NCBI RefSeq assembly: GCF_033473495.1 | Contig: NC_088935.1 | Span: 4,340,001-4,404,000 of the forward strand | Length of the DNA: 64,000 nucleotides | Origin: Cercospora beticola | Lineage: Eukaryota > Ascomycota > Dothideomycetes > Mycosphaerellales > Mycosphaerellaceae | Direction: 5' to 3' | Shown here: positions 1-64,000 of the stretch, piece after piece | How positions within the stretch are numbered: position 1 is the stretch's first letter | How the letters are laid out: every line of letters begins with the position of its first letter | Program-made: the position numbers and the translations under genes | The notes under the pieces: generated by a model | What the model was told of the DNA's origin: nothing | The model's input: the letters and a program-made list of their open reading frames with translations, nothing else | Databases searched by the model: none

Positions 1-541
1 CGGAAAATCCCAGGCTGTTGGTGGAGACATGCATGTCCGCTGTCCCTCGTATCCCATGCAGCTAACCCCGGCCATATGTCTTGGCAAAGCTGTATGCTTA
101 CTGAATGCTGATGCAGCAGCCACTAAAGACCAACTGCAATAACCTCCGATGCACGGCGCTCCGAAGACCATTCATCATTCCGACTGCGATGCATTACTAC
201 ACATCGACTAATAGATCGAAATGTTTTGCACAATCCCCACAGGCACACTGGTCTAGTTGCTCGGGGTGGACTTCGGTCAGCTCTGCTACCAATAGCTGAG
301 CATTGTCGTGCTACGCGACAGGCTGTCAAATGAATTTTCAAGCTCGTATGCAATGCGATGCAATGCGCTGGACGTAGCTTGGACAGCATCGGCGTCCGCC
401 ACCTTCTGCCAGGCTCTTGCGCCCAAACCCACCACTCGCGAAACATCGAGGATGGCAATGCGATCCACAATCTACTGGCCGGACACGTACAGCCGCATTC
501 AAGATGGAGAGCCGCTCGGGCGTACAGAGACACAAGACGCA
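1..541. other. Upstream region without a supported gene
   Basis: No open frame here has recognisable protein features. The longest (about 150 codons on the minus strand, 123-575) has random-looking composition and overlaps the promoter of the next gene. It probably holds upstream regulatory sequence only. Confidence 0.5.
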
Positions 542-548
542 TATATAA
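542..548 (+). promoter_or_regulatory. TATA box of the isochorismatase-like gene
   Basis: TATATAA lies about 82 bp upstream of the ATG at 630, followed by a C/A-rich leader. The position suits a TATA-driven, probably regulated Pol II promoter. Confidence 0.5.
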
Positions 549-629
549 CGTGAAGCTGATTCCCAGCAATATCATTCATTCTCTACATTCGAGTCAATCA
601 CCATCAGCCTCAAACCAACAATCGCCAAC

Positions 630-1800
630 ATGAAATTCACTTTCTCCTCGATCATGGCTGTTGCCAGCCTTGCGGCACAATCGTTCGCGGATTGTGAGTT
701 GATCGCCTGTTATCGGACTCACAGCTGACGGAGCCCAGCTGTCCCCTTCGAACGTCTCAACAAGTCCGATGCCCTGCTCTTGATTCTGGATTTGCAAGTT
801 GGACTTTACAGCCTCGCAAGAGATTTCGATCCTACGCTTTATTGTACGTACAGTCGTTGGAAGGCTTCTTCGAATCACGACAGATCTGTTCAGAAACATC
901 TCGGTCACTTTCACTGACTGCTTCTGGTAGACAACTCCATGATCGCGCACGCTGCAATCGGCGAGATCTTCCCAGGTAAGAACTACGACGAGCATGTCAT
1001 TCGCCTATCGCAGGTATTAATGTTATCCCAGAGCTCCCTGTCATCATGACAACTTCCGCTCAGACTGGTCCGAACGGCCCCCTCCCAAAGGTATGCATCG
1101 TCGTCACAATAACAACACGTCTGCCTCGTTCTGACTGTGCTTTATCAGGCCATCTTGGACATGTATCCTAACCGAACTCTTGTGCCGCTTGTGCAGAGAC
1201 AAGGCGAGGTCAATGCGTGGGACAACGAAGAGTTCAGAGACGCTATCAGGGTATCACTTACTGCACCTGCATTCCACCAGCGCTATCCTTGGACTAACCT
1301 TGTATCATTGTAGGCTGCGAACAAAAGCCAGATCATAGTTGGCGGGATCGTCACGGACGTTTGCACGACCTTCCTGGCACTCTCGCTGCGTGAAGAAGGA
1401 TACTCCGTCTGGTAGGCAATCCTCCCAGTCACAGTGTGGCTTATACGTTCTTAGGCATATACTGACTCTGAAAAAGGGCGAACGTTGAAGCCTCTGGAAC
1501 CACAACTTCTCTCATCAGAGATGTTTCGAACGACCGAATGGCCCAAGCCGGTGTCCAGATCGTCAGCCTGTTCAGCATTGTGTAAGTGAATCCAAGACCA
1601 TCGAATTCTCGCCCGCTGACCTCTTCAGGTGTGATCTCATGCGAGATTGGCGCAACACTCCAGGTGCTGAGACGATCATTCCTTGGTTGCAGAAGTACTA
1701 TCCCGTCTATGGCACTTTGGCCCAGTCTCATGGAGGTGCCATCCAGAACGGAACTATCATTCCTGGTGAAGCACCACTCTTGCCTGCAAGCTATGAGTAG
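630..1800 (+). CDS. Secreted isochorismatase-like cysteine hydrolase (YcaC type)
   Basis: Eight exons: 630-693, 739-843, 931-975, 1032-1090, 1149-1250, 1314-1411, 1477-1581, 1629-1800, giving 249 aa. The first 20 or so residues (MKFTFSSIMAVASLAAQSFA) form a clear signal peptide, so secretion is predicted. The mature part has the isochorismatase-superfamily landmarks: the aspartate strand LLILDLQVGLY, the LPVIMTTSAQTGPNGPLP segment seen in YcaC-like hydrolases, and the nucleophile loop GGIVTDVCTTFLAL with the catalytic Cys. Hydrolase activity on a small amide or vinyl ether is expected from the family, but the substrate is not readable. Seven introns in under 1.2 kb is dense for this window. 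A TATA box lies 82 bp upstream. An intracellular role is possible if the leader is not used, but the hydrophobic N-terminus argues for export. Confidence 0.85.
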
Positions 1801-2175
1801 TGGAATAGGGCTAGCACCAGCAATGCGAGTAATGCAGAACGATCGATGATAGATCTGGTCAAGCACAGCCTATCTCATCGCCTGCTGCATTACCACGGCA
1901 TTGCTTGGTGGGTGGAGGGCACGGCGTACACTGGGTTCAGCCCTCTATCGCGCGCAGCACGATCGCATGGCACATGTTGATAGTCGGAAAGTTGAGGCTG
2001 TAGCTGCTTCGTCACTTAGGCAAATAGTTCTGCAAGGTAGCGATACTGCATCAATTCGTTACAACTCGAAAAGCAGTCGTGTTTGCTATCTCTATTGCAA
2101 GCTTCGCAACTCGTCACATATATCTATTCCGTTCCTCCAGTAATTCTGACCACGAGCAAGGATGTTTAATTGGTG
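1801..2175. other. Intergenic, nothing recognised
   Basis: Between the hydrolase stop and the inverted-repeat element I see no gene, RNA or repeat. It presumably holds the 3' UTR of the hydrolase. Confidence 0.5.
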
Positions 2176-2293
2176 TGCCTAACGTGTTTGATAAGCATGT
2201 GCATCAGATAGGCATGTGCATCAACCCAAAATGCAGCTAAAATGAGCGTTTTTGAAATGCGATTTCTCGACAACGCAAAGAGATATAGCCTTA
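2176..2293 (+). repeat. Left terminal inverted repeat of the MITE-like element
   Basis: Pairs with 2498-2615 in inverted orientation, three transition differences over 118 bp. Confidence 0.9.
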
Positions 2294-2497
2294 GTACCTT
2301 TACTATAGCTTTTAGAGCATCCGATTATAGGAATATCTAAGTCTAGGACTTGCTATAGTACTGCAGCGTTCAGAAACTAGATATTAGCCTTAAGAAAGTC
2401 GTAGGACTACGATCTCTAGATAACTACGGATGCGAGCTATACATTTGACCTACAATTCTAATTCTAGGACTCCTTTTAACTTCCTCGAACCAGAGGA

Positions 2498-2615
2498 TAA
2501 GGCTGTATCTCTTTGCGTTGTCGAGAAATCGCATTTCAAAAACGCTTATTTTGGCTGCATTTTGGGTTGATGCACATGCCTATCTGATGCACATGCTTAT
2601 CAAACACGTTAGGCA
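2498..2615 (-). repeat. Right terminal inverted repeat of the MITE-like element
   Basis: Reverse complement of 2176-2293. The outermost bases are GTTAGGCA. Confidence 0.9.
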
Positions 2616-3020
2616 GTAAACCATTCTACTCGAAACGGCAAGAGTGACACGACGTGGCTTTCTAGCTCAGGCAAGAGCCAGTGAAACTAGCGCACTTCAC
2701 CTATTGATTGACACACTTGACCTAACATCAACAACATTTTCATTCACAAATGCCCACTGGCGGATCCGTCAGTTTCGATCAGTTTCGTTTGCTCCTCGAT
2801 TGCCCGAGTTGTTGCGCTCAGTAATTGAGCGGCCCCTGCTGAACGCGAGATCCCTGCTGCACAAGCGAGCGACAGCTCATCAGTCGCGACACTGCAACTT
2901 TGAACTTCAACCCCAACCACAACTTGGCTCGACAAACAGAACAGGCGACAACGACGTATCGACGCATTCGCGCTGCCACCTTCGACGCATCCGCGCCGGC
3001 GCAACTGATTGATCACTGCC
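2616..3020. other. Upstream region of the first F-box gene
   Basis: No gene recognised. The frames open here run on from alternative starts and lack protein character. Confidence 0.45.
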
Positions 3021-5216
3021 ATGGCGGACCCTTCGCTGCCGCCTTCCAATGCGGCGACAGGCAACGGAGCTCCAAATGCTCACTGTCAGCTCGCTCGACT
3101 TCCAGAAGAACTGATTTCCAACATTTCGCTTCGTTTGCAGTCTGACGACGTGTTCGCGCTGCGACAGACCTGCGTTGATATCGAACGTAAAACCCTTCAT
3201 GAGTGGGCCAAGGAATATTTCGCCCAAAAAGTATCATGTTCGCCAAAGGCTGAATCGACACGAGCTGACCACCACTTGTAGTGCTTTATGTTCACGACCG
3301 AGTCACTGAAAGTTCTCGTCAACATCGCCAATAGCGTCAAACTCCGCGGTTATCTGCACGATGTCTACTTCATTACGGCGCTCGTCAAAGAGCGACCAAA
3401 ACACTGCCCACATTCTTGCCTAGGTCACTGCTGGCATCCAGGCGTGAGGCAACGCGAGGCCTTCATCCTTTACTCGCGCGACCAGCAGATGCTTAGACGG
3501 ACCAAAGGCTTCAAAGCGTCCTTGGTTGAGGCATTCAGCAAACTGCCGCGCATGAAGCACCTCGCTTTGGTCGACAACACCTCAGACGTGCCACTGACTG
3601 CCGAAATACGAGGGCTGAGCAAATTTCATCGGACGACCGGCACAACTCCTCATTACGGGCCTTCAGATGCAGCCACGCAACAGGCGCTGACTGAGCATTT
3701 CGAGTGGCTGTCCCTGTGTTGGAAGGGTTTGCTTGTGGCTGTCGCTGACAGCGGCATTCGATCGCTGAAGGTGGTGGAGACGAGAACACGCAGCCACCTC
3801 CACGGACTCTCGCCGACTGAAGATCTGAAGTTCAAGCCGAACACACTCGAGAAGCTCAGAACCGCATTCGCCGAGCTTGAAGATTTCAGAGTTCAGTTCC
3901 GGAGCTACGATCTCCGCAAAGGACATGACGACGATATCCAAGGTGCACGCACGGCTCTTGTCAATTTCACACCTTTGCTTTCGAGTGTCGTCAACTACAG
4001 ATGGAGTTTTGATCTCGCCGATCCAACTGGCCTCATGTGCAAGTCACTGGCTAGTGCATTGGATCTTACCAAAATCAAGAAGATCAAGCTCGACAGTATT
4101 GTGATCGATGGCAAGACTATGGCCACCATCATTGCAGGCATGTGCAACGTTGAGAAGCTCATGCTTCACGCGATCGATCTCAGCTCAGGCAACTGGGTCA
4201 CAATCCTCAAGGTCATCAAGCAGCTGCCAAAGCTGCAGCACCTGCACCTAGAATACCTACAACAGACTGCGCGAAAGGTTTACTTCTTGAAACAATTGGA
4301 CGAAGTCATGCTTGCAGACGAAGCAGCTTGGGGACCTATGCCGGAAATGCATGTCGATCCAGAGGACGAGTGGACTGAAGAAGAAGACAGCGACGATGAG
4401 CTTCCCGACCTCATTCCCGAAAATGAGGTTGATTTGCCGCAGTCACACGAGGTCAGACCTGCCACTGCGGACGCGCTCCAGCCTGCAAGTACCACACAGA
4501 CGGTACCCGCGAAGAAATGCAGCATGTACGAAGACAAAGACCACAAGGCACCAGGGCAAGAGCGAATGCCAGAGAGGGGGTATTTCATCTGTCTCCCATC
4601 TCTTGAAGATATCAATGAGCAGCTGCCACGTTTCATCGAGGAGTTCAATCTAGGTCAAGACATTCACGACGACGCAGGTGGTCTGAACGGCCTCAATGGC
4701 CTTTTTGCTGCGCTTGGTGGTGGGCCAGTCGGAGGCGCACATGGCGGAATCGTGTTGCCAGTTCCAATGGGACCGCCGCCGCCTGGTGGGCCACCACCTC
4801 CCGCGGGACCGCCTCCAGCTACTGGTAATGCCCCGCAGGCGGCACAAGCTGCACCAGGTGGGCCAGCGGGACAGGGTGGACAACCCGGACAAGCTGGGCA
4901 ACAGCAGCATGGTTTAAATCCACTGACAGCAACGCTGAACCAGATACTTGCCGGAGGACCGCTGCCACCTGGTCATCACCACCACACCTTCACGTTCCCC
5001 GTGCCTGTATTCGGTCCTCCTGCGCCAAACACGAATGCAACTCCTGGCCAACCTGGGGTGAACGCACAAGCTGCGGCCACTAATACAACACCAACGCCGG
5101 TGATACCGTCGACATCCACGGCCGCTACAACATCAGAGCAAGACTCTGCGTTTGCCGCTTTCGACGACGAAGACGATGAGGAATCGGATGACGACTGGAC
5201 TGACGAAGTCGATTGA
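3021..5216 (+). CDS. F-box protein with Pro/Gly-rich region and acidic tail
   Basis: Two exons, 3021-3230 and 3282-5216 (51-nt intron GTATCA...TTGTAG), encode 714 aa. The F-box is near residues 25-60 (LARLPEELISNISLRLQSDD, then FALRQTC) and is followed by the usual fungal continuation into an LRR-like region. F-box proteins recruit substrates to SCF ubiquitin ligases through Skp1; the substrate is unknown. An acidic stretch lies near residue 430 (EDEWTEEEDSDDELPD), a long Pro/Gly/Ala/Gln-rich low-complexity segment covers roughly residues 560-660, and the C-terminus is strongly acidic. The ATG at 3021 is chosen because the in-frame sequence upstream has no other ATG. Exon 1 alone carries most of the F-box. 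Confidence 0.85.
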
Positions 5217-5765
5217 AGCCTTGATAGAAGCATCGTAAGAGAGGGGCAGGTCTGAGGGACCTCCTCGAAGCGTATGCGTTGCAAAAGATTGTGGAAAGGT
5301 CAGCAGCTCTCAGCATAATCCAGGTGCATTAGCGACTTGCTAATAAGGTCTTGCGCGCGCGGCTCCACAAGTTCATGTGCTAATAGTAAAAATTATACCC
5401 ATTGAGCGTTCAGAAAATTGTGCCTTAGGCACACATCATGTCGTTGCCCACTTTCGCAAACCCCTCATCTCCTGCTTCAGCATCACATCAATCACAGACT
5501 GCGTGCATGTATGTCTGTACCCATACCCCAGACTGATGATCCGTGCATCGCGAGGTCTCGAAGCCTTTAGGTGAGTGTGTTGTGTGCACGGTACACAGCT
5601 GGCATAGCCACGATGCGCAAACCTGCAAGAGGACATGCCAGGCACCAGTTTAACACGACGTCCCGCATCCATCAGCTGGCTCATCGTGTAACACGCGGAC
5701 ACTGAACTCATCCTTGCTCTTAGCATTCGATCGATCACACGGAAAGCGCGAATTGTCGCAGTCCA
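5217..5765. other. Intergenic between two F-box genes
   Basis: About 550 bp with no supported gene. It should hold the 3' end of the upstream gene and the promoter of the next. Confidence 0.45.
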
Positions 5766-7040
5766 ATGTCGCTCCAATACATCTCGGACTGTTCGGGTCA
5801 TGCGTTTACTTACCTAACGCACTTACTTCGGAGCATCCAGATCTCTCGACACAACTACCAGGTTGCTAGACATGGCGCGCCATCGCTGATGTGTCTGCCT
5901 GACGATATCCTCTTGCTGGTTCTTGATTATGTAGAGGAAAGCACAGGACTGGACGGCAGCTTCCCAAGCGCTACAGAAGCAGCAAGCTCTCAAGATCTTG
6001 TCAGTCTTGCAATCTGCAACAGGCGCATGCGGACTCTGGCATCACCTCTGCTGTTCGAGAAGATCTGTCTCGGCCGCAGCTGGGGTCCGGAGCATATGAT
6101 CGAGTCCTTGAAAGCGCTTCGACAATCAGAAGATGCCTTAAAGGCGGCACGAGAGCTACACATAGACCTATGGCCTGAGCCAGACCGCGCTGTGCCGCCG
6201 GGATTGCTCGACGAGCTGGGCTCGCTTCTGCTAGAATGTATGGCTTCGATGAACAGGCTCACAAGGATCTCGCTATCAACAACACCATCCTGCAGTGAAT
6301 CAATGCGAGAGACTTTCGAACAAGCTGGCTCCTCCTACCCGCAGGTCAAAGAACTCGTTGTTGGTTCCCACTCGGGTTGGCTGATCAGCTATTGCCCGAA
6401 CGTCGAAAGAATCTTTTCGGATGACTGGTTGGTAGAATCGCTATCTGGCCATAATCCACTACCAGACTTCCTGCAAGCTGCCGGCCAAGCCACTGAACTG
6501 CGAGAGTTTTCCTGCAACGCACTCTGGGATATCGAATCAGTGCAATTAGCGTACCAACACATGCCTCAATTGCGAAGTCTGGGTATACGCGGCCGCATCA
6601 GCCCACCGCTACAAGAAATGATTACTATTCTCAGGAAGTTCCGATATCTCAGGTCCCTAGCACTACCAGAGGCTAGCATGCTAGCAGGGCTGAACATCGG
6701 AGAGTGTTCCTTCGTCAACCTAGAGGATTCTGCTGCGCAAGCGAGCGCGCTTGTGACCATCTTTGAAAAGTTGCGCCGGTTGGAAGAAGTCAGATTAGGC
6801 AGGCACTTTCGCGCATGGACTAGCAGCGAGGCGCATCGCCCAGGGAGAATCACGTTACAGTGGGAAATGAATCCTGGCTTCACTCGTCTTCAGACTTTGT
6901 CCTGCAGTCGAGCCACTATACATTGGGAGACAGATGACGCTTCCAGTTTGACTACTATCGACGATGATCTGGAAGCCATATTGTCTACGGCGGAAGATTC
7001 GGCTTCAATATTCTCGCGAGCAGATACTCTAGCATTTTAA
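5766..7040 (+). CDS. F-box domain protein
   Basis: Single exon of 424 aa. The F-box core begins near residue 40 (SLMCLPDDILLLVLDYVE) and continues to LVSLAICNRRMRTLASPLLFEKI, the typical fungal F-box plus helix arrangement. The remainder has scattered leucine-rich segments resembling degenerate LRRs. The expected role is substrate recognition for an SCF E3 ligase; the target is unknown. Residues 1-40 are weakly conserved-looking, so translation could begin at an internal Met near the F-box, but the first ATG is kept. It lies tandem to another F-box gene without sequence identity strong enough to call a recent duplication. Confidence 0.75.
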   Translation: MSLQYISDCSGHAFTYLTHLLRSIQISRHNYQVARHGAPSLMCLPDDILLLVLDYVEESTGLDGSFPSATEAASSQDLVSLAICNRRMRTLASPLLFEKICLGRSWGPEHMIESLKALRQSEDALKAARELHIDLWPEPDRAVPPGLLDELGSLLLECMASMNRLTRISLSTTPSCSESMRETFEQAGSSYPQVKELVVGSHSGWLISYCPNVERIFSDDWLVESLSGHNPLPDFLQAAGQATELREFSCNALWDIESVQLAYQHMPQLRSLGIRGRISPPLQEMITILRKFRYLRSLALPEASMLAGLNIGECSFVNLEDSAAQASALVTIFEKLRRLEEVRLGRHFRAWTSSEAHRPGRITLQWEMNPGFTRLQTLSCSRATIHWETDDASSLTTIDDDLEAILSTAEDSASIFSRADTLAF

Positions 7041-7088
7041 TGTGTATATGTCCAATAATACTGATGGCGGGGCTTCCAGCGCTACCAA

Positions 7089-7819
7089 TTAGTGACCTGT
7101 GCAGTATGAACGATACGACGTCCTGAGAGCGCCTTCGGCATTTTTCTCAGCAGTCTTGACATCTGACTTGGTGCCAGCGACTATGGCAATCGGGACCAGC
7201 ATGATCATGATACCGAAGAACCACAGTATGAAAACTAGGCCCACGAGCGCTGAGCTGAAAGTGAATGTCGGGTAGAGGAGGGCGAGGAAGATGGCGATAT
7301 CAACCAGTGCGGCGATTGCAACTTTTTTATGCACAGTCAGTATGGTCATCGACATCCTTTGATACCTTTAAAACTGTCCCAGAAGTGCGAACCAGTTGAG
7401 AACTACTAACCTTTGGTGCTCTGCGCCATGCTCGGCTTCTTCGTCTCCTTCTCGAGATGCTTCTGAACTTGGACTTCCTTGTATAGAATCCATCCGGCCT
7501 CATCGCCAAGGATGGAGCGGAAAAGATGAGGCGATTCAGCGCGAAGCTCCTTGCCCTTGCCCATTTTCCATTTTGCAGCAATTTGCTCAGCTTCTTTGTC
7601 GTCGGCGTAGTTGCATGTAATTAGAATATCGCGAAGAAAGGCTCGGACTACGTCGGAAGTGTCGTTCTCCTCTGGCAGGGTGAGCTGGGGCCGCTGTGTT
7701 TCTTCTTGACCAGGAATTAGAGGCGCTCCGGATTCAAGCCCGTCGACAGAGTAACGCGGCAGTGTCTGCTCGCTATCTCTGGGCTTCTCGTACATGGTTG
7801 AGCCGGAAGACTGGACCAT
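7089..7819 (-). CDS. Two-TM fungal membrane protein, unknown function
   Basis: Minus strand, two exons: 7819-7411 and 7321-7089, joined by an 89-nt intron (GTTAGT...AAAAAAG). The product is 213 aa. The intron end was set by frame: other AG sites nearby give a stop. Residues 1-135 are hydrophilic and contain an acidic-helical segment (VVRAFLRDILITCNYADDKE). The second exon encodes two closely spaced hydrophobic helices (VAIAALVDIAIFLALLY and a following FILWFFGIMIMLVPIAIVAG). The likely topology is a hairpin in an internal membrane. I do not recognise a named family. The longer reading upstream starts at TTG, so the ATG at 7819 is used. Confidence 0.7.
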
Positions 7820-8186
7820 CTTGGGTGTCTTATGTCGAGAGATTGCTGAGCGTAGATCTAAGCGAGCGGTCAAATAAAGAAATTAGCGTGGTGTGGAGGG
7901 AGTATAGCGAGGTGGGGGTGAAGGCAGCACTTGTATGAGATTCGAGTGTGGCGAAGCGCACGTGAGGCTGAGTACCTGATAACCTACAATGCCTTACTTC
8001 CGACCTTGCATCAGAAGAAGTGGGCATGTGGGGCGGGCTATGATCCTTCCGTAGTTCAGCAACTTAATACTGGTAATCGATATCGCTTATACTGCCGAAG
8101 CTCCATGTAGGCTCTAATAAAGTCTGGGGGTATATCGCAGGATCGCCGCAACGCCAACAACAGCCTATATTCTCCATTCCAGATCT
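7820..8186. other. Intergenic between two minus-strand genes
   Basis: 367 bp with no supported gene. It should include the promoter of the two-TM gene and the GPC1 3' end. Confidence 0.45.
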
Positions 8187-10191
8187 TTATATGTTCTTCT
8201 TGCCAGGTTGTCCATCTGCGCTCTTGTTACCATCGAGCAGCGGTATCGCGTCGATGCTCTTGTTCCTCTGATGAAGTCCATCATCAATTTCTGTGCCCGG
8301 ACTGTTGTACCCTTGTGCATCGGCTGGTGGACCCAGGTCGAGCGCGCTCGATGAGCCCACTCCTCCGCCCATCTGATTGCTGCCCGTGGGGCCAGCAGGG
8401 CTAGCCATTGGGCTGAAGGCAAGCCCATCCTGTCCCGTGATATCGGGCGATTTGGACATTCGCGCGACTTCTTTCCTCAGCTGGTCCAGTTCCTTCTCCA
8501 TCCTCTTTCCAAAGACCTCAATGTAGAAATTAGCTCCGTTCCAGCTTGCCCAGCTGAAGACCAGCATCATGAAGCTAGCGCTTGCCCATCGATACCAGAA
8601 CCAAAAGGGACATGGCAGCATAGTCAGAAGTGCATAGCTATACTGTATGAACATGAAGACTGTCTCCTGAAGGGACTCGGGGAAAGAAAGGACGAACTTT
8701 CCGAGAAAGTTGCCTTTGTAAGATTTGCGGAGCCAAGTGAACGACGTAGGACGACCTGCGGCGATCTTTGCTCGTTTTCGTACGGTGATGAGAAAATGGT
8801 AGGACAATTGCCAGATTGCGTAAGGCAGAGTCGCCCAGATAATCATATCCTTGAGGGTGTAGTGTTCCGGTGCATCTGAAGTCGAATACTTGATTGTGTG
8901 AATGGCCGGGAATCTCTGCAGCTGCAGTTCTTGAGGTATGCAGTGGACAAGAACGTGAAGCGTTGCACAAGGCATGATGTGGATGAACAACCTAGAGAAT
9001 ATTGATTAGCTCATTACAGAGGGAGAAGAGGGGAGAGAATGGCGTAGTGAGGGGTAGAAGGATGTAAAATTGTGCATACGTCGTCGTCTAGGCGGCGGTC
9101 AGTACGTGGTTCCCTTGTGGAGAACTTACGAGGTTACTTTGTCCAGGCTGTGAAAGACCAGACTATTCCTCCACATGGCGATCGCAACTGCATTATTGCC
9201 AAATGCCAGACAAAAAGTGCTGATCAGAAGGCGCTTTGACTGCGGGAAGAACCAGATGGACAGGATCAAGAGCATATTGACAAAGTAGCAAAGATCGGCA
9301 AGGAAGTAGTGGAAGCCAATCTTGTGGTACTTGTACCATCGTATGGGCATGAAGTAGCTGCGCAGCGTCAGTTCGATGGACGGCGGTGACAGCAGGGAGG
9401 GTTGCAACTTACACCAACTGGGCAGTGTACCAGTAGTGGAAGTACTCGGGTAAAGCACCTATGAGGTAGCCCGATATGAAGATATTCAGCACCGCAGTGA
9501 CGAAGGATATCTTCTCCAGCAGGGATACCGTCTTGTTGTCGTGCCATCTTTTGTTGAGACGTTCGACCGACGCTTTCATACGTCTCCGATATTTGTCCAA
9601 TTGTTCCTCTGGAACAGGCACCCTCTTGCGCCATTCGTCCACGACGACATTCTTGCTGGATAGGGCGCGGCGGGTCAGCTTCTGCCTCTGTCTACGCAAC
9701 TTCTCAGCGTTGTCGTGGATGACGTTCTGCATGCGCTCGAGGCGTTGCGGTAATGCCAAGTTCTCCAGAATGTCGAACATGCTCAGGCGGTCCACACTGG
9801 GGTATTCGGGGTCAAAGTCGAAGCCACCATAATCAGCCTCTGAACTGCTCGTTCGCGACAGCCCTGGCGTGCCAGGCGTACTGGCTCCGCTTGGCGAGCC
9901 GCCTCCAGCGGTCAGATAGTCTTCAGCCTGTGGGCGAAGTGAGTCGCTGCTTGACCGCCCTGCAGCATCTTCGGCGGGAGGTTTGAGGTCCGCCATCTTT
10001 GCGGCCGCCGTTTCATCTGTTTCCTGCGTCATATCGAACGCGGCGGCTCGGTGCGTCGTCCTCTTCGGAGTCGTGATATCGTCCAGCCGGTCGTAGGCTT
10101 CCAGCTCGTCCTCGGGGATGATGTCGAGGTAGCTGCTGCGATGTCCTGCGTAGTAAGGCCTGCGCAACTCAGAGTGGTAGGTAATGGGCAT
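8187..10191 (-). CDS. GPC1: Glycerophosphocholine acyltransferase (DUF2838 family)
   Basis: Minus strand, exons 10191-9413, 9357-9130 and 8991-8187, total 603 aa. The N-terminal third is soluble and low complexity. A basic coiled region (LRRQRQKLTRRALSSKN) precedes a multi-pass membrane domain carrying family landmarks: SYFMPIRWYKYHKIGFHYF, DLCYFVNMLLILSIWF, and SLDKVTSLFIHIMP across the second splice junction. This is the Gpc1 family, which transfers acyl from acyl-CoA to glycerophosphocholine to make lyso-PC in phospholipid remodelling at the ER. The 138-nt second intron also contains alternative splice-like sites, but direct joining restores the conserved motif. The C-terminal tail is Ser/Gly/Pro-rich and disordered. 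It shares a 476-bp divergent promoter with SMC1. Confidence 0.9.
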
Positions 10192-10667
10192 GCCCCCAAC
10201 GACACCGCCCCAGCAACAGGCTGCCCTCAGGCAATATGGTCTCCCGGTGCAAATCGGTCAGCACAGCGACAATTGCTTACGAGACGACGCGGGTTGTCGG
10301 GCGGAGTACACTGCGAGCGAGCACGCAAGCACGCGCAGTCGCAGGCTGACCGTGTCGCGCACCAGGCGAGTCGGCAGAGGAGCAAATGGGCGGGCGTGTT
10401 TGGTGCCCGTGTCGACGTCGACCGCCCGTACGTCACCGTCTGGAGAAAGCTGTCTCACCCTGGCAGCGCCAAGGCTACGCGTGAAGAGAGCGCGTCTCGT
10501 GTTTGCCCGCCGGACCCTGTGCTCGCGACACGACCTACCACACCACCACGCCGCCGTCTATACAGCCAACACCACCGCGTCGGGGCGTGCGCCGGACGTG
10601 ACCCGCGCGTGACGAAAGCGCAGTCGATTTCGCCGTCTTCGCGCATCCTCCCGATCCGACACTCGCC
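10192..10667. promoter_or_regulatory. Divergent promoter region between GPC1 and SMC1
   Basis: 476 bp separates the two start codons on opposite strands. It is GC-rich (many CGTCG and GCGCG tracts) without an obvious TATA box, as is common for housekeeping genes. Confidence 0.5.
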
Positions 10668-13600
10668 ATGGGCAAGCTTCTCGCCTTGGAGTTGTACAAC
10701 TTCAAGTCCTACCGCGGCCACCATGTCATGCAATTCGGCGACAGCTACTTCACCTCCATCATTGGACCTAATGGATCCGGCAAGTCCAATTCCATGGACG
10801 CCATCTCCTTCGTGCTTGGCATCAAGTCGACTCATCTGCGTTCCACCCATCTGAAGGATCTGGTGTATCGCGGTCGTGTAATGAAGAACTCCAAGATCAA
10901 CGCAGATGGCACGGTGGCTGAGGAGGGCACGAATGGCGTCGCGTCAGATGAGGAGGACGAGGCCGACCAGCCGCGAAGCCAGCGCAACGATCCACAAACG
11001 GCGTGGGTAATGGCTGTGTACGAGGATGATGCGGGCGAAGTCCAGAAATGGAAGCGCAGCATTACTGCCGGCGGACAGTCTGAGTACCGCATCAATGACA
11101 AGTCGGTCACGGCGAAAAATTACAATGAAGCCCTCGAGGCCGAGAATATCTTGATCAAAGCTCGCAACTTTCTCGTGTTTCAAGGTGACGTGGAAGCGAT
11201 AGCATCGCAGTCTCCGAAGGACCTGACTCGGTTGATCGAGCAAATCAGTGGATCGCTGGAGTACAAAGCTCCGTACGAGGCACTGAAGGAGGAGAAGGAA
11301 GCGGCCGAGGCGGAATCAGGGCTGAAGAACGAATCGCGTCGTACGATCAATGGCGAGATCAAAGAATACCAGAAACAGAAGGCGGAGCTTGACAAGTATG
11401 AGCAAACCAGAGATGAACGCGATCAAGCTGTTGTGACACATGTCCTCTGGAAGTTGTTCCATTTTCAGCGCGCGATCGAGTACAGCACTGCCGAGATCAA
11501 AAAGCACCAAGCTGAGCTGAAAGAGTTTCGCCGCAATGTGAGGCAGTTCGAGGGCAAGCTAGAGGCCGCAAGATCAGAGCAAGCCAAGGTTGGGCGCGAA
11601 GTTGGCAAGTGCGAGCGCGACATCAAGCGTCGGCAGAAAGATGCCGAGGAGCAAGAGCAGAAGCTGGTTCCAGTGGACGAGAAGCTCTCGATATACAGCA
11701 GGAACATTCAAAAGTTCCAGACGAGGATCGATGAGATCACGCAGGACCGAGACCAGCAGCAGGCGTCTGCTGAGAAGATGCAAAAAGAGCTTGCCGTGGT
11801 ACAGAAAGCGCAGAAGCGATGGGAGGACCAGTGGCATGCTGAGCAGCAGAAAGCCGGGCGTGCACTCAGTCCGCAGGACTTACAAGAACTCGAGCGGCTC
11901 AAGAAAGAGGTCTACAAGCGGACGGGCAGTGTTCAAAACAAGATTGAGAACATTATACGCCAACTGAAGACTGACGAAGAAACTGCAAATTCGCTGAAGT
12001 CCAAAGTGGACAGCACTGCAGCACTTATCGCTAATCTTCGAGAGGACATTGCGGAGCTGCAACAGCACCGCAGTGACACGAACCAAAAGATGAAGTCCAC
12101 GAGCAAGGAGATTGCGGAGAAGAAAAAGGCTATCAACATGCTGATCAGCGACCGCGATCGAACTGAGCAGAAGAGACGAGAGCTGGACGAGAAGCTGCAA
12201 CAAGTGCTCAGCAGGTATGCTGAAGCACAGGGTTATCAACGAGAGACCAGGAAAGAAGCCGATCAGCGAGCCATGGTTGCAGAAATCCGACGAATCTACC
12301 CGGGAGTCAAAGGACAGCTTGGTCAATTGGTTCGGCCGAAGCAGAAGAAGTACGAGACGGCAGTGTCCACGGTGCTAGGTCGACATTTTGATGCGATCAT
12401 TGTCGACTCCGAGAAGACGGCGCGCGAATGCATTCAATACCTCAAGGAACAGCATCGAGGGCAAGCGACGTTCATTCCACTCGATACGATCATTCACAAA
12501 CAAGCCAATGCGAATCTGCGCGGCATGCATCCTGGTATGAGGTTGGCGATCGACACCATCGATTTCGACACAAATTTGGAGCGAGCACTGAGCTTTGCAT
12601 GCGGCAATGCAATCGTGACCGATACCATTGCCATCGCCAAAGAACTGGTGTACAAGCGCGGTGTGGACGCCAAAGCTGTCACCCAGGACGGCACAGTCAT
12701 CCACAAGGGTGGCAACATGACCGGTGGTGACGGACCTGGTGGCAACAAGCGACGATTCGACGATGCTGAGATCTCGAACTTGGAACAGCTGATCGCCAAG
12801 TTCAGAGGCGACCTCGACGCGCTGCCCAAAGGGCATAAGCGTCAAGCAGAAGAAGAGCAGCTTGGTACGGAGCTTGCACGCCTAGATACCAAACAGAAGT
12901 ACGCACAAGAGGAGCTAAAGACACTCGATCGAAACATTGAAAGCAAGTCGAAGGAATTACAACATCTCGAATCTCAGCTCGAAGAACTCCAGCCAAAATA
13001 TCAGGAACAAGCAGAAGGCGTTGTCACCTTGCGTGCGTCCTTAGGCGAGCAAGAGGAAACAGTGGCCGATGTCGAAGACGAGATATTCGCAAACTTCTGC
13101 CAGCGCACTGGCTACGAGAACATCCGAGAGTACGAGAAGCAGAATGGCGCGCTTCAAGAAGAGGCTCGCCAGAAAGAACTCGAATTCAAGAAGCAGACTT
13201 CGAGGCTCGAGAACCAACTTGTTTTCGAAAAACAGAGACTCCAATCGGCCGAGGCCCGACTGCAGTCGGCAGAGGCCGCCGCAAAGCGTGACAAAGATCA
13301 GCTCGCATTGCTGCAGGGGAAGAAAGATGAGATCGCTGCTGAGCTCGCTCAGATCAACGAGGACATCGAGGAGCTGGAAGCACAGCTTGGTGAGCTGAAG
13401 AAGTCGTTCGATGAGCGTGGCGAGAAGGTTCAGGAGGCTCGGCGCGAACTACAGAAACGAAGCAAAGGTCAAGAAAAGACCTTGAAAGAGATTTCTGAGC
13501 TCGACGCGGACGTGCAGAAAGCCGCCAGTGGTCGCTATAGTCTGCTGCGAACATGCAAAGTCGAGAACATCAAGGTTCCGTTGGAGCGGGATAGTCGCAA

Positions 13601-14496
13601 GATTGATGCTCTTCCACTGGAAGCCGAGAGTCTCGACGATGACGACGACATGGACGTTGACGAAGACGAGGGTGCTGCCACCACCAGATACAAGGACTAC
13701 GGCATACAGATCGACTTCACGCAGCTCGACGACGACCTTCAGGAAGATGGCAGCGACGACTGCGAAGCCCAACTCTCGGAGAAAATCAATAATCTTTCAT
13801 CCGCTCTGGACAAGATGGCGCCGAACATGCGCTCAGCAGATCGTCTCGAAGCGACGAGTACACGCCTCAATGCAGTGCAGAAAGACTTTGAAGATGCGAA
13901 GAAGGCCTCTGTTACGGCAGTGAAGAAGTTCAACGAAGTGCGCAAAAAGCGCAGTGACCTGTTCAACAAAGCTTTCCAGCACATCTCCGAGCAAATCGGT
14001 TCCGTCTACCGCGAACTTACCAAGACTCCATCTTTCCCACTTGGTGGTTCGGCCTCTCTGGACGTAGAGGATGAAGAAGAGCCGTATCTCACTGGTGTCA
14101 AATATCACGCTATGCCACCTCTCAAGCGATTCAGAGATATGGAGCACTTATCTGGAGGTGAAAAGACGATGGCGGCCCTGGCATTACTTTTCGCAGTCCA
14201 CACATATGCTCCCTCACCCTTCTTCGTACTCGACGAGGTGGATGCTGCGCTGGACCACGCAAACACGACGCAGCTTGCACAATATGTGCGAGAGCATGCC
14301 GGGCCGGGAATGCAGTTCGTTGTCATTTCGCTCAAAACTGGACTTTTCCAAAACAGTGAAACTTTGGTCGGTATCATGAGAGACCAGAGCAAGAATAGCT
14401 CGCGGCCTTTGACACTTGACGTAAGTCTCTTGATTCTCTCACGCTTTAACGACTTTGCTAACGCCTTTCCAGCTTCGCAAATATCAGGTAGCCTGA
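10668..14496 (+). CDS. SMC1: Cohesin subunit SMC1
   Basis: Exons 10668-14420 and 14473-14496, 1258 aa, the usual Smc1 length. Walker A GPNGSGKS is at residues 33-40. Long coiled coils flank a hinge around residues 540-660 (GVKGQLGQLVRPKQKKYETA, ending GGNMTGGDGPGG). The ABC signature HLSGGEKTMAALALLFA is near 1160 and Walker B PFFVLDEVDAALD near 1183. Smc1 pairs with Smc3 and the kleisin Scc1 to form the ring that holds sister chromatids together. The final exon codes only seven residues (LRKYQVA) and restores the family ending LTLDLRKYQ. Reading through the 52-nt intron would add an unrelated tail. An acidic insert (DDDDDMDVDEDEG) lies in the C-terminal coiled coil near residue 990. Confidence 0.95.
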
Positions 14497-15108
14497 TCCA
14501 CTCTCTCAAAGACGTATGAGAACGGATTCTCTGCAGAAATAACAAGCAATCCTGCGAATCGGACCTTCGTGCAGACCCAGTGATGCCCCAGCTTCCGGCT
14601 TGCTGGTGCCGAGCGATAGCGACAGAAAGCGGTGGCCGGGCTCTGGATGCGAGGTGAAGGTGCAGGATGAAATATCTGCGCAAGTCGCGTGGTCCTGAGC
14701 TGGACTCCGTCAGTACGATGAATCATGTGCTGCGTGTGGTTGACGCAGGTAGATGTAAGAAGACGGCGATTTCGCGAATAGTGGCGAAGTCATCATTTTC
14801 GGTAACGAGAGCTGGATGCTTCGTCCAACGTAATGATCAATGTTGAAGTGAGCCGATGCGATGATTCTATTCTTCAACGAACTTGTGCCTGTAATCAAAA
14901 GAATGAGGACCCGATGCTGAATTCATTTTATGCACTTTTCCATTCTTTGCCATTGGGTGTAGACACGTTGGAACTCCACCCACATCAAAGAGTTACGATG
15001 CCTGGGGTCACGCGATCTGTTCAAGGGCAAGACAGTGTGTCTTACATTGTTTAGCTCAAACGAACTACAATTTTGGCCGCGCGGATGCTCCCTGATCCAA
15101 CGAGCTAA
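14497..15108. other. Intergenic between convergent genes
   Basis: About 600 bp between the SMC1 stop and the stop of the FAH-like gene. No supported gene is visible; 3' UTRs are expected. Confidence 0.5.
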
Positions 15109-16380
15109 TTACTTCGGTGGTAGGATCCTGCCTCTGCATTCTCCAAAGCCTAGTTGCACCTTGCCTTCCGCGTTCTCGCACCATCCTTCTAGTATGATCT
15201 CGTCTCCGTCCTCGATATAGCCGTCCTCGTAAGCCGACGAAGCTATCTTTGGTGGCATGACGCTGGTCTTCGTCCTTTCGGCCTCGTATAGGCAACCAAG
15301 CTCAGCCATTTCACCTTGCTCATTCCGACCAGAACCTGATATCGTTCCAGTTCCAATGAGATCGCCAGTCTGCATACCACAGCCGCTGGCGGCGTGATGA
15401 ACGAGCTGTTGATATGGAGTCCAATACAAATACTTCAAGTTACTCGTGCTGAGAACCTGCGTCTCGCCATTTCGCACAAGCTTGACTCTCAATTTAATGT
15501 CAAGTGCGCCATCGTCCTTACCGGCCCAGGTCAGATGAGGAAAAGGCGGCGGATCCTGAACAAGATGTGGTGTTGTCCCAAAAGGCTCCAGAGCTTCCAA
15601 TGGCACTATCCAATTCGATATACTCGTTCCGAAGCCTTTCGAATGAAAAGGACCGAGAGGTCGCATCTCAAAAAGTTGATGATCCCTCGCGCTCCAATCA
15701 TTTAGCAGGACAAAACCAAAAATGTGCTCCTTTACGTTTTCGATTGCCAAGGTCTCGCCGAAGGGTACCGGTTTGCTGACATAAAAGCCCATCTCCAACT
15801 CGAAATCAAGCTTCTTAGAGGGCCCATGTACCGGCTCTGAATCAATACCATTTGACCAGGCAACATTCTTCGGACGGTGAATGTCCGCAGGTGTAGACAC
15901 GATGGAGCTTACCCGGCTGTTGTAGACAGAAGGTGCGTGGAACCAGTTCTTGTAGATATTCTTGGACGTTAATTCGCCTGAGCAATTCTTGCAATGGTCG
16001 AGGCTCGTGTAGAAATCTGAAAAGCCTTTTGTCTGCATCGGCAGGTGAAGAATGGCATCTTGAAGGCGTACCAGCACTTCGGCAGGTACCCGCTGTGCCT
16101 CCAGGTCGTCCTGTAGCTGTAGACGAACTTCCTTACGAACGTCCCATGGTAGTTCAGCGAACGCATTTAAGGCGGATTGGCTGAAGATCTCCTTGAGGTT
16201 TATACCATATGCCTCTTCAATTCGCTTCAATGTGCCATTCTGAGCGTATTTGGCGAGGTCAATAGCATGATGACCAATGGCAACTGCGGTTCGGGGCTGC
16301 GGCTCGTCCGGAGTTGATAATACACCGTATGGCAGGTTGTGTATTGTGTACGGCGCCTCGTCAAGCTTAAGTTCTGTCAT
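15109..16380 (-). CDS. Fumarylacetoacetase-like hydrolase, divergent paralogue
   Basis: Single exon of 423 aa from the ATG at 16380 (MTELKLDEAP), which matches the usual FAH start. An in-frame ATG at 16536 would add 52 Arg-rich residues that could act as a mitochondrial leader. The N-terminal SH3-like FAH domain (YGVLSTPDEPQPRTAVAIG) precedes the catalytic domain: DFYTSLDH with the metal-binding Asp and catalytic His, the LDFELEMGFYVS metal ligands, NDWSARDHQLFEMRPLGPF, the FGTSISNWIV loop, and GTISGSGRNEQGEMAEL. FAH splits fumarylacetoacetate to fumarate and acetoacetate in tyrosine catabolism. The loop that in canonical FAH reads PVGYHGR is here SVYNSR, and the preceding loop is two residues shorter, so the substrate may differ. 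Confidence 0.85.
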   Translation of the reverse strand: MTELKLDEAPYTIHNLPYGVLSTPDEPQPRTAVAIGHHAIDLAKYAQNGTLKRIEEAYGINLKEIFSQSALNAFAELPWDVRKEVRLQLQDDLEAQRVPAEVLVRLQDAILHLPMQTKGFSDFYTSLDHCKNCSGELTSKNIYKNWFHAPSVYNSRVSSIVSTPADIHRPKNVAWSNGIDSEPVHGPSKKLDFELEMGFYVSKPVPFGETLAIENVKEHIFGFVLLNDWSARDHQLFEMRPLGPFHSKGFGTSISNWIVPLEALEPFGTTPHLVQDPPPFPHLTWAGKDDGALDIKLRVKLVRNGETQVLSTSNLKYLYWTPYQQLVHHAASGCGMQTGDLIGTGTISGSGRNEQGEMAELGCLYEAERTKTSVMPPKIASSAYEDGYIEDGDEIILEGWCENAEGKVQLGFGECRGRILPPK

Positions 16381-16636
16381 TGTTGTATCGTTGCTCAGAA
16401 AAATGGAGCGTCGAATGTATGGTGTCGGTGAGTACCTCGAGGCTTCCACGATCGGCCCCGCAAACCTCGGACTCCGAAGGCGGGCTTGCATAGACCAGGA
16501 AGTCCACGCAATAAGCACTCTGTGATTAGTATGCATCGCATCAAGAGACAGCTACCGCATTTGCCAAGGGTCCATATGCGAACGCCAGAGATGCTGCCAG
16601 TCGCCTGCGCGGCCAATGCGATCTTGCTTGCTTCGT

Positions 16637-18262
16637 TTACGCCGTCTTCCGTTTCCTCTGCCTAAAAGCACGAAGTTCCTTTAGTCCAGACATAAGTAAC
16701 GGTACTGCCATTGGGCCAAGCAAAGGCACATAGACAGCGACCTTATGTTCTTCTGGGAAGTAGACCTGCGATATCATGCTTGGCGAGAAAAACGCTCCTT
16801 CGACCTGCTGTTCAGCGATACGAGCGTTGGCCAACGCACTTTGGAAACGGCCTTGTCGCAAGTCATCGCATGCCAAATCAAGTCGATTAAGTGTTTCATC
16901 AACTGAGGTGGCGACTGAGTCCGGAATAGCAATGGATGTGAGCTTGAGCGTGAGCCTGGAAAGAGCACCCAGCGTCGACGAGGCAGACTGAATAAGCGAC
17001 GTTGTTCTCTCGCGGGTCAGACTGGCAATCTTCAGGGACAGAGAAGGTGGCGATTGCGGGACACCCAGGAGCGCTGTTAGCTGGTCTGCAAATATGACCA
17101 TGTCCGATCGCAGGTCGTCAAGACTGAGCTCGCCTGACAATCTGCTTTGATCATTGTGAATCTGTATTCCGCCCCATTGAGGAATGATCCAACTAGTGCC
17201 AGCATCATCTTCGATAATTAGAGGACTCTTATCAGGGGCCGGGACGTAAAGCACGAAATTGATTGTTGGACCAGCTCCAATACTGGGGTTCAGTGGCCAT
17301 TCAGCCGCGTTCACGAAGCCAGTGAGATCACTTGCACTCAAGATCCACGCTTTCTTGGCGTCGTCGTAAACAGGTCCGGCTATCGATGGGCTGGAGGAAG
17401 CATATAGTTGCACTTGTGTATCGATGGTGAAGTTACTGATCGATGATAGGGACTGTAGGAGAGGCGAAACATATGCTTGCAAGGCTTCGTCGACTGACCA
17501 TGCCGAAGGGGTCGCGCCTGGGGTGAACAACGAGAAAGTGATATGGTAGCTCGGGGCAGCCTTGAATGCACGCGTGGTACGACTGTCCAGCCTTTGCTGT
17601 TGAAAAGGATCAAGTTGGCCGGAGACTCCGCCCTGGGCGAATTTGGTTCCTCTGAGCAGGTACTCGAGTGAGACACTTTCATCCCAGAACACCCGAGTTA
17701 TCTCTTGCGCAATGAACGGCGCGACTTCGCCTATGTTGACTGGCGGTTGAAGGTCCAGCTTGACATCTAAGACCGGCTCCCATGACCGCAGCGACACCCT
17801 CGACGCCTTGTCAGATTCGAGAATGACTGTCAATGCAGAGTCGTGTGCTGTCACGTTGGAAGTAGAGACGGCGAATCGATGTAAAGGCAGCTCCTTTTGT
17901 GCATTCAGCACAGTCTCGATGTTCGCAGCAAGTGCCAAGGCTTGCTGCGATGTCATTACGCTAGGAGCTTGCAGTTGGATGTTCATCGGATACTGCAATT
18001 GGCAAGCCTGGCGGTGTCAGTTTGAGCTTCTAAGCAGTGCTCTGGCAGATCTCACAGTTCCTTCTGCCCACGCATTCATGGCCTCTAGCGGCAGCGAAGA
18101 TCGGGGTATCGAAGTAGTCCATGTCCAGTGCGGAAGCCCGAAGAGCACTACGACAGCCCAGAAGGCGAGTATGACCAGACGTCGTGTCGTTATCGCACTG
18201 CGGGGCTCTGACGGCAGCTCATGGGGAACATCATCATCAGCTGCAGTCTTGTTCCCGTCCAT
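16637..18262 (-). CDS. GPI17: GPI transamidase subunit PIG-S/Gpi17
   Basis: Minus strand, exons 18262-18056 and 17992-16637, 520 aa. A first TM helix (RRLVILAFWAVVVLFGLPHW) sits near residues 25-45. A large lumenal domain follows, with family motifs such as PAPDKSPLIIEDDAGTSWII and WGGIQIHN. A C-terminal TM segment (VAVYVPLLGPMAVPLLM) ends in a basic tail (FRQRKRKTA) facing the cytosol. PIG-S is one of the five subunits of the ER transamidase that attaches GPI anchors to proteins. Phase-0 splicing over the 63-nt intron joins AWAEGT to YPMNIQLQAP. The first in-frame ATG is at 18262; the longer frame starts with GTG. It shares a divergent promoter with the nuclease gene. Confidence 0.9.
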
Positions 18263-18781
18263 CGTGGCCGTCGACTTGGTGGTTGTTGATGCTGAGACGC
18301 GCTTCCACGCTGCGGACGTGGCCACAGGGAGGTGAAGGGTGCTTGGCAACTGCTTCGGAGGGACTTCGGAACGGCGCGACTTCCCTTCCTTTTGCACATG
18401 CGCCTAGCCACACAACACAATGCCGCTCACCTTGTTGACACACCATGTCGGTCAATAAGACTGGTGACAGTCACACAGATCAATCAGGCGAATGTTTCAA
18501 ATGTTGTTAGGGTGACTGGAGATGCCTCCCACATTTTGCACAACTGCCCAAATTCACATGTGGACTCGTCACCAACTTCACGTAGCACCTAGCACGAGTT
18601 GTTCTTCACTTTCATCACTCACACACGCTTTGCCAGGCTAACGAGTGTAAACTTCACATGCTTCGAATCTCCCAATTCACCTACCGCGTCCTCACCATAA
18701 AACTCCGCCTGCAGTCCGCTCAGATCTTCTTACTCAACATCCTCTCCCACTTGGCTCTAACTTCACACGAAGTCGAGCACC
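18263..18781. promoter_or_regulatory. Divergent promoter region, GPI17 and nuclease gene
   Basis: 519 bp between the start codons of two oppositely transcribed genes. No gene is seen, and the plus-side leader is C/T-rich. Confidence 0.45.
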
Positions 18782-20753
18782 ATGGCGAATCGCATGGACT
18801 TGTTCCTCGAGATGATCGGCGGTGAGGAGGCACTGCCGCGGAAACTGACACCCCCTCCACCAGAAGAGAAAGAAGAACCCGAACGACCGAGCTCCATCTG
18901 GGACACAGATTACCAGACCGAAATGTACCTAAATCTACCACGCGCTCCTGGAGTGACAGAGGAGCTGGTGCGCTTCAACTACGAATCGCGCCCGAGACCT
19001 TTTTATTCAGGACCGTCTTCAGGAACGTCTCCAGGAAAGTCTTCAGGAACGCCTTCCGGCACGTTGAGCGCTGACGTGAAGGTTCCGTTCGATGTGAAGA
19101 AGGGTGAGCGCCTTCCCGCTGGGACTGCCTTGTCGCCCTTCATCGCAGTCACCAAGTACTGCTACAAGTACGTGCCGAAACAGTGGTCGCAGACGCTCGC
19201 GACTGCTTTCTTCGACCAGGACAAGATCTATGATCGTGAATGGGACATGTGAGTGCTCGCATTTTCACATGCAACTAACTTTGACTTTTCCTTGGCTGAC
19301 AGCAAACAGCTACTACATCACGACCCACTCGCACGGCCTGCACACATTTGTGCGCGTCGACCAGTTCCAAGAGCTCATCGACCAGATCAACGCCAAATTC
19401 CAGGACGCGAACATCGCCATCGACGACTGGCAGCGGGAGAACGGCTTCGTGCTTGACTTCACCGATCTGCCTGACAACCTGCAGCCGCGCTTCCTTGGGC
19501 GCTGCACATCGCGCGCGACCTATCTATCCTGGGTCGCAAAACTACAACACGAGCCAAACATGGTCTTGTCTACCGTGCCGACCAGCGATCGCAGCGCTGA
19601 AGCCTTCAAGGCGAGACTTGACGCCGCAGCCGCGTTGTCGAAGGCGAAGCAGAAGTCGAACCGGGCGAAGAAGCATGCCGAGATCTTAGTCAAGCGACAG
19701 GACATAGTCAGACAGGCAATTCGAGGCCAGCAGTACTTCGGACTGCGCCCAGCGAACGACACGGAGTTGACGTCGCCGGAGGTCGCCAGCCCGATCGCCG
19801 CCGACAAGCCTGCACCGTACGCATTCGACCGGGAGCCAGTCCTCATCGCTCTCGATTGCGAAGCCTTCGAGCGCCCTCCGCACATGATCACTGAAGTCGG
19901 CCTGGCGACACTGGACACGCGTGATCTGAAGGGCGTGGCGCCTGGCGAGAATGGGAAGAACTGGCACCAATTCATTCGCGGCCGCCACATTCGCGTACTC
20001 GAATATCAGAACTACAAGAACTCGGATTTCGTACAAGGCTGCTCCGGTGCATTCGAGTTTGGCAACAGCGAGTTCGTATCCAAGAACTCCGTCGCCAGCG
20101 TCCTAGCAGCATCCTTCCAGGAACCTTTCTCAGGACCGATGAAGCCGGACCAGTTCCCATCTCTTCCACCCCCTGGCCGAAAAGGCGCATTCAACCCAAT
20201 CAACAGTAGTGCTTTAACCAACACGGGCGAGTTGCGCAACATCATCGTCGTCGGCCACGACCTAGCAGGAGACGTCAAATACTGCGAACAGCTCGGCTTC
20301 CACATCTTCAACCGCGGAAACATCATCGACACCCTCGATACCGTCGATCTCTTCAAGCAGTACATGCGAGAGCCAAACCCCCGATCCCTAGGCAGTATCC
20401 TTGCTCATTTCGATCTGGCCGGTTGGTTCCTTCACAACGCTGGCAACGACGCCATGTACACCATGCAAGTTCTGCTGGCCATGTGCGTCAAAGCTGCTTC
20501 AGAGAACGGCACAGAAGCCGAAGCACAGAAGGTTCAGGAGAATTTCGAGAAGAGATTCGAAGAGTCGATGGAGATCGCCAAGGAGCGGGCTCAGGGTGAT
20601 GCAGAGGGCTGGGATCTCGTTGGTGAAGATGTCGGTGTTGCGAAGAAGCCGAATCAGTGGGACTTCCAACCGAAGCCGAAAGATCCAAAGGGACGCGATC
20701 GTCAGAGTGGTGGTGGATTGTACACTATGGGAGGCGCACCTCTCGACGTCTAA
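18782..20753 (+). CDS. DEDDh exonuclease-like protein (Gfd2/YDR514C family)
   Basis: Exons 18782-19248 and 19310-20753, 636 aa. The 61-nt intron is best ended at AAACAG, which gives DREWDIYYITTHSHG in frame. The C-terminal half is a ribonuclease-H-fold exonuclease: IALDCEAFERPPHMITEVGLA near residue 337 supplies the first Asp/Glu pair, VVGHDLAGDVKY near 470 the second Asp, and HNAGNDAMYTMQVL near 530 the His and last Asp, giving a full DEDDh set. The family is known from yeast Gfd2 and Ydr514c, with roles linked to mRNA export and nucleic-acid processing. A basic helix (KAKQKSNRAKKHAEILVKRQ) before the nuclease may bind RNA. Residues 75-100 are a short Ser/Gly/Thr-rich repeat (SSGTSPGKSSGTPSGT). 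Confidence 0.85.
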
Positions 20754-21126
20754 GCGAATCTTGGAAGTTCCTCGACAAAGGACAACCGTGTCGCAGCCAG
20801 GGCTTGCAGTGCAACCGTGCCTGGGCATGGAGAGTGAGGAGACCTCACCGTCCTTTCGGCAAAGTGGTGCTTTTGGCGTTTGCCTTTGTATGATAATATG
20901 ATCATTCGACCTGGCCCCGCATAGAGCGGGCAGATAGGAGTCGCCATGATTTGGCTCCGACGTGTACCCAACGCGGGCGGGCGCATGGAGTGGGCACTAG
21001 TCCAACGCAATGCAGCACTAGGACTAGCTTTGCGTATCGAGCACAGGCCATTCCCAATATCTCTCTCATCACCTCCCACTAATGTGCCTTCATCACTATT
21101 TCATTTACATCTCGCGGAACATTCCC
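20754..21126. other. Intergenic between convergent genes
   Basis: 373 bp separating the nuclease stop and the F-box gene stop. Nothing recognised beyond expected 3' UTRs. Confidence 0.5.
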
Positions 21127-22759
21127 TCATCTTTCCCCATGTTCTGGGCATCTTCTGAGCACCCACTTTTCCCAGTACTTGCGCTTTGTGTTATCCACTC
21201 TCAAGCCGTCGTCGTCAAGCTGGTCGGCAGATTCCAGACGACCACCGCCACCGCTACATGTGCACCATGGAGCGGAACCTGGAGTATCCGGGGAATGTAG
21301 AGCAGGAAAGTCGACTTCATGCGCTTCGGGTCCATGTTCGTCGTCTGAGTCTAGATCACTGTCCTCGTCGAATTGCGATTCTGTTGAGTCGTCAGAATCC
21401 GTTTGGTCGGTATTGCTTGGGCCTGCCATAGGTGGAACGTCTTCGTCATCCGTATCCTCGTCGCTGCTGCTCTCAAGGTCTGCTAGGGGAAAGTCGGGCA
21501 GTTCGGTACCGAGATCCTGCGTGAATTGTTGCGAATGATAGTAAGCGGTGTAACCTATTCGCCTTAGGCTGACCCATTGCAGCGCCAGCATGTCTGATCG
21601 TAAAAAGCCCAGGATGTCTTTCCATAAGCTGCCTTGTTTGAGATGCACGTCTCGTAATCTCAGACCTTTCAGGTTAGGATGTCGTTTTGCCAATCCAATG
21701 ATCTCAGACTCGTCCAGTTCCCAGCCTTGTACTCCGAAAGCCACCAGCTTCTCCCATTTCACATAATGGAAAATGCTTTCGAGCGGCAACGTAAGTGGCC
21801 TGTGTGAAGGAAATCCAACGTGGACAGCCTTCATATTCCGTGCTTTCGTGAACACTTCCTTGAACACGACTGACAATTCCTGAATCTTGGCATCGAGATC
21901 TTCATTGTCGTCAAAGTGTAGAGTGAGCACCTCAAGTCGCTCTGCCAAGGTTGAGACAGAGTTTGGTACTTGGAGCCTCAAAAACCGTGCGCTGTCCGGA
22001 CTCAGGATCGGCAGACTGAACCTTGACCATGGCACCTCGTTCGACGTGAGCAAAGCTGTGATTATGGTCCGTGATGCATGAGAGCATGCAGCATTCCAGC
22101 TAAGGTTCAGCCTCCGTCTGGCGTCCTCGTGTCTTCGGAGATAGTTCAACACGATGCCATCTTCTCTGTCTGACACTCGCAAGAGTTGTACAAGCTCAAG
22201 TCTTGTGAAGCTTGCAATTGCACGTTTGAGAATTCGGACATCGTCTTTCCTGGTGCAAATAGTTCTCTGCTCGGTTTCCTTTCGACGTAAATTTCCGATC
22301 TCAGATTTGCCGAGACCGAACTGCTGCAGCTCTTCTGTCAGGCTGTCTAAATCATGTGCATCTGTATCACGTCAGCTAGGGAATTTTCTACACGCCGAAC
22401 GACTGACCATCTTCGTAGAAGTAGGGCACCAGATATGTGAATCGTCTGACCTGAGCTGCAAGATGGCTCCATTCCGCCAGCTGCTCTAACCGTTTGAGAC
22501 CATCCTCGGAAAATCTGATCGCCACCCGGGTGAAGAGTAATGGTTCACCAATCTGCGCAAACCTTTTGCAAACACTGCGAAATCTGCCGACGTCTGCTAC
22601 TGAACCGCGAGATGGTGCGGGTGCGGGCTCAAAACTCTCGACACTCAGATGCCTTCTTTGCGCGATGTCGACTTCTCGCTCGTGGTGTCCCGGCTCGACG
22701 AAGCTGAGGATTCTTTCGACGAGTTCCGTGGGCAATCGTGCAATTCCACCGCCACTCAT
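21127..22759 (-). CDS. F-box protein with acidic C-terminal region
   Basis: Minus strand, exons 22759-22408 and 22361-21127 (46-nt intron), 528 aa. The F-box is at the extreme N-terminus (GIARLPTELVERILSFVEPG, then RFRSVCKRFAQIGEPLLFTR). The middle contains LRR-like segments (HPNLKGLRLRDVHLKQGS). The region around residues 410-465 is strongly acidic/Ser-rich (DLESSSDEDTDDEDVPP, DSDLDSDDEHGPE), resembling the acidic stretches of the F-box protein at 3021-5216. A role as an SCF substrate receptor is inferred from the domain; the target is unknown. The splice keeps the frame YFYED then AHDLDSLTEEL. Confidence 0.8.
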
Positions 22760-24049
22760 GCTGAGGCTTGTCGACGAAGCTCATGCAGGCCCCGTTGCTC
22801 AGACCAGATGGCCTGCCCTGATGCTTGATCCTCGCGCGGTCTGGTCAAAGGCTGGAGGCTGCTGCAAGTCAATCGTGTCTACTTAAGGTCGCGTGAGGTA
22901 GAAGGGGAACAGCGGAGGACCAGGAAATGGACGAATGACATGACGAAATCCGAGCTGCATGGAGAGTCGGCGTCATGCTCGCAGGAGAGGATGAAGCAAA
23001 CTATGTACCGCACGGAAGCCACGACGAGTGGCAGTCATCAGGCCCTCACCAATGAGAGCAGCTGGCCGGTAGCTTTAGCTGGTCAGGTGAGCCAAAGGCG
23101 ATGCAGCTATCCGCTCGGAAGAGGGCGCGGGACGCAGCCTCTGCGGCGAAGAGGCTGTCCAGGCCAAACCATCATCGCCTGCGACCCTTGATCCTGGCTG
23201 ACATGCGCTGGCATCTGCTGTCGAGTGCGCCAGGCTCGATGACAGTGGAGAATTCCAAGGTTGGCATGCAGTAGCTCACTTGCTCGAAACTTGCGGGCCT
23301 CGAAGCCGGATGCGCGTCACCCGCAATGGTGCGCGATGCGTTCCGTTTCGTCACGATTGGACAGGCTGCCGTTGCATGACATGAAGCCAGTCGCATTCCT
23401 TCGCAGCAATACTGCCATGGCATAAAGCACCGCACGCGGCGTCGTCTTCGACAGCATCCGTGGCTTGGAACCACCGCTCGCTACACATGCGTTGTCGGTG
23501 GCGATTGGCGTCGTCCAACGCCCGTGTCGTCAACTCGCGCCGAGCGGTGAGGTCGTCCACTTCGCACCTTCTGGGATCGCATTGCATTGCATGCCGCACG
23601 CCGCCGCTGCATATTGTGACGAGTATACAGTGCCGACCGGCGCCATGAGCGGAGTGCACTCCTCTGCGCGACCTGTCGTAACACCGGTAACCGAGCAAGT
23701 AGAGACGTTCCACGTTCATCGCAAGCGACGTGGGACAAGAAGATTGCAAGTCGAGGTTCGAATGGAAGTCGGGACATCGGTGCAATGGCTGCTTCGCTGC
23801 CGGTCGGTTCACAGCAACCGCGACCTAGCCAGCCACAAACTCTACTGGGTGTTCATGCACGCTTGACATGTAGGCACACTGATACAGCTGTGCAACTCCG
23901 GTCGTATGCATCAATGGCGCAAGATCTAGTGGCCACTAACTTCAGCCTTCTACACCGCATTGCCGAGCGTCGTTCGCACTCGAGAGTTGTGCATGCATTC
24001 AACCTGGCCAGCCTGGCCAGCGACCATGCGACTTATACGGGCTACGAGA
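22760..24049. other. 1.3-kb gene-poor stretch
   Basis: Several overlapping open frames of 80-150 codons occur on both strands, as expected in GC-rich noncoding DNA. None has a domain, signal peptide or good splice structure. I see no tRNA, repeat or transposon. Confidence 0.45.
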
Positions 24050-25270
24050 TTACATTTTGCCTTTTCTTGCCAACTTCTCCCGAATTGCCGTGCTGCTAAT
24101 CTTGCTGTCGAATCCCTCCTTCGAAGTACCTCCTTCGCCATCCTCATCCGCGTCGAGCACATCGACCTCAAAAATATCAAGTTCCGCCCATCCCTGTTCG
24201 CGCCGCTTGTCATTCACAGCTTTCCCTCCCGATCTCGTCTCTGCACTGAGCACGAGGGCAGATATCTCCTCTTTCGTAATCGTGGGGCCGAAGGGATCTT
24301 GAATTTCCGTGCATTTGACAATCAAGCCGCTGGGGTAGTGGATGTCGATCGATTTGCCATTAGGCCCAGGATCATCTTGAATGCTCGCGTGCCGCTGGCC
24401 TCTGGTGGCAGGTGTTGAGAAATCGACAATCGCGTTGAAGAACGTCGCGACTGCCTTTTGACGATCTACCCAGCTCTCCACCAGATTTGCATGCTTCTTG
24501 TTCACCAGTAATTGATCTCCAGTAATACCAATCGTTGCCGAACGCTGTTCAGAGGCATCTCTCACATCAACCGCGAACATGGTCATTGTTATGAGCAGCT
24601 TGTGGCCAATGTGAAGATGATCCCACGTGCCACCAACAGCGACATCGTAGTGTTTCTGGTGTTTTGGTTGCCCTGGCGCAGTGGCCTTGACATCATGCTC
24701 CGAGGCCGATACTGTTTGAGCTGGTGGATCGTTGTGAACGCGCTCGACATCGATCTCGGCCCCTTTCATCTGAACAAAGGCCCTTACCATGTTCTCGCCT
24801 GCCTCGGACTCTACGCCAAAGGCATACTGCCATTGACGAGCAGATTTGGCTAGAGTTTCGAGATCAATCACAGGTCCATAAGGTTCCCGTATGCGTTCTG
24901 AACTTGATGCGTCAGGAGACCATGCTACCAAGATCACCCTGGGGTCAACGCCTTCAGCATCTTCGATGTTGACGTTTTCCTGCGCAGCTATCACAGTGAT
25001 GAGCTTGTAAACGCCTGCCACCAGCGATTGAGTCTGATCATATAGACTAGATCGTGGTGCGTACTGTGCGCCGACAAGATGCGGACAGGCCAATGCAATC
25101 TCTAACACTGAAGCTTTAGGATGATCGGCGGAGTGACCTGCGACTTCTTTGAGCACTTGACTGATGGTATCCGCATAAGCCGTTTTCAGCGCGGAGGCAT
25201 CTGTTGATGATGGGACCGGTGGCAGCAACAAGAGAAAGCGAGGAGGCTCTCCAACCTCAGGAACATCCAT
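24050..25270 (-). CDS. CAB4: Pantetheine-phosphate adenylyltransferase (CoA biosynthesis)
   Basis: Single exon of 406 aa. The nucleotidyltransferase motif DVAVGGTWDHLHIGHKLLI near residue 210 is the T/HxGH signature. ISSTAIREKLARKGK at the C-terminus is the second nucleotide-binding motif, and SATIGITGDQLLVNKKHA fits eukaryotic PPATs. This enzyme adenylates 4'-phosphopantetheine to dephospho-CoA, the fourth step of CoA synthesis. In fungi it is usually a stand-alone PPAT (yeast Cab4) inside the CoA-synthesising complex. The first 190 residues are a fungal N-terminal extension of unknown role. No dephospho-CoA kinase domain is fused. Confidence 0.9.
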   Translation of the reverse strand: MDVPEVGEPPRFLLLLPPVPSSTDASALKTAYADTISQVLKEVAGHSADHPKASVLEIALACPHLVGAQYAPRSSLYDQTQSLVAGVYKLITVIAAQENVNIEDAEGVDPRVILVAWSPDASSSERIREPYGPVIDLETLAKSARQWQYAFGVESEAGENMVRAFVQMKGAEIDVERVHNDPPAQTVSASEHDVKATAPGQPKHQKHYDVAVGGTWDHLHIGHKLLITMTMFAVDVRDASEQRSATIGITGDQLLVNKKHANLVESWVDRQKAVATFFNAIVDFSTPATRGQRHASIQDDPGPNGKSIDIHYPSGLIVKCTEIQDPFGPTITKEEISALVLSAETRSGGKAVNDKRREQGWAELDIFEVDVLDADEDGEGGTSKEGFDSKISSTAIREKLARKGKM

Positions 25271-25715
25271 GGGCCCGGTTGTTGCGGCTCAGCCTGAAGA
25301 TGGCACTCGTTGCAGTGGCTTCTTCGCACTTTTCCGCAAGGAGAGAACCAGAATGGCTTGAGTAGCTTGAGTATGCTGCTCAGTGCGCAGATTTCCGAAG
25401 CTTTGTATCTTGTTCCTCCAAGTGAAGAAGAGCTGAGTGCCGAGGAAAGTGAAGAAGAGACGTGTGATTAGCACTGACGGTATGCTCCTTATCGTGGCGC
25501 TAAACGTGTACCACCGCTGATCAAATGCCATCAGCGGACGCGATCTTGTGACATATGCATCTTCGCGTGCGACCTACTCACCATCAACACCGTATGCATC
25601 TTGCCCATCATGCGCGTGAGCTAATGTGTTATACTGTTCTACCGTTGATCATAGATCCTGCGACTTGTCTACATCGCGCTCTCAGACAGCGATATCCCTC
25701 AGATCGCCAGTAACC
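25271..25715. promoter_or_regulatory. Divergent promoter region, CAB4 and Atg28-like gene
   Basis: 445 bp between two divergent starts. An 80-codon minus-strand frame (25531-25289) with one hydrophobic patch lies just upstream of CAB4. It could be an upstream ORF or a chance frame; I do not call it a gene. Confidence 0.4.
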
Positions 25716-27167
25716 ATGTCTGCCAGCAAATCCTGGAGACCATCTACATCTTCGAGCAAGAGCCGAGTCTTGTCAACTTCGAGTCACGAGCTCCCACGAT
25801 GGCGTAGCCCTTCTCCTTCCGCATCGATGATCCCGCCGCCTATCGTGCAAAGCCGGTACATAGCACCAAAGGAGACAGTCGCCGAATCTGTATACGTAGA
25901 AAAACCAACCGAAATTGAGGACAAGCAGCAAGACATCGAAGCCGATCTCCAGTTCCTGCTCGATGCGCAAGCTGAAGGTCTAATACGAGGGCTAGAGGGA
26001 CGCTCGGGGGACAATAAGAGCTCCACGGGAAGCTCAACGCCTACGGTGCACAGCGTACCAGGATCCATCGCGAGAAGAGCACGGCGGCCGGCTCGACGAC
26101 AGCCAGGGCTTCGAAGCGCTCGCAAGGGCATCTACAACAGCATTGTTGCATTGGCAAACCTCAAGAACGAGGAGCTCACAGACATTCGCAGCGAGGTCAG
26201 AGAGACAGAGGGAAACCTCAGGCAGATCGAGACATGGGAAAAGAAGCGGGCCGGTCTACTTGAAGCATCAAGTCGCGTGGACTCGGAAGAAGAGACGGTG
26301 CGCGTACAGCGGCTCAAGCAAGAGGCAGACACATTACAAGCCGACATCAATCAAGTTGAGCTGAGTCTCGTAGAGATGAAGAGCAAGCACCGCAAGCTCA
26401 TGAGACAAATCGCTGCTGTGGAAAATGCTGTACAGGCTCGTATGGCATCGTACACGGAAAGTCTGCGACTCCTCGAGAGCGACGTGGATAAGTTCCTACG
26501 CGTCAGTCCAGACAGCTCAAATGGAAGAACAGCATCTCCCGTGGCAGCAAAAGCATCGGTCTGGCAGTTACCACCTCAACGCAGGAATCTTGACCTAGCG
26601 AAAGAGTACTGGTGTGAACGTCGCGAGCAGGTAGATCACCGCAAGAAGGACATTGAGTTCGAGAAGTCCGCTCTCGTCGAAGGCGCAGAGCTATGGCGGC
26701 AAGCAGTCGTAGAGGTGACCGAATTCGAGAAGCAGCTTCGCGCTGAGATGGCCACTCTACGACCATCATCGCCTAATTCGCAATCGGCCTGGGAGGATCC
26801 TCCTAATATGAACACTGATCACGCTGAAGGCATGCAGCAGGTACTTGACAAAATCGATACAGTCGCGGAATCACTACACGCGAAGTTGCAAAAAGCTGAA
26901 GAGAACAACTGGAAGCTATTGCAAGCTGCTATTGGCGCTGAGCTTGATGCACTCAGTCGAGGGAAACAGATCATCGCTAGTGCTCTCACAGCGGCTGACG
27001 ATAGAACGGTAGAAACAGATGACCATGATCTGCGAAAGGGAGACACAGGCGAAGAGATCAACGCGCTGGATCAAAGCTTCGCAACAGCACGACATATAGA
27101 TGAAGAGGATGAAGAGCCGCCGCCTGAACTACTCTTCTCTCAAGCCCGTGATATAGACACGGAATGA
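25716..27167 (+). CDS. Coiled-coil protein resembling Atg28-type autophagy proteins
   Basis: 483 aa from the ATG at 25716, which has a good context (ACCATGTCT). An in-frame ATG at 25626 would add 30 residues of unlikely character. A disordered Ser-rich N-terminus (KSWRPSTSSSKSRVLSTSS) is followed by a basic patch (RRARRPARRQPGLRSARKG) near residue 140. Long heptad-like helices run from about 150 to 270 and from 310 to 440. The tail is acidic (DEEDEEPPPELLF). The pattern matches fungal proteins annotated as Atg28-like, but coiled-coil resemblance is weak evidence of function, so autophagy involvement is tentative. Confidence 0.7.
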   Translation: MSASKSWRPSTSSSKSRVLSTSSHELPRWRSPSPSASMIPPPIVQSRYIAPKETVAESVYVEKPTEIEDKQQDIEADLQFLLDAQAEGLIRGLEGRSGDNKSSTGSSTPTVHSVPGSIARRARRPARRQPGLRSARKGIYNSIVALANLKNEELTDIRSEVRETEGNLRQIETWEKKRAGLLEASSRVDSEEETVRVQRLKQEADTLQADINQVELSLVEMKSKHRKLMRQIAAVENAVQARMASYTESLRLLESDVDKFLRVSPDSSNGRTASPVAAKASVWQLPPQRRNLDLAKEYWCERREQVDHRKKDIEFEKSALVEGAELWRQAVVEVTEFEKQLRAEMATLRPSSPNSQSAWEDPPNMNTDHAEGMQQVLDKIDTVAESLHAKLQKAEENNWKLLQAAIGAELDALSRGKQIIASALTAADDRTVETDDHDLRKGDTGEEINALDQSFATARHIDEEDEEPPPELLFSQARDIDTE

Positions 27168-27396
27168 ACGCTTATCCATCTTCTCCCTAAGTTCTTGCCA
27201 TGTTGTCAGTGAATTCTTGGCGCTCCCGCAGCTACGCAGCAGCTGCATCCGCCACAGCGCGGGACCTCACCTTCGAGTCCAACGGCAGCTGTCCCGGCCA
27301 ACACCACAATCCAACAGAACTTGCAACGCTAAGGCCGCACAGAAGATGCCGATCGGTGAGAGCAACGGTGGTCAAGAGCAACGAAACTGCTGAGCC

Positions 27397-28708
27397 ATGG
27401 CAGAAGCAACATACTCGTTCACGATCCCGTCTGCGCACGACGATACCAACCTTGAATGTCGCATCTACCATCCACGCAACCTCCAAGATCTCCTCATAAG
27501 CAATGATTCCAAACCTCGGATTGCAATTGTAGCACATCCTTATGCACCCTTGGGAGGCACATACGATGACCCAGTCGTGCTATCCCTCGCCGAATGCCTC
27601 CTTCGGGAAAGCTACATCACCGTAACTTTCAATTTCAGGCAAGTGCAGTGCCTGAACACGGCAATCGAGCTACAACACTGACAACTTCGACAGAGGCGCA
27701 GGAAAATCAGCAGGAAAGACATCATGGACGGGCAGACCAGAAGTAGACGACTACGCATCCGTCGTCGGGCTTGCAATTTACTACTTCAGCAACATTTGCA
27801 CGCCTCCTGGGCCCGACATACTATCTGCTAAACACGCAAGCCTCGATCCCAGCTCCCTCTACAGAGACCACGCGACCTCAAACGGCCCCCTCGAGCTATT
27901 GCTCGCGGGCTATTCCTTCGGCTCGTTGATCCTGTCTCGCCTGCCAGGCGTGCCCGCGATCTTGCAGCGCTTCGAGACCGCAGAAAGAGGCACTGCAGCT
28001 TCCGAAATCTTCATGCGGGCTCGAACGCTTGCAAAACAAACCAAGCAATCGATTGAGGTCGCTCAGAGTCCGACTTCGCCAAAAACAGTCCGTGGTCGAC
28101 GACCTCGCCATGACGACTCTCCGACAAAATTGCAATCCTCGGTGGTTGTTGGAGGTGACGAGCTTGACGCATCAGAGCGTCGACGAAGCCGCGATTCGCG
28201 CACAAGCGTAGACGTGATGCGAGATATGCCGCATAACATCAAGCACCACATGCGTAGGCATAGCGGGCATTCCCGAAGACCCTCCTTGGAACGAGAGAGC
28301 AATACACCGGCAAGCACTTCTAAGCTCGCTGGCGGCAAGCCAGGACCAGAAATCGCAGTACGCTACCTGATGATCAGTCCCGTACTCGTGCCGTTCTCGA
28401 CTACACTGCTGTCGCCTGGTCTACCGTTCACTGAGGGTAGCTCTAACGATGGGGAGACGGGCGTCTTGGGCTTAAAACATCCGACCTTGATCGTATTCGG
28501 AGCTGGTGACACTTTTACGGCAAGCAAAAAGCTTCGTTTGTGGGCAGAGAAGCTCCAGAAGGATTCGCCAGAGAAGAAGGTCCACTGGGCACAAATCGAT
28601 GGTGCAGGTCACTTCTGGCGTGAACGTGGAGTCATGAAAGCTTTGCGGTCCGAAGTCCAAGCATGGCTGAAGAGTGATGCTCGTCCAGAGACGGGTCAGA
28701 TGCAGTGA
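27397..28708 (+). CDS. Alpha/beta hydrolase with GC-AG intron
   Basis: Exons 27397-27638 and 27694-28708, 418 aa. The fold begins with IVAHPYAPLGGTYDDPVV and TVTFNFRGAGKSAGKTSW, the oxyanion region of the dienelactone-hydrolase/COG2945-like group. The nucleophile elbow GYSFGS is near residue 152, the acid-bearing strand LIVFGAGDTFTAS near 350, and the catalytic His in DGAGHFWRERGV near 385. Residues 185-320 form a long disordered basic insert (KTVRGRRPRHDDSPTKLQ, HMRRHSGHSRRPSLERES) between the core halves. The substrate is unknown. The 55-nt intron begins GCAAGT rather than GT: only this choice restores the conserved NFRGAGKS reading. Confidence 0.85.
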
Positions 28709-28782
28709 ATATATTGCGTGGTCGAAACCTCGACCAGAACTCCTCGCTCGCTTTCCATCGTCAAATCATCATCAGCATTCAA

Positions 28783-30943
28783 TCATATCTTTACACCCCA
28801 TACACCGCGTCCAGCACAGACTCCCAGCCAATCGCCGCCTTGGTTCGTGAGCTGGCTCTGCGGGGCCCATGATACGTTCGCAACTTCGTATTCGCATCTC
28901 CAGTTGGCCAATGGTCCCTTCACGGTAGACGCAGACTGCTCGGTGCCATTGCCGTTCAAAGCAGGCACGGAAGCTTGGTTCTGCGAATTCAGCAAATCCC
29001 ACAACAAGACCATGCTGTCATCTGCACCAGAGGCGAGCATCCCTCTCCGACTTGGATTCCACTCAATCGCGTTGAGGTTGCCTTGGTGGCCACGTAATTC
29101 CAGGAGCGCGGTACCTGGTTGCCGGACATCGAGAATTCGAATAACGTTGCTATCAGAAGCAAATGTGGCCAAAAGATGGGCGTCGTGGGGCGAGGCGGCA
29201 AGTCGGAGAAGTGGAGGCGCTGCAGGCATGTGAGACTTCGATGGGGAGGACGCCGAAGGAGAGGAGGCTAGAGATGGTCAGCTTGGATTGAATCTTGAGT
29301 ATCACAAGAGTCTTACATTTGTCACTCTTCTCCGCGGGCTCGTAAATGATGGTCGAATGCTCCAGACTTCTCAAATCAAACATTCGAACGCTGCCATCAG
29401 CACCGCAAGAAACAAAGACATCCACAGAACCCGCACAAAATCGCACGTCAAATACTTCCTTGTCGTGAGCGATCAATTGCGTCTTGGCTGTAAGCGTCGG
29501 AATATCCCATATGGTACATGTGGTATCGATTGAGGATGTTATGATCAGCTTCGGAGAAAGCGTATTCCAATCCAAGGACGTCAGAGGAGCGGTGTGCTCA
29601 GGAGTCTTGCTGTTAGAGAGTAGAGCAAGCGGTTGCAATTTCTGGGGCGCTGGGTCTCGAATGTTTGTAGACGCACTTCTGTTGATGTGCGAAGAGTGCG
29701 GTGTGGAGGGCGCTGGCAGGGACCACAGCCGCAGATGATCACCACTGGTAGCCAACAGATCTGTACTGGACTTCTGCGAGCTTGGAGGCTCCCAAAGGAT
29801 CCTCGTTACAGGATATGCGCATGTGGCCTCTGCAACTTTGCTGTATTCTATGCCGTACGGCGCCTGTCCGGGACCGTTGACGTCCTGAGGTGTAATGTGC
29901 GTGTCCAATATCTGTATGAAGTTGTGTGGATCCTCCAAATAGCTGCCGACCGCTATCTTGCCCGCCCCAGAGCCGCCTTGCACTGGCCACTTACACCAAT
30001 CGAACGCGTAGGTTGGGAACGGAGCGAGATAGTTCGAATTCGTGGGTTGCTCGGAGTAGCTGAAGAAGGCGGTGCCCTGGGGACCCTCATTGGCGTCGGA
30101 GATGGCCCGCGACCGAATATCTGTGAGGTTCAGAGGGCTATGCGAGGGGCCCGCCCCCGATTGGGGCGTCTGAGCATTGGAGAGATTGAAAGCCTTCGGA
30201 TTGGAGGTGACCGGCGTCTGAGCGGGTGTCTGATTGAAAGGAATGTACTTGGAGGAGCCGTCCAGCGTCCCCACACTGGGGCTGCTCCGCGAGTGACTGT
30301 GCAGGGTATTGGAGCGGGATGGGGGCTGCGAGTACTGCGAGGCATTGTTCTGCAACGGCTGGGACTGCATGGTCGAGGTCGTCGGCGAGGCCGTGTACGC
30401 TGAGGAGGCAGTCGACCGCGAGCCGCCTGCCGGCTGCAGGGCGCCTGGGAGAGCAGCGGACGAGCTGGCGTTGGAGGGGATCACGCTGCTCGCCTGGAAG
30501 CCTTGGTTGGGCGTGGCTTGCTGAACGGCGAAGGACGGCGTGGACGTTGCCGAGTACTGAGACGGCAGGTAGTTCTGCAGCGAGGGCGCGCGTTCGTGAG
30601 CGCGCCGCGGCGTGGTGAAGGACTGCAGATGAGACGAATCTGGCGGGATCGTGGATCCCGGCGCGGACAAGGGAGCTGCGGGCTGCTGGTCGGAGGCGCC
30701 TGCTACTCGGCCACTCTGCACCGCCATGTCATGGTCGTCGCGGAGGGAGTCGTTGGCGGAGGCGTGGGAGGGCGGCGGGGGGTCAGCGAAAATGTCGGTT
30801 CCTGCGCTGGTCGTGCCGCTCGCGAGTCGCTGCAGATTGGCCCCGAGCCCAACGGCTCCCAAGCTCGACGCGGCCTGGAAGATGCCCTCGCCGGCCGTGT
30901 GCTTCGCCTGCGAGTTGCTGTGCGAGTGGAAGGGCAAGGGCAT
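28783..30943 (-). CDS. WD40 protein, DCAF7/WDR68 (HAN11) orthologue
   Basis: Minus strand, exons 30943-29317 and 29267-28783, 703 aa. The first 270 residues are a fungal Ser/Pro/Gln-rich extension. The propeller then follows human DCAF7 closely: YAFDWCKWPV, LLATSGDHLRLWSL, APLTSLDWNTLSPKLIITSS, IDTTCTIWDIPTLTAKTQL, IAHDKEVFDVRF, GADGSVRMFDLRSLEHSTII. The second exon completes the repeats. DCAF7 is a scaffold for DYRK/HIPK kinases and CUL4-DDB1, so a signalling-scaffold role is inferred. An in-frame ATG at 31078 would add 45 residues but would sit only 72 bp from the divergent WDR6 start, so 30943 is preferred. The stop lies 74 bp from the hydrolase stop, so 3' UTRs probably overlap. Confidence 0.9.
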
Positions 30944-31150
30944 GGTCGGCAGCGCGACACAGCATGTGCATGTCTCTCGACAGTCACGCTGCGTCGGAAT
31001 GCTTAAAGATAGCTGTTGCTGCGAATTGATGCCACCAGCGGCTGATCGTCCGTGGCTGAGTGGGCCGACGGTGCACATGCCATGCCATGCATTGATTCAC
31101 TGCCAAGCTTTGCACTTTGAAGCACTTCGTCTCCTTCACACCTTCATCCA

Positions 31151-34100
31151 ATGCAGCATGAACACCACCGCGTGCCCTTGACGGCGTTGGCCTGCTGGGG
31201 TCGAAAGGTCGTTCTCGCTGGATCGGGCAGCTGCCTGCTGGCCTACGACACAGCCGACCAGACTTTACTCAAGTCCATCTCGATTTTCGAAGGCCAGGCC
31301 ATACATGGCATTGTCACCCCTGACAATGGCAATGATGATCTTGTCATCGTATGGGGCGGACAGTTGCTCCGAGCATTGAGACTTCATTCGGACCAGGATG
31401 GCTCCCAGCTCCACTATGAGGCAGGACCAATTGCCCGCGTCGACGACTGGATTCTGGACGCTATGATATCCCCACTGGATGCCAACAGGGTTGCCATCGT
31501 CACGGCACACAATGCGCTGAGCATAGCAAGTACGCATCCACAGTCACTGTCTCTCGACATACGTGAAGCAGTACCTGGATCCAATTGCATCCTGTACTGT
31601 GCACAGGTCACATGGCTAAGTCCTTCTTCTTGTCTCATTACTTCGGGCACTGCTTTCGGCGATATCATAGTGTGGTCGTGTCAACTTGCAGAGCATGAGG
31701 CTCAGCTCGAAGCAGCACATCAAGTCCATTACTCATTCCCAGCACATGACGGTTCTGTGTTCGGCGTGCAGATACTCCCGAGCGGGTCAACGAACGTCAA
31801 AGGTGAGCCGCAGAGAATACTGGCAAGCTGCAGTGACGACCGAACTATTCGACTGTGGGATGTCTCAGACCTGTCAATACGAATCGAGACAAACGATACG
31901 GACCTGCGCGAGACTGGATTTGGCTCTGTCCAGAGTACCAGCGCAATCAAGCCGGCATGCTTGGCGAGTGCAATGGGACATATTTCCAGAATATGGCATG
32001 TGCGCTTCGTTGGAGCCGGTAGCACTGTTCGTCTGCTGTCCTTTGGAGAAGATGCTACATGTATCACGTGGAGCCTGACCAGGAGTGAAGGCTCGATCGC
32101 TTTGCGGCAAATCAAGGTAGAGAAAGCTCACAATGGCAAGAACATATGGGCAGTAGCCATTCGAAGATGCTCTAAATCAAATGACGATATTACTCAGACG
32201 GAGGACGTACTTACTGGTGGTGCAGATGGGTCGATTTCTATTCGTAATGTCGAATTCAATGCCCATGGAAATATTCTCGATTCGAAGGAACATCAGTCTA
32301 CAAAAACAGCAGTCCGCTATCGATCATACGGTTTCGTGGCACCGCGCAATGTTATTGCAATAACGGACAACGGTGAAGTGGTTTCACTGAAGCTGGACAC
32401 AACAAGAAGGACAATGCACAGTGATCAAGTCGGTTCACCGGCCAGTCAGCTTCGTGGCTATTCAATAATGGCTGCCATTCACGGAGTTGCTTTCTTTGCT
32501 GGAAGAGGCGAAGTTTATTACCACTTGGCTGGAACTTCTCGTTATCAAACCCTCGTTGACGTTGGTGAGAAGGTTGCAGGACTATTTGCGCATCATGGTA
32601 ATGTCACTCATCTCAGTAGGGAAACGACCGCGGGATGCACACTTTTAGTCACGACAGTGAGGTCCAGGTCTGCTTATTGGTATAATTGTCAAACAAAGGA
32701 CAATTGTACACTCGAGATCATGTCCTCGTGGGCACTGGCACTGCCGGAAGGATTTGTGGTCACAAGTTTTGCAGAATTTACCCAGGACGACGATGAGTTC
32801 GTCACACTCGGCTCAAGAAGTGGTTGCATAGCTGTTTACGATCTGCGCCCTCGAGACGAAGAATCTGGCCCAATATCCAACGTAGGCCACTTCCCTACCG
32901 TGCATGGTGTCGAAGCTGTCACTTCCTTACGATACTTCATGGGCATGCTACTCTCGACTGGGCGTGATGGAACCTTCGCCGCACACAAACTGGACATCTC
33001 AGGTCCACAAAGTCACTCGAGCGCTGATCAGAGTATGAGTCTAATCACTGTGCATCAGCTGGCCCTCCCTCTTGGACCAAACGTTGAAGATTTCTCCGTT
33101 GTGCATTCGAACAGTATCTGGGTCTGGGGATTCAGAGGCAAACATTTTGTTGTCTTCGACGTTACGACACAGCAAGAGATCATGGTCGTCGAATGTGGTG
33201 GAGCGCATCGCAACTTTGCCTTTGATCCCGACACTTATGGCGGCACCTTCATCTGGACCAAAACCTCAGAGATCTACTTCCAAAGCCAGAATCGCCTCGC
33301 ATCTAGCTCGCTTCATGCCGGTGGGCATGGACGGGAAATCAAAGCCAGCGCAGTGTCACCTGTCGATCCCGAGCTGGTAGCGACGGGCGCAGAGGACACT
33401 GACATCAAGCTGCAACTGCACGTGAACGGTACCTGGCGCTGTCTTCACACTCTGCAAAAACACATTACAGGTATCCAGCATCTCCAATGGTCTTCAGAGG
33501 GCGACTATCTCTTCTCTAGCGGGGGCGTCGAAGAGTTTTATGTGTGGAAAGTTACTCACAACCTTCCGCTGGTAAGAATTGGCGTGGTCTGCGAGTCTGC
33601 GCACCCTCAGTGCAACCTTTCGGATCTACGAATCATGAACTTCGAAGCAAAAGCCCGTGACTCTGGTTACGAGATCACAATGGTATACTCCAACTCCAAT
33701 CTGCAAAAATGGCATTACTGGAACAAGTCATGGACGCTGTTAGGCTCTGGCGATTACCTCACCTCATGTTTGACGCAGTGCCTCCGGATGAATGCAGTTT
33801 CCTTGAATCTAGAGAATGCATCAACGATACATCAGGCTCGATCCTGCCTCTTCACAGCCAGTACAGATGGACACCTAGTTCAATGGAACAGAGACCATTC
33901 CGGCCAGCGTGATTTGACCTGGCAAACACGGCACAAGGTCCATCAGAGCGCAGTATTGAGTCTGATCCCTGTCGACCTCTCATCCGGTGCTGGCGACAAC
34001 CTCCTGTTGATTTCAGGCGGAGACGACAATGCCTTGGGTCTGACAAGAATCACGTTCAACTCTCAATCGAGCAAGCCGACAATGGCAACTCTTCTCGTGC

Positions 34101-34375
34101 CTCGTGCTCACGCGGCAGCTATCACTGCACTGGCAGTCGTACGCAATGTCGGTGACAAAATATGGCTGTTGAGCGCCAGCATCGATCAACGTATCAAGTT
34201 ATGGAAGGTTGTCATCAAAGACGGCTCTGGAGTTGATGGCATTGAGATTACACTCGCGAAGAATGTGCATTCTGCGGTTGCGGATGCATCTTCGATGGAG
34301 CTCGTTGGGCAGAACAGAGTCTTGATCTGTGGTGTGGGTATGGATATGTGGAAAATTGATCTTGACAGCCTTTGA
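31151..34375 (+). CDS. TRM734: WDR6/Trm734 (Rtt10) tRNA methylation cofactor
   Basis: Intronless, 1074 aa, matching the family length. It is a series of degenerate WD40 repeats; the best motif is SFPAHDGSVFGVQILPSG followed by RILASCSDDRTIRLWDVSD near residues 195-240, with further repeats at GEDATCITWSL, GGADGSISI, TGAEDTDIKLQ and LLSASIDQRIKLWKV. This is the WDR6/Trm734 family, the partner of the Trm7/FTSJ1 methyltransferase that directs 2'-O-methylation of tRNA position 34. Yeast Rtt10 is the same protein and also affects endosomal recycling. The protein is cytosolic, with no TM or signal sequence. It starts close to the divergent DCAF7 gene. Confidence 0.9.
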   Translation: MQHEHHRVPLTALACWGRKVVLAGSGSCLLAYDTADQTLLKSISIFEGQAIHGIVTPDNGNDDLVIVWGGQLLRALRLHSDQDGSQLHYEAGPIARVDDWILDAMISPLDANRVAIVTAHNALSIASTHPQSLSLDIREAVPGSNCILYCAQVTWLSPSSCLITSGTAFGDIIVWSCQLAEHEAQLEAAHQVHYSFPAHDGSVFGVQILPSGSTNVKGEPQRILASCSDDRTIRLWDVSDLSIRIETNDTDLRETGFGSVQSTSAIKPACLASAMGHISRIWHVRFVGAGSTVRLLSFGEDATCITWSLTRSEGSIALRQIKVEKAHNGKNIWAVAIRRCSKSNDDITQTEDVLTGGADGSISIRNVEFNAHGNILDSKEHQSTKTAVRYRSYGFVAPRNVIAITDNGEVVSLKLDTTRRTMHSDQVGSPASQLRGYSIMAAIHGVAFFAGRGEVYYHLAGTSRYQTLVDVGEKVAGLFAHHGNVTHLSRETTAGCTLLVTTVRSRSAYWYNCQTKDNCTLEIMSSWALALPEGFVVTSFAEFTQDDDEFVTLGSRSGCIAVYDLRPRDEESGPISNVGHFPTVHGVEAVTSLRYFMGMLLSTGRDGTFAAHKLDISGPQSHSSADQSMSLITVHQLALPLGPNVEDFSVVHSNSIWVWGFRGKHFVVFDVTTQQEIMVVECGGAHRNFAFDPDTYGGTFIWTKTSEIYFQSQNRLASSSLHAGGHGREIKASAVSPVDPELVATGAEDTDIKLQLHVNGTWRCLHTLQKHITGIQHLQWSSEGDYLFSSGGVEEFYVWKVTHNLPLVRIGVVCESAHPQCNLSDLRIMNFEAKARDSGYEITMVYSNSNLQKWHYWNKSWTLLGSGDYLTSCLTQCLRMNAVSLNLENASTIHQARSCLFTASTDGHLVQWNRDHSGQRDLTWQTRHKVHQSAVLSLIPVDLSSGAGDNLLLISGGDDNALGLTRITFNSQSSKPTMATLLVPRAHAAAITALAVVRNVGDKIWLLSASIDQRIKLWKVVIKDGSGVDGIEITLAKNVHSAVADASSMELVGQNRVLICGVGMDMWKIDLDSL

Positions 34376-35453
34376 ACAGCATGTATGCTCATTGATTTGA
34401 CCAATTCCTTTCCACTCCCTTGAGTCCGACTACGCATCGCATCTTCGGACACAAGAGTATTTGGTCAAACCCAAAGAGCCAGAAATAGCAACTCATGAGG
34501 CTTACAGGATGTGCTGTGCTTCGATACTAGTACTTCCATAACCTTTGATCCAGCGTTTGATCTAAAGTTTCCACGTCGCATATAGAGCGTGAAATGGCGT
34601 TTTAGATCACATACCGTTCAATAGCTGTATCGACTGATACGGCATAGTGTGAAGAAAGTTCGGCGAGAACGTATATACTTCTAATGGCGTGAAGATCACG
34701 ATGATCACAAACACGCCACAAAGATAAACCTTCCACTATCCACCTCGATATATCTAATTTCTCAGCGTGAGGACCATACACAATAGACTATCGAAGTAAC
34801 TCGCACCGCCGGTGTGATAGTGTCACGGGATGGGTGGGAGACTAGCATCTCGACGAGCTGGAGTAGCCTTCGTTAGGGCATCTTGGGAAAGAGATCACTT
34901 GGTTCGAGACTCAGAGTCTAGATGTCAAGAATAGTTGTCTGGAAAATCAATTGGATGCATTCCTGATGGTAGTAGTGCGGAAAATTGTCCTCACATCCTT
35001 CGCTGGATATCAATCGGCGTAGAAACCGAACGAATGCATGGCAAGAAATCGCAGACGGCGTCGGAAATCCGAGCTCCCCGAACATTGCGCATGCGACGTG
35101 TTCATCTGTTCCATAATTCATTTGACTCTCGTCATGTCTTCACAGATTTTGTGGAGGCGACCCATTTCCTCTGATCCGCGTCTCGCCAAACATGGAGGTG
35201 GCTCGCGTGGCTGGTTGTCCATGCTCGCCTGTCTTGTGAAGAAAGAGCTTGTCGCTCTGCCTAGGAGGTAAGCTTTTTAAATACACGAAAAAACTGGTGC
35301 TTTGAAAGGCTGTAGCTGTTCATCAGCAAGCCTCGAGCAACCGAGAAGGAAAGTCGAATAAACGCTAACATAGTCGTGGCAACATGATGGGGTATACAAA
35401 AATTTAACAAGAGATATTCTTCTTTTTTTCTTTCTTTCACTGTCGATTCATCA
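34376..35453. other. 1.1-kb AT-richer intergenic stretch
   Basis: Between convergent genes. No supported ORF. A patch at about 34773-34840 faintly resembles 5S rRNA internal elements (ACCATA, then GGGATGGGTG) but with wrong spacing, so it is not called. Confidence 0.45.
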
Positions 35454-36383
35454 TTACTGTAATATTGCGACATTCGTGCCTTCTGTTGTATTCAGCGTGG
35501 AAACATCGAGGTCTCCCGCGTCTCCCACCCAGCAATTCACTGGCCGGTGGGCTGAGGGTTCGTAAACCGCCACTGTGCAATTGTCTGCACTGTTCAGGTT
35601 GTTATAGCCCGCGCAAATTTCTACACAGTCGCTGAAACTGTATACGAATGCTTGGGCGATTTGCTTGCCGTTGTTTATTGACAATGGATTTTGGAGGTCG
35701 CAGTTCTTGATGAAGACTAGGCCTGCGTCGTCTGAGGTGGATTCGTTTTGAGCATACTCGGAGGTGTACATCGTGCCATTGGACTCTGGACAGTCGTTAA
35801 GTGGTTCAAAGGTGGGTGTTGGAGCTGCGAAGGTTGATGTTGCGGCGACTGTCGTCCCGGATTCCGTGGTTGCAGTTGCTGCAGCAGATAGCGCTGTGTT
35901 CGTCACGTTTGCGCTGGAGCTGGTCAGTACAAGGCATTGTGTCCAAGCAAGGGATGTCCCCACTCACTTTAGTTGTGTCTCGTGCTGTTCCCGTAGCTGT
36001 TTCCCACCAACAGCACCTCCTACGGCTGCCCCAACGACCACAAGAATCATGACAGTCGCCACGACCAAGAATGTCCTGATCTTCATCCCAAATATGATGC
36101 GGGGCGGCCGATTGCTGCCGTCACCATAATATCGCCCATTGCCATTGAATTTGCCCTCGTAGAGAGGCGATTCCCGTATCACAGGGTATTTGTCCGACGA
36201 AGGGTATATCGTGTCATCGTACTCCAAGCCATGTGCTGGTGCGACCTCCGGTGCGTTGTGGTATTGGTACAAAGCCGATAGGCGAGTGGGCTCACGCTGG
36301 ACAGTGCTCGCGTTAGCGGCGCAAGTGGGCTCTGGGGTGGACATATCGCAACGTACAAGTGAGGAGTCCATCTCGGCGCCCAT
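35454..36383 (-). CDS. Single-pass membrane protein with PAN/Apple-like ectodomain
   Basis: Minus strand, exons 36383-35968 and 35919-35454 (48-nt intron), 293 aa. The cytosolic N-terminus is rich in Tyr and Pro. The TM helix lies near residues 101-126 (FLVVATVMILVVVGAAVGGAVGG). The exterior starts with a short charged stretch and a Thr/Ser/Ala stalk, then a Cys-rich domain: CPESNGTMYTSE, FIKNCDLQNP, FSDCVEICAGYN, NCTVAVYEPSA, NCWVGDAG. The cysteine order resembles fungal PAN/Apple-like domains, which bind carbohydrate or protein. Several N-glycosylation sequons support an extracellular location. Function is unknown; a cell-surface adhesion or sensing role is inference. Confidence 0.8.
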
Positions 36384-39300
36384 ACATCAAGACGAGCAAT
36401 GGTGAGTGTCAAGCAAAGGAGTGGCGAGGTCGAATATGATCGTGGGCTGGCGCGCGAGGCTCGGACGGGCGATGTGCTGAAGGAGAGACTGGCTGGTGAG
36501 TGCACGGCGGGCGGGAAGATGTGCAAACGCCTCGTCAAGAGGCAGGACGTGTATAATGCAAACAAGAGTCGTGACGAGGAGCGTGGGAGTAAAGAGAAGT
36601 CTCCCGGGCCGTCCGTCTGCAGCGTGAGAGGGTGCGCTGGGATGCCGCCAGCAGCGTCGTGCCCCGTCGCCCTCCAGGAGCCGAAGAAGAGGCTTGCGGC
36701 TTGGGCGACACAGAGGGTGCAGTAGTCACCGAGTGACGATGAGTCGTCCTGCAGCAGCCAGCGAGCACGGGCAAACGTTCGAGGCGCGGACAAGGTTGCC
36801 AGTGCGAAAGTCTGGGTAGCACCACATGCACGCCCGCACTCAAACGACACATCCACATCCACCGTCCATACTCTTCCGGCGCAGTGCAGTTGGCCCACGA
36901 CGCTGGTCCATGTCCGCGCCTGCTGCTGCTGCTCGACAATGGCATGGTATCACTCCGGGCAGATCTGCGGGCGCTACAATGGGAAGCACTAGCTGGTCTC
37001 TCTGCCGCATCATTTGCTCCTCCAATTTTTGTTAAGATTTATTGAACCTCGACGCGGAAACGTGCCCAGACGCACATCACCCCGCCGCCTGGTGCGCGCG
37101 GTTGGTATCGAGATGCGCCCCCAGCAAACAGGCGACCTCAGGACCTGCAGATCCGTGGTTCCTCGCAGCGGGTCGGTGCCCGCGTGGTGTCGAGACGTGA
37201 ATCTGCGTCCAATCACGACCAGCCAGCTGCATGTCTCTCGCGACCTGCGACAAGGACAAGCTCGCTTGCGCCGGCGCCATCTGCACATCTACCCGGAACG
37301 CTATCACGCACATCCGCGAGATTCGTGGCGGCCAAGGACTTCATCTCTTGCGAATACCCCTTCCGATCAGAAGTTGCGACATCGAGAGCGACCTCCGGCG
37401 GGATGCAATCTGAGCCAATATCGAATCGGTCACTGGCCTTCTTCCGACGTCCATTGTTCATCACTGTGAAATACTGGGCGCTGCTCTGCTGCAGGTACAC
37501 GATGCGGTGGAATCGGCTAGCCTGCAGGATGCATTAGCCGCCCGAAGCGAGCACACTGGAGCTTGTTGTTGAGCATCCTCTTCTGCTCACGTTTCTCAAT
37601 CGCTCAAAATGTATCCGGGCTGGGCATTGAATCGCGAGAACACCCAAAGTTTCAGACCTGTGATCAAATATCCGCAGCTTGAATTTGGAGCCGATATAGT
37701 GCCTTCGGACGGCCAACAGAGCCTGGCAATCACACAAACTGGGAAGCTTGAATGCTATCGCATTCGGCGCTGGTGTGGCCATGATGGAACGTCTTGATCA
37801 AGTACCTACTCCCGCGGTGCAGGGTGATCGGTGCTTCTGCAATGTGCGCAACTCCCATGCTCAGCTTCGTCGCCATCAACTGTCCCACGATCATTCCTTC
37901 CATTCTTCAAGAGGCAGGCATGCGCAACATCCGAAGCCTTTCAGCCACAATCTATCGTCGACCCAAGCATTCGTCACGCCTGCACGCCGTCAATCCCCAG
38001 GCCTCGTCGATTCTTGTCGTCCGGTACAGCCAGCCAGCCTCCACACGGGCCATTATTCGCGTGGTGCTACCGCACTTGCCAGCGAAGGGCTCCGCTTTCC
38101 TCCATCATCGCACATATCGTTGCCAGGCCTGTGCCACACGAGCGCCAGACAGGTTGCGCAATTCTGCAATCGTCGCTTCTGGAGCACTGTATCCTCGCCT
38201 CGTACCAAAGATGGGTCATCCACGTTGTCTCAGCTGCTAGGATAGGCTGGTCAATGCTGTTTATACGAGGTTCCTTCCGTTTCGTCTTTGCTACGTGTAA
38301 CACTCTGGAAGACTTCGTCCGCATGTTAAAGGAGAACTGTGCTACGCAGCGAAAATACATCCGCCCGATGGGCCAATGTGGTGAGACACGAGGAGCAGAA
38401 ATAGCTGCACGCACAACTCTGCATGTGCTCGTACTTGTGATCTAGCATTGTACTGCTCGCACGTGGCCTGTTGAAGCGACAGTAGCAAGTCCATGCAGTC
38501 TTTCGGTGTCCTTTCAGCTGTATGGACAATTGACAGCCACGATGGGCTTCTGCTGCTGTTACACGTGTGTGCACAACTTGCACAATACGCACTCCACGAG
38601 CAGTTCATCGGCATGACAGCAATGTCAACCATGTGCATCCGTTTCTCCCGTTGCAGCTTTGACTCCCGTCTGGCGTTACAGATTCCGTTCGGACGTTGCA
38701 GAGTCGCGCCCTCCAACGTTCGCCCTGTCAGTGGCATCGGAGCCATTGCTGCCGCCACCGACGGCATGATCACAGAGCATTTACCTTTAAGAATAAGACC
38801 TGGAGAAAGAGAAGTTTTGATAGTCCGCAACAATGCCGGCGGTCTCTTCACGACAAACTTTGGACTGATGCTACCTCAAATGCTGACTCCCATTCGCATT
38901 GTTGATGTCCTCCCTCACCAGTATTGATCGACATATCGCGGCTTAAGAGCCTACACACCACGACTCGACAGCTTTATGCACTGCGGGCCACAATATGCTT
39001 GTAGCAGAGATATTCGCTTCAACGGGCGTGCGCTTGAGTGTTCATGCGATGCGAGCGATGCGAACGAGTGTCATTTCCACGCCGTAGGGAAGTCGAGCGC
39101 AAGAGTGCAGGAGGTGCGAGAGTGTGCCCCCATATCTTGGTGTTCGCGGTTCGGCCCCGACTCGGCTTGGCTGTCCCTCCACCACAGCTCTCGGTGTCTG
39201 CTCGTCCGCGACATCACTATAATTTTGCCGTCCGTCGGCAATTGACCACACGCCTCATGGAGAGCTCAAGCAAGGTAAGGATGGAATGAGTCCATGTGTT

Positions 39301-39407
39301 CCTGCCTCTCCTACTTCTTCTCCCGCATCTGAGAGCTTTCGTACTCTCAACCCTCTCACGACACTTCCAATTCCAATCCCGCAGACAGAGCGGGAAGCAC
39401 TAACAAT
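36384..39407. other. 3-kb gene-poor stretch
   Basis: The longest region without a supported gene. Frames of up to about 240 codons occur on both strands (for example 36898-36179 minus and 37831-38445 plus), often several overlapping. They have irregular composition and no domain, signal peptide or convincing introns. The left end should hold the promoter of the PAN-like gene. I see no transposon ends or RNA gene. A long noncoding RNA or fast-evolving gene cannot be excluded. Confidence 0.4.
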
Positions 39408-40792
39408 ATGGCACCCCTCAATGTGTGCATGGTCGGCACTGGCGAGTACACCACTGGCTTCGTGGGAGGTGGACAGTCTGGTAGCGACAAGAAGGTCGGC
39501 GTTGTTGGTCTCACACTCTTCGATCTTCGCAGGCGCGGTATTGTAGGCAAGCTGTCTATGGTTGGTACATCTGGTAAGCATTGAAGCCATTTGAGCGACT
39601 TGATCAACAGGCCGAATGCTAATGATCTTTCGATGTTCTCTAGGCCAGAAATTCCCTGCAATTCGAGAGCATCTACACAAGAACATCACCCAAGCCTACA
39701 ATGGCCTTGATACCGCCTTCGACTCCTTCCCTGCCAACGACCAACGCGACCCAGAGGCCTACAAAAGCGCCATCGATGCCCTATCACCTGGCGATGCGAT
39801 CACCATCTTCACACCAGACCCCACACACTACCCGATCGCCTTGTATGCCATCCGCAAAGGCATCCACGTCATGATCACCAAACCCGCAGTCAAACAACTA
39901 AAAGAGCACCAACACCTCATCGAAGAAAGCCGAAAACACAACGTATTCGTCTACGTAGAACACCACAAACGTTTCGACCCCGCATACGCCGACGCTCGAA
40001 ACAAAGCCATCAACGGCAACTTGGGCGAATTCAACTACTTCTACTCATACATGTCGCAACCCAAAAGCCAACTCGAAACATTCAAAGCCTGGGCCGGCAA
40101 AGATTCCGATATCAGCTACTACCTCAACTCCCATCATATCGACATCTGCGAATCTATGGTCCCATCATATCGTCCTGTCCGCGTCACGGGTTCGGCTTCG
40201 ACGGGTATTGCGACGGATTTGGGTTGTGTGCCTGAGACGGAGGATACGATTACTTTGCTTGTGGATTGGGAGAAGAAGGATGGGAGTAAGAGACGTGCTA
40301 CGGGGGTTTATACTGCGAGTTGGACGGCACCGCAGAAGGCTGGTGTGCATTCGAATCAGTATTTCCATTATATGGCCTCCAAGGGTGAAGTTCGCGTGAA
40401 TCAGGCGAAGAGAGGGTATGATGTTACGGAGGATGAGGGAGGTTTGACGTGGTACAACCCGTTCTACATGAAGTATGCTCCAGATGGTAAGCAGTCTTTT
40501 TCCTTGCTATACGTCAGCAGCGGAAAAGGACAGACATGCTGACTCCTTAACAGAAGAAGGAAACTTCGCGGGTCAATCCGGATACGGCTACATCTCATTC
40601 GAGAAATTCATCAATGGCATCAATGCATTGAAAGAAGGCCGTGCCACGCTCGACGATCTGGACAAGAGAGGTCTGCCCACATTGAAGAATACCATCGCGA
40701 CAGGCGCAATTCTGGAAGCTGGACGCGTCAGCATTGATGAGAAGAGGCCCGTGGACATTGTGGAGAAGGATGGGGTTTGGGCTTTGCAGTAG
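39408..40792 (+). CDS. Gfo/Idh/MocA oxidoreductase, D-galacturonate reductase-like
   Basis: Exons 39408-39573, 39644-40486 and 40554-40792, 415 aa. The N-terminal Rossmann fold opens [37 protein letters not shown] and [18 protein letters not shown] carry the family pattern, where the Lys of the TKP motif (EKP in most members) is catalytic. The C-terminal substrate domain includes [17 protein letters not shown] and [17 protein letters not shown]. The family reduces or oxidises sugars with NAD(P)H. Overall look is closest to fungal galacturonate-reductase-type members, but substrate assignment from sequence alone is tentative. Both introns have GTAAGC donors, and each splice keeps the frame (TSGQKFP; APDEEGNF). 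Confidence 0.85.
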
Positions 40793-41136
40793 ACGTGATA
40801 AAGATCTGATCATTCTAGACTTGGGCAGGATCGCTCAACGATTCAGATGAATGGGAGGAGTACGTCTGCATACATAAAAGCTGGGAGAATGCCTCACGAA
40901 ACAGCATCTCGGCATGTAGCAGCAAAATGCAGTGAATACCGACTTGGTCACGCAAAATATCAGTCGGCCTTGATGATGACCATGCCAATGTATGACACAT
41001 TATGCTTGACTCAAGCTGTGGCCAGAGAGGAATGTGGAGGAAAAGTGATCTAGCTTTTCACAGTAAACTTTTATTTGCCCTTCGTGACGATACTGTCCAT
41101 GTCTGTAATGCATTTCTTACAACAAACTCCTGACGA
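40793..41136. other. Intergenic between convergent genes
   Basis: 344 bp, nothing recognised. It should hold the oxidoreductase 3' UTR and the end of the P450 transcript. Confidence 0.45.
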
Positions 41137-42744
41137 TCATGCCTTTTCATTCCCACTCAGAGCAAATTTATCAAACATGCCTTTCTTCTCTTCAAACTCT
41201 CGCAAAATCGTCTCCTCCATGGCCTTGGACCGCACATTGAACTGAGCATCGAAGTCGTTACAGCAGACAAGGAAGCCTTCCGAGTAACCAGTTACGGGAT
41301 CTGTGTCCACCGTTCACTTTCCATCCTTACCAGGCAAAATTTCGAAAGCCCAAAGCAATTTCGCCATGGCAATAAAGAGGCTGCGGTCTGCCAAATGGAC
41401 ACCCGCACAGAATCGACGACCCGTGCCATATCCATAGTGGTCGCGCTTCTCTGGAGTTCCTACTGCGAGTTCGGCGGCGGGCGTAGTGCAGCCTTTGAAG
41501 TGGTCGGAATCGAAAGCCTCAGGGTTGGTAAAGTATTGTGGATCATTGTGCAGGCCCCAAGCGTTGACAATAACAACGGTACCTTTTGGTAGGAATTTAC
41601 CATCGACCCAGTCGTCTTCAGATAGAGCGTGAGGGAAGTTTAGCGGGGTCACAGGACGCCATCGGATGGTCTCCTTGACGCATTGTGCAATGTAGGGAAG
41701 TGACTTAAAATCTCCCCAATTCGGGCTGCGATCAGAGCCGACGACGGCATCGATCTCAGCTCGCGCTTTCTTTTGGATCTCCGGATAAGCACACATGGCG
41801 TTAACAAAAGCTGTGAGAATCGAAGCTGTGGTATCGGAGCCTCCCTCGGTCATCGTGCCACCGATGAACCACAACTCATGGTCTTTGTAAGACAGTCCAT
41901 TCAAGCGCTTCTCACTGGCGGCTGAGTCGAGCACCGAATCCATGAGCGAGTCGCGGCTGCCTCCTTCTGCACGACGAGTGCGAATATCGGAGAGAAAGTC
42001 AGAGTAGAGCGAATTCATCTCATTGCGCACGTGAGTCGCCCGGTCGACCCAGTTGAGGAAGAAGGATTGAGGCAGATAGTGCAAAAATGGGAAGATGTCA
42101 ACGGGTGGGGTGGCGCCAGTCTCCATGACCTTTGACCAGACATCCATCAAGCTGTAGAGACGTTGCATGTGCTTCGTCTGCGGAGTTGGAGTTCGCACGC
42201 CCCATACCAGGCTCATAGTCACGCTGTTGCTGAAGCGCTTAGGATGCAACATATGATCGGCCGGGTTGAGCAGGTAGTCGCGGATCATTTGTCGGCATTC
42301 AGCTTCCTGCAACTTGATGTGCCGCTCCTCCACCAGCTTCTCGTTGAATTGACCATGCAGTAACCTTCGGCTGTCTCTCCATTGTGGACCATATTTCATC
42401 AACAAAACGTGATCGCCGCCACTGATCAGATTGGCGACGTAGGAGTCTGGTCTGGTGGAGTACTTGGAGCTCTTCTTGTCAACCAGCTCCTTGACCAGTC
42501 GGCGGTCCGTGATGACCACGGCTGTACCAGTGCCCAACTTGAGGCTGTAAATGCCGCCATATTGGCGAGCCCATTCTGTGAACTTGAAGTGAGAGTACTT
42601 GAGAGGGATCTGCGAGATGTTTCCCAAGATTGGCAAGGTTGGTGGTCCCGGAGGCAGGTGCTTCTCCCGCCTGCCCACGAAAAGCACGGCGTACAGTACG
42701 CCTGCTGCGAACAAGGCCAGCAGTGCGAGGACAGTGGGAGACAT
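41137..42744 (-). pseudogene. Cytochrome P450 with in-frame TGA near the C-terminus
   Basis: The minus-strand frame runs 476 codons from the ATG at 42744 to a TGA at 41316-41314, then continues open for 58 codons to a second TGA at 41139-41137. The N-terminal anchor is VLALLALFAAGVLYAVLFVG, followed by the PPGPPTLPILGN hinge. The I-helix reads GGTMTEGGSDTT, the K-helix ETIRWRP, and the heme loop GYGTGRRFCAGVHLA. The 58 codons after the first stop encode the normal family C-terminus (VDTDPVTGYSEGFLVCCNDF), so the first TGA interrupts a conserved part. The remaining frame is undamaged, and the heme ligand is retained even in the truncated form. It resembles fungal CYPs of the ordA-like group. 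Options are recent nonsense mutation, readthrough, or removal by splicing; see findings. Confidence 0.8.
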
Positions 42745-43652
42745 GATGAGAGGGGAAAGGGTAATGTGAAGGCGTCTCACCTCGCTCGTGAAACTCACCG
42801 TGCCTTTATGGCAGTGTCACACAGCTTATCTCACTGGCAGCGCTCGAGCTGCCGGACGGCATCCCCTCGCACAGAAGGGCGTTGGAGGTGTGAGCTGAGC
42901 ACGCCGGTATACATGTCGGAGTTCGCGGGGCAGTAGAAGTAGCTCTCGAAGCGGCAACGGCGCTGCAGCTCAGGGTCCGGCGCGCGCAAGAGGCGTTACA
43001 CGGCATTGTTTATTGCTGGGCGCGATCCTGACGCGTGCCCACTGCATTTTGCTGCTGCTCGTCGGCGGGGCGGACATGGCTCACGGCGGGGCGGAAGCGC
43101 ATCACGGCAGCGGCGGTGGGCGGAGCGGCAGGCCAGGCATCGATGGCTGGTGCTGTGGACGCCCGACCACACGGACGGCGCGAATGTTGTCGAGCGTGCA
43201 CGGCGAGGGGGGAATTATTTTATTTGCACGCCCGTCACGAGGGGAGATGGGAGATCAACTCATTTGCGGTAGTGCCCGTCTCCTTTTCCTGCTCCGCCGC
43301 TGCCATCACTGACTCTCCACACTTTCCTCTGCATCCTTGCCGTCCAGACGACACGTCAGTCGTCTTGCCAGTCGTCGGCCACGCGAGGTGGCGGAGCGGA
43401 GCGGGCGTGAGCAGCAGCGATGTGAGTGCAGGCCCCCTTCCCCAATCCCAATGCTCGGTGACGCCGCCGCAGCGGATGCCCCTGCCCGCCGGTTTCACGC
43501 TTCGGATCCAGCTCGCGCTCATCCTTGGCTCCGATCATCGTCAATGCTGCCCATCGTTCGTTCTTGCCACGATACACCTCACCTCTGCCCGAGAATGACT
43601 CCCGCATGACATGATATGACCCGCTGACCACCCGCCTCTCCGCGCGACAGAA
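42745..43652. other. 0.9-kb divergent intergenic region
   Basis: Between the P450 start and the start of the disordered protein. It is GC-rich with several chance frames on both strands. No gene called. Confidence 0.45.
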
Positions 43653-45227
43653 ATGTCCGAAGAACCATCATCCGAACGATCATCATCTCGAATCCGCGAT
43701 CTCAGGTCCCTCTTCGAAAACAGAGCTTCCGAGCCCTCCTCCTCGCCCGGCCGTGGTAGATCTCCTGCTGACCTCGCCGGCGACGACGAACCTCGACCGC
43801 GTTCCAAGATCCGAGCATCCTTCATCGCTGTCGACGCGCCCAACGGCCAACCGTCCTACACCATGGCCACTGCTCCCGATTTCAGCAAAATCCCTAACAG
43901 CGATGCCAAGGCTGCCATCGACGCCAGCCCGGCCTTGAACCGCGAGCCCACCACCGGCCGCCGGACCAGCTTCAGCGAGAAGCCCAACAGCGATGCCCTG
44001 CAAGCTTTGAAAGCCACTGTGGCACAGGAGGGGGAGCGCAGGAAGTCGCAGGCCGGGACCGAGACCGTGCCTGAGACGGCAGTCGAGACACCTTTGGTGG
44101 AAACTGGCAAGCAGCTGGGAGCGTCGAAACCAGCGAGGAGCGTGAGCCCCAAGAAGGGACCTTCGCCATTGCAGCAAGTCCAGAGCAGCTCTCCGGCCTC
44201 AAAACGGGACAAGGAGGCTGAGAACCCAGACAAGCCCGTGACTGGTGCTGAGGAGGAGCCTGCCGATATGAAGCCTGCCGACCCGACTAGCGCGGGTGCT
44301 GTCAGTGGAGGGAAAGCATTATCCCCTTCTGCCGAGGACCTGCGCAAGACCAATGCGAAGACAGCGACCAAGTCAAACAACGCGAAGCCAGCGTCGAAGC
44401 CGACAGCGACAGCGACTTCAACGGCGAGCAAGCCACCTAGACCGTCAATGAGCGCCAAGTCTCCACAGCCAACGACAGCGTCGACGAGAACTGTCACATC
44501 GCCCAAACCGGTCACTAAGAAGGCCAGTCGCACTTCGCTCGCGGCGCCGACCGCTGCATCGAGTGCCAAAACAGCTCCAGCTGACAAGACCGCGAAGCCA
44601 GCGTCAGCTGCTGTAAAAGCAAAGCCACGAGAGCCGACCAAACCAGTTGAGGTTTCTTCCCGTCTGACTGCGCCCACCGCGGCATCTCGAGCACGAGTCG
44701 AGGGACCCGCTGCTGCTGCTACTGCATCCAAGCCAGCCACCACCACGACTCGTTCAAAGCCATCGAGCTCAGCCCGTCCTTCCCTTGGTCGACCAGAATC
44801 TCGAAACTCGCAGACTGGCACGAAAAAGTCGAGCGCTCCCGTAGATGGCAGCTTTCTCGAGCGCATGACAAGACCAACTGCGGCTTTCGCCAACCGGACA
44901 GCAAAGGAGGTAGAGGCAAAGGCTTCTGCAGTCAAACAAAAGCTCCCCTCACGACCGAAGACCAACGGACAGGCGAAGAAGCCTCGATCATCCACCGGCA
45001 CCTCTGCGGAGCCAGCAGACGAAACAATCATTGACGAGCCATCTGTCGTTCACGAAGGCAGCCAACTAGGAGATTCCACGGAGCAAGCGCAAGATGCGGC
45101 TGCCGACAACAGACCGGGCTCTCCTAAAGTTGACCACACACCCATTCCGGCCACCAATGGTGACCACAAGGACGCAACATTGGAGGGCACTCCTGCAGCG
45201 ATTGGAGCGAGTGACTCGATCCGCTAG
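43653..45227 (+). CDS. Disordered basic Ser/Thr/Ala/Pro/Lys-rich protein
   Basis: Single exon of 524 aa with no TM or signal peptide and almost no predicted fold. The N-terminus (SRIRDLRSLFENRASEP) may form one helix. A motif recurs in the second half: SLAAPTAASSAKTA, then RLTAPTAASRARV, then the related FLERMTRPTAAFANRTAK. Lys/Arg are spread through Ser/Thr/Pro/Ala stretches. A basic, proline-rich, repeat-motif composition of this kind is seen in microtubule- or chromatin-associated proteins, but this is only compositional. I do not recognise the family. The ATG at 43653 has a suitable context, and the frame is unbroken for 1.5 kb, which in biased sequence is helped by composition. Confidence 0.7.
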   Translation: MSEEPSSERSSSRIRDLRSLFENRASEPSSSPGRGRSPADLAGDDEPRPRSKIRASFIAVDAPNGQPSYTMATAPDFSKIPNSDAKAAIDASPALNREPTTGRRTSFSEKPNSDALQALKATVAQEGERRKSQAGTETVPETAVETPLVETGKQLGASKPARSVSPKKGPSPLQQVQSSSPASKRDKEAENPDKPVTGAEEEPADMKPADPTSAGAVSGGKALSPSAEDLRKTNAKTATKSNNAKPASKPTATATSTASKPPRPSMSAKSPQPTTASTRTVTSPKPVTKKASRTSLAAPTAASSAKTAPADKTAKPASAAVKAKPREPTKPVEVSSRLTAPTAASRARVEGPAAAATASKPATTTTRSKPSSSARPSLGRPESRNSQTGTKKSSAPVDGSFLERMTRPTAAFANRTAKEVEAKASAVKQKLPSRPKTNGQAKKPRSSTGTSAEPADETIIDEPSVVHEGSQLGDSTEQAQDAAADNRPGSPKVDHTPIPATNGDHKDATLEGTPAAIGASDSIR

Positions 45228-46211
45228 TCTCGGACGATCACCACGTCAACGTTGCAGGTGAAAGCCATTCGTGATTCTATCTCACCTCTCGATCCGGGCC
45301 GTACTCGTTTGCTGGACATGTCGCCCAACCTTCAGCGATGATGTTCTAGAGGGGGAAGTGAAGGAGATCTTCGACTCCGCCAACACTCACGAACGACGGT
45401 GTAGAAGGAAGAAAGAGCCCGACACACTTTTCGAAATTCCTCGGGCATATAAGAAAGTGTTAGTATTGCAGCAAGCGTATAGTTGATTTGTCCTTTTTTC
45501 AGAATGGGTTTCAGCTAGATACCACAGCATTGTTCTTTCAGCTTTTAGTTCTACTCTTTTTTCGACCAACAATGCATTCTTTTTGAGTCCCTGAGCGACT
45601 TTGCAAACCTTTTCATCACTGTACTGCGACAATTGCCACACGAGGCTCCACGCCTGCCTTCTCAGCACGTTCTGTATGGCTTGTTGCCAAGGCTTAAGAC
45701 TTGAGGAGAACGACCAGTTTGGAGTAATCGCCGGTCTTGTAACAGTGCGAATGAGCTTCGCGAAGTCTAGTTGCAGTTCTATGTCCTATGATGCTGCCGT
45801 ACGTCTCTTCCTGGTGCTGGGTACAAAGCCGGCTTCCTAGTCGTTCGACCCCAGACGGCTGATGTCGATATGATAGATCAAGTTTCCTATCTCGCTTTTG
45901 CCTGGAATATATCGGGTTCGAGACAGTCGAGTAGATGCGAAGTCTTCCTTCCTTCTCTGCAGCGGGCATGGCCGTTCATGGTCGTGGCGTAGAGGGACCA
46001 GCTGAGCTCTCGAGAGTCGTCGTGTGATACGAAACGAGGGCCGCCGTCGAAAGCGGAGGCGAATGCGGAATGTCGAGGAGTGCTGGACATTTTGCAGCTA
46101 TGCCGTGAAGACCGACCTGGCAATGCAAGCTCTTCCCCTCGAGGTCGTTTGACTGTCATCGCAATCTCATGTGTTGTAGAAATGTCGTTCTTTATCTTTT
46201 TCCTCTTCCCC
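45228..46211. other. 1-kb intergenic stretch
   Basis: Between the stop codons of two convergent genes. No supported gene or RNA. A few T-rich runs are consistent with polyadenylation regions. Confidence 0.45.
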
Positions 46212-46541
46212 TCATCTCTCAGTCCGATTCCCCTCTTTCCCATCAACATTCCCCTCCACTTCCTCCGCCACCACTGCAACTGTCTCATGCGCAACAGGCC
46301 CATGCCCCAAATCCATCTCAATCTTCGGCCTCAATTGATTATTCTCCAATTCCTCATCACTCCACTTCTCATCGTCCCTTGTAGAATCCCTCTTCATCGA
46401 CTCAAAGCTGTAGAGGATATAAATCGAAACAACCAGCAACAAAGCAGCAAGCGGTAAAACAAGTTTCCACCGCTTATTATTACCGCGACCTTTAGACTGG
46501 ATGTAGGAGTCATTGTGAGGATTGGCGAGCGAGTCGGACAT
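46212..46541 (-). CDS. Small single-TM protein
   Basis: 109 aa from the ATG at 46541. A polar, basic N-terminus (SKGRGNNKRWK) leads directly into one strong TM helix (LVLPLAALLLVVSIYILYSF) near residues 27-46, then an acidic tail (DDEKWSDEELENNQ, VAEEVEGNVDGKEG). Positive residues before the helix and the acidic tail after it suggest a type II signal-anchor with the tail in the lumen or outside. Function unknown. Clear topology supports a real gene, though the size keeps confidence moderate. Confidence 0.6.
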   Translation of the reverse strand: MSDSLANPHNDSYIQSKGRGNNKRWKLVLPLAALLLVVSIYILYSFESMKRDSTRDDEKWSDEELENNQLRPKIEMDLGHGPVAHETVAVVAEEVEGNVDGKEGNRTER

Positions 46542-47386
46542 TTTTTCGAGAGCTCGAGCTTTAGGAACTGGTTAGGCTTGTTTCAAAGTGATCAGAAAGA
46601 AGGATTCAGAACAGCTCGAACGAGCATGGTAAGGTAGGGGCGGGAAGAAAGGCATCGGGCATGGTTGAAGGATGCATGCACAGATGCACAGCATGTGGAG
46701 TTGAGGACGGGATATTGGGGGGTAAATGTGGTTGCACGAGCGCGAAGAGAGATATCGTGGGGAGCCGTCTTCAAAGATTTGACTGGCAAATGATCACTGA
46801 TCTTGGGCTAGTTTGGTGACACGAATGTCGTCTGACAAGCATCACCCCATAGTCTCCACAATCTTGTGCAGCTTGGTTTGAGTCTCGTGTGGCGCTTATG
46901 TATGCAGACGTCGTGTATAGCTTTGATGCTTGAGAAGTGAAATCTCAACATACTGTGTATTCTGAAAAGATGCCATGCAAGAGAATGATCTATGCTGTAT
47001 CCAATGCTTCCTATCCTGGGCCATGCAATAAGGATGTCTTGGCGTGCGTCTAAGCGACTGATTTCCAAGTGGATCATATGCATCATCGATATCTATCATG
47101 CTTCGTCTGAGGCTCCGTATGCTGTCGTTACTTCGTACGTGTCCACTTCTCCGGTGACCAGCGTCTTGTGCTCGCTCTGAATCGTTGACTGGCGAGTGAT
47201 GAACTCTCTTTCAAGTCATCTTCGTGTTCCTGGAATGTGCTCCCAAGGCTCAAAGTGCATGTCTAAAGCAACAACTTGACCCAGGTTGTCATTCGCAATT
47301 CAGTGCGGTTGACGCTACCGGCTGTCTTCTGTCGAGGTTTGTTTGGCCTCTGGCGATTCACCAGGTCCCGGTCTTTCTACACACTC
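46542..47386. other. 0.85-kb intergenic stretch
   Basis: No supported gene. It contains the promoter of the small membrane protein and the 3' end of the DUF1769 gene. Confidence 0.45.
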
Positions 47387-48428
47387 CTAGTCTAGGTCAT
47401 CATCCTCGGGTTGCTGTGTGATGGTCTGGGACTCTTCTTGGTCTTCTTTGGGCAGCAGCGTGAATACGATCACGAACAGTGGCTCGTTCGTCGCTCGATT
47501 CTTCATGACATATCTGAGCGAGTGCGAGCTTTGTCAGCACGTCAGTGGTTAGTTTCCTCCGCGCGAACCGCTGTGCACAAACAGTATTCGATCAGGTGAG
47601 GTAGACGTACCGAAGTGGCTGACCGTCCCAGTAACTGATAATGGGAATTGTGATGCCAGGGATATAACCGAAACCCGGCAAGCGGAGAGCAAAGTCTGGA
47701 GAGCACAGTCAAAATGCGGGACCTCTCTCGTTTATTCTTGCGAGGACCATACCATTGAAGTCGAGGTAGGGATTGAAGAAATCGTTGGAATATTCTCTGC
47801 CCTTCTCAAACGTGAAGTCTTTGAGGTGTTGCTCGGTCAAGAAGAACTTTTGTCTCGCCGGTCCGAGCTCTGGCAGGCCGTGGGTCTTTCGCACTTCTTG
47901 CCCATCTCCGTCGGCGCCTTCCTCGAACACCAGCGTCGCTTCCTGGGCGCGAGTCTCTTCAACCTTCTCCTGCTCGCGATCGTCTTTCGGTCCAATGCGC
48001 AGCACGTTCATAGAGCTCAGCAGTGGGCTATACAAATATGGCTCTTCCGCGTAGACGTCTCCATACAGCCCAGGATCGATAAACCACGTCGCAATCTTGA
48101 ATGCTTGATTAAAGCCTGGGGGTAGCTTGTCGCGGATGGGGTGATCGAAGTCATTGCCGAAGACGATGTCGTGCCCGTTGAAATCCTTCTTCGGGGTGAA
48201 GGTGAAGGCGAGCGAATAGAGGTCGGCCTTGTGCTTATCGTGCTCGAAATAGGGCGAGGTCTTGGGGGCGCCTTCGGGCAGGCCACGGTAGTTCTGGATG
48301 CGTACTTTGAGGTCCACCGAGACGTGATCGTTGGCGATGTGGATCGACTCTTCCGAGTTGACCGCGACGGGCTTCTGCTCTTCGTAGCTCGGCCCTGCGG
48401 TGACTTTGAGAATGTACTTGTCCGCCAT
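47387..48428 (-). CDS. DUF1769 family protein
   Basis: Minus strand, three exons: 48428-47753, 47695-47611 and 47513-47387, 295 aa. The first ORF alone stops soon after the conserved NPYLDFN. Splicing a 57-nt intron yields DFALRLPGFGYIPGITIPII, then SYWDGQPLR. A second intron of 97 nt (GTACGT...CTCAG) joins RYVMKNRATNEPLFVIVF, after which the protein ends with an acidic tail (QQPEDDDLD). These are the conserved C-terminal features of DUF1769, a fungal family of unknown function. No TM segment. It shares a 230-bp divergent promoter with the SDR gene. Confidence 0.85.
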
Positions 48429-48658
48429 GTCGAGGGCGGTGTGAAGTCGAGCGGCTACTGGACGTTACCGATGAGCACGAGCGCGAGAGTGGCGCGTGTA
48501 GTGATGTTTGCTGCCTCGATGTCGATTCCCAGAAATTCCCGCCATGTCGCACGCGGGGCGACGTCACACTTCGGCGCCGCATCTGGCCGCCCCTCCCCGA
48601 CCAGCATCAACTGCTCCTGCATCTCCATCTTCAGCCTCAACGATGGTACGCTTCCAAC

Positions 48659-49675
48659 ATGGCTCGGACACTCCGCGCTTCTTGCAAGCAGCTAGTCCGC
48701 CCAGATGTGCTGGTCACAGGCTCCGGCGGCCACCTCGGCCACGCCCTGATGCTTGAGCTTCCCAAGCACGGCTTCCAGCCGCTCGGGCTCGATCGATTGC
48801 CTCCTGAGAACGGCATCTTGAGCTTGACAGGCTCTGTCGTTGATCGTGGACTGCTATCGCAAGTCTTCAAGGAATACACTTCAATACGATATGTGATCCA
48901 TTCTGCAGCGCTGCATAAGCCTCACGTTCCTACTCACAGCAAGCAGGCTTTCATCGATACAAATCTCACAGGGACACTCAATGTCCTCGAAGAGGCCGTC
49001 AAGCATAGTGTGGAAGCCTTCGTCTTTGCCAGCACCACGAATACGTTCGGATCAGCCGTCGCTTACGCTGCTGGTGCGCCGTCGGCCTGGCTCAATGAGG
49101 AAACTGCGTGCAAGCCAAACAACATATATGGCGCAACAAAGCTTGCTGCTGAGGATCTGTGTCAAGTGGTTCATATGGAGTCTGGAATGCCAACCTTGGT
49201 CCTCAAGACGGCAAGATTCTTTCCAGGAGAGGACGACGATCTCAGCTGGCGAAAGGAGTACAACGGCATCAGTGAGAATCTCAAAGTGAATGAATTGCTC
49301 TACCGCCGAGTAGACATCGCAGATGTAGTGACAGCATATGTACAGGCATTGAAGAAGGCGAAAGTGGTCGGATTCAGCAAATATGTGATAAGTGCTCCTC
49401 CGCCATTCCAGCCTAGCGGTAGACTTCTCACGCAACTGGGCCACGATGCTGCTCCAGCTCTTGCGGAGTTGCTACCCGAGTACGTGGAATTGCTGCGAAC
49501 TGTAGGCTGGAAACTGCCCGCAAGGCTGGACCGGGTTTGCGACTCGTCCAAGGCTATGCGAGAGCTGGACTGGCGGCCTGTGCACACCTTCCAGCGTGCT
49601 GTCTTGGCGGTAAGCCAGGGTCGCGGTTGGAACAGTGAGCTCGCGAGGAAGGTCGGTGAGAGACAATATCATTGA
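48659..49675 (+). CDS. Extended short-chain dehydrogenase (NAD-dependent epimerase type)
   Basis: Single exon of 338 aa. The cofactor loop is VLVTGSGGHLGHAL near residues 17-30 (GxxGxxG). AALHKPHVPTHSK follows, and the catalytic YGATK lies near residue 160 within NNIYGATKLAAEDLCQ, with the catalytic Ser/Thr strand AFVFASTTNTFGSA upstream. The C-terminus ends ELDWRPVHTFQRAVLAV, as in epimerase/dehydratase SDRs. Oxidoreduction or epimerisation of a sugar or related compound is expected; the substrate is unknown. It is divergently arranged with the DUF1769 gene 230 bp away, so the two may be co-regulated. Confidence 0.85.
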   Translation: MARTLRASCKQLVRPDVLVTGSGGHLGHALMLELPKHGFQPLGLDRLPPENGILSLTGSVVDRGLLSQVFKEYTSIRYVIHSAALHKPHVPTHSKQAFIDTNLTGTLNVLEEAVKHSVEAFVFASTTNTFGSAVAYAAGAPSAWLNEETACKPNNIYGATKLAAEDLCQVVHMESGMPTLVLKTARFFPGEDDDLSWRKEYNGISENLKVNELLYRRVDIADVVTAYVQALKKAKVVGFSKYVISAPPPFQPSGRLLTQLGHDAAPALAELLPEYVELLRTVGWKLPARLDRVCDSSKAMRELDWRPVHTFQRAVLAVSQGRGWNSELARKVGERQYH

Positions 49676-50301
49676 TGGCGGAGAACACCAGCGATCTTGG
49701 CAGGCTGTGACACACGCTCGAGAGCAGGTTGTCGAGTGGGAGCGAGTGTGATGAGCTGCGATACGAGGAAAGAGTGCTTGAATGAGGCTCATTATTATGC
49801 ACGTGCCAAGGGTGCACAGAAACTGGGAAAGCGTCGTTCGCGTTCGGCAAGCATGTGCAGAATCCTTCCTCCTTCCTCCACTCTCTGATTATCCGAAATG
49901 AGCCGATGCATTCACGCAGGCTTCGACTTCGTGTCTTGCGTCTTGGGCAGCGTCTCGAGCGCAAGTTCAGAGCGCGTGTCCGTGTTCTTCAGGCACCAGC
50001 GCAACATGAGCGAACAACACTTTCTCTCCACGCTGCTGAATCCGCCATAGCCGACACTTAGCGATCCGGCCTAGCGACAGCGTGGCTGTCCCGAATACCG
50101 TGCCCAGAAAGCTGGTACGTTTCCTTCCTAACTGCGGGGTTTTCTGGGTTTCTCCATGCGTTCTCGCGTGGCGCCTGCAGTCTGTCGCGAGCCTTTTTGC
50201 ACTTTTGATCTTTCCACTCCCACTCCCCCCGTCACCAGCTTCTCGACGCCGGGATTCGACCGTAGGGTCATCGCCATGCACAGCACTTCCAGGACGATGC
50301 A
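49676..50301. other. Intergenic, nothing recognised
   Basis: About 630 bp with chance frames only. The right part is C/T-rich and probably the leader of the rhodopsin-like gene. Confidence 0.45.
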
Positions 50302-51255
50302 ATGTCTTCGACTAGTCATGTCATATCACAGAACGAAGCCTTTCTAGCGAGCTGGATTTGCGCTGCACTGGCTCTGACCATACTCGTTGCACGTCTTCTG
50401 ACACACCAACACCGCCAGAGGGCATGGGACACCATTACAGCCATTATCATCTGCTCCATTGCAACCCTTGTGGCACGCACTGTCCTGAACGCCCTCATTC
50501 TTCGAATGGTCAATTCGCCCTCCATCGACGATGACAGCACGCTACGCACCAGCAGCATTCTCGTGCTCGCCGCCCGCGTAGTCGTCACGGCATACTACTG
50601 GTTGCAATGCGTGGTACTACTATTGTTCTACCACGAGATGCTCAACCACATTCCCTGGATCCACCATGTCATCAAAGTTTGCTGGGTTGTGATTGGAACA
50701 ACCTTTCTGGCCGTCATCCTGGCCACCTTTCTCGAATGTCGACCAATCAATCATTACTGGACCACGAGCCTGGAGGGTCCCCATCAGTGCAGGCGCGCAT
50801 ATGTCCAGATCCTTCTGCAATGCGTTTCGAATCTTGTCATCGACGGCTTGTTGCTCCTGATCGCAACACCGATACTCAAGGCGCAAGCAAAAGTCTTCCC
50901 ACGCAATCTGCAGCTTGGCTTCCTCTATATACTCGGAACATTCTCGATCATCCTGATTGCGCTCAAGATTCATTTCATATTCAAGGATGGCTCGGTACAA
51001 CATGCACGAAGTTTCTGGGCATCAGTGCAGGTCGTTGTGTGCACATTCGTCGCAAATGCGCCATCAATTTATGGAGCAGTCAAAAACGTAAAGCGACGAC
51101 GATCCAGCGTCATGTCGCTCGCCAGGATTCGAACAAACGAGAGCAATTACTTCGAGATGCCAGGACCCCCACCAAAGCCCCCAGTCCTCAAGATTCCAAA
51201 GTGGGCTGACGACACGAGGTCCAAGTCGGCCTCGCCACGCATCGGGGAGCCTTGA
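50302..51255 (+). CDS. Rhodopsin-like 7TM protein (PTH11/SAT4-like)
   Basis: Single exon of 317 aa with seven hydrophobic helices, starting AFLASWICAALALTILVA and including LQCVVLLLFYHEM, VIKVCWVVIGTTFLAVILA and LGFLYILGTFSIILIAL. The motif ECRPINHYWTT between helices IV and V, followed by a C-containing loop (GPHQCRRAY), is typical of the fungal rhodopsin-domain family (PTH11-like, integral membrane SAT4 type). A cytosolic tail of about 60 residues is Pro/Ser-rich (MPGPPPKPPVLKIPKW). Family members act as surface GPCR-like sensors or remain uncharacterised. It lacks a CFEM domain. Confidence 0.8.
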   Translation: MSSTSHVISQNEAFLASWICAALALTILVARLLTHQHRQRAWDTITAIIICSIATLVARTVLNALILRMVNSPSIDDDSTLRTSSILVLAARVVVTAYYWLQCVVLLLFYHEMLNHIPWIHHVIKVCWVVIGTTFLAVILATFLECRPINHYWTTSLEGPHQCRRAYVQILLQCVSNLVIDGLLLLIATPILKAQAKVFPRNLQLGFLYILGTFSIILIALKIHFIFKDGSVQHARSFWASVQVVVCTFVANAPSIYGAVKNVKRRRSSVMSLARIRTNESNYFEMPGPPPKPPVLKIPKWADDTRSKSASPRIGEP

Positions 51256-53143
51256 TGTTACACTGGAGTTGTGGGACTCATTGAAAATCTTATCAAGTAT
51301 CACGTCCTGCTTCACGAGAGTCGCCTCCTATTGCCGGCCGACAACATAATTTGATCAAATGCTTGTACTTTGCAAGGTACCTGGTCTCGATTCCGAGCTT
51401 GTATTTGATGAGCTGAGCCACCTCGAGAGACGCGGGCTGCGAAGTACAGCCTTGATTGATATTGGACGAGATACACTGCTCAAATCCACGCATGAAGTCC
51501 AGACAGCGACTACTAGTGCAGGAGGGTCGTTGGGAACGCCATTAGCTTTCGAAAGACAAACATCTCGCCTGAAGCAGCCGCACGGGCTCGCGAGCCTGTC
51601 TGTCAAAGCGACTACACACTACTTTACGATCCTTCCCGGTCAATTGTACGAGAAGTCGTGGAATACACCGTGCGGGGCCTGGACTCTCCTCGCTGTAGTC
51701 CAGAACAGCAGCCGGAATGCTACACTAGGATTCTGAAGCATAGCACCTTATGCGACTGTGGAGGCGAATTCGATCTCGAACCTCCAGCGACGACCCGCAA
51801 CGGTGATTTGGGCTCGGCAAGCCTGATCAAATGGTCAAGCAATTGCACCTAGCATGGATGCTCGTTTAGTTAGTGGCAGGAACGAAGATAAGCAACAAAC
51901 ACAAGCACCGATGCCCCTGTTGCACCGGATCACAGCAGTGCATTCGTAGTCCAACGTCACCATACGCCGCTGCTGGCATCTACGGAATGTAGTAGACACC
52001 GATTCCGTACTTGGACAACATAATTAACCACTCCCATCCAGCACATAGCTTACGGATATTCTCGTATGTCGGCAAATTGAGGCGCTCGCTGTCGTCGTCA
52101 GATACTACACAAGCTGACAATTTCACAGCGACGCAATCGAATAGCTTACAATACCTCAGGTCCCGTAGAAGCAGGCATTGATGGCACGTTCAGGAGCGCT
52201 TGGCAGGTGGTCTATGACCTGAGGCCGAATGTGCTCTGAGCAGCTTCGGGAGCGGAGGATCCGAATCAGCAGCATCTCGCCAAAGAACGGTACGACAGAT
52301 CCGAGCGCTATACACGTGTATCCGCATTCCTCGGCGAATTGATACTTTCTCCTGGTACTGATTGATCGCCCGAAGTATTACCGGTCGCAACTCAGATCGA
52401 GCTATACCACGTGCGGAAGCACCTTACCTCACTTACCTCACGTTATGGCGAACCAGCAGAAAGATCGAATTTCATCCATTCAAATGCCACACAGAGGACG
52501 GGGTCCAGATGTGCAGCACCGTTGAAAATACAACGATGTATTGTTGTTATGGGCAAAGGAGGGACTGGTCTGCCAAAGCTTGCATGGCTGTGCCTCCAGA
52601 GACAGTTAACGGTCCATTCGTAGCCCGTAAGAGGACTGCTCGGTTGGAAACGGAAAGTGACCTAACGAATCGGTAGCGCCTCCGGAAGCCCAGACGAAAG
52701 GTCGTGCTACATCCTAAAGGATAGCAAGCGCCCAGAATTGATGAGTTATCTGCCGAGCCAGAACGCGTAGAGACCCTTTTGTCCTTCGGAGAATCATCAC
52801 TGCGCAATTACGACTCACGTCCTCACTTTGTATCCACTGTCTGTCAACCGACTGGTCAGATCGTGCTGATCATGGTAGTGCTGTGCAAATCGGGCCCCAT
52901 GCAATTCCCCAGAGCGCGGAGACGTTACCCCGTGAGGTGAATGGACAGCATCTGTGACCAAGGAAGCGTAGTCAACAGGTACTCCGTGCTCAGGACGGCG
53001 CATTCAACGGTCACATCGCCAAGGGCAAGAAGCTTTCTCTCGAGCCTTGTTCGCATCACATCCATGACTGGTGACAGAATGTCTCATCGCCCACGCGAAT
53101 GTTGAACGAGCCCTATCCGTGGACCCCACGGGCACGGTATGAA
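51256..53143. other. 2-kb gene-poor stretch
   Basis: Frames of 60-125 codons occur (for example 51359-51736 plus) without domain, signal peptide or splice evidence. No RNA or repeat recognised. The right end is the promoter of the repeat precursor gene. Confidence 0.4.
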
Positions 53144-53150
53144 TATATAA
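53144..53150 (+). promoter_or_regulatory. TATA box of the repeat precursor gene
   Basis: TATATAA lies 138 bp upstream of the ATG at 53288, followed by a long C/T-rich leader, typical of strongly expressed fungal genes. Confidence 0.6.
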
Positions 53151-53287
53151 TCAAGCTGCTCAACCCCTTCTTCGACAACACATCATCAACCACATTCAGT
53201 TCATCTCTCATCTCATCTTCTCTTTTCTTCCAAACCTTCCAACAATAGCAGCGCAGGCGCAGCGACAATAACATCAAACAACAAAAA

Positions 53288-54373
53288 ATGAAGGCCTTTA
53301 CCGCTACAGCAATCTTGGTCTACTGTGCCACCTTGGGACAGGCTGCTCCGGTCGCAGCTCCTGAGCCCTTCCTTACATTCGGCAACCCAAACTTTTTGCA
53401 GAACTTGAACGCTCGTGACGCCGCCGCTGATCCAGGTTTCCTCAAGGGTCTCTCGTGGGGTGCTCAGCTTGGTTCTCTGCTTTTTGGCCTCGGTGGTAGC
53501 AACAACGACAAGCGCGATCTTCAGCTCGTCAGTCTTTCTCAGATCGCTGATGAGTTGTCGAAGCGTGACGCTGATCCACAATTCTTGTCTGGCTTGAAAT
53601 TGGGCTCTCGACTTGGAGGCCAGCTTTTCGATACCAACGACGATGGAGAGGGTGGCATTTTCCGCCGTGAGGCTGACCCGCTATTCCGTACTGGCTTGAA
53701 GGTCGGCTCCCGAGTTGGTAGCCAGCTCTTCGATATTAACGACGATGGAGAAGGTGGCATTTTTCGCCGTGAGGCTGATCCTCTGTTCCGAACTGGTCTG
53801 AAGGTCGGCTCTCGCGTGGGTAGCCAATTGTTCGACATCAACGATGACGGAGAAGGTGGCATCTTCCGCCGTGAAGCTGACCCTCTATTCCGAACGGGCT
53901 TGAAGGTTGGCTCTCGAGTTGGCAGCCAGCTCTTTGATATCAATGACGATGGTGAGGGAGGCATCTTCCGCCGTGAAGCTGACCCACTTATCGGCGCCGG
54001 CCTGAAGGTCGGCTCTCGCGTTGGCAGCCAACTTTTCGACATCAACGACGACGGCGAAGGCGGAATCTTCAAGCGTGAAGCTGATCCTCTGTTCCGTACC
54101 GGCTTGAAGGTCGGCTCTCGCGTTGGTAGCCAGCTCTTCGACATCAATGACGATGGCGAGGGAGGCATCTTCAAGCGTAAAGCTGATCCTCTGTTCCGTA
54201 CCGGCTTGAAGGTCGGCTCTCGCGTTGGCAGCCAACTGTTCGACATCAACGACGACGGCGAAGGTGGAATCTTCCGACGTGAAGCCCAGCCAGGCTTCCT
54301 GTCTGGCCTCAAATGGGGTGCTCGACTTGGTAGCGAACTCTTCGACTTCGGTGGTGACGACAACGATGACTAG
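53288..54373 (+). CDS. Secreted Kex2-processed repeat peptide precursor
   Basis: Single exon of 361 aa. Signal peptide 1-19 (MKAFTATAILVYCATLGQA). After a pro-region, seven consecutive 34-residue units (codons 53567-54280) each end in a dibasic RR or KR. Each unit begins with DADP, EADP or KADP, that is, two dipeptides of the X-Ala/X-Pro type removed by a Ste13-like dipeptidyl peptidase, as in yeast alpha-factor. The common core reads LFRTGLKVGSRVGSQ then LFDINDDGEGGIF, 28 residues. Unit 1 (QFLSGLKLGSRLGGQ) and unit 5 (LIGAGLKVG) differ at the start. After EAQP the last copy (GFLSGLKWGARLGSELFDF) lacks a terminal dibasic site. No Cys is present in the cores, so disulphides are excluded. This matches the fungal kexin-processed (KEP) protein class; activity is unknown. 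There is no UstY-type, oxidase or methyltransferase gene beside it, so a modified RiPP is not supported. Confidence 0.85.
   Translation: MKAFTATAILVYCATLGQAAPVAAPEPFLTFGNPNFLQNLNARDAAADPGFLKGLSWGAQLGSLLFGLGGSNNDKRDLQLVSLSQIADELSKRDADPQFLSGLKLGSRLGGQLFDTNDDGEGGIFRREADPLFRTGLKVGSRVGSQLFDINDDGEGGIFRREADPLFRTGLKVGSRVGSQLFDINDDGEGGIFRREADPLFRTGLKVGSRVGSQLFDINDDGEGGIFRREADPLIGAGLKVGSRVGSQLFDINDDGEGGIFKREADPLFRTGLKVGSRVGSQLFDINDDGEGGIFKRKADPLFRTGLKVGSRVGSQLFDINDDGEGGIFRREAQPGFLSGLKWGARLGSELFDFGGDDNDD
53567..54280 (+). repeat. Seven tandem 102-bp units in the peptide precursor
   Basis: Exact 102-bp periodicity with unit starts at 53567, 53669, 53771, 53873, 53975, 54077 and 54179. A partial, divergent eighth unit runs 54281-54370. 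Units 2-7 are nearly identical in protein, with most differences at third codon positions. This suggests homogenisation or purifying selection on the peptide. Confidence 0.95.
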
Positions 54374-54976
54374 GTGCATCACGCCCGTTCCTTGGCTGGC
54401 ATCACGGCCGCCCACGATGTTCTTTCACGAATGTCTGGAAGTCAACAATTTCTACAAGGCCAAGATGCTGTATCTGGTCCACTTGCGCGTAGAATGACTT
54501 GAGCTGCTGGTTTCGGCAAGAGTTCTTTTCTGCGTTTCATTGTAACGAATTGGCATTGCAATGGGTGGACTCTTTTCCTTTTCTGATTGAGACCAGATGA
54601 GATGAGACGACTGAATGTGGTTCCGATGTATGATTTGCTGTTTTTTTGTTTTCTCTTTTGGATAGACCGATTGGGTGCGGCGCTGGAGATGGTACAATGT
54701 GCGAGATGGTTCCGTAGCCTGTGTATCGAATAGTGTCATTTCAGCGAATTGTTCTTCCCAACACTCTCAATCAATCATCGAGTGTCTGATTTGCACAAGT
54801 CGGCGTACGAGTGTAAAATTTTTGATGCAAGCAATGTGTCACTACTATTCCGATTCACAACTCACCAGCAATGTCGTGGCAGTCCGACGGGCCTTGGTGT
54901 TCTACAAATTGAGGTACATAAATTGATGGTGCTTCCCTGCTTCCACCAATCAGCCACGAAAGTCAAAGACTTTCGA
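54374..54976. other. Intergenic, 3' region of precursor and tRNA 5' flank
   Basis: About 600 bp with T-rich runs but no supported gene. Confidence 0.45.
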
Positions 54977-54991
54977 TCCCGCGTGGCACAA

Positions 54992-55046
54992 GTACGTCTC
55001 ATCACCTTACCAACCCAAAATTACTGTGATCCTAACATCTTCGCAG
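54992..55046 (+). other. 55-nt spliceosomal-type intron inside the tRNA D-arm
   Basis: It begins GTACGT, contains CCTAAC (branch A at 55035) and ends CGCAG, with 11 nt from branch A to the end. The SMC1 intron in this window has the same branch-to-end spacing. It cannot be a canonical tRNA intron, which is confined to the anticodon loop. Splicing it out joins CACAA to TTGGC and restores the D-arm and the box A match. Confidence 0.7.
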
Positions 55047-55069
55047 TTGGCTAGCGCGTGAGACTTTTA

Positions 55070-55080
55070 GCAATAAGAGC
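55070..55080 (+). other. Canonical 11-nt tRNA intron
   Basis: Located immediately after anticodon-loop position 37, the site cut by the eukaryotic tRNA endonuclease. Its removal yields the seven-base loop CTTTTAA. Confidence 0.8.
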
Positions 55081-55116
55081 ATCTCAAGGTTGAGAGTTCG
55101 AGCCTCTCCGCGGGAG

Positions 55117-55697
55117 CGTTATCTGTTCAATCAGATGCCTGATTTTTTTGTCCTTCTTTTGGTTTTATTTTGGCCGTTCGGGGGTAGGGAAAAAAAAACC
55201 GGGACAACCCGCAGGAACTCCAGAACGACGAACTTCGCAATACGCCGCTACAAAGGCTACGATTTCGCGACATATCAGATATAGCGCTATATTCCGCAGA
55301 TGCGTAGTCCTGTCCGACGCTCTTAGTTGAGAATTGTACCGTTGTCGTCGCGTTGTGTGTTGAGAGATCGGTTTGCGACGCTTGGCGGGATGTCCCGTCA
55401 TTTTTGTCACCCGGGTGGCTGGTCCACTTGTGCCTGCAATGCAAGTCCAACTTTTGTCTCCCTTTTGCATCTTACTAGGCTTTTATGACTAGCTGAGAGA
55501 GCTTGTGGAGCATTGAGCCCGTAAAACCAACGGCCATTTCATTCCTTTTGCTGTTAGAAATACCCTTTCACACGCTATCAACAAATGAGAACCGCCCGGG
55601 CACGCACAGCACAGCTGGCAATCATAGAAATAATGGTACAAGAATCGAATTCGACCTCTCGCCGGTCCGCAACGACATGCAATCCCGCACAGTCGTT
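55117..55697. other. Intergenic, tRNA 3' flank
   Basis: About 580 bp with several T-rich runs close to the tRNA. No gene recognised. Confidence 0.45.
55143..55149 (+). terminator. Pol III terminator (T7)
   Basis: Run of seven T residues 27 nt after the tRNA 3' end. Confidence 0.5.
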
Positions 55698-56399
55698 CTA
55701 CTTCCCCTCATCCGCCTCTTTCAGCGGTGATCCATTGATAAGTGAATTCGGAATCCAATTATCATTCTCATCAGTGCTGCCATCAACTCTTCGCCACCAG
55801 AGTACACCCTCATTGCCATTGTCCCATTTCGACTCCATCCTCAGCAATTTGGTGCCCTTGGGAAAGCCCTCGCTCGATTTGGTTTCGTGAACAGAGTAGT
55901 TGCTGTGTTCCTCGATTCCAGTCCATTTGGGTACATTTGCCACCCAGATTGGGCCGTGGACCAAGGATCCGGATTTCTCAGTGGTTGAATCGTCGTGAGA
56001 CACGCCCCATGGTCCTGCGTAGGATAGTGTGTGTTGTCCTACGAGAGCCCAGTCTTGGTTTGAGTCGGTTTCGTTGTAAGGAAAGGTAAGATTGGCGGGG
56101 CGGTATTGTGATTGAGCTGATGCGAATGATTTAGACGTGTCCATGTTTTTGTGGTTAGGATGCGCTTACTGGCGGCAATGTTGAGTGACATGAAGCCTGA
56201 AGGAGTGTATGTTAAGAGTCCAACAGGATCGTCGCCAAATGCGAGGTCGGGAACAGCAACGCCATTCAAAATGCTATGCTTGGGTCAGCTGCGATGCTTC
56301 GTTGCAGGTCTTATAGAATACTCACGCAGTGCTATTGATCAAGGCGTACGTGCCAGCCAGGGCTCGTACGATCGCTTGAACTTTGGAATCGGAAGACAT
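55698..56399 (-). CDS. Lipocalin-like domain protein
   Basis: Minus strand, exons 56399-56326, 56273-56170 and 56116-55698, 198 aa. It opens VRALAGTYALINSTAI, then GLLTYTPSGFMSLNIAA, the characteristic start of the fungal/bacterial lipocalin-like (PF13924-type) beta-barrel, and later has WALVGQHTLSYAGPWGV and KLLRMESKWDNGNEGVLWW. These small barrels bind hydrophobic ligands or act as enzymes in some secondary pathways; no ligand can be inferred. No signal peptide. Both introns (52 and 53 nt) have GTGAGT/GTAAGC donors, and the joins (STA-IL and IAA-TQ) preserve the frame. Confidence 0.85.
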
Positions 56400-56861
56400 T
56401 TTTTGTGAGAGATCCTGCTCAGAGTCGCACGAGGGCGTTGCTTGCTAAAGTATCATTGTCTCTTGGAACGTGTATGGAGAGCAGGAGGATCTGTATAGCA
56501 GCCTGATCAGTACAACTAGACTAGGTGTCGCACCGAGATTAGCAAAGGTAGTGATCTGCTTTGCTTGACGTCGCAGAGCAGGGGTGTCGCAGTCCTGACG
56601 CAAATACTTCGGGATGCGAATGCTGCCCATGGGGTACTCGTAGACGCGGTACGACAAGTCAGTAAGATGATTCGCGCTGGAGGTCAACAAACGGAAATTC
56701 ATGAACGCTGTACTTGACCAAACTCGAGAAGAGCAAATAAGTGCGAAGCACAATGCACAAGGAAAATGAATGCCTTGAATTTGCTTTCGCGATCTCCCCG
56801 CAAAAGGGGAGAGATGTGCACCTACTACACGGCCAAGTGGGTTTGTTCCATGGTTCGGCCG
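56400..56861. other. Intergenic, nothing recognised
   Basis: 462 bp between two minus-strand genes. It should contain the lipocalin-gene promoter. Confidence 0.45.
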
Positions 56862-57908
56862 CTAGGACGGAGCGTCGCTGTTACATCTTGCGCATTGGCA
56901 TACAAAGCCCCAGGCGTCTTGCAATCTGTTTCGACGGGCAGTGACGTCGAGGTCCTTCTCGTCGCCGCCCAAATAGGTGATGCACAACTGCTCGCCGGGC
57001 AATATGTCGCGAGCTGTGTGGAAGCTCCATTCTCTACCGGCACGTTTCTTGTGGACATTCGCATCGCAGGAATGGTTGAAGTACGATGCGGAGGGGTATA
57101 CGGCGTAGCCCATGTACTCCTCACTGTCTTCGCCGCCCGCGCGTATGCCGAAAGCATTGTGGTTGTCGGCACGCACAATGTTGAGGCAAAGCTGAGGCGT
57201 CAAGAGGTCAATAAGGTGGGTCGGCAAAATTGAGATGAGCTGAAGGAATGCCGTGCAGCTGTCCTCGAGATCCTGCTGCGTCTTGTATGGCGTGTCGTCC
57301 ATGGCAAGCTCGAGAAACTCTTGTCGTTGACGCTCCGAATCTGCTCGACGCTCGAGGAGGAGGCCGCTCAGGAAGTAACTCAGGGTGTCGGCGTCCTTGG
57401 ACTGTGCGAGCTGCCGCTGGATGGCGTTGAGCGTCTTTCGCTCCGTCTTCGACACGCCGGACTTGGCGCGGGCGCGACGCAGCAGGAGAGCAGCTTCTTC
57501 CGCCTTCTGCCAGAGCAGTCGGATGGTATCCACGCTGGGCTTCGCGCCTTCCGCCATCGACTCATCGCTCCCGCCGTTGTTGCTGGACTTTGTCTTCACG
57601 AACGCCGTCAGAGTGCGCCATGCTTCGATCCCATCGATTTCCTGCTCCAGCATCCATTGCACACGGCACTCCGCCGAGCAGAAGACTTTGCCCAGCTCAT
57701 TCTCGCGCTCGCGCAATGTCCGCCCGCGGTCCCACAGGAAGCATTGTGCGCATGTTTCTTTGCCGTATTTCTTGAAGATGACGTGCACCACCGGCGGTCC
57801 GCTGCGAAGGATCACAGTGTCTTTGGGAATCGGCTGACTGGCAACAACACCACGTCCAGCATTGTCGATGCGCTGGACGGTCCACAACTCCGAGACAGGA
57901 ATCGTCAT
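56862..57908 (-). CDS. SET domain protein with MYND-like zinc cluster (SMYD/Set6 type)
   Basis: Single exon of 348 aa from the ATG at 57908. The longer frame starts with GTG. The split SET domain begins NAGRGVVASQPIPKDTVI near residue 16. The zinc-binding insert contains C53 and C56 in CAQCFLWDRG and continues to VFCSAECRVQW, a shortened MYND-like cluster. The core SET follows with SASYFNHSCDANVHKK near residue 275, DILPGEQLCITYLGG, and the post-SET cysteines FVCQCARC. The NHSC and ITY elements that form the SAM pocket are intact, so lysine methyltransferase activity is expected. Compared with typical SMYDs the MYND-like insert is incomplete, as in yeast Set6. Substrate unknown. Confidence 0.85.
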   Translation of the reverse strand: MTIPVSELWTVQRIDNAGRGVVASQPIPKDTVILRSGPPVVHVIFKKYGKETCAQCFLWDRGRTLRERENELGKVFCSAECRVQWMLEQEIDGIEAWRTLTAFVKTKSSNNGGSDESMAEGAKPSVDTIRLLWQKAEEAALLLRRARAKSGVSKTERKTLNAIQRQLAQSKDADTLSYFLSGLLLERRADSERQRQEFLELAMDDTPYKTQQDLEDSCTAFLQLISILPTHLIDLLTPQLCLNIVRADNHNAFGIRAGGEDSEEYMGYAVYPSASYFNHSCDANVHKKRAGREWSFHTARDILPGEQLCITYLGGDEKDLDVTARRNRLQDAWGFVCQCARCNSDAPS

Positions 57909-58555
57909 TCGCTTGTGCACTGATTGACTCAAGACCACCGCTCATCACCAGCAGGGGAGCCTGGAGGGAAAAAATGGAGAAGGCTTCTTGGCAAACACCG
58001 CACCGCACCGCACCCTGCCTTCCCTTCTCCCTTGCTTGGCATTGGTTACTACATACTCCGCGTTGGAGGTACAATATTGCCATTCGTGATGGCATATCTC
58101 ACTCTAGGTCTACCAGGCCACAAGGATTCCATAACTAGTTTCTTCATTTGTCCGACAGCCAGCTGGACGAACGACAAGTTCCTCCTGACCACGCGCCGAG
58201 GCAGGACGCTGGAATGTAGAGCTACTCTCGCGCTGTGAAAGTCCGTGACAATTGTGATGTTGGAACCAGATGTATCGACACTAACGCTTGAGATGAATTG
58301 TGCTGTAGGAATATCTTCAAGGCAAGCGCAGCTGGTCGCAGTGCTCCCTAGGAGATTAATATGATCGGGTACTGTTCGATACCGAGCGAACGGAAGACGA
58401 CGATAGGAATGTGGTTCGGATGGCGACCGGGTTGACTGCACGCTATTGTGCTGTGTCAACGTATACTAACAATTACCCTCAGAAGATGATCACCACAGCT
58501 GACGCTCTCAACTTTTTGACACATTGTTTAGTCTCTGGACATCGAGCCAGCACAA
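57909..58555. other. Divergent intergenic region
   Basis: About 650 bp between divergent starts of the SET gene and the secreted protein gene. No supported gene. Confidence 0.45.
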
Positions 58556-59560
58556 ATGGCCCGCTTCTCACATCGTATCTGCAACATTGCAGTTGCTTCT
58601 TTCATTCTGTACGCCACAGCAAGAGCTCAGAATGGGCCCAGGACAGTCACCGTCGTCCCAATGCCTATCCCTGAAGCGTCCTCTGAAACGAGCAGCGAGT
58701 CTACAACGGCCAGTGTTGCGCCAGCAGCTTCTGGCATTTCTTGCCCGACGGACGACGGACGCAACTACACTGGTTATGCTGGCTCCTATTACGTCGAATG
58801 TGACATGGAGATTGGTGGTCTTCTGCTAGACAATGATATGGCAAACAAACACAAACGTCAAGCTATGACGCCAGAGACATGCATGGCAGGCTGTCAAATG
58901 TACGGCGACTCTTGTGCAGGAGTCAATTATCGTCCTGGATACTGTGTCTATCTTGGCTCCGTCAACACATTGAGTCCATCCGAAGGCACGATTGCACTGC
59001 TCAAGGCTGCTCTTCTCGCTGGTCCTCCGACTACATATCCGACCGCCTCTTCCCCAGCTACGACAACATCTTCGACTGTGGCGGTCTCGAGTGGGGTTGC
59101 TGAACAGTATTCATCGGCCACTGGTGATGTTGAGCTTCCGGGAGGTTACCCAGCCGGCCCATCTGTATCGAGCGCAGTGCCGACCGTTTCGACTGAGACC
59201 TCAACAACAACTAGTAGCATCGAAGTACCGAACAGCTACGCGACTGGAGTAGCCCCGCCTTCCACACCAATCTCCGCTGCAACGAGCACGCCAACGGGAA
59301 CATCCGCAGGGCCGAACACTTCTTCCAGCGGATCTCTAGTCGCTTCGAGTCTCACATCTAATACAACGCCGCAATCGACATCAACGAGCACATCAACCAG
59401 TGCGAGCGGCTCGGCATCACCAAACACAAGCAGCTCAGGCCCGTCCACAGTCAATGTCTGCAGCAACATACGGACTCGTACGACTACAATCACCACTACC
59501 TCTACACTGACGACCTGTTTGCCTGAACAAACATGTCCTACGGCTCATTATAAGCTGTAG
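58556..59560 (+). CDS. Secreted Ser/Thr-rich protein with PAN-like Cys domain
   Basis: Single exon of 334 aa. Signal peptide about 1-24 (ending ATARAQ). A Cys-rich domain spans roughly residues 60-135: SCPTDDGRNYTGYAGSYY, VECDMEIGG, TPETCMAGCQMYGDSCAGVN, YRPGYCVYLGS, matching the spacing of fungal PAN/Apple-like domains and related to the ectodomain of the protein at 35454-36383. The rest is a long Ser/Thr/Pro-rich, presumably O-glycosylated stalk, ending in a short Cys-containing tail (TCLPEQTCPTAHYKL). No hydrophobic C-terminus, so not GPI anchored. The probable location is the cell wall or outside; the ligand is unknown. Confidence 0.85.
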   Translation: MARFSHRICNIAVASFILYATARAQNGPRTVTVVPMPIPEASSETSSESTTASVAPAASGISCPTDDGRNYTGYAGSYYVECDMEIGGLLLDNDMANKHKRQAMTPETCMAGCQMYGDSCAGVNYRPGYCVYLGSVNTLSPSEGTIALLKAALLAGPPTTYPTASSPATTTSSTVAVSSGVAEQYSSATGDVELPGGYPAGPSVSSAVPTVSTETSTTTSSIEVPNSYATGVAPPSTPISAATSTPTGTSAGPNTSSSGSLVASSLTSNTTPQSTSTSTSTSASGSASPNTSSSGPSTVNVCSNIRTRTTTITTTSTLTTCLPEQTCPTAHYKL

Positions 59561-59823
59561 CGATCAGCAGGTTTTGGTGTCCGTTTATGCGTTTATGCAC
59601 AGCTTAGAATGGTTAGGGGATTCGTTTTGTTAGAAAGTCGCACTTGTGCGCTTGTTGGGGATCACAGGGTTATGGCACGTAGAGTAATTGAATGCAAAGG
59701 GAGATGCTCGGCATGACTTTGCCTACCTGTTCACCGGCAACGAGTTGTGCATCTGCACTTAGAAATGCTAAGTGTTTTGAGTTGTGAGACTTGGTGCGCG
59801 TACTTCCGCTGTGACATTCACTC

Positions 59824-61649
59824 CTACCTCCCTTTGAGCTTGTTTCTATACTCATGCCACCAATCTCTACATGTCACATGCATGCTCATGTTATCAATCC
59901 ACCATTCCCCAAACGAATCGTTCACGTCAGAGTCCACCTTTACAACTCTCTCTTCCCGTTTCAGCCCGCACAGGGCACAAGCATGCGGCGCCACGAAGCC
60001 ACCTTCTGTCGCTTTCAAAGTCTTGACAGGCATCGTCTCCGCAATCTCTGGCACACTTGGTAATTTGTCTTTCCCGGTTTGCGGCGTCCCAGAAGCAGTC
60101 GTCACCGCAGTCCTTAGTTTTCCGACTTGCCCCTTCCACTTTTGCACCACATCGAGAACTTCTCGATCTTCCTTTCCAACTTCAGACTTATCGATACTAG
60201 TCAACTTCATGCCACCCTTGCCACCTGCGGCCGAGGGTCCGATGCGCATTGATTGTGCTAGGATTTGGTCTCGTTTCCATCGGAGTTTTCTGCCTGCGAT
60301 GATGTGTGCTAGGACGATTGCGGACTTGAGATAGGATGTCAGGAATTGGTGCGTTGCGGGGTGAGAGAGGAGTTGGGCTCTTGAGGAGAGATCTAGTTTT
60401 GATAGAGGTGCGAAGAGGGCTTCTTGTGCTGATGAGAATATTGAGGTGAAAGCGGAGAGCAGGATGATTGGTGGCGGAACGTTAGTTGGGGGGACTTCAT
60501 TCTGATCGGTCGATTTGAAGTCGCTGCTCGTTGATATTGTTGGACTCGGTGAAGGAGCAGGGCGCGTGCCACTGTGTGCTGGAACAAGTGCAGGTGCGGT
60601 GACCGGTTCAGTCGCATCGAAATCGTCCCATGCATCGTCGTCGCGTTTGGGAACAAGGCTTGATCCTTTTGGTCGTGTCATAGAATCGGCTTTTGCGTGC
60701 CCTAGGATATTGTTGGCACGTTCAGATCTTGGGCTCAGAATTTCTGGCACGGAAACCTCGTCGCCTAGCCCGAGGAGATCAATTTGTGGCATTCTCGGCG
60801 CCATCGTCGCCTTCGGTGTCTTCTGGCCAGGTGGGCCGTTCTTCTTTTGCAATTTGCCGTGAGTGGTTTTCGCAATGGGTGTTGCAGAAGTGGTGTTGGG
60901 CCTAGATGTAGATGGCGCTGCCTCGAAGTCGCCGAAATCATCATCATCTGTGTCATGCTCAGACACGTTATCGGCATCGAAAAGCACATTCGGGTCTCTA
61001 GTAGGCACATACCTGAAGCCGAGTAGAAAGTAAGCTTCTGTTCCAGAGTGATCTATGGCACTTCCCTATCGCCGCAAAGTTCAAGTCGATGTGCACATAT
61101 TGCCGTCATTTGGCGAAAGATAACAGAGGAGAGAGACACGCACTCCACCGAGAGCTGAACTTACCCAGACTTTTTCTGTAGTTTGTTTGGTGCTTTGGGA
61201 GGATTTTTGGCGGGCGACTGCGGCTTTGAGAAGGGAAGAGGCTTCTTCTTTGCCTGTGCTTCTTGCTCTGCAATCATCCGTTTTGAATATGCCATGGCTG
61301 CTTCGGGGTTCCTCGACAGGTCTTCAAGATCATCTGCTCCAGCATCATACTCATCATCGCCGCCAGAGAACAAAAAGTCCATGTGGTCTGCAAATGGGTG
61401 CCTGCCAATGACTCGCTCTGGCTCCGACCTCCCGGCATCTGGCTTCGGCGAAAATGGCAATGCTTTGGGGGCCGAAGGCGCAACGTGTGTCGTTGTGCTG
61501 CCCATGCTCGACGCCTTCGTCATATCTGTGACAACAGCAGCAGACGCATCCTCAAAGTCACCAAAATCGTCATCGTCGTCAGCAGCAGGTGCCGAGGTTG
61601 ATGGCGCTGCTGGCGGTTCGCCAAAGGCCGCGAACAGGTCGGACGACAT
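59824..61649 (-). CDS. Acidic FGDF-motif protein, possible AP-1/clathrin accessory
   Basis: Minus strand, exons 61649-61165 and 61012-59824 (152-nt intron), 557 aa. The motif DDDDDFGDFE is at residues 24-33 and recurs as DDDDFGDFE near residue 185; a third weaker copy is DDAWDDFDA near 290. DFGDF motifs bind the ear domains of clathrin adaptors (gamma-ear/GGA). A helical domain follows (LLSAFTSIFSSAQEALF to RKLRWKRDQILAQSMRIG). The C-terminus has a CxxC pair and a conserved-looking end (CALCGLKREERVVKVDSDV, FGEWWIDNMSMHVTCRDWW) that may bind zinc. Aftiphilin/synergin-like trafficking is the best guess, with modest certainty. It is divergent from SEN1. Confidence 0.75.
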
Positions 61650-62321
61650 TTTGACCTTTCGCGTGGTTGTCAGGAGCTGCACATGCGGGCGTGAGTTGCC
61701 GTCCAAGTCAACGTGATGTCGAATGGAGCGGCGTGGCTTAACTTAGTGGCGGTTCCTGTGAATGGAGGCTTGAGTAGTTAGGGCTGAGTCAAGCTTTCGG
61801 ACCGGAACGCGACTCTTCGCGTGATACTGCAGCTGCCCATTACGACACTCGCGTCGCGGCTGCTGTATTTCTTTCTTTACCTCGTTTGCAGCACCCAGCT
61901 CCAAACGGTTGGCCAACGGCACGCCGCGGTGGTGCGAACGAGCGAGCGGTAATGAAGTGAGCAGCGGGCGGGCGTTTGGCAGTCTTTCACTTTGCTCTTC
62001 TTGCCATCAGCTGCAACCACAATCGGCAGCGCTGCCATTGCCGCATCGGCTTTCCTTCTCAGCAACCACGCCAGACACTACAACGCCCTTCCTTCGATTC
62101 TCACCTGCGCGCGCGACGCATCTTCGAGCAACCCTTCTTGCAGCTGCCCTCCCTCAACACCACCGCTTGGCAGCCATATCAGCTCATCTGCCCACGAAGG
62201 TCCAGGGTCGCTGTACATAGATCGTCTATAGCGTGATCTTCACGACTCTCACGCCGCAGAAGTTTGTCACACACACGTCTCCGCCCGACCTCTGAGGGTC
62301 TGGGCGTGTAGTGCATAACAT
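61650..62321. promoter_or_regulatory. Divergent promoter region with SEN1
   Basis: 672 bp between two divergent starts. The right portion is GC-rich with C-rich leaders and chance frames. No TATA box is evident. Confidence 0.45.
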
Positions 62322-64000
62322 ATGGCGGGACCACAACTGGTGCAGAAATTGGAGGAGCTCGCGCAGGATGAGGAATTGCACTGGTTCTGCCCACGAGGCC
62401 CGGGTCGAGAGGAAGTCTACTGTTTCGATGAAGACGTCGACGCCGAGGAAGAGTCAAAAGAGGCCAGGCAGGCGCGGCATGAGCTCGTCAGAGAGGCACA
62501 CGAGCGACGAGACAAGGCACTAGAAGTGTGCATCATCCTGGCCTTTGACGGCTCTGATGCTGTGGCATATCAAGAGAAGCTTAAGGCGAGCTTACAGATA
62601 CAGCTCACTCGATGTGACATTTGTGTCCGCGAGTACCATCGTGGCCGTCGCTTGCTCCGCAATCAATTGGAAGCTGAGTATCCTCCGGACGATGTGCTGG
62701 TCTTCATGCAGACATTCGACTCCATGAACGAGGCCCGAATTACGGCTGGCCTGAATGTCATGACCGAAAGCCTTGCCGTACTGCCTGAAGAGAAGCGCAA
62801 GATCAATGCCGCTGGTGACGTGGGGATGTTCGCCCTGTTCGAGTCATTACACTGCATCCCGTTCCTCAGGAGTGAGGACGTACTGCAACGATCTTTCGAT
62901 CCCGCTTTCACACTCGTACTGGGGAAGAAGAAAAAGCTGTTTCTGCCCAATTTCGCACCTGGAATGGCCGCCTTTCTTTACAATGGGAACCAGGATCGAC
63001 AAGCCTGGGCGGAGCGCAACATGATTAGGAATGGTGCGAAGCGCAAGATGTTCAGTCAGGAGTTCGACTTCGCTGTCAGGCCATGGCTTGAGCCCGCCAT
63101 GAACAGAGTGCAGCTCATTGGCATAGAGGCTACGTTTCTGCCCCGATTTTGGAAGGCCACGCGACTGCTACTGGCGCAGATGGATGAGTCGACCATGACT
63201 ACGAATCTGCGGGCAATGGACATCAACTTGTTTCAATTGGCACTTGACCACTTTCAGCTGGATCACCCGCACTTTGCAGATCTTCTTGCAAGTGTACATA
63301 CCATGCTAGAAACTTGCGGCTCAAGATTTTGGGATGCTGTTGGAGCAATGACACCGCAGTATGTTGCGGAGCAGATCTTCAAATCACCAAGACTCAAGTC
63401 TCTTCTTCAAATCACGAACGAAACGGAACCTCTACGCCTGGAAGAAAAGATGGCGTGGGTGGACGTCTTCATTCGCAGCGTCAAGCCAGCCAACCTCGTC
63501 ACGCCGCTTCGCACAGTCTTGGACCAGCTCTTGAGGCGGTTGCAGGAAGACCCATATTCCAAGTATGCAAGCAATGTGTCGTGGGAGAAGGGTCTGGAGT
63601 GCCTGCTCCTAGCTATTCGACTGATAACGTCATCCGTGGACGGCGGACCCGTATACACACACCTGATCGAGACTGTGTCCAACGATCACCTCAATGCAAT
63701 CTTGAAAGAGTTGAGCGGGATTGAAAAGAAAGGAGAACTGCAAGTCTCAAAAACCGAGCAATTGGACCTCGAAATCATCTCAAAGGTGCTTGATATGGAG
63801 GTGAAGAGCATGAGTCGCGACCGCCGCTACATTCTTCAACACAACGAGATCGATCACATCGTTGGTAGCGAAAGCAGGAACCTTTGGAGGAAAACTACGC
63901 AGCATATCAAGGCCGGGAGTGGCGCTCTGCCTGCTGCTATTCTCTCCGGCATCAAGGGTCTAGTGCAATTGGAGCCTTTTCCAACCAAGCGACCCGGAGA
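62322..64000 (+). CDS. SEN1: SEN1 RNA/DNA helicase, N-terminal part (runs off the window)
   Basis: The frame is open from the ATG at 62322 through the last base, about 559 codons without an intron. The N-terminal alpha-helical (ARM-like) domain of Sen1 is recognisable: ELHWFCPRGPGREEVYCFD, then CDICVREYHRGRRLLRNQL, FLYNGNQDRQAWAERNM, and FDFAVRPWLEPAMNRVQ. The helicase domain lies beyond the window. Sen1 terminates Pol II transcription at short noncoding genes, resolves R-loops and interacts with the Pol II CTD; senataxin is the human counterpart. It is incomplete only because the window ends. Confidence 0.9.
   Translation, partial: MAGPQLVQKLEELAQDEELHWFCPRGPGREEVYCFDEDVDAEEESKEARQARHELVREAHERRDKALEVCIILAFDGSDAVAYQEKLKASLQIQLTRCDICVREYHRGRRLLRNQLEAEYPPDDVLVFMQTFDSMNEARITAGLNVMTESLAVLPEEKRKINAAGDVGMFALFESLHCIPFLRSEDVLQRSFDPAFTLVLGKKKKLFLPNFAPGMAAFLYNGNQDRQAWAERNMIRNGAKRKMFSQEFDFAVRPWLEPAMNRVQLIGIEATFLPRFWKATRLLLAQMDESTMTTNLRAMDINLFQLALDHFQLDHPHFADLLASVHTMLETCGSRFWDAVGAMTPQYVAEQIFKSPRLKSLLQITNETEPLRLEEKMAWVDVFIRSVKPANLVTPLRTVLDQLLRRLQEDPYSKYASNVSWEKGLECLLLAIRLITSSVDGGPVYTHLIETVSNDHLNAILKELSGIEKKGELQVSKTEQLDLEIISKVLDMEVKSMSRDRRYILQHNEIDHIVGSESRNLWRKTTQHIKAGSGALPAAILSGIKGLVQLEPFPTKRPG

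Follow-up and report, generated by a model that had tools for sequence, protein, structure and literature searches.

The window, that is, the whole stretch of 64,000 nucleotides of Cercospora beticola DNA that was analysed (C1:4340001-4404000 of the 36.07 Mb searched, on 10 contigs), harbors a tRNA-Lys(UUU) gene with two inserts (Table 1). A PIG-S protein encoded in the window shares 97% identity with Cercospora kikuchii, 95% with C. berteroae and 90% with C. zeina. By direct reading, exon 1 is TCCCGCGTGGCACAA, and downstream of a 55-nt insert the gene continues as TTGGCTAGC... on to 55116, the D loop resuming with TTGGCTA. Direct reading agrees with the original prediction that the stems are intact on both sides of this D-arm insert (GTACGT...CGCAG), with 7 pairs in the acceptor stem, 5 in the T stem and 5 in the anticodon stem. 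Once the insert is removed the cloverleaf is sound, apart from a D stem that reaches three of its four pairs, the A12-C23 mismatch being retained. A further intron of 11 nt, predicted for the anticodon loop, is present as well (GCAATAAGAGC, by direct reading) at position 37/38, shared with canonical eukaryotic tRNA introns, whereas the longer insert sits elsewhere. One detail of the prediction needed correction: CCTAAC, placed by it 11 nt before CGCAG, ends 5 nt before CGCAG and 10 nt before the end of the insert.

Table 1. Features of the interrupted tRNA-Lys(UUU) gene (window coordinates) and insertion sites in the nine interrupted tRNA genes (tRNA position numbers)
Feature	Position	Strand	Basis
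tRNA-Lys(UUU) gene, interrupted	54977..55116	+	Direct reading, ARAGORN on joined sequence, genome scan
Exon 1: acceptor 5' strand, positions 8-9, 5' D stem, A14 A15	54977..54991	+	Direct reading; position numbers assigned here
55-nt spliceosomal-type intron between positions 15 and 16	54992..55046	+	Direct reading, ARAGORN, scan, intron comparison
5' splice site GTACGT	54992..54997	+	Direct reading, intron comparison
Branch-site motif CTAAC, end 10 nt before insert end	55032..55036	+	Sequence motif
3' splice site CAG	55044..55046	+	Direct reading, intron comparison
Exon 2: rest of D arm, 5' anticodon stem, loop through A37	55047..55069	+	Direct reading, ARAGORN
Anticodon TTT	55066..55068	+	ARAGORN
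Canonical 11-nt tRNA intron at 37/38	55070..55080	+	ARAGORN i(39,11) in joined sequence
Exon 3: 3' anticodon stem, variable loop, T arm, acceptor 3' strand, discriminator G	55081..55116	+	Direct reading, ARAGORN
Box B core GTTCGAGCC	55096..55104	+	Direct reading; within T-arm pattern unique in genome at up to 2 mismatches
T7 run, candidate Pol III terminator, 26 nt past gene (starts +27)	55143..55149	+	Direct reading
Lys-UUU (window)	insert 15/16		Scan; position numbers assigned here
Thr-AGU, three genes (L113, L123, L124)	insert 11/12		Scan; position numbers assigned here
Pro-AGG (L118)	insert 23/24		Scan; position numbers assigned here
Asp-GUC (L126)	insert 23/24		Scan; position numbers assigned here
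Leu-CAA (L011)	insert 25/26		Scan; position numbers assigned here
Val-UAC (L063)	insert 27/28		Scan; position numbers assigned here
Leu-CAG (L010)	insert in variable arm		Scan; position numbers assigned here

ARAGORN called no tRNA in the whole window, and the Rfam tRNA model gave no match to the interrupted gene at E up to 1, while a covariance model built from tRNAs of the same Cercospora genome meets it only from inside the insert end onward (model positions 10-64, 28.9 bits). In a comparison with and without the insert, of the kind suggested by the original prediction, ARAGORN with anticodon introns allowed was silent on the gene with its insert and, with the insert removed, returned tRNA-Lys(ttt) with an 11-nt intron. 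An Rfam match to RAGATH-13 in the same region reached 22.6 bits for a cut-off of 80 bits and was rejected. The tRNAscan-SE 2.0 paper gives a single intron as the limit for tRNA genes of eukaryotes (PMC8450103).

Is the lysine gene a singular case? At least nine tRNA genes of this genome carry a GT-AG insert, representing seven isoacceptors, six insertion sites and six contigs, and the scan finds the canonical 37/38 intron in these genes too. The tRNA loci came from a family search (62 of 905 candidates scored) and from box B patterns. Of two further sets of box B sites, the inventory takes in 16 of 40 (13 sites in the control) and a minority of 138 (94 in the control; 100 of the 138 listed). 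Over 109 acceptor/T-arm pairings, the scan sought 45-75-nt segments of the form GTNNG...branch-like...YAG whose removal gives a good cloverleaf, and reported the best hit per locus and strand. Nine of the 41 parsed genes carry an insert and 32 other distinct genes do not, in a partial inventory whose denominator leaves out genes below the parse cut-off, such as the Leu-TAG gene L119. An insert is present in all three Thr-AGU genes found and in one of two Asp-GUC genes. As the nine cases are spread over six contigs, assembly error is an implausible source of the inserts. The exact Lys or Thr exon patterns were absent from viral contigs, and that of Lys was, as expected, absent from prokaryote genomes.

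Removal of the inserts restores recognition in most of these genes. Among the eight tried (Val left out), ARAGORN missed Lys and reported a wrong tRNA for the other seven before removal; after removal it read Lys-ttt, Pro-agg, Asp-gtc, Leu-cag and two of the three Thr-agt genes correctly, its errors on Leu-CAA and on one Thr copy counting against a spliceosomal reading. Our own tRNA parser recovered the expected anticodon in 9/9 genes. Mending by itself is little evidence: when every deletion of 45-75 nt was tried as a control, 17 genes had at least one that repaired them. Among the mending deletions GT-AG was nevertheless the commonest of 140 end pairs, with six genes for three in the next best pair, a count in which the three Thr genes stand as one and from which Lys (18.2) falls below the cut-off of 18.5, by our own reckoning.

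The same inventory contains tRNA-like loci of other kinds. Clusters at L110 (C7:1261380-1262740), L111/L013 (C5:2688800-2689720), L060, L104, L052, L112, L009, L131 and L064, with which further, unread box B sites at C8:747298-749151 were grouped, show acceptor, D and T arms that are for the most part sound and, as a rule, a T run, together with an anticodon region mostly filled by 70-220 nt and no consistent anticodon; they could represent a Pol III RNA family or else tRNAs in decay. The scan found no insert in them, its 60-nt limit on anticodon filling shutting out most of these clusters. About 250 nt upstream of a tRNA-Ala(AGC) gene lies a damaged second copy of the tRNA-Ala 5' part (L021). 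L027 and L014 have quite different tRNA bodies, both read as CGT by our parser and otherwise by ARAGORN. The tRNA at L004 (C7:2750480-2750551) bears the anticodon GAT (Ile), which is unusual in a eukaryotic nucleus, on a body that looks bacterial-like to us.

The nine inserts are 53-59 nt long and start with GT and end with YAG in 9/9 genes, ends that formed part of the scan criteria by which they were found. Their 5' splice site follows GTRNGY in eight cases and is GTTAGT in Val, and a branch-like motif lies 10-12 nt before the insert end in all nine; the weak motifs of Asp (CTCAT) and Leu-CAA (TTGAC) count against a spliceosomal reading. The predicted similarity in length to protein-gene introns is borne out, since the 55 nt of the Lys insert equal the median of 27 protein-gene introns (range 42-69 nt; median branch distance 11), a set chosen by motif and ORF joining, up to 75 nt, with branch distance filtered to 6-16. 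The parent search behind this set gave 51 two-ORF joins versus 11 in a reversed control, although reversal also alters the ORFs, and fewer bare motif hits than that control (336 versus 460). Other routes to such a set brought little: two codon-based attempts were unproductive, and a first ORF joining was swamped by antisense frames. Canonical introns of tRNA genes lacking an insert do not share these ends, none of the 22 parsed starting with GT and ending with AG. The inserts resemble U2-type introns in their GT/YAG ends, in a branch motif at the usual distance, in length, and in a product restored upon exact removal. The branch motif is CTAAC in seven of nine tRNA inserts versus CTGAC in at least 14 of the 27 protein-gene introns, as if the tRNA introns were kept to a different, perhaps stronger, branch site.

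To what extent does tRNA structure dictate where an insert begins and ends? Structure alone fixes the boundary only in the three Thr genes. When deletions of the same length were compared in eight genes (Val left out), the GT-AG register was the sole solution in each Thr gene and one of 4-13 solutions in the other five. For Lys-UUU, 8 of 53 such deletions score at least as well; a neighbouring placement is slightly higher in Lys, Pro and Asp (19.5 versus 18.5-19.0), and in Pro and Asp the covariance model shifts the gap by a few bases. The two Asp-GUC genes settle their boundary differently: L126 carries a 53-nt GTAAGT...ACAG insert, and L035, its paralogue, lacks the insert but is identical in mature sequence, the canonical introns of the two being different, so that the boundaries of the insert are fixed without appeal to structure. 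In the Thr-AGU genes the mature sequences are identical and the inserts are 62-64% alike pairwise, barely more than the 52-63% of other pairs among the eight compared, while all three inserts keep GTANGY, YAG, and a CTAAC at a distance of ten or eleven nt from the end. Identical exons, diverged inserts and conserved signals point to selection acting on the splice signals only. As far as sequence comparison goes, the Thr divergence and the Asp pair argue for real splicing.

How far does the cell depend on such genes? The question of other tRNA-Lys(UUU) genes, raised by the original prediction, receives a divided answer: the 21-nt T arm of the window gene has no second site in the genome when up to two mismatches are allowed, but ARAGORN calls two other tRNAs as 'ttt'. 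One of these (L013) lies in an odd tRNA-like cluster and is read otherwise by our parser, and the other (L022) has a mitochondrial look. L022 (C2:3502300-3503400) comprises three AT-rich tRNA genes of this kind, one of them ttt, inside a 5.2-Mb contig, and is perhaps inserted mitochondrial DNA. Lysine AAA codons are in use, making up 27 of 86 Lys codons in four ORFs of the window. The window gene is likely, though not proven, to be the only nuclear Lys-UUU gene. The case for dependence is stronger for Thr-AGU, because all three genes found carry an insert.

Since box B is intact in the interrupted genes and T runs lie behind most of them, transcription would be by Pol III. Six of the nine genes (the three Thr genes, Pro, Asp and Leu-CAA) have a T run that begins 5-6 nt behind them; for Val it begins at about +24 and for Lys at about +27, and there is none within 30 nt for Leu-CAG. 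The resulting precursor would carry both introns; the spliceosome would remove the GT-AG intron, allowing the D arm to form and the tRNA body to fold, and the canonical 37/38 intron would come out next through the tRNA splicing endonuclease and ligase, a step for which the folded body is required. This order is suggested by the fact that the endonuclease measures its cut sites from the tRNA body, as stated in a review (PMC4090602). Several features count against the scheme. In Lys and Thr box A is interrupted by the insert, which means that TFIIIC would have to tolerate the interruption, and a spliceosome would not ordinarily work on an uncapped RNA with first exons of 11-27 nt. The late or missing T runs of Val, Lys and Leu-CAG and the A12-C23 mismatch in the Lys D stem also speak against it. 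In Lys, the insert end and the next exon (GCAG-TTGG) slightly resemble the right half of box A, which is given as a remark only.

These promoter features bear on the choice of polymerase. Spliceosomes normally act on Pol II RNA, and the spliced tRNAs could derive from Pol II transcripts, for example by processing from a longer RNA; the interruption of box A in Lys and Thr and the lack of a close T run in three of nine genes would fit such an origin. The close T runs of the six other genes and the intact box B speak against it, as does the lack of any ORF of at least 300 aa between 54373 and 56862 in the window. The ORF upstream of the Lys tRNA found no relatives when used as a protein query. 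Pol II transcription is a rather unlikely variant of the spliceosomal explanation and not exclusive of it, as introns transcribed in this way would be no less spliceosomal. Another view would treat the interrupted genes as dead or silent copies and their inserts as debris. Asp has a second gene without an insert, and a review supposes that an insertion in the D or T arm of one of many synonymous eukaryotic tRNA genes marks a pseudogene (PMC4090602). Such decay is hard to reconcile with inserts in 3/3 Thr-AGU genes found, whose mature sequences have stayed identical while the inserts diverged, with a Lys T arm unique at up to two mismatches, and with T runs placed 5-6 nt behind six genes, and it is very improbable.

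Could the tRNA splicing endonuclease be what removes the inserts, as non-canonical tRNA introns of the kind known from archaea, nucleomorphs and Cyanidioschyzon? Introns of the D and T arms do exist in some eukaryotes according to the same review (PMC4090602). Removal by this enzyme requires a bulge-helix-bulge or the geometry of an anticodon loop, yet the junctions show no bulge-helix-bulge, their summed pairs being 2-6 of 12 versus a mean of 4.5 elsewhere (eight genes, Val left out). This argument is not final, many nucleomorph introns also lacking a defined bulge-helix-bulge (PMC3978253), but endonuclease cleavage would also leave unexplained why GT, CTAAC and YAG persist in the diverged Thr inserts, and a chance of a few in a hundred seems as much as it deserves. 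Finally, the inserts might be small degenerate group I introns. Group I introns follow U and end in G, whereas none of the nine inserts comes after a U, the exon before each of them ending in A, C or G. Rfam intron families were moreover absent at E up to 1 from the Lys region, the one scanned, so that although length and host group are alike, with degenerate group I introns of 56-81 nt described in fungal rRNA genes (PMC3160393), this origin is hardly conceivable.

With high probability on present sequence evidence, the 55-nt insert is a true spliceosomal intron of the U2 type, and the tRNA-Lys(UUU) gene that carries it is functional, whichever polymerase transcribes it, and is one of at least nine such genes. 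The D-arm intron of spliceosomal type put forward in the original prediction gains support from the eight further genes, from the Asp pair with and without insert, and from the match to protein-gene introns. Its suggestion of introner-like elements as a possible source fared less well: a recent origin is unsupported, the Lys and Asp inserts (two of nine, those searched) matching only themselves in the genome. The introner-like elements of Dothideomycetes are spliceosomal introns gained in related fungi (PMC4457414), and form families of hundreds of near-identical copies, whereas the Cercospora inserts are 52-64% alike pairwise (eight compared).

In teaching, the splicing of tRNA is kept apart from that of mRNA, and spliceosomal tRNA introns would greatly surprise specialists. 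In fission yeast and some other fungi the U6 snRNA gene has an mRNA-type intron, and is in this respect like the Cercospora inserts, a spliceosomal intron in a Pol III gene, but U6 is itself a spliceosome RNA. The one U6 gene found in the Cercospora genome gives a full-length model match in 102 nt and has no intron. The nearest published case is the rDNA of lichen fungi, which contains short spliceosomal introns, one of which, of 57 bp, was removed from Pol I transcripts when placed in yeast rDNA (PMC8527467). Lichen fungi and Cercospora are alike in having short spliceosomal introns in a non-mRNA gene; the lichen introns reside in Pol I rRNA, without a second splicing of tRNA type on the same RNA, and those of Cercospora in tRNA. 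Archaea, nucleomorphs and Cyanidioschyzon merolae resemble Cercospora in having D-arm introns, sometimes beside a canonical one (PMC4090602, PMC3978253). Those introns are attributed to the tRNA endonuclease and often have a bulge-helix-bulge, whereas the Cercospora inserts have GT-AG ends and a branch-like site and no bulge-helix-bulge (eight tested). A review of 2014 presumes that non-canonical introns are rare among eukaryotes, nucleomorphs and C. merolae excepted (PMC4090602), and one of 2026 places tRNA splicing among the processes that do without the spliceosome (PMC13149111). Among the open-access papers listed by the searches, none described a spliceosomal intron in a nuclear tRNA gene, preprints and most subscription papers lying outside that search.

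Taken together, it is likely that in Cercospora, and probably in its relatives too, a sizeable share of the nuclear tRNA genes (at least nine genes of seven isoacceptors, at six sites) are long-standing substrates of the spliceosome. Their transcripts would be Pol III RNAs with uncapped first exons down to 11 nt (plus leader), needing both the spliceosome and the tRNA endonuclease; an essential tRNA supply, including that of every Thr-AGU gene found, would depend on mRNA-type splicing, and the split box A of two isoacceptors would imply a relaxed or altered promoter reading. If this is true, the spliceosome handles Pol III RNA devoid of a cap and with tiny first exons, and tRNA supply is coupled to mRNA-type splicing, while annotation that limits eukaryotic tRNA genes to one intron may miss essential genes. 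Such genes would also offer a clean system for following the entry and persistence of introns in non-coding genes, in which selection on splice signals is directly readable because the tRNA exons are fixed.
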